From: Xestospongia bergquistia
Taxonomy: Eukaryota; Porifera; Demospongiae; Haplosclerida; Petrosiidae
Length of the DNA stretch: 64,000 nucleotides
Assembly: GCA_963965975.1 (NCBI GenBank)
Contig: OZ014411.1
Span: 21,294,446 to 21,358,445 of the forward strand
Direction of reading: 5' to 3'
Both the position numbers and the translations under genes were made by a program. Below are positions 1-64,000 of this stretch, in pieces. The notes below the pieces were generated by a model. That model made no database searches and was not told the origin of the DNA. It saw only the letters and a program-made list of their open reading frames with translations. Positions within the stretch are counted from its first letter, which is position 1. Each line of letters opens with the position of its first letter.

Positions 1-1510
1 AACCATCAAAAATGATTAGTAGTCTTTCCCCATGTGTTTCATCAAGCCACTTAATTACAGTGGCAATATCATGGCTTTTGTAAATACACTGGAGGAGTTC
101 CTTCAGTTCACTAGCTTGAGTAATCTCGTCTTTTCTTAAAGGACAGTAAATAACTAAGTTATAGCTTTTATGCATAAGTTCTCTTTTTGTCCACATATTG
201 ACTAATTTACGACACAGTGTTGTTTTGCCAATACCAGGAGGACCATCAACTACTACTCTAAGAGATTGACCAGTTTCACTTGGTTTAAGTATATCCTGGA
301 TGTCTATTTGTTGACTTTGAGTAACTTCAGGTATTTTATCAACGAGTCCTCGCAACATACACCATTGTTTCTGTAGCATTGTTTGAGAAGTGGTATCTCC
401 ATCTTGTATTTCTAACATTGCTAATCTTCCAAAGAAATCTTGTCCAACTCGTGGTGGCCAGTCTGCAGGGACAATAGGTTGATATTTGTATTGGTCTAAT
501 ACAATGTCACAATATTGCTGAATATCAGGTGGAGCTTTATCATCAGTATTTTCACCTACATAAACAGAACAAACAATAGCCAGTCCTGACACTATTAATA
601 ATTATAATACTAGTATTTTAATCAATGTTTATAATTGAAAAGTTGGCAATACATGCTAAATTGTAGAGCTTAAAAAGGAAGAGAAATAATTGGTCAGAGT
701 ATAACTTTATTTTATTTGATGCCTTCTACATTTGAGACGTAAAATTGATAAAGAGCAAATGGATTTGATAGTGACTTATAAACGTTTATAGTCAGAATTA
801 GTTGTACCTATTATATATTCAAAGCATACAAAGTTGTCATGATCATGCAGTATCTTCTTTGAAGCAAGTAGACATACATATGTACATATATATACTTAAT
901 ATACCTAGAAAAATATGTAAAATTTTCTTACTGTTAGCGATATTTATGCATAGTCTCTTTCTCATTTCACAAGCAGTGCACCTCTCTCCACAGTTGTCAA
1001 CTGCTTTAACTAACTCCTCCCAAGATGGGTGACACGAATGGGCTATCCACCAATCTAAAGCTTCCTCTATAATCAAGTTATAGTTTTCACTTATTCGAGC
1101 AGATTCTCTCAGTCTCTTTCTTTCATCAAGAGGTAAATGAAGGAATTGAGACAATGTTTCCCAGTGGTTAAAAACTTGAAATCCACATTCATGAAGAAGG
1201 ATAAACGCATTGTTTGAAGTGAGTTCATAATCTGTGAACAATTGAAGTTTAACATAACATACATATAATTTTAATTTAAATTACTAGTTTTAGGCGGCCC
1301 GGGGTTAATTTCAATATCACCTGATAAAACGAGAAGAAGCAAAAGTACATGCAATATAACATAACAAACAAAATAGGTTGATGCACCAGACAATGATGAC
1401 TTGAACCAAAGAGGATTGGTAGTTCTTTCTTGAGTCTTTTTAGTCTTATATGATGTCTGATGACAACACCATAATCCAATAGTCGTTCTCCATTGAGAGA
1501 TATTAATCAT
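1..1510 (-). CDS. NLR-type immune receptor, 5' part (2A - DEATH - NACHT), runs off window
   Basis: Intracellular pattern-recognition receptor of the NLR class. Three exons read in frame. Exon 1 (1510-1285) starts at the first ATG after an in-frame stop and encodes about 60 residues, a hydrophobic stretch and the 2A motif DIEINPGP. Exon 2 (1231-932) carries a DEATH-like domain, with hydrophobic heptads and the C-terminal pattern LDWWIAHSCHPSWEEL. Exon 3 (555 to beyond base 1) carries the NACHT domain: P-loop GPPGIGKTT near base 220 and Walker B LLIIFDG at the left edge. Introns 1284-1232 (53 bases) and 931-556 have GT and AG ends, and both are phase 1 and keep the frame. The family normally ends in leucine-rich repeats, which would lie outside the window. 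The domain calls are strong. The exact start is less certain because a further 5' exon could exist. Confidence 0.85.
1295..1324 (-). promoter_or_regulatory. 2A ribosome-skipping peptide site inside the NLR first exon
   Basis: The codons spell SGDIEINPGP, an exact match to the 2A consensus D(V/I)ExNPGP. At such sites the ribosome omits the Gly-Pro bond and continues, so one mRNA yields two products. A leucine-rich hydrophobic run (VILHVLLLLLVL) lies directly upstream, so the upstream product could act as a signal or anchor peptide when skipping fails. The reading frame continues through a 53-base intron into the DEATH domain. 2A motifs at the N-termini of NLR proteins have been described in sea urchin and, as I recall, in sponge. 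Skipping activity here is inferred. Confidence 0.85.
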
Positions 1511-2596
1511 GACTGGCTTTCGTGCGCAAATTACGACTGTTGTGTACAGTAACAATCCTGTGGCAGAGATAGTTCTTTATTGTAGTATATACATATAAAA
1601 CAAAAACACTTTAATCGTGCCAAAAGGTCAGGCAGGCCGGAAAGTTGACCCTAATATCAGATAAGGACCAACCCATGACACTTATATAATCCTCCCACTA
1701 TAAAGTCAACTTAAGTTTACGAGTGAAAGTCGCAACGTTTGTACCAGTAGTTTTAAGCATAGTGAATTTTATTAAGTGTATATTGCTATTAGATGTTAAT
1801 ACTGTATAAATTTTATTAGTATATCATTTAGCACATAATAAAGATGAAATGTGAGAACAATGCAAATAGAATTTATATAACCTTTCATGGATAACTTTGC
1901 AGACATTCTTTTTTAATTTTAATTACTAGCTGCACATCTATATTAAGAAGACAAGTTTGATTTGCAGATACTCTATGTTAATTGATGCAATGAAGATGTC
2001 AGTGTACTTCATTACTAATAAATGGTCCATGCTTGAATAGGAAGATCCTTGTCATTCAATAACTATTTAAAGAACATTCAATTCTAATAAATGATGCTGG
2101 CAATGAGATGGAGTTTTGCTGAGATGTTCTCATATTCTATATTTACCTTGTAATTAATCAAGCTTCAGTTCTCTGTTTATATAGTTGTCCTTGCATCCAA
2201 TTATAGTGTGCTGATATAAATACTATAAGCAATCTTCATTAATTCTGTTTCATCATTCACTCACTCACATTCATACTATGTGCCTATCTATACAGCTGAC
2301 ATATATATTGAACAGCTGAAAATCTTGGATATTTAGTATGATTGCTATAGATTTTATGTATATGGTCTCTATTTCTAACTATGGATTTTGTTACCTTTGT
2401 ATCTTTTGCTATTTTGAGCTTTTTTTCTGAAAATTGTCAATATAGTACCTTTTAGTCCAAATTTTGGGATTACATAAAATTATGGACATCATGTAGATAA
2501 ATATGTATATAACTAAGATGACAATATGTTCCATCTCATCTGGACTAAACCAGAATATGCAGAATATGTGCTTGGTATGTTTTAATTAATATATTA
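1511..2596. other. Non-coding stretch upstream of the NLR gene
   Basis: No supported coding exon on either strand. The NLR promoter should lie just above base 1510, but I see no clear core element. A locally GC-richer patch at 1617-1680 is the only compositional contrast. Confidence 0.5.
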
Positions 2597-2669
2597 TGTA
2601 TGTATGTATGCACGTATGTATGTATGTATGTATGTATGCATGCATGTATGTATGTATGTATGTATGTAT
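2597..2669. repeat. (ATGT)n microsatellite
   Basis: About 18 tandem copies of a 4-base unit (TATG/ATGT) with a few single-base interruptions (CACG, TGCA). An open frame across it is only repeat translation. Confidence 0.95.
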
Positions 2670-3029
2670 TACTTTCCTGGTTTGAAGACCCCAGGTTGAT
2701 ATCAGAGTATATTATGTTTACCACAATAGTGCTAAATGGACAAAAATATTATGGTAAGAAATGGATGTATATTTTATGCAATACCTTATTACAACTTAAT
2801 TAGAAATTTTCTTACTCTAATGTTCATCCTAAACTTACTCCATTCAGAATAAGAGTGTAATGCCTAGATATCTAAGGTTACATCCATCTAGCTATCTTTG
2901 TGTTTATATCATATATATATTGCTAACATGTTAAATTAAACATACCGTAACTAAGCAAAAGTTTAGTGTCTTAATAAAATTATTAAGATAGCTATAATCA
3001 TTGTTTTGCTCATTGTGATGGTTTTTTTC

Positions 3030-5968
3030 CCCAGGTTAGACCTGTCAAATGTGCACAACCATCTAGAAGTACTTTTATTAAATCACTCTCTTTTGTAATA
3101 AGTACTAAACCCACAGTAGTCACAAGATTCTCAACATTGCCAGGTAATAATTTGATAGCTTCTTTATTTGCCTTTAGATCTATAAAATGAAGAGTCTTAC
3201 ATACATGACATGCTATGAGAATATGAAAATTGTAGCCACAGTGAATATTAAGTTGATCAAACCCATAAAAATTAAGGTTAAATCTGATAGGTTACTCATG
3301 TTCCTGAAAAATGTCTTTGTTATGATATAACTGTATTGTGTATTGGGAAGCAGTGTGTATGTAATGATAGATAACAATTAATTCTCACATTTATGGTATG
3401 CCATTTCTTCACTTTTTGTATGTACTGCAACATTAATTTTAAGCTGAGTGGCATAGGTGCAATACCATCAATGACTTGTAACAGAGTCGATAAGGGTTAA
3501 AAATCCAACATATATCATCTAGGAACTATAGACAGACAAATACAAGCAAATGTCATTAAGCATGAACATTTTGGTCATTGATTCAGATGAAAAAACAAAT
3601 TTTTATAGTATCACAAAAATTTAAATTATGTAAATTCTCCATACCTGGTCATTCGTATTTTAGAAACTCACATTCTTCAAATGCATGTCAACAGCAACTT
3701 TACTAGCAACTGTAACAGCCATTTCACTGTACTTGACAATAAAATGAGCAGTTAGATTAAATTCTTTATTAATAGATGATATATCATCTTTATCAATATC
3801 TCTATTAAAATATCTCAATATTCAACTGTACAAAATTCACACAATCTCTATAGAGACACCTTATCAATTATCTATGTATAATGTCTCTTGTCAGTACTAC
3901 ATCAAAAAACAAATTAAACAAAATCAAAAACATCCAGTTTTGTAATGTCATAATTGTCCATGTCTATAGTTATAAGGTCATAACAAAGATAAGGAATCTT
4001 CCATAATTATTTGGAAGTTACTGTCTACATTTTGATGCATTATATCTTGGCTGATAAACTTTGCTATTTTCATTATCAGTCTATAGCCATACATTTAGTA
4101 GCAACTACATTGTCATTATCTTTCTCTTCCCATTGTTTAGTTTGTTTATGAAGATGATTAGCAGCAAAATTTAAGAGCATAACATGAAATCATTTACATG
4201 TACTGAAAAGATTAATAACAATTAAACAAATATTTTTATTTCTATTAAAATCAATTGTTCTATGTTTATAAATGATTATGTAATATTTAACAAAAACTAA
4301 CAACAAAAAGGATTTATGATCTAGAACACTTTCTGGCACAATAAGTTAATACTTTAACTCAACTAGCTATAATATATACATTTTATTAAAAACACAGAGA
4401 TATGTGTTACTACAATTGGATTAGTTGATTGTATAGAAATATTTTGTTCTATTACATCATCTTTTTACTTGGCTTCTACTATTGTAACATCAACTGAAAG
4501 ACTCTCCTTATCCTCTCTATATAAGCAATCATGATTGAATAATAAACTTGATTTGGTTAATAACAAATGAATACCTTTTTAAGTACTTTTAGCAGGTTTT
4601 GGTTGTATTGGTGACACATCATATGTACTGATTACAAAAGGAGGGCAGTATCATGTTTACTCCGATTGACAACTTTTGCGATCTTTAATAAGGAGCAATT
4701 AACATTTACCAACAGAATTTAATAGCATATTACCTGACATGGTTTTTTCAAAGGTTTTGTCATATTATCTTTATTATTGAGTGATATTTCCACTTCCTTA
4801 ATGTCAGGATCAAAAGAAAATGAGACAGACTCTATTCTCTTCCAATTTTGAAAATGGATCTCTGTGTTGACCTTCTAAATTAATAAATGGAAAATACAAT
4901 GATATACCATATTAATTATATAACTTTAAGAAAAGGTCCATGATTCTTTGTGACAGCTGCTTGTATTTCCCAACATGACTTATCATTTGTTTTTAGAAGA
5001 CTGTCATTACTTAACTGAAGAGTAGCTGTTGAAATAAGGAACCCTTATGTTTAACCATATTTTGTTAATAACAATATCAATGGAAGAGATATCACAGATC
5101 CTTACAACTCCAGAGTTGTCGTAAGGCTTATACTCTTGTACACCAATGGGCAAGAATTTATAAGGTGGTGGTCCTTTAGCTTTTATGAAAGCTAGCTGAT
5201 TGCTTTACTCTTGAGCTCAATGGAGATAAATTTCAGTAGGTCAAAGAAAATTTAGTTGTTGCTCAATTTTGTTAAGCAGCTCACAAGCTCAACATTAGGA
5301 GGGAGCTCAATCTCAAATTACTCTGATGCAGCAAATTTTATGTATATCAGGTTGAATGTCTTGGCCCTTTTGAACTGAGGATGGTGGAATGACCACTTTT
5401 ACTCCATAACCTGCTACATGAAAAATCTGTTCTTCTTCAGTATTGTTAGTATGCTATTCTGAAACATCTTCAAGAGCTAAAAATATATGCATATTAATGT
5501 TTCATTACTTATTGTATATATCCCCTATATAATACAAAGGAATTGTTGTGAAATAGAGATATTTTACTTCATCTTGGACTGGATTTAACAAACAAATCCT
5601 CAATGTCATTCCTGACTTCATTCTTCTAATGGAGTATAGCCTTCATTATTCTTCACAGTGGCATTTGCTCCATATGACAATAGGTAGTGTACTATATCAA
5701 GATGTCCAACACTACAGGCATAATCCAATGAAGTGTTGCCATAAATGAAGTGATTGTTAAATTAATATATCAAATTATAAAAGTAATTAAATATATTAAT
5801 TTAACACTCACTTCATTAATTATATTTGGATTAGCCAGCAGTGCTTCTTTTAAAATTTCAGATTGGGTTATTGTTGCCCCACAGTGTAACAATGTCATTT
5901 CATTCTATATTGAACAAGTAGCATTATTATTTAACAAAAATTTCAATTGGTCAAGCTTATTTTACACT
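3030..5968 (-). pseudogene. Multi-exon ankyrin-type gene of unknown function, possibly decayed
   Basis: Several short minus-strand blocks look like exons of one gene. At 5743-5590 there is an ankyrin repeat (GNTSLDYACSVGHLDIVHYL, then LLSYGANATV). A degenerate repeat-like block lies at 5960-5815. Downstream blocks at about 5170-5110, 5020-4935, 4880-4745, 4660-4590, 4545-4460, 4175-4090, 3745-3672 and 3177-3035 have GT/AG edges. Several joins keep frame: 5110 to 5020, 4935 to 4880, and 3672 to 3177. The 4880-4745 block includes IESVSFSFDPDIKEVEISL and is followed by a GTAATA donor. The downstream part resembles no family I can name. Stops occur just after the ankyrin repeat and inside the first block, and a hairpin lies between the two ankyrin blocks, so the gene may be broken. 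Splicing is inferred. Confidence 0.4.
5745..5816. repeat. 72-base inverted repeat (foldback) inside the ankyrin-type gene
   Basis: Arms of about 25 bases (ATGAAGTGATTGTTAAATTA and its near-perfect complement) flank an AT-rich loop. It sits exactly between two ankyrin-coding blocks on the minus strand. It could be a small MITE-like insertion or an intron with a weak 3' end. Confidence 0.6.
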
Positions 5969-7244
5969 GATTAGATATTAACAGTAAGCAAGTATTTTGA
6001 AGTTATATAGTGAAAATGTGATGTAAGACAAAGTGCATGGCCATGGGTTTATAAACCTATTATGTTTGCTATATATACGTCAAGCAATTTGTACTTCTGA
6101 GAAACTAGTAGACCTATAACATCGACAGTGGGTCATATAGTTAAATGGCAGTTGGAGTTGGTATTACAGCACACATGATAGATTAAACTAACTATGATGA
6201 TTCATTTAATGTATAGTTAAAGAAATTATCTATATAATTTGACAACAAATCAATTGGTAGGGCATATGTTGTTGTAGTTTATTAGTAATTAAAATAGAGT
6301 GGTATTTATTAGTATTTCATTATATACTATATATATGTTTACAACAAAAATGACAATGAATTGGTTAAATCAACCATACAATTTATTTTACAATTCATGC
6401 TACAGTGATAGCCTACAGCCAATGACTAGCTACAGCGATAGCCTGCAGCCTCGTCACGAGTAGTTTACTGAACTCCTGGTTACAAGGCTAGGCTATTATC
6501 GCTGTGGGGATGTATCATAGTATATATTACTCTTATATATACAAGCTACCAATAGAGATGTCAGACAAAAGTTGAAAACAGAAATTTACGCAATAATGCA
6601 TACATATCTGGAAAGAGGAAGATGTGTTCATTCTAACATAAAAAACAATACCCAATTTGGTGTAACTCCTTTACATTTTCAATTAGAAAAGAATTTTGTG
6701 TATAATTCTCTACATGAACTATTGAGGGGAGTGGCACAACACTCTGTTGGGGTGTGTTTTGTACTAAACACTCGACAACGGAAATGACGTTATGAGTTGA
6801 GGACGGGCGGTTTTATACATTTGTCATTATAATTAGTACTATAAAGAAAGATTCCATAATTATTTGACACAGGAGAGCATGACTTGGAAGTTTCTAAACA
6901 TCTTTATGTACAAAGTTTCTTAAAACAGAACAAATTATTGGCTGTACTTGGTCAACTCCAACAATAAGTGTTAGGAGTTCATAATAACAAGCTCTTACTT
7001 CATCAGTGTATCTTCATTTGGTCATTGTGGTAATTTCGTCAGTAGTGTCAAGTGCATTTTCAATTCTTTCTCTCATTTCATCAATCTCTTCATCAGTTGA
7101 CAAAAGATGGTCATGTGAAGATTTAAGTTGACTTTGTAGCTTTTTGTTACTATAAAAGCGAATGGAGAGGAAAAAACTAAGAGGAAAATTTGACATTGAG
7201 AGGAAATTAAACATAACGTATACGGAAATATTCATCTACGTAGA
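5969..7244. other. Spacer with dispersed repeats and weak exon-like blocks
   Basis: Bases 6240-6365 recur at 16618-16725 (shared block ending ATGACAATGAATTGGTTAA). Bases 6400-6500 form an imperfect foldback (TAGCCT...AGGCTA) with a relative at 11950-12015. A minus-strand open block (7157-7014) after an AG acceptor encodes an acidic coiled-coil-like tail ending TTMTK. It ends in a stop, and it starts only about 90 bases from the first acyltransferase ATG. I cannot assign it to a gene. Confidence 0.4.
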
Positions 7245-9366
7245 ATGTCCTTGGTGGTAAGTTTCTCCCTTCTTTCAGAACCAGAGATACGCCTTATTGT
7301 TGGGTTGTTACTCGGTAAATAATTTGATATATTATACATATTAATTTATACGTAAAGTTAGCTTATCCACTTGCGTTCATCTACCGCTCATTTGTGTCAG
7401 TCCAATCAACATGGATTCAGGTGTTGGGAGTTATATTATAAAATATGTTGTATTACTACACTACATTTTAGAACATTTTCTTCTCTGTTAGTGGTATTGG
7501 ATTGCTGTACTTTGTATTTGGTAAGTTCATACATTGCTTTTAATTAATTTCACACTTATCTATACATGCATAAATTGTTGATCATCAAGGAACTTCTATA
7601 TGGCATATAGCAGTAGACATTGTCACTGTTTATAGCCTTCTCTTTATTTTGGGTGGTACAAAGTTGTCTCTATTTTTAACATGGATCATAACAATGGTAT
7701 AAACTTTATATACACAGAGGCTGAGCTATATACATATTACATATATATGTTGTAATAGAGTCATTCAATAATAGGATGTTCTGTAGTTTCTAAAATCCAT
7801 TCTATATGTTGGATTATGCCCCACTGTGTGTTGGTACTAAAATTAATAGGTAAGTTATTCTGTTATTCTATACAACTTGATTTTCAGACAACTTTCACTT
7901 AGGATTGGCATATAATTTATATGATGGTAATAAAAGTGAAGTAAGATTGATATAGATCACAACTAATAATACCATTCTCTCCAGTCCTCTCTTAGTAATG
8001 AAGAAAGGGAAACTTGTATCTCTGTACTCCCTCCATTTATTGAAGTAAGACTATCTTTGTTGAATATTGTTATAACAATTAATTATATAGATACTAGGTT
8101 TCTGTGTTTTTTTTGGGTCAGTCTTTGTTGGACCACAGGTATATTCATTTGACAATATTCAATATTTTAATTTTCTACAGATTAATTTTAAACGATATCA
8201 ACGATTGGTTTCAAGGTCTTTGTATGATGACAAGAAAGTTGGTAGTAGGTAAAAGTACATTAATAAATTTGTGTTATAATAAATTATCCAATTAGTATTA
8301 TGCCAGTAATGTCACGTCTCTCTCTGGCACTAATATTAACTTCAATAAGCTATTTATTTAATAGATATTATCCACTGAAGTATATTTCAAGTGAAGATTA
8401 CAGAGTAAGAGTGTGAATTCAATTAACAGATCTATAATTTGAATGTGTTTTTAGGGAAGGCCATTTATCACTAAACTTGTCATAATGATAGCAATAGGAA
8501 AAGCAACACAATGGGGACGATACATTATAGCTTGGCTAATTGCAGTAAGGACAATCAGGTGTAATACTTCAATTGTCCATGCATTTTTATAGGAAGGACC
8601 CTGTATTATAACAGGGATATCTTATAATGGTGTTAGATCTGATGGTTCCACTGATTGGACAGCTCTCCAAAATGTAAACTTTGTTTTGCTTGAACAAAGT
8701 ATAAGTTTTCAGGTCAGTTGTAAGTCTTACAAATAATTTTTAAAACTGTTAAATTAATAGGGAATGTTTCACTCTTGGAATCTACAAACTAATAAATGGG
8801 TGGCTATGTAAGTGATGTTATTATAATTTTATGTTCATGTCATTGTACAGTTATGTCTATAAACGTCTTAAGTGGATTGGTAATCAAGACTTCTCTCGCT
8901 TTATAACATTGCTGTTTTTGACTCTATGGCATGGCACTTGGTCTGGCTATTTTATCTATTTTTCATATCAATTCATTATTTTTATAGCAGAGAGACAGGT
9001 AATAGGCTTATTTGTAGTGCTGTAATATTTGCATTTGCATTTAGTTCATATCCATTACTAAAGAGTGGGTTAACATAAAAGACCTCCCTTGGCCTATTTT
9101 TATACCAGTCTGGACATGTTTGTATTTATTAAAGAATATAATATTAATGTATGCAGTGATATGCGTTATGTTACTCTCATGGGAAGACTGCAATAAGGTA
9201 TATATAAATTGTCAATTATACTTTGTCTGTTAATATCCTGTTATTCTAGTTTATGAGCTCAGTATACTGGATAGGTCATATGATGCTGATTTTATGGTTT
9301 GCACTCAATTGGTTATTGACTTATACTTGCAGGAATAAAATACATCTGGTTAACAGAAATAATTAA
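7245..9366 (+). CDS. MBOAT lysophospholipid acyltransferase, LPCAT3/MBOAT5-like, copy A
   Basis: Membrane-bound O-acyltransferase predicted to re-acylate lysophospholipids in the ER membrane. I count 16 short exons with GT/AG introns, from ATG at 7245 (exon 1 ends 7314, exon 2 starts 7362) to TAA at 9364-9366, giving about 445 residues (vertebrate LPCAT3 is about 490). Family landmarks follow in order: MPHCVLVLKLIG then LAYNLYDG; LGFCVFFGSVFVGPQ (7th-8th coding blocks); SWNLQTNKWVAM with the conserved Asn; YVYKRLKWIGNQ; and LTLWHGTWSGYF with the catalytic His of the WHG motif (about 8930). The last exon (FMSSVYWIGHMMLILWFALN) ends in a basic tail. All joins I checked keep frame, so the gene looks functional. 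A near copy lies 6.07 kb downstream. Family is certain to the MBOAT5 branch level; the lipid substrate is not. Confidence 0.88.
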
Positions 9367-12232
<2,866 letters not shown>

Positions 12233-12239
12233 TGTATTC

Positions 12240-12598
12240 CCATGGTTGACAGAGGGAAAGGTGACCTAAGAAATATCCTAGGAGTTATTGTTGATCAGGA
12301 TGAACATGTCGTGTATAGAATTGCGGTGAAAGCTGGGATTCTGAGCAAAAAGTATTCCAGGGATCAGTTTGATCTCTGTCCGCAGCGACTCTTGAATGAT
12401 TCTGATGTCAACAGAGAATCTACAATCACACTCCGTCAAGCTCTCAAGTCTACAGCTTCTGGCGGACAAGGGTTCTTCCGGTGCGACTGCAGCAAAGGAA
12501 AGAAACAGTGTCAGACAAACAGGTGCAAGTGTTATAAAGCAAAGAGACTTTGTAACAGCAGGTGTCACAGCAGTCTCAGTTGTTATAATAAGAATTGA
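12240..12598 (+). pseudogene. Transposon-derived integrase C-terminal tail with CXC-type cysteine cluster
   Basis: About 119 codons open to a TGA. The first part (MVDRGKGDLRNILGVIVDQD, ending FDLCPQRLL) matches the C-terminal tail I know from KRBA2-like, gypsy/Ginger-type integrases. It is followed by a cysteine-rich tail with CDCSKGKKQCQTNRCKCY and CNSRCHSSLSC, like a tesmin/TSO1 CXC motif. The catalytic core is absent upstream, where a microsatellite begins, so this is a 5'-truncated remnant. The open frame suggests it is young or that the exon has been kept. Family assignment is from recall. Confidence 0.65.
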
Positions 12599-12689
12599 GA
12601 ATTGTGTACAGATATTAAAACTAATCATAGCATTTTCAGATTGCTATTTTATCATTGTAATCATTTATGAATAAAGTTCCTTACAACAC

Positions 12690-12890
12690 TAGTACTTAAA
12701 CAATGCTGACTTTTCTACCAATATATCACATTCAGTGATTTTGCGAAATAACAAGAGCCTCATTTCAGTGATTTCACGAAATCACTAGAGTTTTTAGTGA
12801 ATTTATGAAGTCCCTAAGTGAAAAAGTGATTTCACAAACTCCCTGAAAGTTTCAGGGATTTCACAAAATCCCTATTTAGACAATCTTACT
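12690..12890. repeat. Cluster of short palindromic repeats (AGTGATTT/AAATCACT)
   Basis: Several copies of a roughly 20-base unit like AGTGATTTCACGAAATCACT and its relative AGGGATTTCACAAAATCCCT, in both orientations. They form nested foldbacks, which is typical of the termini of a MITE. No coding content. Confidence 0.7.
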
Positions 12891-13318
12891 GTAACATATA
12901 TATATATGAGCCTCAGAAATATTAGCTATATGGCTATACATAATTATTCAACTATTAAATGATAATTATATATACGTATATAGTAAGTCTATACCTACAT
13001 ATATATACGGTAACGTTAGTTGTCACTGTGGACATAGAGTAGACTGCATTCACACAAAAGCAACAAAAGAGAACTGACTATAGTGAATCTTTGTTTCTTA
13101 TCAAATAAAGAGTTTTGATGGTAGAGATTTGGCCCTATAATTCTGATATTCATATACTGTTTGTTTGACACTATTGTAGACTACATTATATACATATACT
13201 ATATGTACTGTACTATGTTTTAAATTTGAATATGATGTATACAAGCTGCCAAATTTGCTAATGAGAGGAAATTAAAACATTTTATACGGAAAAGACTCGT
13301 TTATGAGCAGTCTCTAGG
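12891..13318. other. Upstream region of MBOAT copy B
   Basis: AT-rich, with a TATATA run at 12898-12908. The last 60 bases (from about 13258, TGAGAGGAAATTAAA) match the region just upstream of copy A, so the left duplication edge is close to 13255. Confidence 0.5.
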
Positions 13319-15437
13319 ATGTCCTCTATGGTAAAATTCTCCTTTCTCTTAAGTATTCTAGAACCAGAGGTTCGCTTTATTGTTGGGTTGTTACTCGGTA
13401 AATAATTTGATATGTTATACATTAATTTATACGTAGATTTAGCTTATCCACTTGCGTTCATCTACCGCTCATTTGTGTCAGTCCAATCAACATGGATTCA
13501 GGTGTTGGGAGTTATATTATAAAATGTGTTGTATTACTACACTACATTTTAGAACATTTTCTTCTCTGTTAGTGGTATTGGATTGCTGTACTTTGTATTT
13601 GGTAAGTTCATACATTGTTTTTAATTTCACACTTATCTATACATGCATGAATTGTTGATCATCAAGGACCTTCTATATGGCATATAGCAGTAGACATTGT
13701 CACTGTTTATAGTCTTCTCTTTCTTTTGGGTGGTACAAAGTTGTCTCTATTTTTAACATGGATCATGACGATGGTATGAATTTTATATACACAGAGTTAT
13801 ATAATATATATATTACATATGCTGTAATAGAATCATGTGATAATAGGATATTCGTTTGTTTCTGATATCCATTCACTAAATTGGACTCTACCCCATAGTG
13901 TCTTGGTACTAAAATTAATAGGTATAAGTTATTTTGCCACTCTAAACTTCTTCATTTTGAGACGATTTTCATTTAGGATTGGCGTATAATTTATATGATG
14001 GTAATAAAAGAGAAGTAAGACTGATATAGATCACAACTAATAATACCATTATCTCCAGTCCTCTCTTAGTAATGAAGAGAGGGAAACTTGTATCTCTGTA
14101 CTTCCTCCATTAATTGAAGTAAGACTTGCTTTTTTGAATATTGTTATATCATTTAGTTGTATAGATACTAGGTTTCTGTGTTTTCTTTGGGTCAGTCTTT
14201 GTTGGACCACAGGTATATTCATTTGACAATATTCAATAGTTTAATTTTCTACAGATTAATTTTAAACGATATCAACAATTTGTTTCAAGGTCTTTGTATG
14301 ATGACAAGAAAGTTGGTAGTAGGTGAAACTGCATTAATAAATTTGTGTTATACTAAATTATCCAATTAGTACTATACCAGTAATGTCAAGTCTCTCTCTG
14401 GCACTAATATTAACTTCAATAAGCTATCTATTTAATAGATATTATCCACTGAAGTATATTTCAAGTGAAGATTACAGAGTAAGAGTGTGAATTTAATTAA
14501 CAGATCTATAATTTGAATATATTTTTAGGGAAAGCCATTTATCACTAAACTTGTTATAATGATAGCAATGGGTAAAACAACACAATGGGGACGATACATT
14601 GTAGTATGGCTAATGGCAGTAAGGACAATCTGGTGTAGTACTTAAATTATTCTTGGACTTTTATAGGAAGGAACCTGTATTATAACAGGGATATCTTATA
14701 ATGGTATTAGATCTGATGGTTCCACTGATTGGACAGCTGTCCAAAATGTAAAGTTTGTTTTGCTTGAACAAAGTATAAGTTTTCAGGTCAGTTGTAAACC
14801 TTGCAAATAATTTATTAAACTGTTAAATCAATAGGGACTCAATCACTCTTGGAATCTACAAACTAATAAATGGGTGGCTATGTAAGTGATGTTATTATAA
14901 TTTTATGCTCATGTCATTGTACAGTTATGTCTATAAACGTCTTAAGTGGATTGGTAATCAAGAATTGTCTCACTTTATTGTATTGCTGTTTTTGACTTTA
15001 CGGCATGGCACTTGGTCTGGCTATTTTATCTATTATTCAATTCAGTTCATTACTTCTGTAGCAGAGAGACAAGTAATAGGCTTATTTGTAGTGCTGTAAT
15101 ATTTACATTTGCATTTAGTTCGTATCCATTACTAAAGAGTGGGTTAACATAAAAGACCTCCCTTGGCCTATTTTTATACCAGTCTGGACATGTTTGTATT
15201 TATTAAAGAATATAATATTAATGTATGGAACGATATGCTTTATGTTACTCTCATGGGAAGACTGCAATAAGGTATATAATTGTCAATTATACTTTGTCTG
15301 TTAATATCCTGTTATTCTAGTTTATGAGCTCAGTATACTGGATAGGTCATATGATGCTGATCTTATGGTTTGCACTCAATTTGTTATTGACTTATACTTG
15401 TAGTAATAAAATAAACCTGTTTAGCAATAATAATTAA
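13319..15437 (+). CDS. MBOAT lysophospholipid acyltransferase, LPCAT3/MBOAT5-like, copy B
   Basis: Paralogue of the gene at 7245-9366, with the same 16-exon layout and predicted role. ATG at 13319 opens a longer first exon (MSSMVKFSFLLSILEPEVRF) that reads straight through. TAA is at 15435-15437. Blocks shared with copy A include LGFCVFFGSVFVGPQ, SWNLQTNKWVAM and YVYKRLKWIGNQE. Differences with possible meaning: the WHG active-site motif reads LRHGTWSGYF (Trp to Arg next to the catalytic His, about 15002), PHCVL is PHSVL, and one donor is GTGAAA. I found no frame-breaking change by eye. It may be active with altered specificity, or in early decay. Confidence 0.85.
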
Positions 15438-15847
15438 AATAAATAATAATATTTTATATGTATCATTTTAGTAGTCAGAGTTTGCATTTTAGAATATCTT
15501 ACAGCTGGTCAGATGTAGCACCACCTACACTGAGTTAGTGGCATTAATCTTTTTAAATTACATTATTATAAATAAATGCTATATAATTAGTATATGTAAG
15601 CATTTGTAATTTTTTGACAAGCAAAACCTCGTAGATGTCACCATGACCTTTTAAATGAGGCTTCTTTTCTCCTCTGATCAAATCTATCATCAATAATATT
15701 TGAAGTACTTCCTTTAGTTCTCTGCCTATTTTAAGCTTATTCTATAATTTGCATGTGGTTCAATTCAAGTCTATAATGATAATAAGACAAATATTGAGAT
15801 CAAATATAACAAGTATTAGTTCTTATTACTAATATGCTATGTGACAT

Positions 15848-16039
15848 AGTAAAAGAAGTGTTTTTATACACTTCACTCTTGATATATCTGATCAGAGGAG
15901 AAAGACATCCCTTTAAGAAAGTCAATTCCAAATACACATAGTATACTATGTGTATTTGGAATTGACTTTCTTAAAGGGATGTCTTTCTCCTCTGATCAGA
16001 TATATCAAGAATGAAGTGTATAAAAACATTTCTTTTACT
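15848..16039. repeat. 192-base near-perfect palindrome
   Basis: Two arms of about 96 bases meet near 15944 (centre TAGTATACTA). One arm (TTAAAGGGATGTCTTTCTCC) is the normal downstream sequence found after every MBOAT copy; the other is its inverted copy. Only one base or so per arm differs. Copy A has no such structure, so the inversion-duplication arose after the segment duplicated. Confidence 0.93.
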
Positions 16040-17119
16040 TTTTTGCCTTTTTTTCATAAATTTGTTCTAGAACTCGTATGTGGTTCAATTCAATTCCATA
16101 ACAATAATATGACAGATATTGACATCAAAGATAACAAGTACTAGCTCTTATTACAAGTATGCTAAGTGACACAATACTATGAATCTTCTATCTATACACT
16201 TCCAGTGTTTTAGCAATGGAAGACACTTATATAAACCCAAAATATCTAAAATTACCACAATAAGATCATTTATTATATTTTGCATCTCATATACATATAT
16301 GTATAAGTGTGTGCACTACTGTAAACTGGTCATTTTTGTTGCATAGTTGGTTATATTACATGATGAGATACTGAAATGTTTAATAAACACTACTATGTTC
16401 TCATTATTAATATACTAATGACAAGTTATTTATAATTAGACGATTGTCAAAGTTATGAGATTCTGTATTAGACAATACCTACCTTAATTTGTATGTATAT
16501 GTAATGTAGTCTATTTCCTTCTTATGTTCACACTGTAGTAACATAGAAGGATAGAGCATATGTTGCTTTATCTTGTCCACTTCTGTTTACACCATTATTA
16601 TTACTAATGTCTGGGCAACAGTTTATTTGTAATTAAAACAGAGCGGTATTCACTAGTTCTTAGTATCTCATTATATACTATATATTTACAGCAAAAATGA
16701 CAATGAATTGGTTAAGCCAACCTTGTAGTCAGTGTATTGCTCCACTACATACATTGCATTTACCACCCAGTCAACATTTCTTGGAGATACAATAGCTAAG
16801 TTAGAAAAGATAAGACTAATAGAAATGTATAATACAGATTAATCACTGGAACTTTGACCTATTAGGCAGGTAATAGCAATGCCTATGTAGGAATGGCCTG
16901 GCTTTTCCAATAAAATGTCTTGGCCAAAAACAGAATATCTCACCCAAAATAGATCAGAATATCTTAATACTTTCTCCCTATTATAAATCTATATTTCTAA
17001 GCTCCACAGGAGAAGTTGGTAAAAATGCTAAATTGGTTATGTTTCTTTTCTCTGGCTTTTTCTTCTTTTGTCCACAACAATGACTCAGAAAGTAAAAGAT
17101 TTGCCACCATTTTCAAGTT
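16040..17119. other. Spacer with duplicated flank blocks
   Basis: Bases 16040-16350 correspond to the flank of copy A (9690-9960). Bases 16618-16725 repeat 6240-6365. Bases 16970-17120 recur at 22490-22640 (block with TCTAAGCTCCACAGGAGAA). No gene seen. Confidence 0.6.
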
Positions 17120-17330
17120 AATGTATGGAGTGATATGCTTTATGTTACTCTCATGCAATAAGATACATAATTGTCAATAAATTATGTCTGTTAATATCCT
17201 GTTATTTTAGTTTATGAGCTCAGTATACTGGATAGGTCATGTTATACTGATCTTACGGTTTACACTCAACTGGTTATTGACTTACTTGCAGTAATACACT
17301 TGCTTAAGAGTAATGATTTAAAATTAATAA
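17120..17330 (+). pseudogene. MBOAT 3'-end fragment 1
   Basis: Contains the end of the penultimate MBOAT exon, its intron and the last exon (TTTATGAGCTCAGTATACTG). The 9 bases GGAAGACTG are missing before CAATAAG, and the last exon is degraded (TGG to CGG, and TATACTTGC shortened). No upstream exons are present, so it cannot be functional. The 3' flank to about 17590 also matches the flank of the intact genes. Confidence 0.85.
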
Positions 17331-18900
17331 TAAAATTTGCTATGCATCATTTACGAGGTCAGAGTTTGCATTTTTAGAATATCTTATAGCTGGTTAGATG
17401 TAATGCCAACTACACTGTAGTAGTGGCATGAACCCTTTGAATTACATCATTATAAATAAATGCTATATAATTAGTATATGTAAGCATTTTTTTATTTTCT
17501 TGAGAAACACAACCTCGTTGATGTCACCATGACCTTTTAAAAGGGATGTCTTTTCTCCTCTGAACAAAACTATCATGAACAATAATTAAAAGCACTTCTT
17601 TTAGTTCTACAACTATTTTTGGAATCTTGATCTTTCATGATCAGCTATTCAATCTACTTAATTAAATGTCATTGATATTGAATATTACACAATTGTTTGC
17701 TCTTCAAATTAATTGGTCCATTGTTCAAATTCATTAAACTTTTAAACTTCTTTTTTCTCCAGAATATTTAATCTGTTCTTTAGTATACATAGACCAGCTA
17801 ACTTTTTTTGAGTTGTATATAATGGCCTACCAAGGGAGGGAATTTGCCAGTATATTGGTTGATTGAATTATTTCTTAAGTTTGATAAATAATCTTCATAC
17901 AAAACTGTGTTTATCATTACTTTATTATTGGATACTAAGTAATGAAATAGCCTATGATTACAGTGAAACATTTTAGGTGGCTAATGCTATGAAATTCATA
18001 ATAATTCAGAGAATTCTTTTGGCCCACCCATAGATGTTCCCTTGTAGTAGTTTATCAGTCACGAGTAATTTATGATTTTATGATGTTTCTGCTATAACTA
18101 TTATTAGACAGTCTTATTGTCACTTCTAAGAAACTTTTACAGGATTTTACATGAAACATCCCAACCATATTGAACTTGATAGCAGTCTTATTTGTCACTA
18201 TATATCGTGTGATAGGAAGAAGACTGAACAGTGTTGTCTGTTTCAAAGAGAACAGGAGAAGAACTTGGAAGGAAGAGCTGGAAGATTTCAAAGAATGAAT
18301 TATATTGTTAACAAATTGCTATTATTAATAATTTACCAATAGTGACCGACTTATCCCGCAGAAAAATTTGAAAGAAAGGAGTACGTGGGCGTTCATGTAT
18401 TCTATGGACGCCTGCAGGTGGTTTCAAACTGCTACAGGTTGTCTTTGATGGAGATGGTATTTGCTGTTTTGGAACTTGTCTACATTACATGTATGTCTTT
18501 AATTATTTCTAAATAAAACCTTACAAATATTTACAAACATATTCCATGTTAATCACCTTTGTTAATTTTTAGACTTGTTGTTTACTCTGTTCAAGAATAC
18601 AATGTGATAGCTAAATCATATCAGTAAAATAAATAACTAAAACAGAATAAGTCTGTCTAAATAGTTGCTATTGCATTACCAGCCAAATATTATTTAGAAA
18701 TAATTTATTTGGTCAATATAAAGATAACCTAGTATACATTATAGGACTTGTTTAAGTTTATAGGACTTGTTGAAGGCATCCTAAATAACTAAAGTAATAC
18801 TACATATCGTTTATTCTTTGCTGTAGAAAAATCAACCAATATGTAATCCAATGAATGGAAATAATATGAAGTATTTCTACTAAACAATGCACTTAAAAGC
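17331..18900. other. Spacer, no supported gene
   Basis: Bases 17331-17590 are MBOAT 3' flank. Bases 18345-18480 are locally GC-richer without a recognisable frame. Bases 18600-18900 match the inverted block at 50640-51090 and the start of 41090-41220, marking the edge of the transporter-array unit. Confidence 0.5.
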
Positions 18901-18904
18901 ATCC

Positions 18905-19320
18905 TCTAACACCATCAGAAATCTGCTCAAACATTCTATAATCAAACAACACAAATATACCATTACAGATGTTACAATCCATATATTCACCAGCCAGAGT
19001 TTAAAAGTCCATTATGTCAAGAGCGAGGCAAACATGATTGTAAACACCTTTTGATCTAAGATGCTATCTGCTCTTACAATGTGGACAATAGAATAGAACT
19101 TGCCACATTCTCAGTGGCATCTACAGAAAGAACCATTTGTGCTAGTAATTTCAATTACAGATTTTGATTTTGGCAACATTTCTGATAGGGAGATTGCCAT
19201 CAAAGGTTCAGTTGTTAGTCAATTTGCCTTTGGAGACAAATAGAGCATGACCAATGCAATTCCTATCCCCTTCAGCAATGTTTTGCAACCAGCTCTTAGA
19301 GAAACATAAACTGTAGGCTA
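18905..19320 (-). pseudogene. DUF6729-like cysteine-rich remnant, copy 1
   Basis: Minus-strand remnant with the CPHCK...HLRSKGVYNHV...DCNICN pattern seen better at 29673-30320. Frameshifts and stops are scattered through it. The upstream part retains LFVSKGKLTNN. Most diverged of the three copies in the transporter spacers. Confidence 0.6.
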
Positions 19321-19930
19321 TTGACTGTTGTGTTGAAGAATGTACAGTAGTTGAGGGAAATGTAATAGACTAGAATGATACAGATGAGGGCATTGATAAG
19401 AAGAGGAAGAATATTGGATTAGAAGGTGGTAGTAACGACAATGTAGATATTTAATTAGCAATAATAAAGATAATAACAAAAATTATAAATTTACAGATAC
19501 CTGAGGTTGATTATCAGTCAACAATTTTTGAGACCTACAAACTCAATACATTTTATTGCTACACCATTTAGCCCCAAATGAGTATGTTCTACATTTTTGA
19601 AATAGCTCAACTTTCATAAAAACACAGCGTTTAATGTAATGGGTGATGCTGTTTCTCCCATATCTATAAATAAAACATTTATATAATAAACACATATATT
19701 GATACATTTATGATAATTATAGATTACTAATCAGTTTATTACCTCAGTATCAAAATTCTAGTGTGATTTTATAGTTTGTGGAAATGTATGTGTAATAAAA
19801 TCTGGTAAAAACCAAGAATACTATGTGGAGCTACTTTGAAATGTGTAATGAAGCACTTGGCAAACTTGTCAATTTCATAACATATGGAGATAAATATCAC
19901 TAACTTTAAAAAATTCATTCAATTTAAGAA
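19321..19930. other. Transporter-unit spacer, no gene
   Basis: Matches the spacer blocks at 23150-23690, 30530-30850, 37600-37950 and, inverted, 49880-50170. Contains only diverged non-coding sequence. Confidence 0.6.
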
Positions 19931-20455
19931 CATGTGTATTACAACAATGAAATTTACTGTTATACTCAACTTCCTTTTCATTATTATCTATTGTTCAATA
20001 GTAAAGGAATTTACATAATTACACACTAGCTGAAATAAACTACTTGGTATATTTTATATAGCTAAACTATATAATGTTATAAGTTAGTGAAACACGCAAA
20101 TATTTGACATTTTTTAAGTGTTGTCAGATGCCTTCTATGTGATTTATAAACTCGAAACTGACCAATCAGATTGTCCTGTTTAAGTTACATATACTTTAAG
20201 TACGTGGATACAGTATATACACACATGTACATATATATAATTATATATACAATGCTCTAACTACTAGAATTCTAATGTTTACTATTATATTCAACTTGCT
20301 TTTCATTATTATCTATTGATCAATAGTCAAAGTGAAATTACACACTGGCTAAAACAACCTGCTTGATATACTTTATATACTCTATATAGCTAAACTTTAT
20401 AAGGCTAAGTTTGTGAACCATGCAAATACTTCGTCAGTTTTATCTAAATTAATCA
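19930..20455 (+). repeat. Two tandem copies of a ~320-base upstream block before transporter 1
   Basis: The block TATTCAACTTGCTTTTCATT...ATCAATAGT...TATATAGCTAAACT occurs twice, at about 19955 and 20278. The second copy supplies the promoter of the gene at 20459. The first copy is nearly identical to a block at 24290-24540. Confidence 0.85.
20383..20396 (+). promoter_or_regulatory. Conserved TATA-like promoter block, transporter 1
   Basis: TATATAGCTAAACT, 62 bases before the ATG. The same 14-base block stands 57-62 bases upstream of the ATG in the other full-length copies, so it is a good core-promoter candidate. Confidence 0.6.
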
Positions 20456-20458
20456 CTA

Positions 20459-21976
20459 ATGAAGATGTGTTGTTATAAGAGAAAGGCTGGTACCCAATGT
20501 GTAAGTTCTCTGTCAGTAATACTCATAATCCTCTGGGAAGCTTTGATGTATCTTCACGTAAATTTAATAACTCATTTTGCTGCAATTACCTGTTATAACA
20601 ACCAAATCAAAACTTATAATTATGTTGGAGATGTTGGGTATTGTTTATTTTTTTTCTTATCTCCTGTATTTGGTCTACTCACTGATATAAAGACAGGTAG
20701 ATATAAAATGATAATTATTGGTGTGTACTTCTCTTTTGCTTCTTGGGTAACTTGCGGCATAGCAGTTATTGTCAATATATATTTAAACATTGATGTATTA
20801 TATTGGTCAATTTTGGGAGTCGCGTACTTTCTACAAGCAATTGGGTACAGTAGTTTTCGTTCAAATATTGTACAATTTAATATTGATCAGTTAATAGGAG
20901 CATCCGCTGATAAACTAAGTGCCGTTATTTGTTGGCATTCTATGACTATACAAATAGTGTTTGTCATTCTGGAAATTGTTAAATGTTTGCTAAAAGAGTT
21001 TTATATCTTCTCATATGTAGTATCAGGTGTGTCTGTGTCTACTGTCATTGTCAGTAACTTTCTCTTCAAACATTGGCTAGATACTATACCTCACATTATT
21101 AATCCCTTAAAAATGATTGCTAAAGTACTCAACTATGCTAGAAAGAACAAACATCCCAGGAATCGTAGTGCTTTGACATATTGGGAGGAAGACTACCCTT
21201 TACGATTAGACTTGGGTAAGGAAAAATATGGTGGACCCTTCTCAGAAGAACAAGTAGAAAATGTGAAGACAGTATTACGATTGATACCTCTCTTTGTTTC
21301 AGTGGTAGGTCTTATGTGTGCCGAGGAAGTCAGGCTATTTAATTTTCACACTTCATATGACAAGTCACATTTTCTTTCTTGCTATATATTAAGTCGTGCT
21401 TTATACTTTGGTGTTGCTTTACTTCTAATCATTCTCTATTTACTAATGTTGTATCAACGTCTTGTAAAGTATATTCCAAGTATGCTTAAGAGAATTGGTG
21501 TGGGACTTGTTTTTGCTTCATTAGCTCCACTATATTATATCATCTTGTTTTCTTGTAAACAGTTTATTCATTTGAATACAACTACATACAAAGCAATCAT
21601 TGTTCCTGATATATTATATGGAATTTCATTTGCTTTAATTCTTCCTACATCATTGGAGTTCACAATAGCACAGTCTCCACATGAAATGAGAGGGTTCATG
21701 GTTGGGATGTGGTTTGCAGCATTGGCAATTGGATTAGCAGTGAATATGAATGGCAAGTTTCTCTTTAAATGTGAAGATGATAAAATCTGCCAAAATCCTT
21801 TTTATTATGTTTACAAGAGTGTGATTATTGTCATCATACTGGTAGTGTTTGTGATACTAGCTAAATGTTACAAGTTACGTGTAAGAGAAAATGAAGTCAA
21901 CATAAATATGATAGTAGAGGAACATTATGAGAGATATATAGAACAGAGAGTGGAGTACAGGAAAGAAATAACATGA
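20459..21976 (+). CDS. POT/SLC15-like proton-coupled transporter, copy 1
   Basis: Intronless 505-codon gene for a multi-pass membrane protein of the POT (PTR2) branch of the major facilitator superfamily, whose members import di/tripeptides or nitrate-type solutes with protons. Seen in the sequence: first membrane segment about 18-40; PTR2 loop FGLLTDIKTGRYK at 71-83; PTR2-like FRSNIVQFNIDQLIG at 133-147; membrane segments to about 205; a long cytoplasmic linker at 222-275 with NYARKNKHPRNRSALTYWEE and KYGGPFSEEQV; and a C-terminal half with SLEFTIAQSPHEMRGFMVG. The TM1 ExxER proton-coupling motif of classical POTs is not present (WEALMYLHV instead), so substrate and coupling are open. First member of the array. 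The start is set by conserved MKM in every copy. Confidence 0.88.
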   Translation: MKMCCYKRKAGTQCVSSLSVILIILWEALMYLHVNLITHFAAITCYNNQIKTYNYVGDVGYCLFFFLSPVFGLLTDIKTGRYKMIIIGVYFSFASWVTCGIAVIVNIYLNIDVLYWSILGVAYFLQAIGYSSFRSNIVQFNIDQLIGASADKLSAVICWHSMTIQIVFVILEIVKCLLKEFYIFSYVVSGVSVSTVIVSNFLFKHWLDTIPHIINPLKMIAKVLNYARKNKHPRNRSALTYWEEDYPLRLDLGKEKYGGPFSEEQVENVKTVLRLIPLFVSVVGLMCAEEVRLFNFHTSYDKSHFLSCYILSRALYFGVALLLIILYLLMLYQRLVKYIPSMLKRIGVGLVFASLAPLYYIILFSCKQFIHLNTTTYKAIIVPDILYGISFALILPTSLEFTIAQSPHEMRGFMVGMWFAALAIGLAVNMNGKFLFKCEDDKICQNPFYYVYKSVIIVIILVVFVILAKCYKLRVRENEVNINMIVEEHYERYIEQRVEYRKEIT

Positions 21977-22221
21977 TTCTACAGATTGGTCTTTGTGTCA
22001 ACACAAGTGCCTGAAATGTACTACCTGATAACTGTATAAAATAAATTATTAGTCTACTTCGAAACATTGATACTGTACTATATACATGTTTAGTTAATCT
22101 TAGTTATGTCTCATGTAGATTCTTTAATACAAATACATAAAATTTCAAAAATATTCATAAAATGTATGGATGGTGATACAAACATTTAAAACAAAAAAAA
22201 ACAATAAGAATGGTGATGTAA

Positions 22222-22284
22222 AAATTCCTACATGATAGCCACATAGTCTCACTAAAAATATGTAGAGTCTTGTACAGGAATTAC
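22222..22284. repeat. 3' hairpin element of transporter unit 1
   Basis: CCTACATGATAGCCACATAG starts a short inverted repeat about 250 bases after the stop codon; the right arm is eroded in this unit. Conserved at the same place in all full units. Confidence 0.7.
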
Positions 22285-22642
22285 TTTTCTACAGTATCTG
22301 AAGTGAATCTTTGAAAATTTCCTATTTCACTAATTTTATTTGTCTTAATTTAAAATTCCTCACTAAGGAGTTTTAAAGTAAATGCAAACTAGTAAGACTT
22401 GGTGGTAAGAAATGACGGATGTGGATAGTGTTAATAATCTCTAGTCATAAGCAGAAATAAAATTTCACATATTAATTAATACTTGTCACTTTTTCTCCCT
22501 ATTATAAATCCATATTTCTAAGCTCCACAGGAGAACTTGGTAAAATGCTGAATTGTTTATGTTTCTTTTCTCCGGCTTTTTCTTCTTTTGTCCACAACAA
22601 TAACTCAGAAAGTAAAAGATTTGTCACCATTTTCAAATTAAT

Positions 22643-22850
22643 GTATGGAATGATATACTTTATGTTACTCTCATGCAATAAGGTATATAATTGTCAATAA
22701 ACTATGTCTGTTAATATCCTGTTATTCTAGTTTATGAACTCAGTATACTGGATAGGTCATATAATACTGATCTTATGGTTTGCACTCAATTGGTTATTGA
22801 CTTATACTTGCAGGACAACTGGTTAACAGAAATAATAAAAAAATAATAAT
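22643..22850 (+). pseudogene. MBOAT 3'-end fragment 2
   Basis: Same content as the fragment at 17120-17330, including the identical loss of GGAAGACTG before CAATAAG. The shared deletion shows both come from one earlier truncated copy. The flanks 22490-22640 and 22850-23110 match as well. The last exon is better preserved here (LILWFALNWLLTYTCR). Confidence 0.85.
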
Positions 22851-23110
22851 AATAACTGATATGTACTATTTTAGTAGTCAGAGATTGCATTTTAGAATAT
22901 CTTGCAGCTGGTCAGATGTAACACCACTTTCACTGAATTACTGGTATGGACCCTTTTGAATTACATCACCATAAATAAATGCTTTAGAATTAGTATATAT
23001 AAGCATTTTTAATTTACTTGACAAACACAACTCCGTTGATGTCACCATGACCTTTTAAATGGGATATCTTTTCTCCTCTGATCAAATCTATCACTAACTA
23101 TATTTGAAAG

Positions 23111-23950
23111 TACTTCTTTTAGTTCTCTAACTGTTATTAACAATAATTATAAATTGACAGATACCTGCATGAGATTGAGTATCAGTCAACAATATTGGAG
23201 ACCAACAAACTCAATATAATTTATTGCGACACCATTTAGACACAACTAAGCATGTTCTAAATTTTTGAAATAGCTTAACTTTTCATAAAAACACAACATA
23301 GAATGCAATGGGTAGTGATGTTTCATCCATAACTATAAATAAAACCTAATACTAATATTAGTAATATATGCTGAATATGGGAAGGCATTCTATATGATAC
23401 TATAACAATACTATCAAGTGTACATTGACATAATCAACACATTTATTGATACATTTATGATAATTATGGATTACTAATCGGTTTAATACCTCAGTATCAA
23501 AATTCTAATGTGAGTAGTTTATGCAGGTGTGTGTGTATTAGATTCTAGTAAAAGACAAGAATGCTATATGAAGCTACTTTGAAATGTGCATGTAATGAAG
23601 TATCTACAAACTTGTCAAATTGACACTATATGGAGATAAATATTATCAACTTTGCAAAATTCATCCAATTTAGGAACTTGTGTTTTGTTGCCCAATAAAA
23701 CAATACCTGATACTAGTAATTATCTTCATATATTATACTAGTGACCTGTATTAATTTGATATAAGGGCGAAAGATAGGATAATTCATTGTTCATAGAAGA
23801 CTCTTTTCAACAAAAACTACAATATTTTGATTACAATAGTCATATTAATTTGTGTTATGTGTGTAGTAAGCATGCTAATTCTTTTGTCATTTCTAAAACA
23901 TTGAAGATGTATTGTTTTAAGAGAATACAATGTATGGTCTACAGCACTGA
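23111..23950. other. Transporter-unit spacer, no gene
   Basis: Diverged version of the 19490-19930 spacer. The DUF6729-like remnant is missing here, replaced by the MBOAT fragment. Confidence 0.5.
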
Positions 23951-24770
23951 AATTTCCAAATGCTTACTATTATACTCATCTTGCTTTTCATTATGATCTA
24001 TTGATCAATAGTAAAGTGAAATTACATACACACTAGCTAAAATAAACTACAAGGTATATTTTATATAACTAAACTAATATTATATGTTGTGGAGCACGCA
24101 ACTATTTGATATGTTTTAAGTGTAGTCAGATGCTTTCTATGTCATTTATGAACTCTAAACTGACCAATGAGATTGTTCTGTTTAAGCTAAAAAGTAAGTA
24201 CATTGATACAGTATACACACACATGCACATATATATAATTATACATACATTGTATGCTCCACAATACTAGAATTTCCAATGTTTACTATTATATTCATCT
24301 TGCTTTTAGTTATTATCTATTGGTCAATAGTAAAGAAATTTACATAATTACACACTAGCTGAAATAAACTACTTGGTATATTGTATATAGCTAAACTATA
24401 TAATGTTATAAGTTAGTGAAACATGCAAATATTTGACATTTTTTAAGTGTTGTCAGATGCCTTCTATGTGATTTATAAACTCGAAACTGACCAATCAGAT
24501 TGTCCTGTTTAAGTTACATATACTTTAAGTACGTGGATACAGTATATACACACATGTACATATATATAATTATACATACAATGTATGCTACAAATACTAG
24601 AATTCCCAATGTTTACTATTATATTCATCTTGCTTTTCATTATTATCTATTGATCAATAGTCAAAGTGAAATTACACACTGGCTAAAACAACCTGCTTGA
24701 TATACTTTATATAGCTAAACTTTATAAGACTAAGTTTGTGAACCATACTTTGTCAGTTTTATCTAAGATT
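23950..24770 (+). repeat. Three tandem copies of a ~325-base upstream block before transporter 2
   Basis: The block beginning TTTACTATTATATTCATCTT recurs near 23960, 24282 and 24609, with period about 325 bases. The last copy is truncated and leads into the gene at 24779. The same block is present twice before transporter 1. Confidence 0.88.
24708..24721 (+). promoter_or_regulatory. Conserved TATA-like promoter block, transporter 2
   Basis: TATATAGCTAAACT, 57 bases before the ATG, identical to the block in the sister genes. Confidence 0.6.
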
Positions 24771-25715
24771 AATCAGTAATGAAAATGTGTTGTTATAACA
24801 GAAAGGCTGGTACCCAATGTGTAAGTTCTCATTCAGTAGTACTCCTAATCCTCTGGGATGCTTTGATGTATCTTCATGTAAATTTAATAAGATATTTTGC
24901 TGCAACAAGCTACTATCACAGTCAAGTCAAAACTTACAAATATGTTGGTGATGTTGGATATTGTTTAATTCTTTTCTTATTTCCTGTCTTTGGTCTACTC
25001 ACTGATATAAAGACAGGTAGATATAAAATGATCATTATTGGTGTGTACTTCTCTTTTGCTTCTTGGGTAACTTGTGGCATAGCAGTTATTATAAATTTTT
25101 ATTTTAAAAATATTAATGCATTATATTGGTTAATTTTGGGGCTTGGATACTTCCTACAAGTAATTGGGTACAGTAGTTTTCGCTCTAATATTGTACAATT
25201 TAATATTGATCAGTTAATAGGAGCTTCTGCTGATAAACTGAATGCTGTCATTTATTGGCATTCTGTTACTATACCAATAGTGTTTGTCATTCTGGAAATT
25301 GTTAAGTGTTTAATGAGTGATTTTTATTTATTCTCATATGTAGTATCAGGTGTATCTGTGTCTACTGTCATTGTCAGTAACTTTCTCTTCAAACATTGGC
25401 TAGATATTACACCTCACATTATTAATCCTGTCAAAATGATTGCTAAAGTACTCAACTATGCTAGAAAGAATAAATATCCCAGGAATCGTAGTGCCTTGAC
25501 ATATTGGGAGGAGGACTACCCTTTACGATTAGACTTAGGTAAGGAAAAATATGGTGGACCCTTCTCAGAAGAACAAGTAGAAAATGTGAAGACAGTACTA
25601 CGATTGATACCAATCTTGGTTTCATTGGTAGGTCTTATGTGTGCTGAGGAAGTCAGACTATTTAATTTTCACTCTTCAAATAATATTTCACATTTTCTTT
25701 CTTGCTATGTATTAA

Positions 25716-27682
25716 AGGGGGGCAGACATGCCAAAATTCAAAAATACTTTTTTTTCATAAATGAAATCTTTGACATGTCCAATTCACCCTAAAAATATTT
25801 CAATAATTTTTAAAAATTGTTATCACTGTTAAAAGCAAGCTTCTTTTCGAAGCGCTTTCAAGGCTTCTTCTGCAATTGCAACGTTCTTCCTATTAGGGTG
25901 GGGCTCCCTTGTGACGTCACAAGGGGAACGATGCTAGGTGCAAAGTAATGGCTGAAGACTTTCAAATCGATCTATCTAGTCAGTATTCCAGCACATTAAG
26001 CCTCTCCTACTCTTCTTCTTCCTTCAATATGACAGAAAGCAGTGACCCTGCGTCATGTGTGGAATCTGACCTCGAGAAAGGCTCTGAGAACATAGTTGTT
26101 CCATAACAGTATGAACCAAGGAAAGTGGCTCTGAGTCAGAATCATCATATGACGAGTCTCAGAATGACGAGAGGTTACTAAATACTGAATGGTTAGTCTC
26201 TTGTGTCTGTTAGTCAGCTATAATAATGAATAAGAATTAAGAAGGCTACATGAGCTATCTGAGCTAACTTCAAAATATTGTGTTGTGTTATAAACACTAT
26301 TATATTTATCTGTAAGTGTAAGTGTGGACATTGTATAGTCATGCCTACTGGAGCTTAGTGCATATATGTTGTTGTGAGATAGATGCTACAGTCCAGAAAA
26401 TGGAGCAGATTCAAGCACAGATATCCTGTATCACTGAACATGAAGGACTTGGCTACTATCTATTATGAAATGTTGCTAACCAAAATTACATTCTTGTTAT
26501 ATCCAGACTATATTGATGACCTTCTTCAAGCAACCATGCAATTCTACATGGATGGAGGCACTCAATCTTCAACCTCCAATGTTCCTGGGCCTTTAAGCAG
26601 TACTTATGATAAACCTGACAAAACTTCTGCTATCAAGAGCCACAGAAGTCATTTCAGCCTTCTCCAACATTAGTTCAATAATGTTATTATTTATTTTGTT
26701 ATGGAAATAATAAATATCATTACTCTTGAGTCATTAACTATATATTAATGTCATTGAGTTAGTGATATTTGAACCCAACATAATGAGCAAATGGAAACTT
26801 TGTCCTAAATTTGTTGAGAACACAGCTAGGCAATACAACACATATTTTTCTTCCAACCCAACACCAACTAGTAAACTGTTGATAGGAGATAAATCTGTAT
26901 TGGGTGTACGTAATGGCTTACTGTAAGTGAGTTCAATAAAACCTTGTACGTACTTATATCATGTTGCCTATAACTGAAATATCCTGCTTGTAGTACCCAA
27001 ACATTTAGGCAAACAGGTTCAAATCTTTCATGTTCAGCACTAAGCTCCAGTAGGCATGACTATACAATGTCCACACTTACACTTACAGGTAAATATAATA
27101 GTGTTTATAACACAACACAATATTTTGAAGTTAGCTCAGATAGCTCATGTAGCCTTCTTAATTCTTATTCATTATTATAGCTGACTAACAGACACAAGAG
27201 ACTAACCATTCAGTATTTAGTAACCTCTCGTCATTCTGAGACTCGTCATATGATGATTCTGACTCAGAGCCACTTTCCTTGGTTCATACTGTTATGGAAC
27301 AACTATGTTCTCAGAGCCTTTCTCGAGGTCAGATTCCACACATGACGCAGGGTCACTGCTTTCTGTCATATTGAAGGAAGAAGAAGAGTAGGAGAGGCTT
27401 AATGTGCTGGAATACTGACTAGATAGATCGATTTGAAAGTCTTCAGCCATTACTTTGCACCTAGCATCGTTCCCCTTGTGACGTCACAAGGGAGCCCCAC
27501 CCTAATAGGAAGAACGTTGCAATTGCAGAAGAAGCCTTGAAAGCGCTTCGAAAAGAAGCTTGCTTTTAACAGTGATAACAATTTTTTAAAATTATTGAAA
27601 TATTTTTAGGGTGAATTGGACATGTCAAAGATTTCATTTATGCAAAAAAAGTATTTTTGAATTTTGGCATGTCTGCCCCCCT
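25716..27682. mobile_element. TTAA-flanked DNA transposon with 647-base terminal inverted repeats
   Basis: Left arm 25716-26361 and right arm 27037-27682 are near-identical inverted copies, starting AGGGGGGCAGACATGCC. Between them is a unique 675-base core. The 4-base TTAA target duplication (25712-25715 and 27683-27686) fits piggyBac or Sola3 superfamilies, although TA cannot be ruled out because TTAA is self-complementary. No transposase frame is visible, so this is a non-autonomous element. Both arms carry the 5' part of a P2X7-tail-like gene. Confidence 0.92.
25948..26468 (+). pseudogene. P2X7 C-terminal-domain-like gene carried by the transposon, decayed
   Basis: ATG at 25948 opens a Ser-rich, acidic frame (MAEDFQIDLSSQYSSTLSLS...) to a stop at IVVP, followed by QYEP. 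A shifted frame continues as ESGSESESSYDESQNDERLL, NTEW, then a GTTAGT donor. After an acceptor near 26310 comes CKCGHCIVMPTGA, a stop, then CCEIDATVQKMEQ...ISCITEHEG. This order matches the zinc-binding P2X7 intracellular (ballast) domain-like proteins that are abundant in invertebrate repeats. The 5' part is duplicated in reverse in the right arm (ATG at 27450, minus strand). Stops and frameshifts make it non-functional. Recognition is from memory of the Cys pattern. Confidence 0.6.
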
Positions 27683-28509
27683 TTAAGTGATGCTTTATAC
27701 TTTGGTGTTGCTTTACTTCTAATCATTCTCTACCTTCTGATGTTGTATCAACGTCTTGTAAAGTATATTCCAAGTATGCTTAAGAGAATTGGTCTAGGAC
27801 TTGTTTTTGCTTCATTAGCTCCACTATATTATGTCATTTTGTTTTCTTGTAAACAGTTTATTCATTTGAATACAACTACATACAAAGCAATCATTGTTCC
27901 TGATATATTATATGGAATTTCATTTGCTTTAATTCTTCCTACATCATTGGAGTTCACAATAGCACAATCTCCACATGAAATGAGAGGGTTCATGGTTGGA
28001 ATGTGGTTTGCAGCGTTTGGAATTGGATTAGCAGTGAATATTAATGGTAAATTTCCCTTTAAATGTGAAGATGATATAATCTGCCAAAATCCTTTTTATT
28101 ATGTTTACAAGAGTGTGATTATTGTCATCATACTGGTAGTGTTTGTGATACTAGCTAAACGTTACAAGTTACGTGTAAGAGAAAATGAAGTCAATGTACA
28201 TTTGATAGTAGAGGAACATTATGAGAAATATATAGAACAAGAAGTAGAATACAGGAAAGAAATAACATGATTCTACAGATTGGTCTATGTGTCAACACAA
28301 GTGCCAGACGTGTACTACCTGATAACTGTATAAAATTATTAGTCTGCTTTGAAACATTGATACTGTACTATATACATGTTTAGTTAATTTTAGTTATGTC
28401 TCATGTAGATTATTTAATATAAGAATATAAAATTTCAAAAACGTTCATGAAATGTAAGGATGGTGGTACAAACATTTGAAACAAAAACACAACAAAATAG
28501 TGTTATAAA

Positions 28510-28568
28510 TTCCTACATGATAGCCACATAATCTCACTTAACATATATAGAGTCTTATGTTGTAGGAC
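28510..28568. repeat. 3' hairpin element of transporter unit 2
   Basis: CCTACATGATAGCCACATAA...TTATGTTGTAGG inverted repeat, about 240 bases after the stop codon; identical in unit 3. Confidence 0.8.
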
Positions 28569-28630
28569 TTTTATACTGCCAATGCTAAATTTCATTGTTC
28601 TGGCTATTAGTGGATGAGAAGAGGGTGACT

Positions 28631-28702
28631 AGAAATGTTTTGTTGTTACCAATACAATATAGTATATATACTATATTGTATTGGTAACAACAAGACATTT
28701 CT
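28631..28702. repeat. 72-base palindrome, unit 2
   Basis: AGAAATGT(T/C)TTGTTGTTACC followed by its reverse complement, centre TATATA. One mismatch here; perfect in unit 3 (35693-35764). Minus-strand unit 5 has only one arm (about 47300-47325). Confidence 0.95.
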
Positions 28703-29672
28703 AAATCCTCTTGACACTTCTGTAGGATTAATGGTAACAATATTTAGTGAATACTCAAATATTAATTACTATATTGTTTTGACAAATTTGAAAAGATCTA
28801 TGATAGAAGAGGAGAGTTTCAACATGCCAACAACAATTCTTTGAAGTTATGTCTTCACAGATTGTCAACCAAGTCGCCAGGATTAGCATTTCATCTGGTT
28901 AGTAAACCTACATTTCCATTTCAATTATCTTTTTCTAAATAAATGACAACAATTCTTTTTGTTCATGTAATGTAGAGCTCTTAGGTGTTTTGTCATCTCT
29001 GAAAGAAATCATAATGTTGAACATCTCCCTTCTAAAACTCTTGTGAAAACATGTTCTATCATCTGTCTGTATTTACTGCTTAGATGACTAGCATTGCCAC
29101 AGAATATACTATTTGAGCATAAACATCAGAACAATTTAACATTATATAGCATTAAAATTTCATTAGCCTGTCCCATTCTTGAGATACATTAGTACTAAGA
29201 ATGTCTATGGTAATAGTTTAATTACAATAGGCTATTGTTTTATAATTAATGTTGTTGTGAATTTCTCTGATCAAGCAAACTTTGTTCAAATAAATGATGA
29301 CATAAAGACATAATAATTGTTATTAGCCTTACTTGAGGACATCGTAGTCTGGGATTTATAATAGGATATTTTCTCAAAATGTAAAGAGATACAATGTAAT
29401 TATACCTTTGAAATTAAGTACGACATTCAACAATATCTGGTTTCCAGAAAATGGAAAAAATATGCTTAAATGAATGATTTTATTGTTGATATGGTACAGG
29501 CACAAAAGTTATAAGTAATTAAAGGAATACACGTTAAGACTACACTTACAAATTTATAGTAATTAATATAACTAGACAAGTATGTTCTGAAATTCATATT
29601 TAGATATCACTTGAATAGACAATTTATAGACAGTTCCTTAAATGACTAGAGAAAGTAACATTACGATACAAA
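28703..29672. other. Unit 2 spacer with a short LINE-linker-like remnant
   Basis: On the minus strand near 28990-29150 a remnant with the pattern NCSDVLCSNSIFCDNASHLN (clearest at 36212-36000) resembles the cysteine-containing linker between endonuclease and RT in LINEs. The assignment is weak. The rest is non-coding and nearly identical to 35770-36740. Confidence 0.4.
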
Positions 29673-30320
29673 TTACTTGTATATATCTCGATATTGACCC
29701 AGTTCATCAAAGTCCTCAAACCACTTAGGTGTTAAAAGAGATTGAAGGGTAATGTCTGATTGTAACAGGGGACAAGGTAATGAACTCCTCAACCCTTGTT
29801 TATGATGTTGAAGTCTTTTGATGTAGTGAAGTTGTCTCCTTAGCCATTTTTCATTATGGACTTTCTTAAATTGGTTATGAACTATTACCAATGTTGTTGA
29901 GCAGAGGAGTGTCACAATGGATTGGTCACATGCAGGCATACTTCTAGGTTTAAACAATTAGAAAGTGAGCTCTGACACTATCAGAAAGTTGCTCTAACAT
30001 TTTATTATCCAACAACATAAATGTACCATTACAGATGTTACAATCCACGTATTTATCTGCCAGATAGTAAAAGTCCTTAACCTCAAGAACAAGGTGAACA
30101 TGTTTGTAGACACCTTTTGATCTAAGATATTGTCTCTTACAATGTGGACAATAGAATCGAGCTTTCCACATTCTGAGTAGCACCTACAGAAAGAACCATT
30201 TGTGCTAGTAATTTCAACTACAGGTTTTGATTATTGGTATAATTTCTGATGAGGGATTGCCACCAAAGGCTTAAGTTGTTGGCCAATTTGCCTTTGGAGA
30301 CAAACAGAGCATGACCAATG
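29673..30320 (-). pseudogene. DUF6729-like cysteine-rich gene remnant, copy 2
   Basis: Best copy of three. From the 5' side: GHALFVSKGKLANNLSLWWQ, then LLRMWKARFYCPHCKRQYLR, SKGVYKHVHLVLEVKDFYYL, DKYVDCNICNGTF and LDNKMLEQLSDSVRAHF. After a frameshift or stop near 29955 it continues with CDQSIVTLL and NEKWLRRQLHYIKRLQHHKQG. The two CxxC pairs and the order of blocks match proteins annotated DUF6729 in many invertebrates and fish, whose function is unknown and which behave like repeats. The lesions make it non-coding. Confidence 0.65.
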
Positions 30321-30927
30321 CAGTTCCTATCCCCTTCAGAAATGTTATGCAAATTGCTCTTACAGAGAGATAGACTACAGTCTATTTATTGACTGTTGTG
30401 TTGGAGAATGTATAGTAGTTGAGGGAGATGTAATAGACAAGAACTATACAGATTAGGGTATTGACAAGAGGAAGAATAATGTATTACAACATGGGGGTGA
30501 CGACAATGTAGATATTTAATTCGTAATAATTATAAATTGACAGATACCTGGCATTAAGTATCAGTCAACAATGTTGGAGATATACAAATTCAATATATTT
30601 TATTGCTACACTATTTGGCCCCAACTAAACACGTTCTAAATTTTGAAATAGCTTACATTTCATAAAAAACAATATTGGATCTTATGGGCGGTGCCAGTAT
30701 ACGACTGTTCCTTCCATAACTACCTCATTATAATATTTGTAATGTAGTAAAGTAAAAGGTGCTGGATAGAGGAGGGCATTCTATATAATACTACGATGAT
30801 GATATTTCTTTTACATTGATATAATCAACACATTTATTGATATGGTAAAAGACCAAGAATCCTCTGTGGAGTTATCTAAAGTTATTGAACAAGTACTAGT
30901 GCAATTTAGAGAATTATATAACCAGAC

Positions 30928-33344
30928 ACCTGCGTGGCGGATAGAGGAAGACAAAGCAAGAGCCCTGGAGCGAACATCTGGGGCCTCCTGAAGGAAAGAT
31001 TCAAATCTGGCTTGGTCAATTATTCTACTAAGATGGTGCTGACGAACTGGAACATCTATATCCTCAATGGAAGACCAATCAGAACGATCTATAGCTGATG
31101 TCAGAAGGAGCAGTGCATCATTGGTGTGAGGAGGAGGGGGTGGACTTCGATCCAAGATCTCAGCAACAAGATGGGCAGATTTCGATACAGAACTGATGAA
31201 TGCGGCTGAGGCATGAGAGGTTGCCAAACAAAAACCCAGTCCACCAAATGGGACTGGAAAAGTTGCCTTTTTCCAAGCCCAATCTGGCAGCAGAGCACCA
31301 ACAATCTCAGAGACAGAATCATACAAAGCTCTGTCAAGATTCTGAATAGCATCCTCAATGAAGGAGGGGGGACATGTGCGCAAGATAAAAACAAACTTGG
31401 GGAGAGACAAACAGGAACGTAACAAGACATATTCCATCTGTGAATCATCCAACTCAGGCAGTAGATCTAGCGCACTTTGAATCTTTCCTACTTTCTTGCA
31501 GGCCTGTGAGAAACAGAATGTATTTGAATCAACTGGGGCACCCAAAAGCACAAAACCATCTCTAGCAATTGAAATATCAGAGGGGAGAAGGTTCTCAGAC
31601 AAATCAGCATCTGCAGGAACAACCAACAAAGATTTAACTCGGTTGAGTTGGAGATCTCTCGCAGGACTGTCTTCTTCAATGATGCATAAGGCTTTTAACA
31701 GATCCTCACTAAAGCCAAAAAGAGTTCGATCATCTAGATGCCAGGCATTCATCTGTAGGCCATGCACCTCCTCTGCTATTCTCTCAACAATGGGGTGAAG
31801 GGCCAGAGCAAAGCAGAGGGGACCCAAAGGGTCACCTTGCTGTACACCACAACAACTCTTTATGGTATGCTTACCAAGGTGAAAAATGGGTTGAGAGCCA
31901 TAACAGCACTCTGTCTATGCAGCCATAGAAGGAATACGAGCTCATACTTCTTCAAACATACAATGACGATCAATTGAATTGAAGGCATTACAAAAATTAA
32001 TTTGCAAGACCCATTTAAAAAAAAGGGAATGGTATCATCACCTAAAGTAGTGTTAACTGAATGAACAATAGCTTCACAACCAACTGGAACTCCAACACCA
32101 ACTTGTGAGGGAGTAAGAACCCACACTGCTTCAAGAGATATTGACAGAAGAATACACTTAGAGGTAAGCCTGCGAAGGACCTCACCAACTGCAATTGGAC
32201 GCAAACCACCAGACTTCTTCTTCAATGCAGTAAGAGAGGCACCACACAAATGAGGAACGATAATGGCAGGAACATCACCTGAACACAGAAGATTCATGAA
32301 CTTGGATATAGACTTCAGAAAGTTGTTACTGATTCTGGGGGAAGGGCAAGAGGAAGCCTCCTTCAAGTGGCTGGCCCTCAACCCTGAGGGTCCAGGGGCA
32401 GTGCCTACTGGAAAAGACTTCAACGCTTTAACCACACATTGCTCATGAATCTCAACCGGGCAGGGAGCAGGGGTGGAGATGGAAACAGGTTGGGATGCTT
32501 GTGGATGTTTTGATACCATCTCAGAATACACATCATCACTCACTGAAGCAACACCATCAGAAGTCAGAAACTGAATAGCTTTTCTATACTGACCATCCTC
32601 AACAGCACGATGTGCCCGATTGGCATTATTGAGATGTAATGAAGATGTCTCTTTTCCACCACCCTTCCTTCGACTAGGCCTGAAACACTCAGCGACCTTG
32701 CACACTTCAGACCATAAACCACCATAATTACCAGAGACCCACTGCCTTATCCTCTGCCTAACAATGTGCATAATTTCACGCCAATAGATAGAAGACTTAC
32801 GAGGACTAAACAAGATACATTTTGGCAGCATTAATAACTTAATCCAGCCATCAACATCAGAAGGATTGTCCACAACCAACGCAAGGACATCTGACAACAG
32901 ACTAGCCTAAGAATCTCGAGCGCCTTTGGGAATGTGGCGTAGGGTAGGCACAGTTGAAAAATCAACAATCTCAGACAGAGAAGGTAGACAAGACACTGAA
33001 TCAGTACTCGTAGAGATAGGCATCGAGGCAGCGGCGGAAGAAGTCCCAGATGAAGGAGCAGCATTTTGAGAAACAGAGGTAGAGCCATCAACAAAAACAT
33101 CAGTCAAGGCAGAAGGAGAATCGAACGGAGTCGATTTCAGAGACGAACACGTGGACAGGTGTGAAGATGACGAAGACTGCCCTGAGGTAGCCTGGTTCAG
33201 AGTAGGTTGGTTCAGAGTGAGTTTTAAATTTCTACATGTACCACTTTTCTTAGGACAACAGGAAGAACATGAGCGATTCTTCTTCACACAAACACAACGA
33301 ACACAACGAGCTCCTTCACCGTTACAGGGACAACACCGCGCCAT
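30928..33344 (-). mobile_element. Reverse-transcriptase retroelement, 3'-truncated and decayed
   Basis: Minus-strand remnant of an RT-encoding element. The N-terminus (ATG 33344) has a cysteine-rich region CCPCNGEGARCVRCVCVKKN, then a Ser/Pro-rich spacer. The RT part has SFPVGTAPGPSGLRASHLKE, GGLRPIAVGEVLRRLTSKCI, a GVQQGDPLGPLCFALALHP block and a catalytic LDD (near 31727-31738, reading HLDDRTL where relatives have LDDGTL). Then come a thumb region and GGLGFCLATSHASAAF. Lesions: stops at 32907-32909, 31942-31944 and 31915-31917, plus a frameshift in the T run near 32020. Coding similarity ends at HAG, where spacer sequence known from unit 3 (to about 37996) takes over, so the 3' end is missing. 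No endonuclease domain is seen. Confidence 0.88.
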
Positions 33345-33371
33345 ATTGTTTATTAATTATTATAATTATTC

Positions 33372-33538
33372 AAACTAGATGAATTTTAATCTTTAATTTT
33401 TACATAAGATATCTGCTATTAAAATGATTATTCTGAGCACTTTAACAAGCAAATATGTAGTTACTTCAGCTTAGTAGCAGTTTCTCTGATACCTCTCCTA
33501 GATACACAAATTTAATTGGCTTTGAATTAATTCTAATT

Positions 33539-33540
<2 letters not shown>
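33372..33540 (+). repeat. Spacer block, inverted relative to 38496-38670
   Basis: The block with AGATATCTGCTATTAAAA...GAGCACTTTAACAAGCAAAT reads forward here and as reverse complement before transporter 4 (38496-38670). A diverged copy at 49410-49545 agrees with transporter 4 once gene orientation is considered. Unit 3 therefore carries the inversion, right next to the RT-element insertion. Confidence 0.85.

Positions 33541-33571
<31 letters not shown>
33540..33571. repeat. (ATT)n microsatellite upstream of transporter 3
   Basis: About ten ATT units; the matching tract before transporter 4 lies at 38826-38857 and is followed by an AT run. Confidence 0.95.
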
Positions 33572-33577
<6 letters not shown>

Positions 33578-33742
33578 ATGTATACATTATTCATGTACAT
33601 ATAATGTATGTTTTAACAAATTTTACTCGAATTCCCAATGTTTATTATTTTCTATTTCATATTGCATTTTTATATTATAAATTAATCAGTAGTAAAAGTA
33701 AAACTACATATACACTAGATAAAACAACTACTTGGTATACAT

Positions 33743-33756
33743 TATATAGCTAAACT
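33743..33756 (+). promoter_or_regulatory. Conserved TATA-like promoter block, transporter 3
   Basis: TATATAGCTAAACT, 58 bases before the ATG. Confidence 0.6.
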
Positions 33757-33814
33757 CACATCATACGTTTGTGAAACATGCAATTTTTTCAGTTTGTTCT
33801 AAAATTAATCACTA

Positions 33815-35332
33815 ATGAAGATGTATTGTTGTAAGAGAAAGGCTGGCACCCAACGTGTAAGGTCTCATTCAGTAGTACTCATAATCCTCTGGGATGCTTT
33901 GATGTACCTTCACGTAAATTTAATAAGACATTTTGCTGCAACAAGCTACTATCACAGTCAAGTCAAAACTTACAAATATGTTGGTGATGTTGGATATTGT
34001 TTAATTTTTTTCTTATTTCCTGTTTTTGGTCTACTCACTGATATAAAGCCAGGTAGATATAAAATGATAATTATTGGTGTGTACTTCTCTTTTGCTTCTT
34101 GGGTAACTTTTGGCATAGCAGTTATTATCAATTTATATTTAAACATTGATGCATTATATTGGTCAATTTTGGGTCTTGGATACTTTCTTCAAGTAATTGG
34201 GTACAGTAGTTTTCGCTCTAATATTGTACAATTTAATATTGATCAGTTAATAGGAGCTTCTGCTGATAAACTGAGTGCTGTCATTTATTGGCATTCTGTT
34301 ACTATACCAATAGTGTTTGTCATTCTGGAAGTTGTTAAGTGTTTACTGAATGATTTTTATATCTTCTCATATGTAGTATCAGGTGTGTCTGTGTCTACTG
34401 TCATTATCAGTAACTTTCTCTTCAAACATTGGCTAGATATTACACCTCACATTATTAATCCTGTCAAAATGATTGCTAAAGTACTCAATTATGCTAGAAA
34501 GAATAAATATCCCAGGAATCGTAGTGCCTTGACATATTGGGAGGAGGACTACCCTTTACGATTAGACTTAGGTAAGGAAAAATATGGTGGACCTTTCTCA
34601 GAGGAACAAGTAGAAAATGTGAAGACAGCACTACGATTGATACCTCTCTTTGTTTCATTGGTAGGTCTTATGTGTGCTGAGGAAGTCAGACTATTTAATT
34701 TTCACTCTTCAAATAATATTTCACAATTTCTTTCTTGCTATGTATTAAGTGATTCTTTATACTTTGGTGTTGCTTTACTTCTAATCATTCTCTACCTTCT
34801 GATATTATATCAACGTCTTGTAAAGTATATTCCAAGTATGCTTAAGAGAATTGGTCTAGGACTTGTTTTTGCTTTATCAGTTCCACTATATTATGTCATC
34901 TTGTTTTCTTGTAAACAGTTTCTTTATTTGAATACAACTACATACAAAGCAATCATTGTTCCTGAAATATTATATGGAATTTCATTTGCTTTAATTCTTC
35001 CTACATCATTGGAGTTCACAATAGCACAATCACCACATGAAATGAGAGGGTTCATGGTTGGGATGTGGTTTGCAGCATTTGCAATTGGATTAGCAGTGAA
35101 TATTAATGGTAAATTTCCCTTTAAATGTGAAGATGATATAATCTGCCAAAATCCTTTTTATTATGTTTACAAGAGTGTGATTATTGTCATCATACTGGTA
35201 GTGTTTGTGATACTAGCTAAATGTTACAAGTTACGTGTAAGAGAAAATGAAGTCAATGTACATTTGATAGTAGAGGAACATTTTGAGAAATATATAGAAC
35301 AAGAAGTAGAATACAGGAAAGAAATAACATGA
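33815..35332 (+). CDS. POT/SLC15-like transporter, copy 3
   Basis: Intact, intronless 505-codon member of the array, same predicted fold and role as the gene at 20459. It has PTR2 loop FGLLTDIKPGRYK, the FNIDQLIGASADKLSAV block, the charged linker with YPRNRSALTYWEEDYP and the C-terminal EFTIAQSPHEMRG block. Distinct residues cluster in the N-terminus (MKMYCCKRKAGTQRVRSHSV, shared with copy 4) and in loops facing outside (SSNNISQF, QFLYLNTTTYK), while the linker is nearly invariant. Its 3' flank is almost identical to that of copy 2 for about 2.6 kb, so copies 2 and 3 separated recently. Confidence 0.9.
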   Translation: MKMYCCKRKAGTQRVRSHSVVLIILWDALMYLHVNLIRHFAATSYYHSQVKTYKYVGDVGYCLIFFLFPVFGLLTDIKPGRYKMIIIGVYFSFASWVTFGIAVIINLYLNIDALYWSILGLGYFLQVIGYSSFRSNIVQFNIDQLIGASADKLSAVIYWHSVTIPIVFVILEVVKCLLNDFYIFSYVVSGVSVSTVIISNFLFKHWLDITPHIINPVKMIAKVLNYARKNKYPRNRSALTYWEEDYPLRLDLGKEKYGGPFSEEQVENVKTALRLIPLFVSLVGLMCAEEVRLFNFHSSNNISQFLSCYVLSDSLYFGVALLLIILYLLILYQRLVKYIPSMLKRIGLGLVFALSVPLYYVILFSCKQFLYLNTTTYKAIIVPEILYGISFALILPTSLEFTIAQSPHEMRGFMVGMWFAAFAIGLAVNINGKFPFKCEDDIICQNPFYYVYKSVIIVIILVVFVILAKCYKLRVRENEVNVHLIVEEHFEKYIEQEVEYRKEIT

Positions 35333-35572
35333 TTCTACAGATTGGTCTATGTGTCAACACAAGTGCCAGACGTGTACTACCTGATAACTGTATAAAATTA
35401 TTAGTCTGCTTTGAAACATTGATACTGTACTATATACATGTTTAGTTAATTTTAGTTATGTCTCATGTAGATTATTTAATATAAGAATATAAAATTTCAA
35501 AAACGTTCATGAAATGTAAGGATGGTGGTACAAACATTTGAAACAAAAACACAACAAAATAGTGTTATAAAT

Positions 35573-35630
35573 TCCTACATGATAGCCACATAATCTCACT
35601 TAACATATATAGAGTCTTATGTTGTAGGAC
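35573..35630. repeat. 3' hairpin element of transporter unit 3
   Basis: Same inverted repeat and same distance from the stop codon as in unit 2. Confidence 0.8.
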
Positions 35631-35692
35631 TTTTATACTGCCAATGCTAAATTTCATTGTTCTGGCTATTAGTAAATGAGAAGAGGGTGACT

Positions 35693-35764
35693 AGAAATGT
35701 CTTGTTGTTACCAATACAATATAGTATATATACTATATTGTATTGGTAACAACAAGACATTTCT
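35693..35764. repeat. 72-base perfect palindrome, unit 3
   Basis: AGAAATGTCTTGTTGTTACC reads into TATA|TATA and back with no mismatch by eye. Duplicated with the unit (see 28631-28702). Confidence 0.97.
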
Positions 35765-36744
35765 AAATCCTCTTGACACTTCTGTAGGATTAATGGTAAC
35801 AATATTTAGTGAATACTCAAATATTAATTACTATATTGTTTTGACAAATTTGAAAAGATCTATGATAGAAGAGGAGAGTTTCAACATGCCAACAACAATT
35901 CTTTGAAGTTATGTCTTCACAGATTGTCAACCAAGTCGCCAGGATTAGCATTTCATCTGGTTAGTAAACCTACATTTCCAATTCAATTATCTTTTTCTAA
36001 ATAAATGACAACAATTCTTTTTGTTCATGTAATGTAGAGTTCTTAGGTGTTAAAGTCTTGTCATCTCTGAAAGAAATCACAATGTTGAACATCTCCCTTC
36101 TACAAAAACTTGTGAGAACATGTTCTATCATCTGTCTGTATTTACTGTTTAGATGACTAGCATTGTCACAAAATATACTATTTGAGCATAAAACATCAGA
36201 ACAATTTAACATTATATAGCATTAAAATTTCATTAGCCTGTCCCATTCTAGAGATACATTAGTACTAAGAATGTCTATGGTAATAGTTTAATTACAATAG
36301 GCTATTGTTTTATAGTTTATGTTGTTGTGAATTTCTCTGATCAAGCAAACTTTGTTCAAATAAATGATGACATAAAGACATAATAATTGTTATTAGCCTT
36401 ACTTGGGGACATCGTAGTCTGGGATTTATAATAGGATATTTTCTCAGAATGTAAAGAGATACAATGTAATTATACCTTTGAAATTAACTATGACATTCAA
36501 AAATATCTGGTTTCCAGAAAATGGGAAAAATATGCTTAAATGAACGATTCTATTGTTGATATGGTACAGGCACAAAAGTTATAAGTAATTAAAGGAATAC
36601 ACGTTAAGACTACACTTACAAATTTATAGTAATTAATATAACTAGACAAGTATGTTCTGAAATTCATATTTAGATATCACTTGAATAGACAATTTATAGA
36701 CAGTTCCTTAAATGACTAGAGAAAGTAACATTACGGTACAAATT
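35765..36744. other. Unit 3 spacer with LINE-linker-like remnant
   Basis: The minus-strand block 36212-36000 keeps an open frame with cysteines spaced as in LINE linker regions (SDVLCSNSIFCDNASHLN). The homologous block in unit 2 is less open. No other signal. Confidence 0.4.
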
Positions 36745-37400
36745 ACTTGTATATATCTCGATATTGAGCCAGTTCATCAAAGTCCTCGAACCACTTAGGT
36801 GTTAAAAGAGATTGAAGGGTAATGTCTGATTGTAACAGGGGACAAGGTGATGGAACTCCTCAACCCCTTGTTTTATGATGTTGAAGTCTTTTGATGTAGT
36901 GAAGTTGTCTCCTTAGCCATTTTTCATTATGGACTTTCTTAAATTGGTTATGTAGAGCATTTGAACTATTGCCAATGTTAGAGAAGTGTCACAATGGATT
37001 GGTCACATGCAGGCATACTTCTAGGTTTAAACAACTAGAAAGTGAGCTCTGACACTATCAGAAGTTGCTCTAACATTTTATTATCCAACAACATAAATGT
37101 ACCATTACAGATGTTACAATCCAAGTATTTATCTGCCAGATAGTAAAAGTCCTTAACCTCAAGATCAAGGTGAACATGTTTGTAGACACCTTTTGATCTA
37201 AGATATTGTCTCTTACAATGTGGACAATAGAATCAAGCTTTCCACATTCTGAGTAGCACCTACGGAAAGAACCATTTGTGCTAGTAATTTCAACTACAGG
37301 TTTTGATTATTGGTATAATTTCTGATGAGGGATTGTCAACAAAGGCTTAAGTTGTTGGCCAATTTGCCTTTGGAGACAAACAGAGCATGACCAATGCAGT
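36745..37400 (-). pseudogene. DUF6729-like cysteine-rich gene remnant, copy 3
   Basis: Near-identical to 29673-30320 but with more small indels (extra bases in the AACCCCTTG and GATGGAACTCC regions) and no long open frame. Confirms that the remnant was in the spacer before the units duplicated. Confidence 0.65.
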
Positions 37401-37599
37401 TCCTATCCCCTTCAGAAATGTTATGCAAATTGCTCTTACGGAGAGATAGACTACAGTCTATTTATTGACTGTTGTGTTGGAGAATGTATAGTAGTTGAGG
37501 GAAATGTAATAGACAAGAACTATACAGATTAGGGTATTGACAAGAGGAAGAATAATGTATTACAACATGGGGGTGACGACAATGTAGACATGTAATTCG

Positions 37600-38495
37600 T
37601 AATAATTATAAATTGACAGATACCTGGCATTAAGTATCAGTCAACAATGTTGGAGATATACAAATTCAATATATTTTATTGCTACACTATTTGGCCCCAA
37701 CTAAACACGTTCTAAATTTTGAAATAGCTTACATTTCATAAAAAAACAATATTGGATCTTATGGGCGGTGCCAGTATACGGCTGTTCATTCCATAACTAC
37801 CTCATAATAATATTTGTAATGTAGTAAAGTAAAAGGTGCTGGATAGAGGAAGGCATTCTATATAATACTACGACAATGATATTTATTTTACATTGATATA
37901 ATCAACACATTTATTGATATGGTAAAAGACCGAAAATACTCTGTGGAGTTATCTAAAGTTATTGAACAAGTACTAGTGGAATTTAGAGAATTATATAACC
38001 AAACACATGTTAAAGTAAGTCTTAAATTAGTTGTTTGTAGACATAAAGAAAGTAACAATATGTATTATTTGTTATAGAAGAATGAAAACATGCAAGGAAG
38101 AGCAAAAGCAATGTGATACAATAAGAAGGGAAGCATGAAGACTTTTAGTAACTGTTCAGCAAGCTATACTAGGTAGTATTCATGTATATATAATCCATGA
38201 ATTAATACAAGAGGGAACAAAATTGTGTGCGTTCAGTAATTGACAAACATATATGTTAGTCACAGTATCGCTAACAAAGTAGAAAAATTTTTATGTTTTG
38301 CACACACATAAACTTCATAAGTTCACATGAAGAGTTAAAGACACAAGCATCAACATAATATTATTGTAACATATTTTAAAATAAATAATGGTTACTAAAA
38401 TGAGAAGGACCAGAACAGGTCTCATAGTAGAATAGTTATATTGTCTTATAGATTTTTATTTTCATGACCTTATTTTGTTTTTTCTTCACGAATAC
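37600..38495. other. Unit 3-4 spacer, possible exon at 37917-38012
   Basis: A plus-strand block MVKDRKYSVELSKVIEQVLV ending LYNQTHVK is followed by a perfect donor GTAAGT at 38013. It is open here and is the sequence into which the RT element runs in unit 2. In unit 1 it is degraded. It may be a coiled-coil exon of an unrecognised gene or chance. The rest shows nothing. Confidence 0.35.
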
Positions 38496-38670
38496 AAAAA
38501 GAATTAATTCAAAGCCAATTAATTTTGTGTATCTAGGAGAGGTATCAGAGAGACTGCTACTAAGCTGAAGTAATTACATATTTGCTTGTTAAAGTGCTCA
38601 GAATAATACTTTTAATAGCAGATATCTTATTATGTAAAAATTAAAAATTAAAATTCATCTAGTTTTGTAG
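38496..38670 (-). repeat. Spacer block in inverted orientation before transporter 4
   Basis: Reverse complement of 33372-33540 (shared TTGCTTGTTAAAGTGCTCAG), with a few substitutions. Confidence 0.85.
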
Positions 38671-38825
38671 TTATTATGGAGAAAACAGAATAAAGAAAGA
38701 GGAAAGAACATTGTGCCATCTCTATAAAGGCAGTGTTAACACCCGCCTAATATATACATATTATATATTATTGTAATGAAAAATGAAGAGTATATATTAT
38801 ATGTGTATGTACATATATATACATG

Positions 38826-38829
38826 TATG

Positions 38830-38870
<41 letters not shown>

Positions 38871-38873
38871 TAT
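38826..38873. repeat. (ATT)n(AT)n microsatellite
   Basis: About ten ATT units followed by an AT run; lies about 225 bases upstream of transporter 4. Confidence 0.95.
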
Positions 38874-39025
38874 TCATGTACATATAATGTATGTTTTAAC
38901 AAATTTCACTTGAATTCCCAATGTTTATTATTTTCTATTTCATATTGCATTTTTATATTATAAATTAATCAGAAGTAAAAGTAAAACTACATATACACTA
39001 GATAAAACAACTACTTGGTATACAT

Positions 39026-39039
39026 TATATAGCTAAACT
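39026..39039 (+). promoter_or_regulatory. Conserved TATA-like promoter block, transporter 4
   Basis: TATATAGCTAAACT, 58 bases before the ATG. Confidence 0.6.
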
Positions 39040-39097
39040 CACATCATAAGTTTGTGAAACATGCAATTTTTTCAGTTCATTCTAAAATTAATCACTA

Positions 39098-40615
39098 ATG
39101 AAGATGTATTGTTGTAAGAGAAAGGCTGGCACCCAACGTGTAAGGTCTCATTCAGTAGTACTCCTAATCCTCTGGGATGCTTTGATGTACCTTCATGTAA
39201 ATTTAATAAGATATTTTGCTGCAACAAGCTACTACCAGAGTCAAGTCAAAACTTACAATTATGTTGGTGATGTTGGATATTGTTTAATTTTTTTCTTATT
39301 TCCTGTTTTTGGTCTACTCACTGATATAAAGCCCGGTAGATATAAAATGATCATTACTGGTGTGTACTTCTCTTTTGCTTCTTGGGTAACTTTTGGCATA
39401 GCAGTTATTGTCGATATATATTTTAATATTGATGCATTATATTGGTCAATTTTGGGTCTCGCATACTTCCTACAAGTAATTGGGTACAGTAGTTTTCGCT
39501 CTAATATTGTACAATTTAATATTGATCAGTTAATAGGAGCTTCTGCTGATAAACTGAGTGCTGTCATTTATTGGCATTCTGTTACTATACCAATAGTGTT
39601 TGTCATTCTGGAAGTTATTAAGTGTTTACTGAATGATTTTTATATCTTCTCATATGTAGTATCAGGTGTATCTGTGTCTACTGTCATTGTCAGTAACTTT
39701 CTCTTCAAACATTGGCTAGATATTACACCTCACATTATTAATCCTGTCAAAGTGATTGCTAAAGTACTCAACTATGCTAGAAAGAACAAATATCCCAGAA
39801 ATCGTAGTGCCTTGACATATTGGGAGGAGGACTACCCTTCACGACTAGACTTGGGTAAGGAAAAATATGGTGGACCCTTCTCAGAGGAACAAGTAGAGAA
39901 TGTGAAGACAATACTACGATTGATACCTCTCTTTGTTTCATTGGTAGGTCTTATGTGTGCTGAGGAAGTCAGGCTATTCAATTTTCATACTTCATATGAC
40001 AAGTCACATTTTCTATCTTGCTATGTATTAAGTGATGCTTTATACTTTGGTGTTGCTTTACTTCTAATCATTCTCTACCTTCTGATGTTGTATCAACGTC
40101 TTGTAAAGTATTTTCCAAGTATGCTTAAGAGAATTGGTCTAGGACTTGTTTTTGCTTTATCAGCTCCACTCTATTATGTCATCTTGTTTTCTTGTAAACA
40201 GTTTATTCATTTGAATACAACTACATACAAAACAATCATTGTTCCTGATATATTATATGGAATTTCATTTGCTTTAATTCTTCCTACATCATTGGAGTTC
40301 ACAATAGCACAGTCACCACATGAAATGAGAGGGTTCATGGTTGGGATGTGGTTTGCAGCATTTGCAATTGGTTCAGCAGTAAATATGAATGGCAAGTTTC
40401 CCTTTAAATGTGAAGATGATATAATCTGCCAACATCTTTTTTATTATGTTTACAAGAGTGTGATTATTGTCATCATACTGGTAGTGTTTGTGATACTAGC
40501 TAAATGTTACAAGTTACGTGTAAGAGAAAATGAAGTCAACATACATATGATAGCAGAGGAACATTATGTGAGATATATCGAACAGGATTTAGAGTGCGGG
40601 AAAGAAATAACATGA
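39098..40615 (+). CDS. POT/SLC15-like transporter, copy 4
   Basis: Intact, intronless 505-codon copy and the last on the plus strand. It shares the MKMYCCKRKAGTQRVRSHSV start and upstream microsatellite with copy 3. The 3' half and tail (HTSYDKSHFL, VNMNGKF, HMIAEEHYVRYIEQ) are closer to copies 1 and 6, so it looks like a mosaic. One unusual change is AIGSAVNMNG where others have AIGLAVN. Function predicted as for copy 1. The next copy, 7 kb on, is in the opposite orientation. Confidence 0.9.
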   Translation: MKMYCCKRKAGTQRVRSHSVVLLILWDALMYLHVNLIRYFAATSYYQSQVKTYNYVGDVGYCLIFFLFPVFGLLTDIKPGRYKMIITGVYFSFASWVTFGIAVIVDIYFNIDALYWSILGLAYFLQVIGYSSFRSNIVQFNIDQLIGASADKLSAVIYWHSVTIPIVFVILEVIKCLLNDFYIFSYVVSGVSVSTVIVSNFLFKHWLDITPHIINPVKVIAKVLNYARKNKYPRNRSALTYWEEDYPSRLDLGKEKYGGPFSEEQVENVKTILRLIPLFVSLVGLMCAEEVRLFNFHTSYDKSHFLSCYVLSDALYFGVALLLIILYLLMLYQRLVKYFPSMLKRIGLGLVFALSAPLYYVILFSCKQFIHLNTTTYKTIIVPDILYGISFALILPTSLEFTIAQSPHEMRGFMVGMWFAAFAIGSAVNMNGKFPFKCEDDIICQHLFYYVYKSVIIVIILVVFVILAKCYKLRVRENEVNIHMIAEEHYVRYIEQDLECGKEIT

Positions 40616-40865
40616 TTCTACAGATTGGTCTTTGTGTCAACACAATTGCTAGCCAGACATGTACTACCTGACAACTGTATAAAATAAATTATTAGACTAC
40701 TTTGAAACATTGATACTGTACTATATACATGTTTAGTTAATCTTAGTTATGTCTCATGTAGATTCTTTAATACAAATACATAAAATTTCAAAAATATTCC
40801 TGAAATGTATGGATGGTGGTAAAAACATTTGAAACAAAAACAAAATAAAAATGGTAGTGTAAAAA

Positions 40866-40922
40866 GTCCTACATGATAGCCACATAGTCTCACTAAAAAT
40901 ATGTAAAGTCTTGTACAGGAAT
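40866..40922. repeat. 3' hairpin element of transporter unit 4
   Basis: CCTACATGATAGCCACATAG...TTGTACAGGA, resembling unit 1 more than units 2-3. Confidence 0.7.
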
Positions 40923-41089
40923 TACTTTTCTACAGTATCTGAAGTGAATCTTTGAAAATTCCATATTTCACTAATTTTATTTGTCTTAATTTGAAATTCC
41001 TCACTAAGGAGTTTTAAAGCAATTGCAAACTAGTAAGAAACGTAATTTGTAGGTAAGAAATAACAGATGTGGATAGTGTTAATAATCTC

Positions 41090-41580
41090 TAGTCATAAGT
41101 AATAATAAACTATTTATAGATATTATATTGGTGGATAATGCAACAGTAACTTTTTAGACAGACTTATTCTGTTTTAGTTATGTATTTTACTGATACAATT
41201 TAGCTATCACATATTAATTAAGAGTATGAGGTCTATGGAGCCAAGACAAGACATATATCATATTTATCTTCTTTGAGCCCAGTTAAGAGCATTTGAAAGT
41301 CTAACAATGGATAGATAACATAAAATACAATGTTGAATTGTTTAAGTAATTTAGTAAATATAACTTGTTATTACTTTGCTTAGTAGGCTAACTTCAGCTA
41401 TATATCAAGAAATAAAATTGAAATTGAATAACGAATGTTATTGAACGTGTTGATGTGACACTGCAAGACATCATTGGTTGATAGAGTTTATACAAAAATA
41501 TAGACACTTCATATATTTTCATCTTACATGAGATATACATGTGTTACTATCTGCTATGTGTTGTGTTACTGACTTCATTT
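41090..41580 (+). repeat. Inverted duplication arm (paired with 50215-50720)
   Basis: The run from CAACAGTAACTTTTTAGACA through TTAATTAAGAGTATGAGGTC to GTGTTACTATCTGCTATGTG is found reverse-complemented at 50215-50720. The two arms flank the point where transporter orientation flips. Confidence 0.85.
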
Positions 41581-42414
41581 TTCTCTTATTAATTAAGACA
41601 TTTGACTCTTTCGTTGATTATGATAATAGAGCCAATAAAGGTAAACTTAATGTATTTTTAATACTATTAACAGATGACATTGTATTCTTGAACAAAGAAA
41701 ACAACAAGTCTAAAACTAATAAAGGACATTACATGGAATATGTCTGTAAATATTTGTAAGGTTTTATGTGGACATAGTTAAAGACAAAACATGTAATATA
41801 GACTAGCTCCAAAACAACAAACATCATCTCTATCAGAGGCAATTAAAAAGAATACTTGTAAATTCACATATTCACTAGTACAAAATATCCCCGGGGACAT
41901 TCTGTAGTACGCCCATGTAGGACTGCTGGCAGGTTGTCCCCTCTTAGTATAAAGTGTCCCCTAGGGGAGACATCCTGTACTAAAATAAAGTGTCCCCCTT
42001 AAATAAGTATATAGTGCTTATTATTTACTCAACAACAACAAATGAAAAAAATTCTATTAACAAAATTGAAAAAGTTAATAATGTATGTTCAACAAGTTAC
42101 CAACAGATAACAAAACAACCTATCAACAACTGTTACAAAACCATTCTAAATTCCTCCTTTCCCAAGCTTCTTTATGAGTCTTCACACAAACATCATCGTA
42201 CCATTTATTACACAAACTACAACATATCATTTTACCACTCACTGGAAGCCAGCAAAATATAATAGATTTTGTAAGTTATTTGACAATTCATCTGAGCTTT
42301 TTTGGTCTACTATGGGATGGAAATTTAGTAAGATTATTTGCTTCAATACAAGAAACTAGATGATTTTGAAACACATGCTGTATATATGTTATATGAGATG
42401 AATTTTCGCAATAA
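41581..42414. other. Spacer with GTCCCC repeats
   Basis: Bases 41885-42000 carry several GTCCCC/GGGGAC palindromic motifs (CCCCGGGGACA, CCCCTAGGGGA) and look like a transposon terminus. Short open frames at 41541-41759 and 41990-42262 show no family and low-complexity composition. Confidence 0.5.
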
Positions 42415-42490
42415 TATATTGACGTGGCAAAAGCCAATGCAAAGAGACCACAATCACTCCCACTATGTTGAATATGAGCAGCTGAAACTG
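42415..42490 (-). pseudogene. Fragment of Ulp1/C48-type protease domain
   Basis: The sequence GTGGCAAAAGCCAATGCAAA...CCACAATCACT matches the active-site region of the protease remnant at 43400-43440 on the same strand. Only about 75 bases remain. Confidence 0.55.
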
Positions 42491-42774
42491 TATTTATAAT
42501 TATTATCCAGTAAATGTGTTGCTATCATATAGCTAGCTAGAAAGACACCAAATATGACATAATAAATATAATTATAATAAATAATCACATCAAATAGAAG
42601 TTAATGCTGAGATTGAAGGACCATTAATTAAGTAAGGATAATTACAGGGTTATCCTCATTATTTAAGTCTATTAGATGGGAATACACTAGTAATAATTAT
42701 GATATTGGATTTGTTTTTTTATAAACCAGATACATCTGATGATGACAAGAAAGGACATGCTAGTGATATGCATC

Positions 42775-44583
42775 TGTCATGACAAATTTGTTCCTAGTTA
42801 AAATTGGACCTAGGTCCAATTTATGCAAGTTAAATTTGGACTTAGGACCAAATTTTGCTGCCTAATTTGGACCTATACTGCAAAATTTGCTCCTAAAGAT
42901 AGGTCCACTTTTTGCAACAAAATTTGGACCTAAGTCTACTTTTGGCAGCAAGACTTAGTCCCAAGTCCAATTTGATCTGATTATAATAAGATTTAGCATT
43001 TAATCTAAATAAAGTCAGTACAAGTTATGTAATTATAGGTTATATTATATAGGTAATGCTACAATTGATTAAGAGTTTTTATACAAGTGTCACATATCCA
43101 TGATATGTGCCTCTTGGTCTGCCAAATGACACTGGGACTTCAACATAATCTTCATGATACCATTCTTTGCAGTCTTCACACTCAATCATTCTACCCTCTT
43201 CTGGTTGACAACACTTGCAGTATACTCTGAATTTCATATCAGCAACATATTGCTTTGCTTTCTTTTTTCGCTGCTGGCAAGGGAAAGGGGTAATTGTCTT
43301 ATTTTGAAGACAGTGACAAAGTTGGTCCCTCAATTGATGTTGAATGTAGGTTATTTGTGTTGGAGTTTGCTCACCACAAAGGGATGTGGCAAAAGCCAAT
43401 GAAAAAAAACCACAATCACTTGTACCATGTTGTAGATGAACTGGCTGAAAACGCACAGTTATTTCAGGTTGGTCTGTGAACAGCATTGCTGCAATCTGTG
43501 CCTTGGCTCTAAATGATAGTCTAGTACATCGCATAGAGTTAAATATATCAACAGTTGCGACAGGAAAGCCAATATGTTATAATTCTTGGGAGACCATTGT
43601 CATGCATAAAAAGCTAGTAAAGGAATGGATCATTACCACTGTTTAAAATATTGATCTGTCTACCTTCAACAACTCATAAGCCACTCCTACAGCCTCTTTT
43701 GTTGGTAAAGCAGCTGCTGCGACCCATTTTGTGAAATAATCACTAATTGTTAAAATATATCAATTTCCTGATTGAGACACAGGCGACAATGGTCCAATAA
43801 AATCAATTCCGATGTGGTACCATGGGGAATGAACTGGTATAGTATGTAACTCTGGTCTTGTAGTTGTCAACTTGTCTCTCGTTCTTTGACACTCATCACA
43901 TGCAGATACCTACTATAAGTCACAGTACAACTTATAATTAAGAAAAACACATCACTTACAACTTGCTTCACATCTTTCATGACTCCCTTCCATGTAAATC
44001 TCTCAATAACTCTATTATAGGTCTTTTTTTCACCAAGATATCCAGATGTTGCTCAGCATGGCAACAACACACAATTCGTAACTTTTCAGTCTTTGATTGT
44101 ACATACCTCACCCACTGAAAACAGAAATATTGTCATAAATTATTTTAAGATAATAAAAAAAGAAACTGAGAAAATAATACAAACTTGTCCTGACTTCTTC
44201 TCATAGTACACTTCTCCTTCTTTAATTGCTAGTTTGCCAGCCTTTTCCTAATGCTTCTCTTCCTGTTAGCAGAACAATCTGAGCCATAAATTCCATTTTC
44301 TATGTAGTTTATTGCTTCCTCTGTCAGGTTCCCATCTTCTCTCTGCTGTGACATCGCTTTTTTGACACTTTGAAAACTTCACCAGGTGGCTAAAGCTCTC
44401 CATTTAAGTACACACAACATAAGAAGTGATTAATCGATTTGTATGTGTCAAATTCCACTTCTCTTTACCAAATTACACAGTCTGAGACGCCTGGGTCCAA
44501 ATATTGCAAAGCGGAATTAATTTTGCAGACTTTTTGTTGGTCCTAGGTCCAAATTTTGCACCCGGACCAAATTTTTCGTGACA
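42775..44583 (-). mobile_element. Ginger1-like DNA transposon, internally deleted, with CATC target duplication
   Basis: The termini are inverted repeats beginning TGTCATGACAAATTTGTTCC (left) and TGTCACGAAAAATTTGGTCC (right, on the minus strand). A 4-base direct repeat CATC flanks them (42771-42774 and 44584-44587). Subterminal regions carry many AATTTGGACCTAGGTCC-like repeats. Inside is a minus-strand integrase, protease and PHD remnant. A gypsy-like integrase, TGT-type termini, 4-base duplications and accessory Ulp1/PHD domains are what I know of the Ginger1 group. Confidence 0.8.
43079..44400 (-). pseudogene. Integrase + Ulp1-type protease + PHD finger, decayed
   Basis: Reading on the minus strand: a zinc-binding H2C2 region (LRIVCCCHAEQHLDI, KKTYNRVIERFTWKGVMKDV, then CDECQRTR) near 44100-43880; the start of an rve integrase core (HSPWYHIGIDFIGPLSPVSQ, SDYFTKWVAAAALPTKEAVG) at 43850-43640, with an in-frame stop; then, after a deletion of the rest of the core, an Ulp1/C48-type protease end (VHLQHGTSDCGFFSLAFATS, with the active-site Cys) at 43534-43340. 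A PHD finger follows (VYCKCCQPEEGRMIECEDCK, EWYHEDYV), in which one Cys is replaced by Tyr. The second half of the integrase catalytic triad is missing, so it is inactive. The 151-codon protease-PHD part is still open. Confidence 0.8.
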
Positions 44584-44587
44584 CATC

Positions 44588-45640
44588 CTGTGGTAAATGA
44601 ATAGCCACAGATAAAGATTATCATTGTATCTTCTATATAAGTACCAATAAGAAGAAAAAATTCTCATGTCATTCCTGAGAGTGGTCTTTATCATTGTACT
44701 ACTACTAAGGTTATCATAATATAGGCCTTTAGATGTTGTACAATTTGATAATATGTATAGTTGGATAAAATCTAAAGAGGTCATGTGCTCTATAGAGGTC
44801 TTACTCCAGAGTTAATGTCAGACCTCTCTTGTGGTGATGGATATACTCCTTCACGTAAAGAAGAGTAAGAATTGATGGGCAATTTAGAAGCTAATACAAA
44901 CAAGAGGCACACCTACTCATTTAATGAGCCAGGTGGATAGAGCCACCACCACTTGATAAAATCTAATATGTTTTTAAAATTATGTTCACAAGTCATGTTT
45001 TGTCCTGTCTTGTCTGCATGTGTAATTGGTAACATTAAATGGAAATAATTATTAATAATTCATATATATATCTGATTAATTGTTATTAATAATATTCTTG
45101 TATTTCCTGTTTCTTTTGCGTGTCACAGCAATTTTTGTCTTACTGGAAATTTTTTCTAGGGTATAAAATTAATTATCTGTTATTTTTATCAAATGAAATA
45201 AAATTTATTAAGCACTTGTTATCCTAGGACAAAAAATATCAGAAAGTTTGTATCCTACCAACCAAGAAATTATCCTGGGACATAAAACTTGCTTACAATT
45301 TTTATCCTAGAATGAATTTCTCAAGATACTTTTATCCTAGGATAAGAATATTCAAGATTATTTCAGACAAAACAAGTCACTTTCTATACTAAGAGTAATG
45401 ATCAAAGTAGATTGGTAATTGTATGTTATTCATGTTAGGCAAAAACACAGCAATTAGTAGTAATGATCTTATTGAATAATGTAAACCTATTTTAATTTAA
45501 GATATTTTGAATATATTTTGTCATAAAATAGTAGCACACAATTAATACAAAAAATAAATATATAACATAAAGTCCACAACAACTCAAAAACTAGATAGGA
45601 CAAAACATTAATGGATACAACTGCTGCAATACCAACATGT
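44588..45640. other. Spacer with TATCCTAGGATA repeats
   Basis: Bases 45215-45350 carry five or so copies of the palindrome TTATCCTAGGATAA with variants, again terminus-like. No gene. The open frame at 44473-44784 (minus) straddles the transposon edge and has no family features. Confidence 0.5.
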
Positions 45641-45654
45641 AACTTTATTGTTAC

Positions 45655-45770
45655 ACATTACATCTGGTACATTCACACATAAACCATATGATACCACTCT
45701 TTGCATGCATCACATTTGATCATTTCTCCTATTTTAGGCATTCTGTACAAACAGTATATGGAATATTTAA
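45655..45770 (-). pseudogene. PHD-finger fragment
   Basis: YCLYRMPKIGEMIKCDACKE followed by WYHMVYV matches the PHD block of the Ginger1-like element at 43079-43230. It lies outside that element, so a second, older relative was here. Confidence 0.55.
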
Positions 45771-45989
45771 ATATATCAATTTATTTAAACATAAATGAAG
45801 TAAGTTAATGGTTTCTATACGAAAGTAAACATTAACTTACTTCATTTCTTACATCATAAATTATAAGATCACTTCTTATGATTAAAAATTTTCTTTTTTT
45901 GTAGATATTAATCAGTGTCTATCAAGATATATCATATTTTATGATACTGGTAATGCAATCATTTGTGTAGATGGTATTATTATGTTGCT

Positions 45990-46340
45990 TTAATTTTGGC
46001 TATTTGTGTCTCAGTTAATTCATGTGGCTCCTGAGGCATTATTAGCATACCACATTTGATTTGTTAAACCAACTAATTTGAGTCAATAAATCAGTGACTC
46101 TATGACAATGACATATATTGCAATTGCTAGAGGATCTCCTTGAGTTGTCCCTTCCTAGACGATACACTTAATCCAATAAAAACTAACTTTGCCTCTGTGA
46201 TAAGTATTAATCAGAACTTTTGATAATAGGGGACAAAGATATGTGATATTGATTAGAGATTTCCTTCAATTGAAAATATCATTTGAAGCATTGATGAGCA
46301 TAATGCATACATCTTTAGTCTCCAAGTCCTCATATTTTTT
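45990..46340 (-). pseudogene. Reverse-transcriptase remnant, spacer copy 1
   Basis: Minus strand, from the low-identity form of the RT block best read at 60900-61200: a GTTQG(D)PLA-like palm motif, then WYA(N/D)D. Many stops. Downstream spacer (46570-46680) carries a repeated HVTCEEWDHDSG block also seen near 61540. Confidence 0.55.
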
Positions 46341-47389
46341 CTTTATCACATAAATAGCAGCCTCACAGACTGCATGCTGCATAACTGCAATGATCAAATG
46401 ACTTCTTAAACATTCCTTACAATTAACAATTCAGATGACCCTGCTGACAATATGTTTACTTACTTCCCCAATGCCAATGTGATAAAATAGGACTATTACA
46501 GAATAATCTACTAAATAAACAAAACACCAGAGAGTTGTAAAACACCTAGATATTACTCCCAATGTTCTCCCTTTTCATGTTTAGGACACAACATAAGACT
46601 CTCATTCCACTATCATGATCCCATTCTTCACATGTTACATGCTTCACTTTATACAGCCTATATTATGTATTATATAAGAATTGGCTGAGCATTTCAAAAC
46701 TTAGTTTACATATTTGATGCATAAATACATATAAAGAAAGTACATTTTAAAAGGCATTCTTAGTACTGATTTATGTTATTCTTTCTATATAGAGACAGGT
46801 TAGTTTAGTATTTATGCTATATACTGTTAAAATGTTCTGATGTTTTTATGCTCAAGTGTAGATTTTGTGACAATGCTAGTCATCTAAACAATAAACATTC
46901 ACAAATGTCAGACCAGAAGTCATGTTTTCACGAGAAATTATTAGTGGAGGAGGAAGATGTTTGACAATGCAATCCTTATCAAAATGAAAGGACTTTAACA
47001 CCTTGGAAACTCTACATAACATTTACAAAGAGTCACTTTTTAACCAAGAGATAATTGATTTAAAAATGATAGGTTGACTAACCAGATGAAATGCTGACCT
47101 CAGTGACTTGGTAGACAATCAATATAGGCACAACATAGTTTATCACATCAAAAAATTGTTATTTATGCCGAAAGTTTGAAACTCTCCTCTTCTATCACAG
47201 TTCTTCTCAAAGTTGTCAAAACATTATATTAATTAATACTAATGTTGGAGTATGCACTAAATATTGTTACCACAAGTGCTATATAAGTGTCTAGAGGTTT
47301 TAGAAATGTCTTATTATTACCAAAACAACATGATCACTCTCTTGTCATTCATTAACAGCAACAACAATGAGATTTAACGTTGGTAGTGT
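46341..47389. other. Spacer of minus-strand unit 5
   Basis: Contains inverted matches to the plus-unit 3' flanks, for example the LINE-linker-like block near 46840-46960 and one arm of the 72-base palindrome near 47300-47325. No gene. Confidence 0.5.
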
Positions 47390-47468
47390 AAAAATTTCTA
47401 CATAGTAGCCACAAAATAAGACTCTATAATATGTTTAATGAGACTATGTGGCTATCATGTAGGAATTT
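47390..47468. repeat. 3' hairpin element of transporter unit 5
   Basis: The most complete version: arms TACATAGTAGCCACA and its counterpart TGTGGCTATCATGTA around an AT-rich loop, about 250 bases past the stop codon on the minus strand. Confidence 0.85.
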
Positions 47469-47714
47469 ATATCATCATTTCGAATGTGTTCTTGTTTCAA
47501 ATGTTTGTAACCACCATCCTTACATTTTATGAGTGTTTTTAAAATTTTATATACTTGTATTAAATAATCTACATGGGACATAACTAACATTTAACTAAAC
47601 ATGTATATAGTACAGTGTCAATGTTTCAAAGTAGTCTAATAATATATTTATACAGTTATCAGGTAGTACATGTCTGACTAGCACTTGTATTGACAAAAAG
47701 ACCAATCTGTAGAA

Positions 47715-48934
47715 TCATGTTATTTCTTTCCTGTACTCTACTTCCTGTTCTATATATCTGACATAATGTTCCTCTACTATCATATTTATGTTGACTTCAT
47801 TTTCTCTTACACGTAACTTGTAATGAATAAACTGTTTACAAGAAAACAAGATGACATAATATAGCAGAGCTAATAAAGCAAAAACAAATCCTAGACCAAT
47901 TCTCTTAAGCATACTTGGAATATACTTTACAAGACGTTGATGCAACATCAGAAGGTAGAGAATGATTAGAAAGAAAGCAACACCATTGAATAAACCATCA
48001 CCTAATACATAGCAAGACAGAAACTTTGAATTGTCATATGAAATGTGGAACTTAAATAACCTAACTTTCTCAGCACACATAAGACCTAACAATGAAACAA
48101 AGAGAGGTATCAATCGTAGTACTGTCTTCACATTCTCTACTTGTTCTTCTGAGAAGGGTCCACCATATTTTTCCTTACCTAAGCCTAGTCGTGAAGGGTA
48201 GTCCTCCTCCCAATATGTCAAGGCACTATGATTCCTGGGATATTTGTTTTTTCTAGCATAGTTGAGTACTTTAGCAATCATTTTTACAGGATTAATAATG
48301 TGAGGTGTAGTATCTAGCCAATGTTTGAAGAGAAAGTTACTGACAATGACCGTAGACACAGATACACCTGATACTACATATGAAAATATATAAAAATCTT
48401 TCAGTAAACACTTAATGACTACCAGAATGACAAACACTATTGGTATAGATATAGAATGCCAATAAATGACAGCACTCAGTTTATCAGCAGAAGCTCCTAT
48501 TAACTGATCAATATTAAATTGTACAATATTTGAGCGAAAACTACTGTACCCAATTACTTGTAGAAAGTACGCGACTCCCGAAACTGACCAATATAATACA
48601 TCAATGTTTAAATATACATTGACAATAACTGCTATGCCACAAGTTACCCAAGAAGCAAAAGAGAAGTACACACCAGTAATGATTATTTTATATCTACCTG
48701 GCTTTATATCAGTGAGTAGACCAAATACAGGATATAAGAAAAAAATAAACAATACCCAACATCTCCAACATAATTATAAGTTTTGATTTGGCTGTTATAA
48801 TAGCTAATTGCAGCAAAATGAGTTATTAAATTTATTTGAAGATACATCAAAGCATTCCAGAGGATTATGAGTATTACTGACAGAGAACTTACATATTGGG
48901 TACCAGCCTTTCTCTTATAACAACACATCTTCAT
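47715..48934 (-). pseudogene. POT/SLC15-like transporter, copy 5, frameshift and 99-codon deletion
   Basis: Same family as the gene at 20459, first of the minus-strand copies. ATG of MKMCCYKRKAGTQ is at 48934. A run of 7 T (48739-48745) replaces the 8 T of the intact genes, shifting the frame after GDVGYCLFF. Downstream, the frame is open from PVFGLLTDIKPGRYK to FSCKQFIH. At about 47822 it jumps directly to YKLRVRENEV, losing about 297 bases that encode the last membrane segments. The deletion keeps the frame, so the order of the two events is not clear. Missing the C-terminal bundle, it cannot make a normal transporter. Confidence 0.9.
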
Positions 48935-51100
48935 AATCTCAGATACAGCTGACAAAATATTTCTATGCTTCAAAAACTTATGATGTGAGTTGAGCTATAA
49001 AATATACCAAATAATTTGTTTTAGCTAGTGTGTGTGTAATTTCACTTTACTATTTATCAATAGATAATGAAAAGCAAAATGAATAGTAAATATTGGGAAT
49101 TCCAGTATTGTGAAACATACATTGTATTCTCTTAGAACAACACATCTTCATTGTTAATTGGTCTTAGTACTGACAAAGGAGTTAGCAAATTTCACAAACA
49201 TGAGTTTAACTATATAAAATATACAAAGCAGTTTTTTAGCTAATGTATATGTAGTTTCATTTTAATTATTGATCAATATAATATTGAAATGCAATATGAA
49301 ATAAAAAATAATAGATGTTAGGAACCCAAGTAACAACTGTTAAGAGCATACATTATGTGTGTATGTATAATGTGTGTGTGGGGAGAGGGGGGGGCTAAAA
49401 GAATTTTTAACTCTAGTCTTTACATAAGGTATCTACTATTAAAGTGTTATTCTGAGTGCTTTAGCAAGCAACTATGTAGTTATTTGAGCATAGTAGTAAT
49501 CTCTCTAGTAGTCTCTCTGGTTTTGAATTAATTTTATTCATAAATTATATATGCATGAAGACTACAGAGTATAGCTGATTAAATATTTGCTAAATGTCTT
49601 CTCCTTTTTGTTGTCTCATATTGTTTTTGATTTTCCTTATTCTTCTATAGGAAATAATACATATTATTATTTTGTTGTTTATATGTTCAAACGTCAACTT
49701 ATGACTTACTATAACAATATGTTTTGGTTACATAAATCTCTAGATTTGAACTAGTACTTGTTCATTATAATACAATAACTTTAGATTTGGCTACTAACAT
49801 TGGGAAACAAAGCACAAGTTTCTAAATTGGATGAATTTTGCAATGTTGGTGATGTTAATTTTATCTTTATATGATATGAAACTGACAAGGTGCTTCATTA
49901 CACTTTTCAAAGTAGCTCCATGTAATGTTCTTGGTCTTTTATCAGATCAAATATGCACACATCTGGGCAAATTATATAATCACACTAGAATTTTGATACT
50001 GAGGTAATAAACTGATTAGTAATCTATAATTATCATAAATGTATCAATAAATGTGTTTAGCATATCAATGTACACTTGATAGTATTGTTGTAGTATTATA
50101 TAGAATGCCTTCCTCTATCCAGCACCTTTTAATTTACTATATTATAAATTTTATTAATATTAGGTTTTATTTATAGTTATATTATCATGATCAATGAAGG
50201 AGTCAAGTGTCTTAATACGAGAGAATGAGGTAAGTAACACAACAAATAGCAGATAGTAACACATGTATATCTCCTGTAAGTTGAAAATATATGAAGTGTC
50301 TATATTTATGTATAAACTCTACCAATGATGCCTTGCAGTGCCACATCAACACTTTCACATAACATTCATCTTTCAAATTCAATTTTAATAAAAAATTACC
50401 TCTTGATTGTTGAATAGTAGACCTAATTGTTGACTAAAGTAGAGGCTTTTAAGCAAACAAATGATAAGTTATACTTACTAAGTTACTTAAACCATTGACA
50501 CTAACTTGTGATGCCTGTCTTTTGTCACACTATCAAATGCTCTTAACTGGCCTCAAAGAAGATAAATATGATATATGTCTACGTCTTGGCTCCATAGACC
50601 TCATACTCTTAATTAATATGTGATAGCTAAATTGTATCAGTAAAATACATAACTAAAACAGAATAAGTCTGTCTAAAAAGTTACTGTTGCATTATCTACC
50701 AATATATTATCTATAAATAGTTTATTTGGTCAATATAAACATAACCTAGTATAGAATATAGGACTTGTTTAAGTTACTTGAAGGTATCCTAACTAACTAT
50801 GGTACATATACTACATATTGTTTATTGTATGCATCACCTCAAAATTTCATTTCTGCTTATGACTAGAGATTATTAACATTATTCACGTCTGTGGTTTCTT
50901 ACTTCAAGCTACATTTCTTACTAGTTTACAATTGCTTTAAAACTCCTTATTGAGCTTTTTCAAATTGAGACCAGTAAAACTAGCAAGACAAGGAATTTTC
51001 AATGTTCAAATGCTGTAGAAAAATCAAACAATGTGTAATTCAATGAATGGAAATGATATGGAATAAATCTTCTAAACAATACACAATCAACTTTTCTATA
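48935..51100. other. Upstream region and spacer of unit 5
   Basis: Two diverged upstream blocks (49000-49120 and 49150-49320), the second with a mutated gene start, show the same tandem pattern as units 1-2. A copy of the invertible block lies at 49410-49545. Bases 49880-50170 match the plus-strand unit spacers in reverse. Bases 50215-50720 are the partner of 41090-41580. No gene. Confidence 0.6.
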
Positions 51101-52180
51101 ATATTGATCAGTAGATTATTGAATCTAGTTTTTGCTAATAATCATTAAATGTAGACAAATTTTGGAACCATTTCTTTACTTTCTCTACACTTTGACAAAT
51201 CATCTTTGTCCCATAGCAGCTCCTGATATCTGTGCCTTTGTGATGTGATAAAAATATTTGTTTCTTTGAAGATATCACAGCATTATTAATTACACCATAA
51301 CTCCTTATAGATTAAATGAAAATTGGAAGCATCAACATAGACATATTCTGGGTCAATCTTTGCTATAAAAGATCCAACCACTTGTAATTGGGTAAGAGTC
51401 CTGAGGAATAATTAGCATACCACACTTTTTTTGTTAAATCAACTAGTTGAGTCAATGAATCATTGGTTCTTTGCCAATGGCATAATTATATTGCTAAAGA
51501 ATCTCCTTGAGTTTTCCCTTCTCTGGATCATGTATATTCTGCAATAATAACCAACTTTGTCTCTATGATAAGTATTACTAAGAACTTTTGAGAGTGGGGG
51601 ACAAAGACATAGGGGTAGGAAAGAGGGGGCAGGAGGGGCTGAAGCCCCTCCTGATTTGCACTCAAGACTATGTACATAATAACCTTTTGACTGAAGTGGT
51701 TATTGTGTTAATTTGTGTACATTAGCAATCAATCACCACATTATTGTGTGGTGATGTTACCTTCTGTAAAATTAATTGCTATAACAAAAGTATTAATAGA
51801 ACGAAATGCACTTTTCAATCTTACTCCAACTATAAAATTACCTGCAAACTACTATGACCCAAGAACAACAAAACCATGTCATGCTGTTATATACACATAA
51901 GGACCATACAGATGACATAAACTTATTTGAAATAGCTAGAGTTTGTTTCTTTTAATGACAGACGAATTAATTTGCTTGGTCATTTTGATGTTTAATAAAA
52001 TAATGCTAAGGTCAGCCCCCCCAACTTAAACTTTATTCCTACCCCAGTATTGATTAGAGATGTCCTTCAATTGAGAATATTATTTGAAGTATTGATGAGT
52101 ATAATACATATATCTCTAGTCTCTAAGTCCTCATATATTTTCTTCATCACATGAATAACAGCCTCACAGACTGTTGAATT
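51101..52180 (-). pseudogene. Reverse-transcriptase remnant, spacer copy 2 (interrupted)
   Basis: Minus-strand relative of 60660-61330. The palm region lies at 51400-51600 and its continuation at 52045-52180, separated by a younger insertion (about 51607-52043). Stops throughout. Confidence 0.55.
51607..52043. mobile_element. ~435-base insertion with GGGGTAGGAA / TTCCTACCCC ends
   Basis: Homologous spacers (46240 and 61190) run GGGGACAAAGA(T/C)ATGTGAT directly into ATTGATTAGAG; here the sequence is interrupted. The ends are inverted (GGGGTAGGAA and TTCCTACCCC), with purine-rich and C-rich subtermini and a small hairpin AGGGGCTGAAGCCCCT at 51635-51652. The target duplication is not clear and no transposase is present, so this is a MITE-like element of unknown superfamily. 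Confidence 0.7.
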
Positions 52181-52484
52181 ATTCTGGTACTTTATGTGCA
52201 AGTAGTACATCTTGTGACAATGCTAGTCATCTAAACAGTAAATACTCACAAGTGACAGGCTAGCAGTCATTTTATCAAAAATCTTTATCTGTGGTGGAAG
52301 GAGATATTCAACATTGTAATCTCTATCAGAGATGATACAACTAGAAAACGTTACATGACATTAACACTTTAACAGAGAGAGGATTGTTGTCATTTCCTTA
52401 GCAAGAGATGATTAATTTTGAAATGACAGGCTGGCTAATCCACTAATAGCCACAACAATGCAATTTAGCATTGATAGTATAAAA

Positions 52485-52557
52485 ATTCCTACATATTAGC
52501 CATAACATAATACACTATATATGTTTAGTGAGACTACGTGGCTATCATGTAGGAATT
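52485..52557. repeat. 3' hairpin element of transporter unit 6
   Basis: CCTACATATTAGCCATAACA ... TGGCTATCATGTAGG; same position relative to the gene as in other units. Confidence 0.85.
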
Positions 52558-52817
52558 TATATCATCATTCCTATTGTGTTCTTGCTTGAAATGTTTGTAC
52601 CATCATCCTTATATTTCATGAGTGTTTATGAAATTTTATATACTTGTATTAAATAATCTATATGGGATATAACTAACATTAACTAAACATGTATATAGTA
52701 CAGTATCACTATTGAAAGCAGTTTAACAATTTAGTTTACACAGTTATGAGGTAGTACATATCTGGCTAGCACTTGTGTTAACACAAGTGCTTACACAGTC
52801 AGGTTGTCATGTTGACA

Positions 52818-54344
52818 TTAAGACCAATCTGTAGATTCATGTAATTCTTTCTTGTAGTCTAATTCCTGTTCCATATATTTCACACAATGTTCCTCTGCTA
52901 TCATATGTATGTTAACTTCATTTTCTCTTACACGTAACTTGTAACGTTTAGCTAGTATCACAAACACTATCAGTATGATGATAATAATCACACTCTTGTA
53001 AACATAATAAAAAGGATTTTGGCAGATTATATCACTTTCACATTTAAAGGGATACTTGCCATTTATATTCACTACTAATCCAATTGCAAATGCTGCAAAC
53101 CACATCCCAACCATGAACCCTCTCATTTCATGTGGAGATTGTGCTATTGTGAACTCCAATGATGTAGGAAGAATTAAAGCAAATGAAATTCCATATAATA
53201 TTTCAGGAACAATGATTGTTTTGTATGAATTTGTATTTAAATGAAGAAACTTTTTACAAGAAAACAATATGACATAATATAGTGGAACTAATGAAGCAAA
53301 AACAAGTCCTAGACCAATTCTCTTAAGCATACTTGGAATATACTTTACAAGACGTTGATACAACATCAGAAGGTAGAGAATGATTAGAAGTAAAGCAACA
53401 CCAAAGTATAAAGCACGACTTAATATATAGCAAGAAAGAAAATGTGACTTGTCATATGAAGTGTGAAAATTAAATAGCCTGACTTCCTCGGCACACATAA
53501 GACCTACCGCTGAAACAAAGAGAGGTATCAATCGTAATACTGTCTTCACATTTTCTACTTGTTCCTCTGAGAAGGGTCCACCATATTTTTCCTTACCCAA
53601 GTCTAGTCGTGAAGGGTAGTCCTCCTCCCAATATGTCAAGGCACTACGATTCCTGGGATATTTGTTCTTTCTAGCATAGTTGAGTACTTTAGCAATCATT
53701 TTTACAGGATTAATAATGTGAGGTGTAGTATCTAGCCAATGTTTGAAAAAAATGTTACTGACAATGACTGTACACACAGATACACCTGATACTACATATG
53801 AGAAGGTATAAAAACGTTTCACCAAACACTCAACAACTACCACAATGACAAGCACTATTGGTATAGTCATAGAATGGCAATAAATGACAGCACTCAGTTT
53901 ATCTCCTATTAACTGGTCTGTGTTAAATTGTACAACATTTGAGCGAAAACTACTGTACCCAATTACTTGTAGGAAGTATGCGAGACCCAAAATTGACCAA
54001 TATAATGCATCAATGTTTAAATATATATTGATAATAACTGCTATACCACAAGTTACCCAAGAAGCAAAAGAGAAGTACACACCAGTAATGATCATTTTAT
54101 ATCTACCTGTCTTTATATCAGTGAGTAGACCAAAGATAGGAAATAAGAAAAAAATTAAACAATATCCAACATCACCAACATAATTGTAAGTTTTGACTTG
54201 ACTGTCATAGTAGCTTGTTGCAGCAAAATGTCTTATTAAACTTACATGAAGGTACATCAAAGCATCCCAGAGAATTATGAGTATTACTGACTGAAAACGT
54301 GCACATTGGGTACCAGCCTTTCTCTTAGAACAACGCATCTTCAT
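52818..54344 (-). CDS. POT/SLC15-like transporter, copy 6 (508 codons)
   Basis: Open, intronless member of the array on the minus strand. It differs from its sisters by loss of three codons in the PTR2-like block (QLIGDKLSAV instead of QLIGASADKLSAV), by FNTDQ for FNIDQ, and by a changed stop that adds a short tail (HESTDWS). The N-terminus is also diverged (MKMRCSKRKAGTQCARFQSV). The charged linker YPRNRSALTYWEEDYPSRLD and the EFTIAQSPHEMRG block are intact. The three-codon loss sits at the end of a predicted membrane segment and could affect folding or transport. Predicted role as for copy 1. Confidence 0.88.
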   Translation of the reverse strand: MKMRCSKRKAGTQCARFQSVILIILWDALMYLHVSLIRHFAATSYYDSQVKTYNYVGDVGYCLIFFLFPIFGLLTDIKTGRYKMIITGVYFSFASWVTCGIAVIINIYLNIDALYWSILGLAYFLQVIGYSSFRSNVVQFNTDQLIGDKLSAVIYCHSMTIPIVLVIVVVVECLVKRFYTFSYVVSGVSVCTVIVSNIFFKHWLDTTPHIINPVKMIAKVLNYARKNKYPRNRSALTYWEEDYPSRLDLGKEKYGGPFSEEQVENVKTVLRLIPLFVSAVGLMCAEEVRLFNFHTSYDKSHFLSCYILSRALYFGVALLLIILYLLMLYQRLVKYIPSMLKRIGLGLVFASLVPLYYVILFSCKKFLHLNTNSYKTIIVPEILYGISFALILPTSLEFTIAQSPHEMRGFMVGMWFAAFAIGLVVNINGKYPFKCESDIICQNPFYYVYKSVIIIIILIVFVILAKRYKLRVRENEVNIHMIAEEHCVKYMEQELDYKKELHESTDWS

Positions 54345-54393
54345 TAGATAGGAATTGACAAAATATTAGCATGCTTAACAAACTTATAATATT

Positions 54394-54407
54394 AGTTTAG
54401 CTATATA
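54394..54407 (-). promoter_or_regulatory. Conserved TATA-like promoter block, transporter 6
   Basis: Reverse complement reads TATATAGCTAAACT, about 50 bases before the ATG at 54344. Confidence 0.55.
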
Positions 54408-54814
54408 AAGTATACCAAGTAGTTTGTTTTAGCCAGTGTATATTTAATTTCACTTTACTATTGATCAATATATAATAATGAAAAGCAAGATAAATAGTAA
54501 ACATTGGAAATTCCAGACCATACATTGTATGCATAAATGTTGTATCCATGTACTTAGAGAATACGTATCAAACATGAAGCAATCTGATTGGTCAATTTTG
54601 AGTTCATAAATCACATAGAATAAGTCTGCCAACATTTAAAACATGTCTGCTAACCCTTAGAAATTTGTCTGGGAAATGCTGAAGTCTTTCACATGAAATA
54701 ATTATTTTCACAACAAAATGATAATGAATTATAAGAATTATTGTTTTGACAAAGTGTTTAAATTATTCAAAGATAGCTAGCTACCTTACTGCCTTTTTCA
54801 TGGCATGTCTTTAT
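54408..54814. other. Upstream flank of transporter 6
   Basis: Starts with the shared upstream block (ATTGATCAATA, TAAACATTGG) then loses similarity. No gene. Confidence 0.5.
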
Positions 54815-57800
54815 AAGCTCAATCCAACACTGTAACACTCACTGTCTTAGCGCTCAATTTCTTTTTTTTATTAAAACACAAAAGACACTCAATACCAAAG
54901 CTAATATAAAGAGCATCAATAACAATACTAAATTTGTAATGAGAATAAAATAACATAATAAGTAAAGGATTAATAATAAGTGATGATATTGATAGATGAA
55001 TATTGCAGAGTTTTAGTGCAAAGTGTTGAACTTTTTCCAATTTGTTGATGTCAGGAATGGAATAAGGATCCCAAACAGAGGAACTGTACATAAGGACGGG
55101 GAGGATTAATGTCAAATACAATTTGATAAGAACAGAAGAAGAAAAGTTGACGATAGATGTAGCCAAGCATTTTCTTGACCTTGGAACAAATTTCATTGAT
55201 GTGAGTAGACCAGGAGAGGTTAGAGGTTAGAGTAACACCTAGGTATTTAAATGAAGAGACTAATTCGAGAGGTGATCCATCAAGGAGAAGAGAAGGAAGA
55301 GTAGTAAAGAATGTAGGAGACTTCCTGGAAATGATCATGTATTTAGTTTTTGAGTGATTAATTGTTAGGTGTTTAGTTTGACCCAAGAAGAGAGAATATT
55401 AACATTAGATTGTGTACATGAAAACTCAAAGGATGATTTGAAGGGACACAATAGGAGGATGTCATCAACATATAGCATGATGGATGATGTTGACGAGAAA
55501 GGTAACTGGAATATGTCATTTACATACAAAATGAAGAGAAGTGGTCCAAGAATTGAGCCTTGAGGAATGCCAGATAGGACAGTAGACTTAGAAGAGGAAC
55601 AGCCATCAACAACAGCCTGCTGAGATCAAGTTGTGAGATAGCTTTGAAGCCACACCATAAGGTAATGAGGAATGTCAAGTGAAAAAAGAAGGGGTTGATG
55701 TGGAACTGAGTCAAATGCTTTAGTTAGATCAAGAAAGGTTGCACAGATTGAGTAACCTTTATCCAAACCATGAGTTTGTGGAAGTAATCAGGGCAGACTC
55801 CGTGGAATGACCAGATCTAAAACCAAATTGAGAATTAGATAAAAAATTGAGTCTTACAAAAGTCAAGTAACCAGTTGAAAATATGTCTTTCTAGGACCTT
55901 GCTGATAAGTGGTAGTAGAGATATGGGACAATAACCTGTGGGAGAAGATGGAGCTGAAGAGTGCTTTGGTATAGGTATAAATGAGAATTTTTCCAGTCAT
56001 CAGGAAAGATAGCAGACTTAATCAACAGATTAAAGATAGAAGTAAGTGGTGATGAAATGGAATAGGCAGTTTCTCTTAACGTACAGGCTGAAATACCATC
56101 GGGACCTGTAGAAGTATTAGATGGAATCTGAAGAAGGAGCTTTGCAACTTCGACGTTGGAGCATAAAAGATGAGATGGACATTCTTCAAAGGAACCAGAG
56201 TCATCAAAGCTGTGAAAAGTGGAGGAACAGATAGATTGAAACAGTTACAAAAGAATTGGTTAATCATATTAGCTTTGGATAAAGGTGTGGTAGCTGAGGA
56301 GCCATTAAAGGACAAAGCGGGAATAGAGAAAGACTTCTTATTCATTTTTTTAAAGAGAGCCAGAAGTCCTTGGATGATGAGAAAGAGGATAGCTTGTGGA
56401 AAACAGTAGATTTCAAATGATGTTGGTAGGATAGCGTTTTGTTTCTACAAATGTGATATTAAGACATTAGAGATGATGATTTAGCTCTTTTGGCTTTAGT
56501 AAATAGAGCATTATGTTTGTGAATACAAGAAAGGAGGTGATTGTTAGCCCAGGGTGGTGAATTTTTAATAGGCATTAATTTAGATGGGATGGTATGATTC
56601 ATTACTTCAATAAAGACTTCTTTAAACATGGACCAAGTGTAATTGACATCAGTGGAGGATAAGAGAGAGTCCCAGGGGAGAGAAGAGATGATAAGATTAG
56701 CTGCTTTAAAGTCACCTTTGCTATAAAGCTAAATACTATGAAGATTCTTAGAGGAGGGTTTGTATTGTTGTCTCAAAGGGACAATGAACAATAATGAATT
56801 ATGATCTTATGAAGACAATGGAGGAAGAACAAAAGAAGAACATGACAAATTTGAAGGAACCTGAGTAAGAATAATGGGTAGGTTCTTTGACAACTTGAGA
56901 AAGACCAATGGAATTGGTAAAGTCAAGGAGTTTGGTTAGAAGGGGAGATGAACTCATAAAATTTATGTTAAAATCACCAGTAAGAAAACAAAAGAGGTTA
57001 AGAAATCAATGAATATGTCCAGGGATTGATTATCACTTGGAGACCAATAAAAAGATCCAAGCATGAATGAATAATTAGAAATAGTGACAGAGAGAAGGAT
57101 GATTTCAAGATTCAAGGGTGATGGGATTACTTTGAATGAAAGTGAAGATTTAATATAAACAGCTATTCCACTACCATGGTGGGAACAATCTTTACAAACA
57201 CAGCGATAATTAGGTATAGATATCTCATTGTCAGAAATGTCAGGAGACAACAAGAACTCAGAAATACAAACAATATCAGGAAAGGAAGAGGAACATATAA
57301 GAGCAAGATCATCTAGTTTAGGTAGAAGACTTCTAGTATTGAAGTGTAAGATTTTTAATGAGCTGGATTTGCAGGAGAAAAAGGTGGACTTAATAGAGTT
57401 ATCAACACAGAAGCTAGATTGTACATTAAGTAATATATTTGGGAGGAAGTTGATTTACAGGAGGTGAGGGAAGAAGCAGAGGTTTTTGGGGATGAGAATA
57501 AGGATGAAGATTGATGTTGGGGGGAAACATTGTGGAAGAGAGGCTGATGCATGGGATGATATTGAGGAGATGGTAAGAGAGGATGACAGGGGGGAGGGGT
57601 GCCCGAAGGCCGATGGCCTCTGATTAAAAAAATACCGAAAGAAGATGTACAAAGAGAAACATTGGATTGAAGCTGGGAAATAGGAGGAGGGGTAGTAAAT
57701 GGAGGATAGAGAATTGGATGAGGAGCAGTAGGATGGTGAAGATTTAGAGGAGGAGCTATTGATGGATGGTTGAGAATTGGAGGAAAAGCTGTAGAGGGAG

Positions 57801-58010
57801 GGTTGAGAGTTTGAGAAGGAGTACTGTAAGGAGGGTGGAATTTTGGAGAAGGAGCGGTAGAGGAAGAGTGAAGAATTAGAAGTAATGGTAATGTAATGGT
57901 ATGGAGTTGAAAAAATGCTGGGCTCAGAAGAACGATTAGATGTAGGAATGGAAATAGAACTGGCAGCAGAGTAGGATAACATTTGTACTTCTTGAGTATG
58001 TTGACCAAAG
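54815..58010 (-). mobile_element. Endonuclease-type LINE retrotransposon, decayed
   Basis: Minus-strand element reading from about 58008. A Pro/Ser-rich N-terminal region (NPPSTAFPPILNHPSIAPPL, in roughly 36-base repeats at 57660-57880) comes first. An APE-type endonuclease follows (KILHFNTRSLLPKLDDL, SPDISDNEISIPNY, HHGSGIAVYIKSSLSF). The linker has FNGSSATTPLSKANMINQFF and STGPDGIS. RT palm blocks QGSILGPLLFILYVNDIF and YVDDI (55459-55479) are next, then LTINHSKTKYMIISRK and FKYLGVTLTSNLSWSTHI. The C-terminal region has LYLTLILPVLMYSSSVWDP and KLEKVQHFALKLCN. Frameshifts and stops occur in the linker, RT and thumb. The layout fits the CR1/L2-like range of LINEs; the clade is not resolved. 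Confidence 0.88.
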
Positions 58011-58640
58011 GATCAATTACATTTTATGTTTTAAGCTTTGATGTTGCTTTCAAAGTCTCTACAACAGTGGAACACTCACTGAATGTTTGAACTCTGAGAC
58101 AACAAATTGTTCTTTGGGACACTGTGCTACAAGTCATTCAATTTTTTATTGGAAGAGTTGTCTTTAAGTCTCTATGTTGCTATTGTTGGCTGTACATTTA
58201 CACTTCAAGTTTTAGAATATATTGGCATTTTCCAAGCTCTTTCAAACACTATAACACTTGCTAAACATCCTAGCTCTCAAATGACTAGTTTCTCTTCAGG
58301 ACATGACATTTGCTTATTACATTCTAAATTATTTAGACGTCTTAGACAATAGGATATATGTGGTTTAGTAAGCCACAGACTGATCTTATACTTACAGTTT
58401 GGTTTGAAAGTTGATAACATGGTGATTAAGATTATTGTTATAGTTATGCTTTTATTGTGTTGTGGCGCATAGTTCGAAGTCATGAACCGAAGAATAGTTT
58501 ATAATAATATCAATCTGTTTGAAGCTTCAGGGGAAAATGATGGGAAAAGTCCACCATGCGGGCCATCTCTTTGAACATTGAATGATAATGAAGAGCTTCT
58601 TGATATAAATTATAAATTTAGTATTAGAGAGCCCTATGCT
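58011..58640. other. Spacer with imperfect repeats
   Basis: Bases 58060-58290 hold imperfect repeats of a motif like AACACTCACTGAATGTTTGA. A relative of it (CTGTAACACTCACTGTCTTAGC) also sits at the 3' end of the LINE near 54835. No gene. Confidence 0.4.
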
Positions 58641-58644
58641 TGAA

Positions 58645-58884
58645 CTAAATATCTACCTGTCTTGACATCAGTGAGTAAACCAAAGACAGGAAATAAGAAA
58701 AAAATGAAACAATATACAAAATTACCAACATCACTAAGATATTACTTGACTGTGTTTCAGCAAAATGTCTTATTAAATTTACATGAAGGTACATCAAAGT
58801 ATCCCAGAGAATTAAGAGTATTACTGACTGAGAGCTTATACATTGATTGTCAGCCTTTCTTTGATGAGACCTATACACCTTCAT
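58645..58884 (-). pseudogene. POT/SLC15-like transporter, copy 7, 5' remnant
   Basis: About 240 bases matching only the first 80 or so codons of the family (SVILLILWDTLMYLHVNLIR). It has a deletion of about 5 codons and a frameshift near the second membrane segment, and ends at the GRY of the PTR2 loop (about 58650), where unrelated sequence begins. The promoter-proximal block at 58940-58975 is recognisable but altered (TAGCTCCATAAAATATACC). Confidence 0.88.
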
Positions 58885-59602
58885 TGATAATCAATCTTCA
58901 AACTGACAAAGAATTAGGACACTTTAGAAACTACTAACATAGTTTAGCTCCATAAAATATACCATGCAGTTTGTTTTAGCTAGTGTAGTTGTATTGTGAC
59001 TATTGGTCAAAAGACAATAATGAAATTCAATAAGATGAAATAATAAACATTGGGAAATCCAAATAATGTTTGCTAAGAACATACATTATATGCACATTAA
59101 TATATATATATATGTGTGTATTATGTATGTGTGTGTATATACATGTACATATATGCATAATGTTCACACTTGACTGTTTTCTTGCTAATGTTACTGAAAT
59201 TCCTAATGCTTATTATTCAGCTTGCATCTTAATGTAACATATATTGAGGTGGTAACACTGCCTTTGTAGGAATGGCACAATGTTTTTCTTCTTACTTATT
59301 TCTTCTTTTTTGTATCAATTGATTTTTCCATGATATTATTGTGGCATTATATCATTGGATTATAACACAAGAAAATGATTTTTTGCAAAAAACTTATGTA
59401 TAAAAGTCAACAAAGAGATTACAACAAACTAATTCACTAGTGCAAATGAATACAGAAGTTAGCCTTTTAAGGAAGTGAAATAAAGTAACAGGATATCTCA
59501 AATCCAGGATCAGTACATACTCTATCGTTCTATTAAGTGACATTCAAAGTACTTTATTTTACTATAAAATGAAGCAAAGTACCAAAGGTAACTCCCATTA
59601 CT
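58885..59602. other. Upstream region of copy 7 and spacer
   Basis: Includes an AT/TG microsatellite at 59097-59155 and a block (59225-59310) that matches 38690-38760 in reverse. No gene. Confidence 0.5.
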
Positions 59603-60073
59603 CTAAGATAATTTATAGCAATATCTTTGACAATCCAAAAATAGACATTTTGTTTTTAGTTGTTTCAAAAATGTCAGTACATGTATAAGTGGAGGAAATA
59701 CTAATACTAGAGCACTACTGGCTAGTCCACTAAATAACGCAATAAGATCATTAATGTCTGAAAGTTAACACAGCTAGAATTAGAAAAAATATTTATTAAT
59801 AGTTATATCAAATCTTTATAACATTAGAATATATTTACATTATGTTCAATAGACACTTTTATACATATGTCAGCCTATTTTAGACCTTCATTTACCAGTG
59901 AGTAATACAAGTCCTGAACGAAATACAAGTTGAATTGCTGTCTTGATCACAATATGATTTTTAGGATATCTGTATGTGAAGTAGTCCAGTTTAAATTTAA
60001 TACACTTGTAAAATGGAGGTTTCAGGAAATCTATAGATACATAAAACACTAGAGTCTTGATATTACTCTCCAT
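59603..60073 (-). CDS. SLC36-like amino-acid transporter, 3' end only
   Basis: Two minus-strand exons read in frame. Exon 60073-59896 encodes IKTLVFYVSIDFLKPPFYKC and LDYFTYRYPKNHIVIKTAIQ, ending VFRSGLVLLT with donor GTAAAT. Exon 59757-59603 encodes DINDLIALFSGLASSALVLV then FPPLIHVLTFLKQ, and a stop. The join is phase 1. The SxxSSALxLxxPPL signature and preceding RxxLVLLT segment fit the C-terminal membrane segments of AAAP/SLC36 (vesicular or plasma-membrane amino-acid) transporters. The usual LAIxIP stretch between the two exons is absent. I cannot find the N-terminal exons upstream, so it may be a truncated duplicate. Confidence 0.6.
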
Positions 60074-60660
60074 TCCACTCCATTATAGTAGTGCCTGAAG
60101 AAGATCTGTCTGTCTTTGGTATTGCTCAAAGAAAGTATTTAGACCTGATAACGCTGGTCTTGTCATTTATAGCAGTGGTAATATTTAGCTATAGCAATAG
60201 ACAGGTGAAACAAATGTATACACCAAATGTAAAATCATAACAACCACTCGTATCAGTCCCTTTGTGGCTAGTGTAATAAAGACACTTGAAGACCATTATG
60301 GAGAGACTGTGAGTATGTGAAGGGCCATGAGACATGCCTGGTTTCAACCTAATACTACCAACTTGGTTAAACATAGGATTACTGTTGTTAAACAAGTCTA
60401 CTTGAGGGACTATTTCATTATACAAGGAGTACTATAATTGATGCTATATTCCCTTTAAGTGAACTGCAATGTTGCAAAGATTGTTTCAAACATTTTTGTC
60501 TCTCTTAAGGGAGGAATCTGATGTAATCGTCTTGTTTTAGATCAGGCTTCAAGAATTTACCATGGCAATAACACTAGTGACATGATACTATTATTCACTG
60601 CATATTTACAACTGAAAGGACACTTGAAAATATATTATATTTTTTAATTTTGTCATTGCA
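60074..60660. other. Spacer, one unexplained open block
   Basis: Minus-strand block 60425-60189 (VDLFNNSNPMFNQVGSIRLK, then MSHGPSHTHSLSIM) is open for 78 codons. Its composition is protein-like, but no family is recognised and it does not join convincingly to the SLC36-like exons. Confidence 0.35.
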
Positions 60661-61330
60661 ACAAATAAGTATCGACTTACAGAATCTAGTTTTTACTATT
60701 AATCATTACATACAAAGTTCTACCTCTTGGAACCATTTCTTCACTTTCTCTACACTTTGATAAATAATTTTTGCCCTATAACAGCTTCTGATATCTGTGC
60801 CTTAAGTGATGTCATAACAACATTTTTTTCTTTGAAGATGAGAGCATTACATCATAGCTCCTTATAGATTAAATGAAAATTAATATTGGTAGCATTAGCT
60901 TATACATATTCTGGGCCAATTGTTGTTATAGAAGATCTCACCATTTGTAATTGGGTAAGAGTACCATATACTTAAGCATCATTAGCATACCACACTTGTT
61001 TTGTTAAACCAACTAAGTTGAGTCAATGAATTGGTGGGTCTATGCCAATGACATATATTGCCATTGCTAGAGGATATCCTTGAGTTGTCCCTTCTCTGGC
61101 CATGGACCATCTACTTTCTGCAATGACAAGTAACTCTGTCTCTATGATAACTATTATCACTTTTGAGAGCAGGGGACAAAGACATGTGATGTTGATTAGA
61201 GATGTTCTTCAGTTGAGAATATTATTTGAAGCATTGATGAGTATAATACATATATTTTTAGTCTCTTCATCACATGAATAGTACATGAATAGTAGCCTCA
61301 CAGAGTGCATGCTGGCCAGCAGATAACTGC
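60660..61330 (-). pseudogene. Reverse-transcriptase remnant, spacer copy 3
   Basis: Best of three. The minus strand reads ESRWSMAREGTTQGYPLAMA then IYVIGIDPPIH and LTKQVWYANDA. These are the RT palm motifs QGDP and YADD, degraded to QGYP and YAND, in a layout like the EGTTQGDPLAM...KQVWYADDA retroelement common in corals and sponges. Both catalytic Asp-rich motifs are mutated. Related copies lie at 45990 and 51400. Confidence 0.65.
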
Positions 61331-61876
61331 AGTGATCAAATGACTTCTTGAACATCTATTCCAATTAACAGTCAGTATGACCTTGGTGACAATATGTTTA
61401 CTTTCTTCCCCAATATCTAATCGATAAAGTAGGATTATTACAGAATAATCTACTAAATAAATAAAACACCAGAGGGCTATAAATATCTAGATATTATTAC
61501 TAATGTTCTTGCTTATCATCTTTGCCAAACAGGACACAATATAAGATTCTCACTATCCAGATCACCTTCTTCATATGTTCCATGTTTGACTTTATATAGT
61601 CCACATTACTGTATAATATAGGAATTGGCTGAGTATGTCAAAATGACATTATTTGAGTTTACATATTTGATGTGTAAATACATAGAAAGAAACTGCATAG
61701 GCATTCTTAGTACTGATAATAGGGACAGGTTAATCTATATTGATGCTATATAATGATAAATTGTTCTGATGTTTTTTGCTTAAATAGTACACTTTTTAAA
61801 CAATGCTAGTCATCTAAACTGTAAATATTTACAAAAAAAGTAGTAACAAAAATGAAATTTATCATTGAAAGTATAA
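61331..61876. other. Spacer of unit 8
   Basis: Diverged copy of 46380-47000, in the same orientation. No gene. Confidence 0.5.
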
Positions 61877-61950
61877 AATTCCTACATAGTAGCCACAACA
61901 TAAGACTCTATACATGTTTAATAAGACTATGTGGCTATTATGTAGGAATT
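61877..61950. repeat. 3' hairpin element of transporter unit 8
   Basis: CCTACATAGTAGCCACAACA ... TGTGGCTATTATGTAGG; both arms well preserved. Confidence 0.85.
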
Positions 61951-62192
61951 TATATCATCATTCCTATTGTGTTCTGGTTTTAAATATTTGTACTATCATC
62001 CTTACATTTTATGAATGTTTTTGAAATTTTATAAACTTTAATTAAAGAATCCATATGAGACATAACTAACACTTAACTAAACATGTATATAGTACAATAT
62101 CAACATTTAAAGCAGTTTAACAATTTAATTTATTCAGTTGTCAGGTAATACATGTCTGGCACTTGTGTTAACAGAAAGACCAAGCCTGAGAA

Positions 62193-63710
62193 TCATGCTA
62201 TTTCTTTCCTGTACTCTACTTCCTGTTCTATATATCTCTCATAATGTTCCTCTGCTATCATATGTACATTGACTTCATTTTCTCTTACACGTAACTTGTA
62301 ACGTTTAGCTAGTATCACAAACACTATCAGTATGATGACAATAATCACACTCTTGTAAACATAATAAAAAAGATTTTGGCATATTATATCATCTTCACAT
62401 TTAAAAGGAAACTTGCCATTCATATTCACAGCTAATCCAATTGCAAATGCTGCAAACCACATCCCAACCATGAACCCTCTCATTTCATGTGGAGATTGTG
62501 CTATTGTGAACTCCAATGATGTAGGAAGAATTAAAGCAAATGAAATTCCATATAATATATCAGGAACAATGATTGCTTTGTATGTAGTTGTATTCAAATG
62601 AATAAACTGTTTACAAGAAAACAAAATGACATAATATAGTGGAACTAATGAAGAAAAAACAAGACCTAGACCAATTCTCTTAAGCATACTTGGAATATAC
62701 TTTACAAGACGTTGATACAACATTAGAAGATAGAGAATGATTAGAAGCAAAGCAACACCAAAGTATAAAGCATCACTTAATACATAGCAAGAAAGAAATT
62801 GTGAATTATTATATGAAGAGTGGAAGTTAAATAGCCTGACTTCCACAGCACACATAAGACCTACCACTGAAACAAAGAGAGGTATCAATCGTAGTACTGT
62901 CTTCACATTCTCTACTTGTTCCTCTGAGAAGGGTCCACCATATTTTTCCTTACCCAAGTCTAGTCGTGAAGGGTAGTCCTCCTCCCAATATGTCAAGGCA
63001 CTACGATTCCTGGGATATTTGTTCTTTCTAGCATAGTTGAGTACTTTAGCAATCATTTTGACAGGATTAATAATGTGAGGTGTAATATCTAGCCAACGTT
63101 TGAGAAAAATGTTACTGACAATGACTGTAGACACAGATACACCTGATACTACATATGAGAAGATATAAAAATCATTCAGAAAACATTTAACAATTACCAG
63201 AATGACAAACACTATTGGTATAGTTATAGAATGGCAATAAATGACAGCACTCAGTTTATCAGCAGAAGCTCCTATTAACTGATCAATATTAAATTGTACA
63301 ATATTTGAACGAAAACTACTGTACCCAATTACTTGAAGCAAGTATGCGAGACCCAAAATTGACCAATATAATGCATCAATGTTTAAATATACATTGATAA
63401 TAACTGCTATGCCACAAGTTACCCAAGAAGCAAAAGAGAAGTACACACCAATAATGATCATTTTATATCTACCTGTCTTTATATCAGTGAGTAGACCAAA
63501 GATAGGAAATGACGAAAAAATTAAACAATATCCAACATCACCAACATAATTGTAATTTTTCACTTGACTGTCATAGTAGCTTGTCGAAGCAAAATGTCTT
63601 AATAAATTTACGTGAAGATACATCAAAGCATCCCAGAGAATTATGAGTATTACTGACAGAGAACTTATACATTGGGTACCAGCCTTTCTGTTATAACAAC
63701 ACATCTTCAT
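62193..63710 (-). CDS. POT/SLC15-like transporter, copy 8
   Basis: Intact, intronless 505-codon copy, the last in the window. It has PTR2 loop FGLLTDIKTGRYK, the complete FNIDQLIGASADKLSAV block, linker YPRNRSALTYWEEDYPSRLD and the EFTIAQSPHEMRG block. Private changes include MCAVEVRLF for MCAEEVRLF (an acidic residue lost in the second half) and KRWLDITP for KHWLDITP. ATG at 63710 is preceded by the shared AATCACTA context. Predicted role as for copy 1. The array may continue beyond the right edge. Confidence 0.9.
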   Translation of the reverse strand: MKMCCYNRKAGTQCISSLSVILIILWDALMYLHVNLLRHFASTSYYDSQVKNYNYVGDVGYCLIFSSFPIFGLLTDIKTGRYKMIIIGVYFSFASWVTCGIAVIINVYLNIDALYWSILGLAYLLQVIGYSSFRSNIVQFNIDQLIGASADKLSAVIYCHSITIPIVFVILVIVKCFLNDFYIFSYVVSGVSVSTVIVSNIFLKRWLDITPHIINPVKMIAKVLNYARKNKYPRNRSALTYWEEDYPSRLDLGKEKYGGPFSEEQVENVKTVLRLIPLFVSVVGLMCAVEVRLFNFHSSYNNSQFLSCYVLSDALYFGVALLLIILYLLMLYQRLVKYIPSMLKRIGLGLVFSSLVPLYYVILFSCKQFIHLNTTTYKAIIVPDILYGISFALILPTSLEFTIAQSPHEMRGFMVGMWFAAFAIGLAVNMNGKFPFKCEDDIICQNLFYYVYKSVIIVIILIVFVILAKRYKLRVRENEVNVHMIAEEHYERYIEQEVEYRKEIA

Positions 63711-63772
63711 TAGTGATTAATCTCAGATAGAACTGCCAAAGGAATTAGCATATTTCATAAATTTATGATGTG

Positions 63773-63786
63773 AGTTTAGCTATATG
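63773..63786 (-). promoter_or_regulatory. Conserved TATA-like promoter block, transporter 8 (one change)
   Basis: Reverse complement reads CATATAGCTAAACT, one base different from the consensus of the array, about 62 bases before the ATG. Confidence 0.5.
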
Positions 63787-63946
63787 AATTATACGAAGCA
63801 GTTTGTTTTGGCTAGTGTATATGAAGATTCTCTTAATTATTGATTAATATAATAATATTGAAACACATTATTAAATATAAAATAGCAACATTGAGAATTC
63901 AAGTAATGTTTGTTAAGAGCACAGACTTATATGTACATGTATAATC

Positions 63947-63972
63947 TGTATATATATATATATATATATATA
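63947..63972. repeat. (AT)n microsatellite near right edge
   Basis: About 13 AT units, in the place where units 3 and 4 have ATT/AT tracts upstream of the transporter. Confidence 0.9.
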
Positions 63973-64000
63973 TGTACATGCATGTATAATACATGCTCTT

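Follow-up and report, generated by a model that had tools for sequence, protein, structure and literature searches.

A probable skip-or-anchor 2A leader exon in front of an NLR-type receptor gene of the sponge Xestospongia bergquistia

The best-known ribosome-skipping (2A) peptides are those of viruses and retroelements; for cellular genes, the NLR receptors of sea urchins are the best-known source. The presence of 2A sequences in non-LTR retrotransposons was reportedly described by Odon et al. in 2013. According to the passages of the sea urchin study drawn on here, an N-terminal 2A of 26 residues, present on NLRs of Strongylocentrotus purpuratus, skips at about 80%, and when skipping is blocked a reporter goes mainly to the Golgi (PMC4981915). 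The same passages sort sea urchin 2A sequences into those of retrotransposons and those of NLRs, mention 2A-bearing non-LTR retrotransposons, and state that the fate of the freed leader was not investigated (PMC4981915). A paper from 2024 gives NLRs, in its introduction, as the cellular example of 2A (PMC11512398), and one from 2021 on 2A sequences makes no mention of sponge, Porifera or sea urchin (PMC8623073). For sponges, a 2026 paper on the NLRs of Dysidea avara describes putative membrane-bound NLRs with transmembrane domains, which were first reported in Amphimedon; the main text of this paper does not contain the terms 2A-like, NPGP, ribosome skipping or signal peptide (PMC12909245).

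The window analysed here, a stretch of 64,000 nucleotides from the genome of X. bergquistia, contains the start of a receptor gene on its minus strand (Table 1). By its sequence, the region 1285-1510 is a first coding exon that ends in a 2A and is joined in frame to a Death-like and a NACHT exon. From the ATG at 1510 it reads MINISQWRTTIGLWCCHQTSYKTKKTQERTTNPLWFKSSLSGASTYFVCYVILHVLLLLLVLSG-DIEINPGP-PKT (...HVLLLLLVLSG-DIEINPGP-PKT) up to a GT donor at 1284.

Table 1. Features of the receptor gene, in window coordinates.
Feature	Position	Strand	Remarks
Leader exon, first coding exon	1285..1510	(-)	72-residue leader to NPGP, then PKT and one base; phase-1 donor
Conserved N-terminal motif MINISQWRTTIGLWCCH	1460..1510	(-)	Family form MI[DN]xxQWRxSIGLWxCH; column conservation; dN/dS of the region 0.30
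Hydrophobic leucine-rich segment FVCYVILHVLLLLLVL	1325..1372	(-)	Best 15-residue Kyte-Doolittle mean 3.06, against an average of 0.94 for shuffles of the same leader
2A motif DIEINPGP	1295..1318	(-)	Predicted skipped Gly-Pro bond between the codon ending at 1298 and the codon beginning at 1297
Intron 1	1232..1284	(-)	53 nt, phase 1, GTAATT...TTCACAG
Death-like domain exon	932..1231	(-)	Phase 1-1; HMM built from the family; PF00531 via relatives
Intron 2	556..931	(-)	376 nt, phase 1
NACHT exon, start	1..555	(-)	NACHT match from about 259; continues beyond the left edge of the window

Much of what a first-pass annotation had read from the letters of this gene stands. The exact motif it reported, DIEINPGP at 1295-1318, has the form D(V/I)ExNPGP that marks 2A and 2A-like elements, and is preceded, in the manner of 2A context, by a tract of long hydrophobic residues (VILHVLLLLLVLSG). 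The leucine-rich run that it pointed out is far more hydrophobic than shuffled versions of the same leader (Table 1). Its in-frame joins agree with computed splicing, in which 1510-1285, 1231-932 and 555-1 form a single open frame; when intron 1 is retained, a stop follows ...PPKTSNLN. Its NACHT domain is confirmed by the full exon, taken from a stretch overlapping the left edge of the window (PF05729, E 1e-24). The leader is thus placed as in sea urchin NLRs of the SpNLR2A type, N-terminally on a Death-NACHT receptor, with the Death domain assigned through the family. In two open frames further downstream (219 and 495 aa), NLRC4_HD2 scored below the cut-off and no LRR was found at E <= 1e-4.

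The Death domain of the first-pass annotation is supported by way of relatives, while the window's own exon, searched alone, matched no Pfam family. That exon shares 37-44% identity with 15 further exons of this type, and of these 16 aligned exons (the window's included, though not itself matching) 10 match PF00531 at E <= 0.01, the best at 1.4e-4. At other loci (L030 among them) the leader is followed by a second kind of exon, which is Death-like by cross-matches of custom HMMs only; Pfam Death was unmatched in all six members tested. Locus L035 (C8:6.32 Mb) has two exons after the leader, each with a weak Pfam Death match (E 1.8e-4 and 3.6e-4), and a Death score of 22.0 bits against a cut-off of 22.6. 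Contig C8, on which it lies, has seven 2A sites, and the NACHT search found no place there. When the Death-like alignment was compared with PDB sequences, an engineered repeat protein (E 0.0009) and a chorismate mutase (0.9) were returned; both were taken as chance matches.

The window's leader belongs to a large family. Four non-overlapping patterns for D[VI]ExNPGP, run over the whole genome (146.46 Mb in 21 contigs), gave 161 sites: 75 with GATATTGAR, 60 with GATGTTGAR, 11 with GAYRTVGAR and 15 with GACRTTGAR. A pattern that allows any second residue gave 164, and its reversed control gave 0. Since only about 0.035 motifs per genome, or 1.5e-5 per window, are expected at the base composition of the window, a chance origin of the motif is excluded. 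The counts of leaders rest on 101 of the 161 sites, which were read and yielded 100 distinct rows. Sixteen of these rows were not counted as leaders, being LINE-type, of a kind found on contig C7, divergent, or truncated or frame-broken (e.g. L013, L058, L101, L102). The other 84 share a common leader, 62-78 residues long to the end of NPGP, with the layout MI[DN]xxQWRxSIGLWxCHQIPY.TKK, a variable linker, a leucine-rich ...LTFSLVLFLLLLLILSG, (SG)D[VI]ExNPGP (mostly D[VI]ELNPGP) and a phase-1 donor. The best 15-residue hydropathy mean is at least 2.0 in all 84, and all 84 have a phase-1 GT no more than nine codons past NPGP, at the identical place in 77; of the other phases, phase 0 has a GT there in 6 leaders and phase 2 has one in 34. 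The window's leader is 39-54% identical to the 29 leaders aligned with it. On these features the leader exon is a module. Its start is, by comparison of these leaders, real: mean pairwise nucleotide identity per codon among the 84 is 1.00 at the ATG, against about 0.3 in the codons upstream and 0.38-0.50 in the four nearest the ATG, and an in-frame stop lies within 20 codons upstream of the ATG in 66. Searches for known relatives gave little. The window's exon was unmatched in Pfam, 30 members tested against Pfam gave two weak matches, in one member each (E 0.05 and 0.099), and the family had no match among PDB sequences; 7 pattern matches in GTDB contigs and 21 in IMG/VR included no confirmed relative.

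At 36 of 37 loci, the window's among them, a phase-1 acceptor joins the leader to a Death-like exon across an intron with a median length of 54.5 nt (n = 36). As a control for phase at the same 37 loci, 12 have an AG in phase 0 and 2 have one in phase 2; of the AGs closest to the start of the Death-like domain, 36 are in phase 1. The acceptor is mostly ATAG followed, after the junction, by A[AG]CT, and in most loci the Death-like domain begins directly after NPGP-K-T. Distances among leaders and among Death-like exons are correlated (Mantel r 0.64 over 37 loci; largest of 999 permutations 0.42), as expected if both exons mostly duplicate together.

A 2A lies on the same strand within 6 kb upstream at 48 of the 95 NACHT places found in the genome, and on the opposite strand within 6 kb at 2. 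At 20 places a same-strand 2A lies downstream, as tandem arrays would give. The 47 places without a same-strand 2A within 6 kb upstream include all 29 on contig C2 (8.83-9.15 Mb); thus, the genome has NLR groups both with and without the leader. By position, 49 of the 161 2A sites stand before NACHT, at least 19 before ankyrin repeats (a lower bound, with 65 of the listed ankyrin places typed and 150 of 6319 candidates scored) and 5 before GBP, leaving 88 unlabelled, LINE-like sites included. Reading of the exons adds three ankyrin genes (L026, L039, L027) and one TPR-CHAT gene (L011). The open ankyrin frames can be very long (1,647 codons in L020, 1,705 in L026), and L030 carries a GBP domain. 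With NACHT, ankyrin, GBP and TPR-CHAT genes behind it, the leader is not a peculiarity of NLRs. The TPR-CHAT gene, the sole CHAT case found, has a diverged leader (MIDIGVWRARIGLFN...DVEVNPGP) before a TPR frame, with a CHAT frame adjoining.

In a tree of 83 leaders, 57 are labelled by class; among these 57, all 13 ankyrin leaders fall into a single group (96/95) and the 5 GBP leaders into another (99/95), with 25 of the 80 inner branches well supported and several long rows, including the window's and the CHAT row, doubtfully placed. Three class changes suffice for the labelled rows; when the 26 unlabelled rows are treated as a group of their own, ankyrin requires 4 changes and NACHT 13. In the best tree the NACHT leaders do not form a single clade, although such a clade is not rejected (p-AU 0.258). 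The simplest reading of these relationships is a single transfer of the leader to each of the ankyrin, GBP and CHAT classes, followed by multiplication along with the genes.

The window's exon is likely to be a 2A ribosome-skipping leader in front of an NLR-type receptor that works by a choice between skipping and anchoring, with the skipping, its efficiency, the membrane targeting and the topology all predicted. Most ribosomes would be expected to skip the Gly-Pro bond. Skipping would result in a free, membrane-type leader peptide of 71 residues, whose hydrophobic part lies towards the C-terminus, and in a separate cytosolic receptor, which would start with Pro-Pro-Lys-Thr just before the Death-like domain. 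If instead the Gly-Pro bond is made, the hydrophobic segment stays attached as a possible signal anchor, which could bring the receptor to the ER membrane. The timing of these events can be judged from the position of the segment. The tunnel of the ribosome has a length of 30-40 residues, and in the sequence the hydrophobic segment lies about 9-24 residues from the peptidyl-transferase centre at the moment of the skip decision. Thus, the segment is probably still hidden when skipping occurs, and targeting would be possible only after a failure to skip; a ribosome that does not skip would expose the segment later and may then be taken to the ER. In this way it is plausible, by analogy with the sea urchin experiments, that one gene serves two compartments. 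The segment is preceded by 46 residues, which is many for a cleavable signal peptide. The positive-inside rule, by which membrane topology is predicted, would place the Death and NACHT domains of the unskipped form in the lumen, an odd location for them.

The sites were found through the 2A motif, so conservation within that motif in the leader alignment is by construction. Among the 83 distinct leaders, the N-terminal residues M, I, Q, W, R, I, G, W and C are present in 93-100% of the ungapped rows, and pooled dN/dS is 0.30 for the N-terminal motif, 0.87 for the linker and 0.22 for the hydrophobic segment (the pairs in the pools are not independent). A search for the N-terminal motif that was independent of the 2A gave 121 places. 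In 84 of the 100 places listed, a 2A lies 165-210 bases downstream, and in 82 of these 84 it is in frame at varied lengths. The other 16 listed places are without an exact 2A within 400 bases (e.g. C4:754043 and C10:4732630); they may be decayed or broken copies, chance matches, or leaders that do not skip. Because purifying selection acts on about the first 20 residues, a mere signal sequence is not a sufficient explanation of the leader. The N-terminal motif is also left unexplained by the sea urchin precedent. Its conservation suggests that the freed 71-residue leader may have a role of its own. It is quite possible, though we would not expect it, that this role is the whole story: skipping would be essentially complete, the leader would be a second product, a small tail-anchored-like protein made 1:1 with each receptor, and dual targeting would not be the point. 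The motif is conserved apart from the hydrophobic segment, in a way that a signal sequence alone does not need, and the odd topology of an unskipped Death-NACHT protein would no longer have to be accommodated. However, the leader has no convincing match in Pfam and none among PDB sequences that would suggest a function, and its motif could instead serve translation, the mRNA or targeting.

It is improbable that the leader is a plain signal anchor or signal sequence in which NPGP is a relic with little skipping activity. Strong conservation of the hydrophobic segment is what such an anchor would show, but a relic would decay. Among the matches listed, LINE-like copies included, the final Pro is kept in 141 of 143 and the Asn in 141 of 142 copies that are otherwise intact for D[VI]E[LF]NPGP, whereas variation is seen at third codon positions, at the x residue and in the choice of V or I. 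The search for variants of the final Pro had 12 matches in its reversed control, so the two exceptions that lack Pro need not be true copies. In sum, sequence comparison indicates constraint on three parts of the leader (N-terminal motif, hydrophobic segment and 2A) and next to none on the linker.

That the leader is a piece of the ORF1 of a LINE-type retrotransposon and not of a receptor gene is most improbable: the same genome does have N-terminal, leucine-rich 2A ORFs that continue into a stretch resembling a PHD finger (L017-L019, L023, L033), but these are without the MI[DN]xxQWR motif, whereas the receptor leaders all have their phase-1 GT and, at all but one of the 37 loci, the phase-1 join to a Death-like exon. 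The window's leader, tried as a LINE ORF1, has no PHD in frame; it ends in PKTSNLN-stop, has a donor after PKT and matches no Pfam family. The 2A part itself may share ancestry with LINE elements, and is too short to tell.

The PHD-like ORFs (L017, L018, L019, L023 and L033; C1:10.9-11.1 Mb, C1:20.4 Mb and C4:8.6 Mb) constitute a second class of 2A users. Their 2As (DVESNPGP, DIESNPGP, DVEINPGP, DIELNPGPGND) follow a leucine-rich stretch and precede a cysteine-rich, PHD-finger-like stretch, as in a LINE-type ORF1; Pfam PHD was tested for L033 only. Three sites on contig C7 (C7:5,979,092, 5,987,727 and 6,004,083; L034 is one of this kind) have the same 2A letters. At L034, the C7-kind site that was read, a different short leader, MADSIPIMYRREDTIFLLRCG-DIESNPGPG, is followed by a GT; some 2.2 kb beyond it comes a frame that is weakly kinase-like. 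This leader is possibly an independent N-terminal 2A.

Extended to the whole family, the skip-or-anchor reading would make the leader a portable exon, used by at least four defence-type classes (Death-NACHT, Death-ankyrin, GBP and TPR-CHAT), through which about a hundred genes would share one translational switch. Skipping would release a conserved membrane micropeptide and a cytosolic sensor; failure to skip, for example under translational stress, would give a membrane-anchored sensor; and the near-invariant QWR..IG.W would be a working part of the system, beyond a mere signal. This wider proposal is offered tentatively. If it holds, one translational trick may decide the destination of a whole receptor set.

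The principle of an N-terminal 2A on a receptor is known from sea urchin NLRs, the precedent that the first-pass annotation had cited (PMC4981915, in the passages used). Its second precedent, a report on sponge NLRs, found no counterpart: among the literature matches listed, none concerns 2A leaders of NLRs from sponges or other non-echinoderms, and work on Amphimedon NLRs may hold prior notice. The listed matches also include none in which a 2A is combined with a gene of the ankyrin, GBP or CHAT class. The membrane-bound sponge NLRs described in the Dysidea avara paper, as far as its main text presents them, could be such leaders (PMC12909245). New here are a longer, modular leader whose N-terminal motif is conserved, the presence of this leader on four architectures, and the scale; the genome-wide exon family, its use by other gene classes and the purifying selection at its N-terminus had been overlooked in the first-pass annotation. 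A leader exon under selection stands on several presumed immune-sensor architectures, with an extra conserved part that is predicted to be released in each round of translation. This makes the purpose of cellular 2As testable with simple reporters, and draws attention to the freed leader peptide.

Of the described systems, SpNLR2A, as presented in the passages of the sea urchin study used here, is the closest (PMC4981915). In both animals, D(V/I)ExNPGP and the hydrophobic residues before it are N-terminal on Death-NACHT receptors, and in both a sizeable share of the receptors is concerned, about 35% (85/241) in the urchin and 48 of the 95 NACHT places in X. bergquistia. The urchin element, however, has 26 residues; the sponge leaders are not short 2As of this type, but have 62-78 residues (72 in the window), which include a conserved motif at the N-terminus and the variable linker. 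Unlike the urchin element, the sponge leader occupies a separate exon that has its donor in phase 1, and ankyrin, GBP and CHAT genes have it as well. For the urchin, skipping and targeting have been measured; for the sponge, they are predicted from sequence. The 2A retrotransposons are similar in that the 2A lies in retroelement ORFs, and LINE-like ORFs with an N-terminal 2A occur in this genome too; however, those run towards a PHD finger, without MI[DN]xxQWR or a splice to a Death-like exon. With the 2As of aphthoviruses and their relatives, as they are treated in the same passages, the leader shares the C-terminal motif and an upstream context that is less conserved (PMC4981915). The viral 2As lie inside polyproteins, whereas the 2A of the window ends a first exon.
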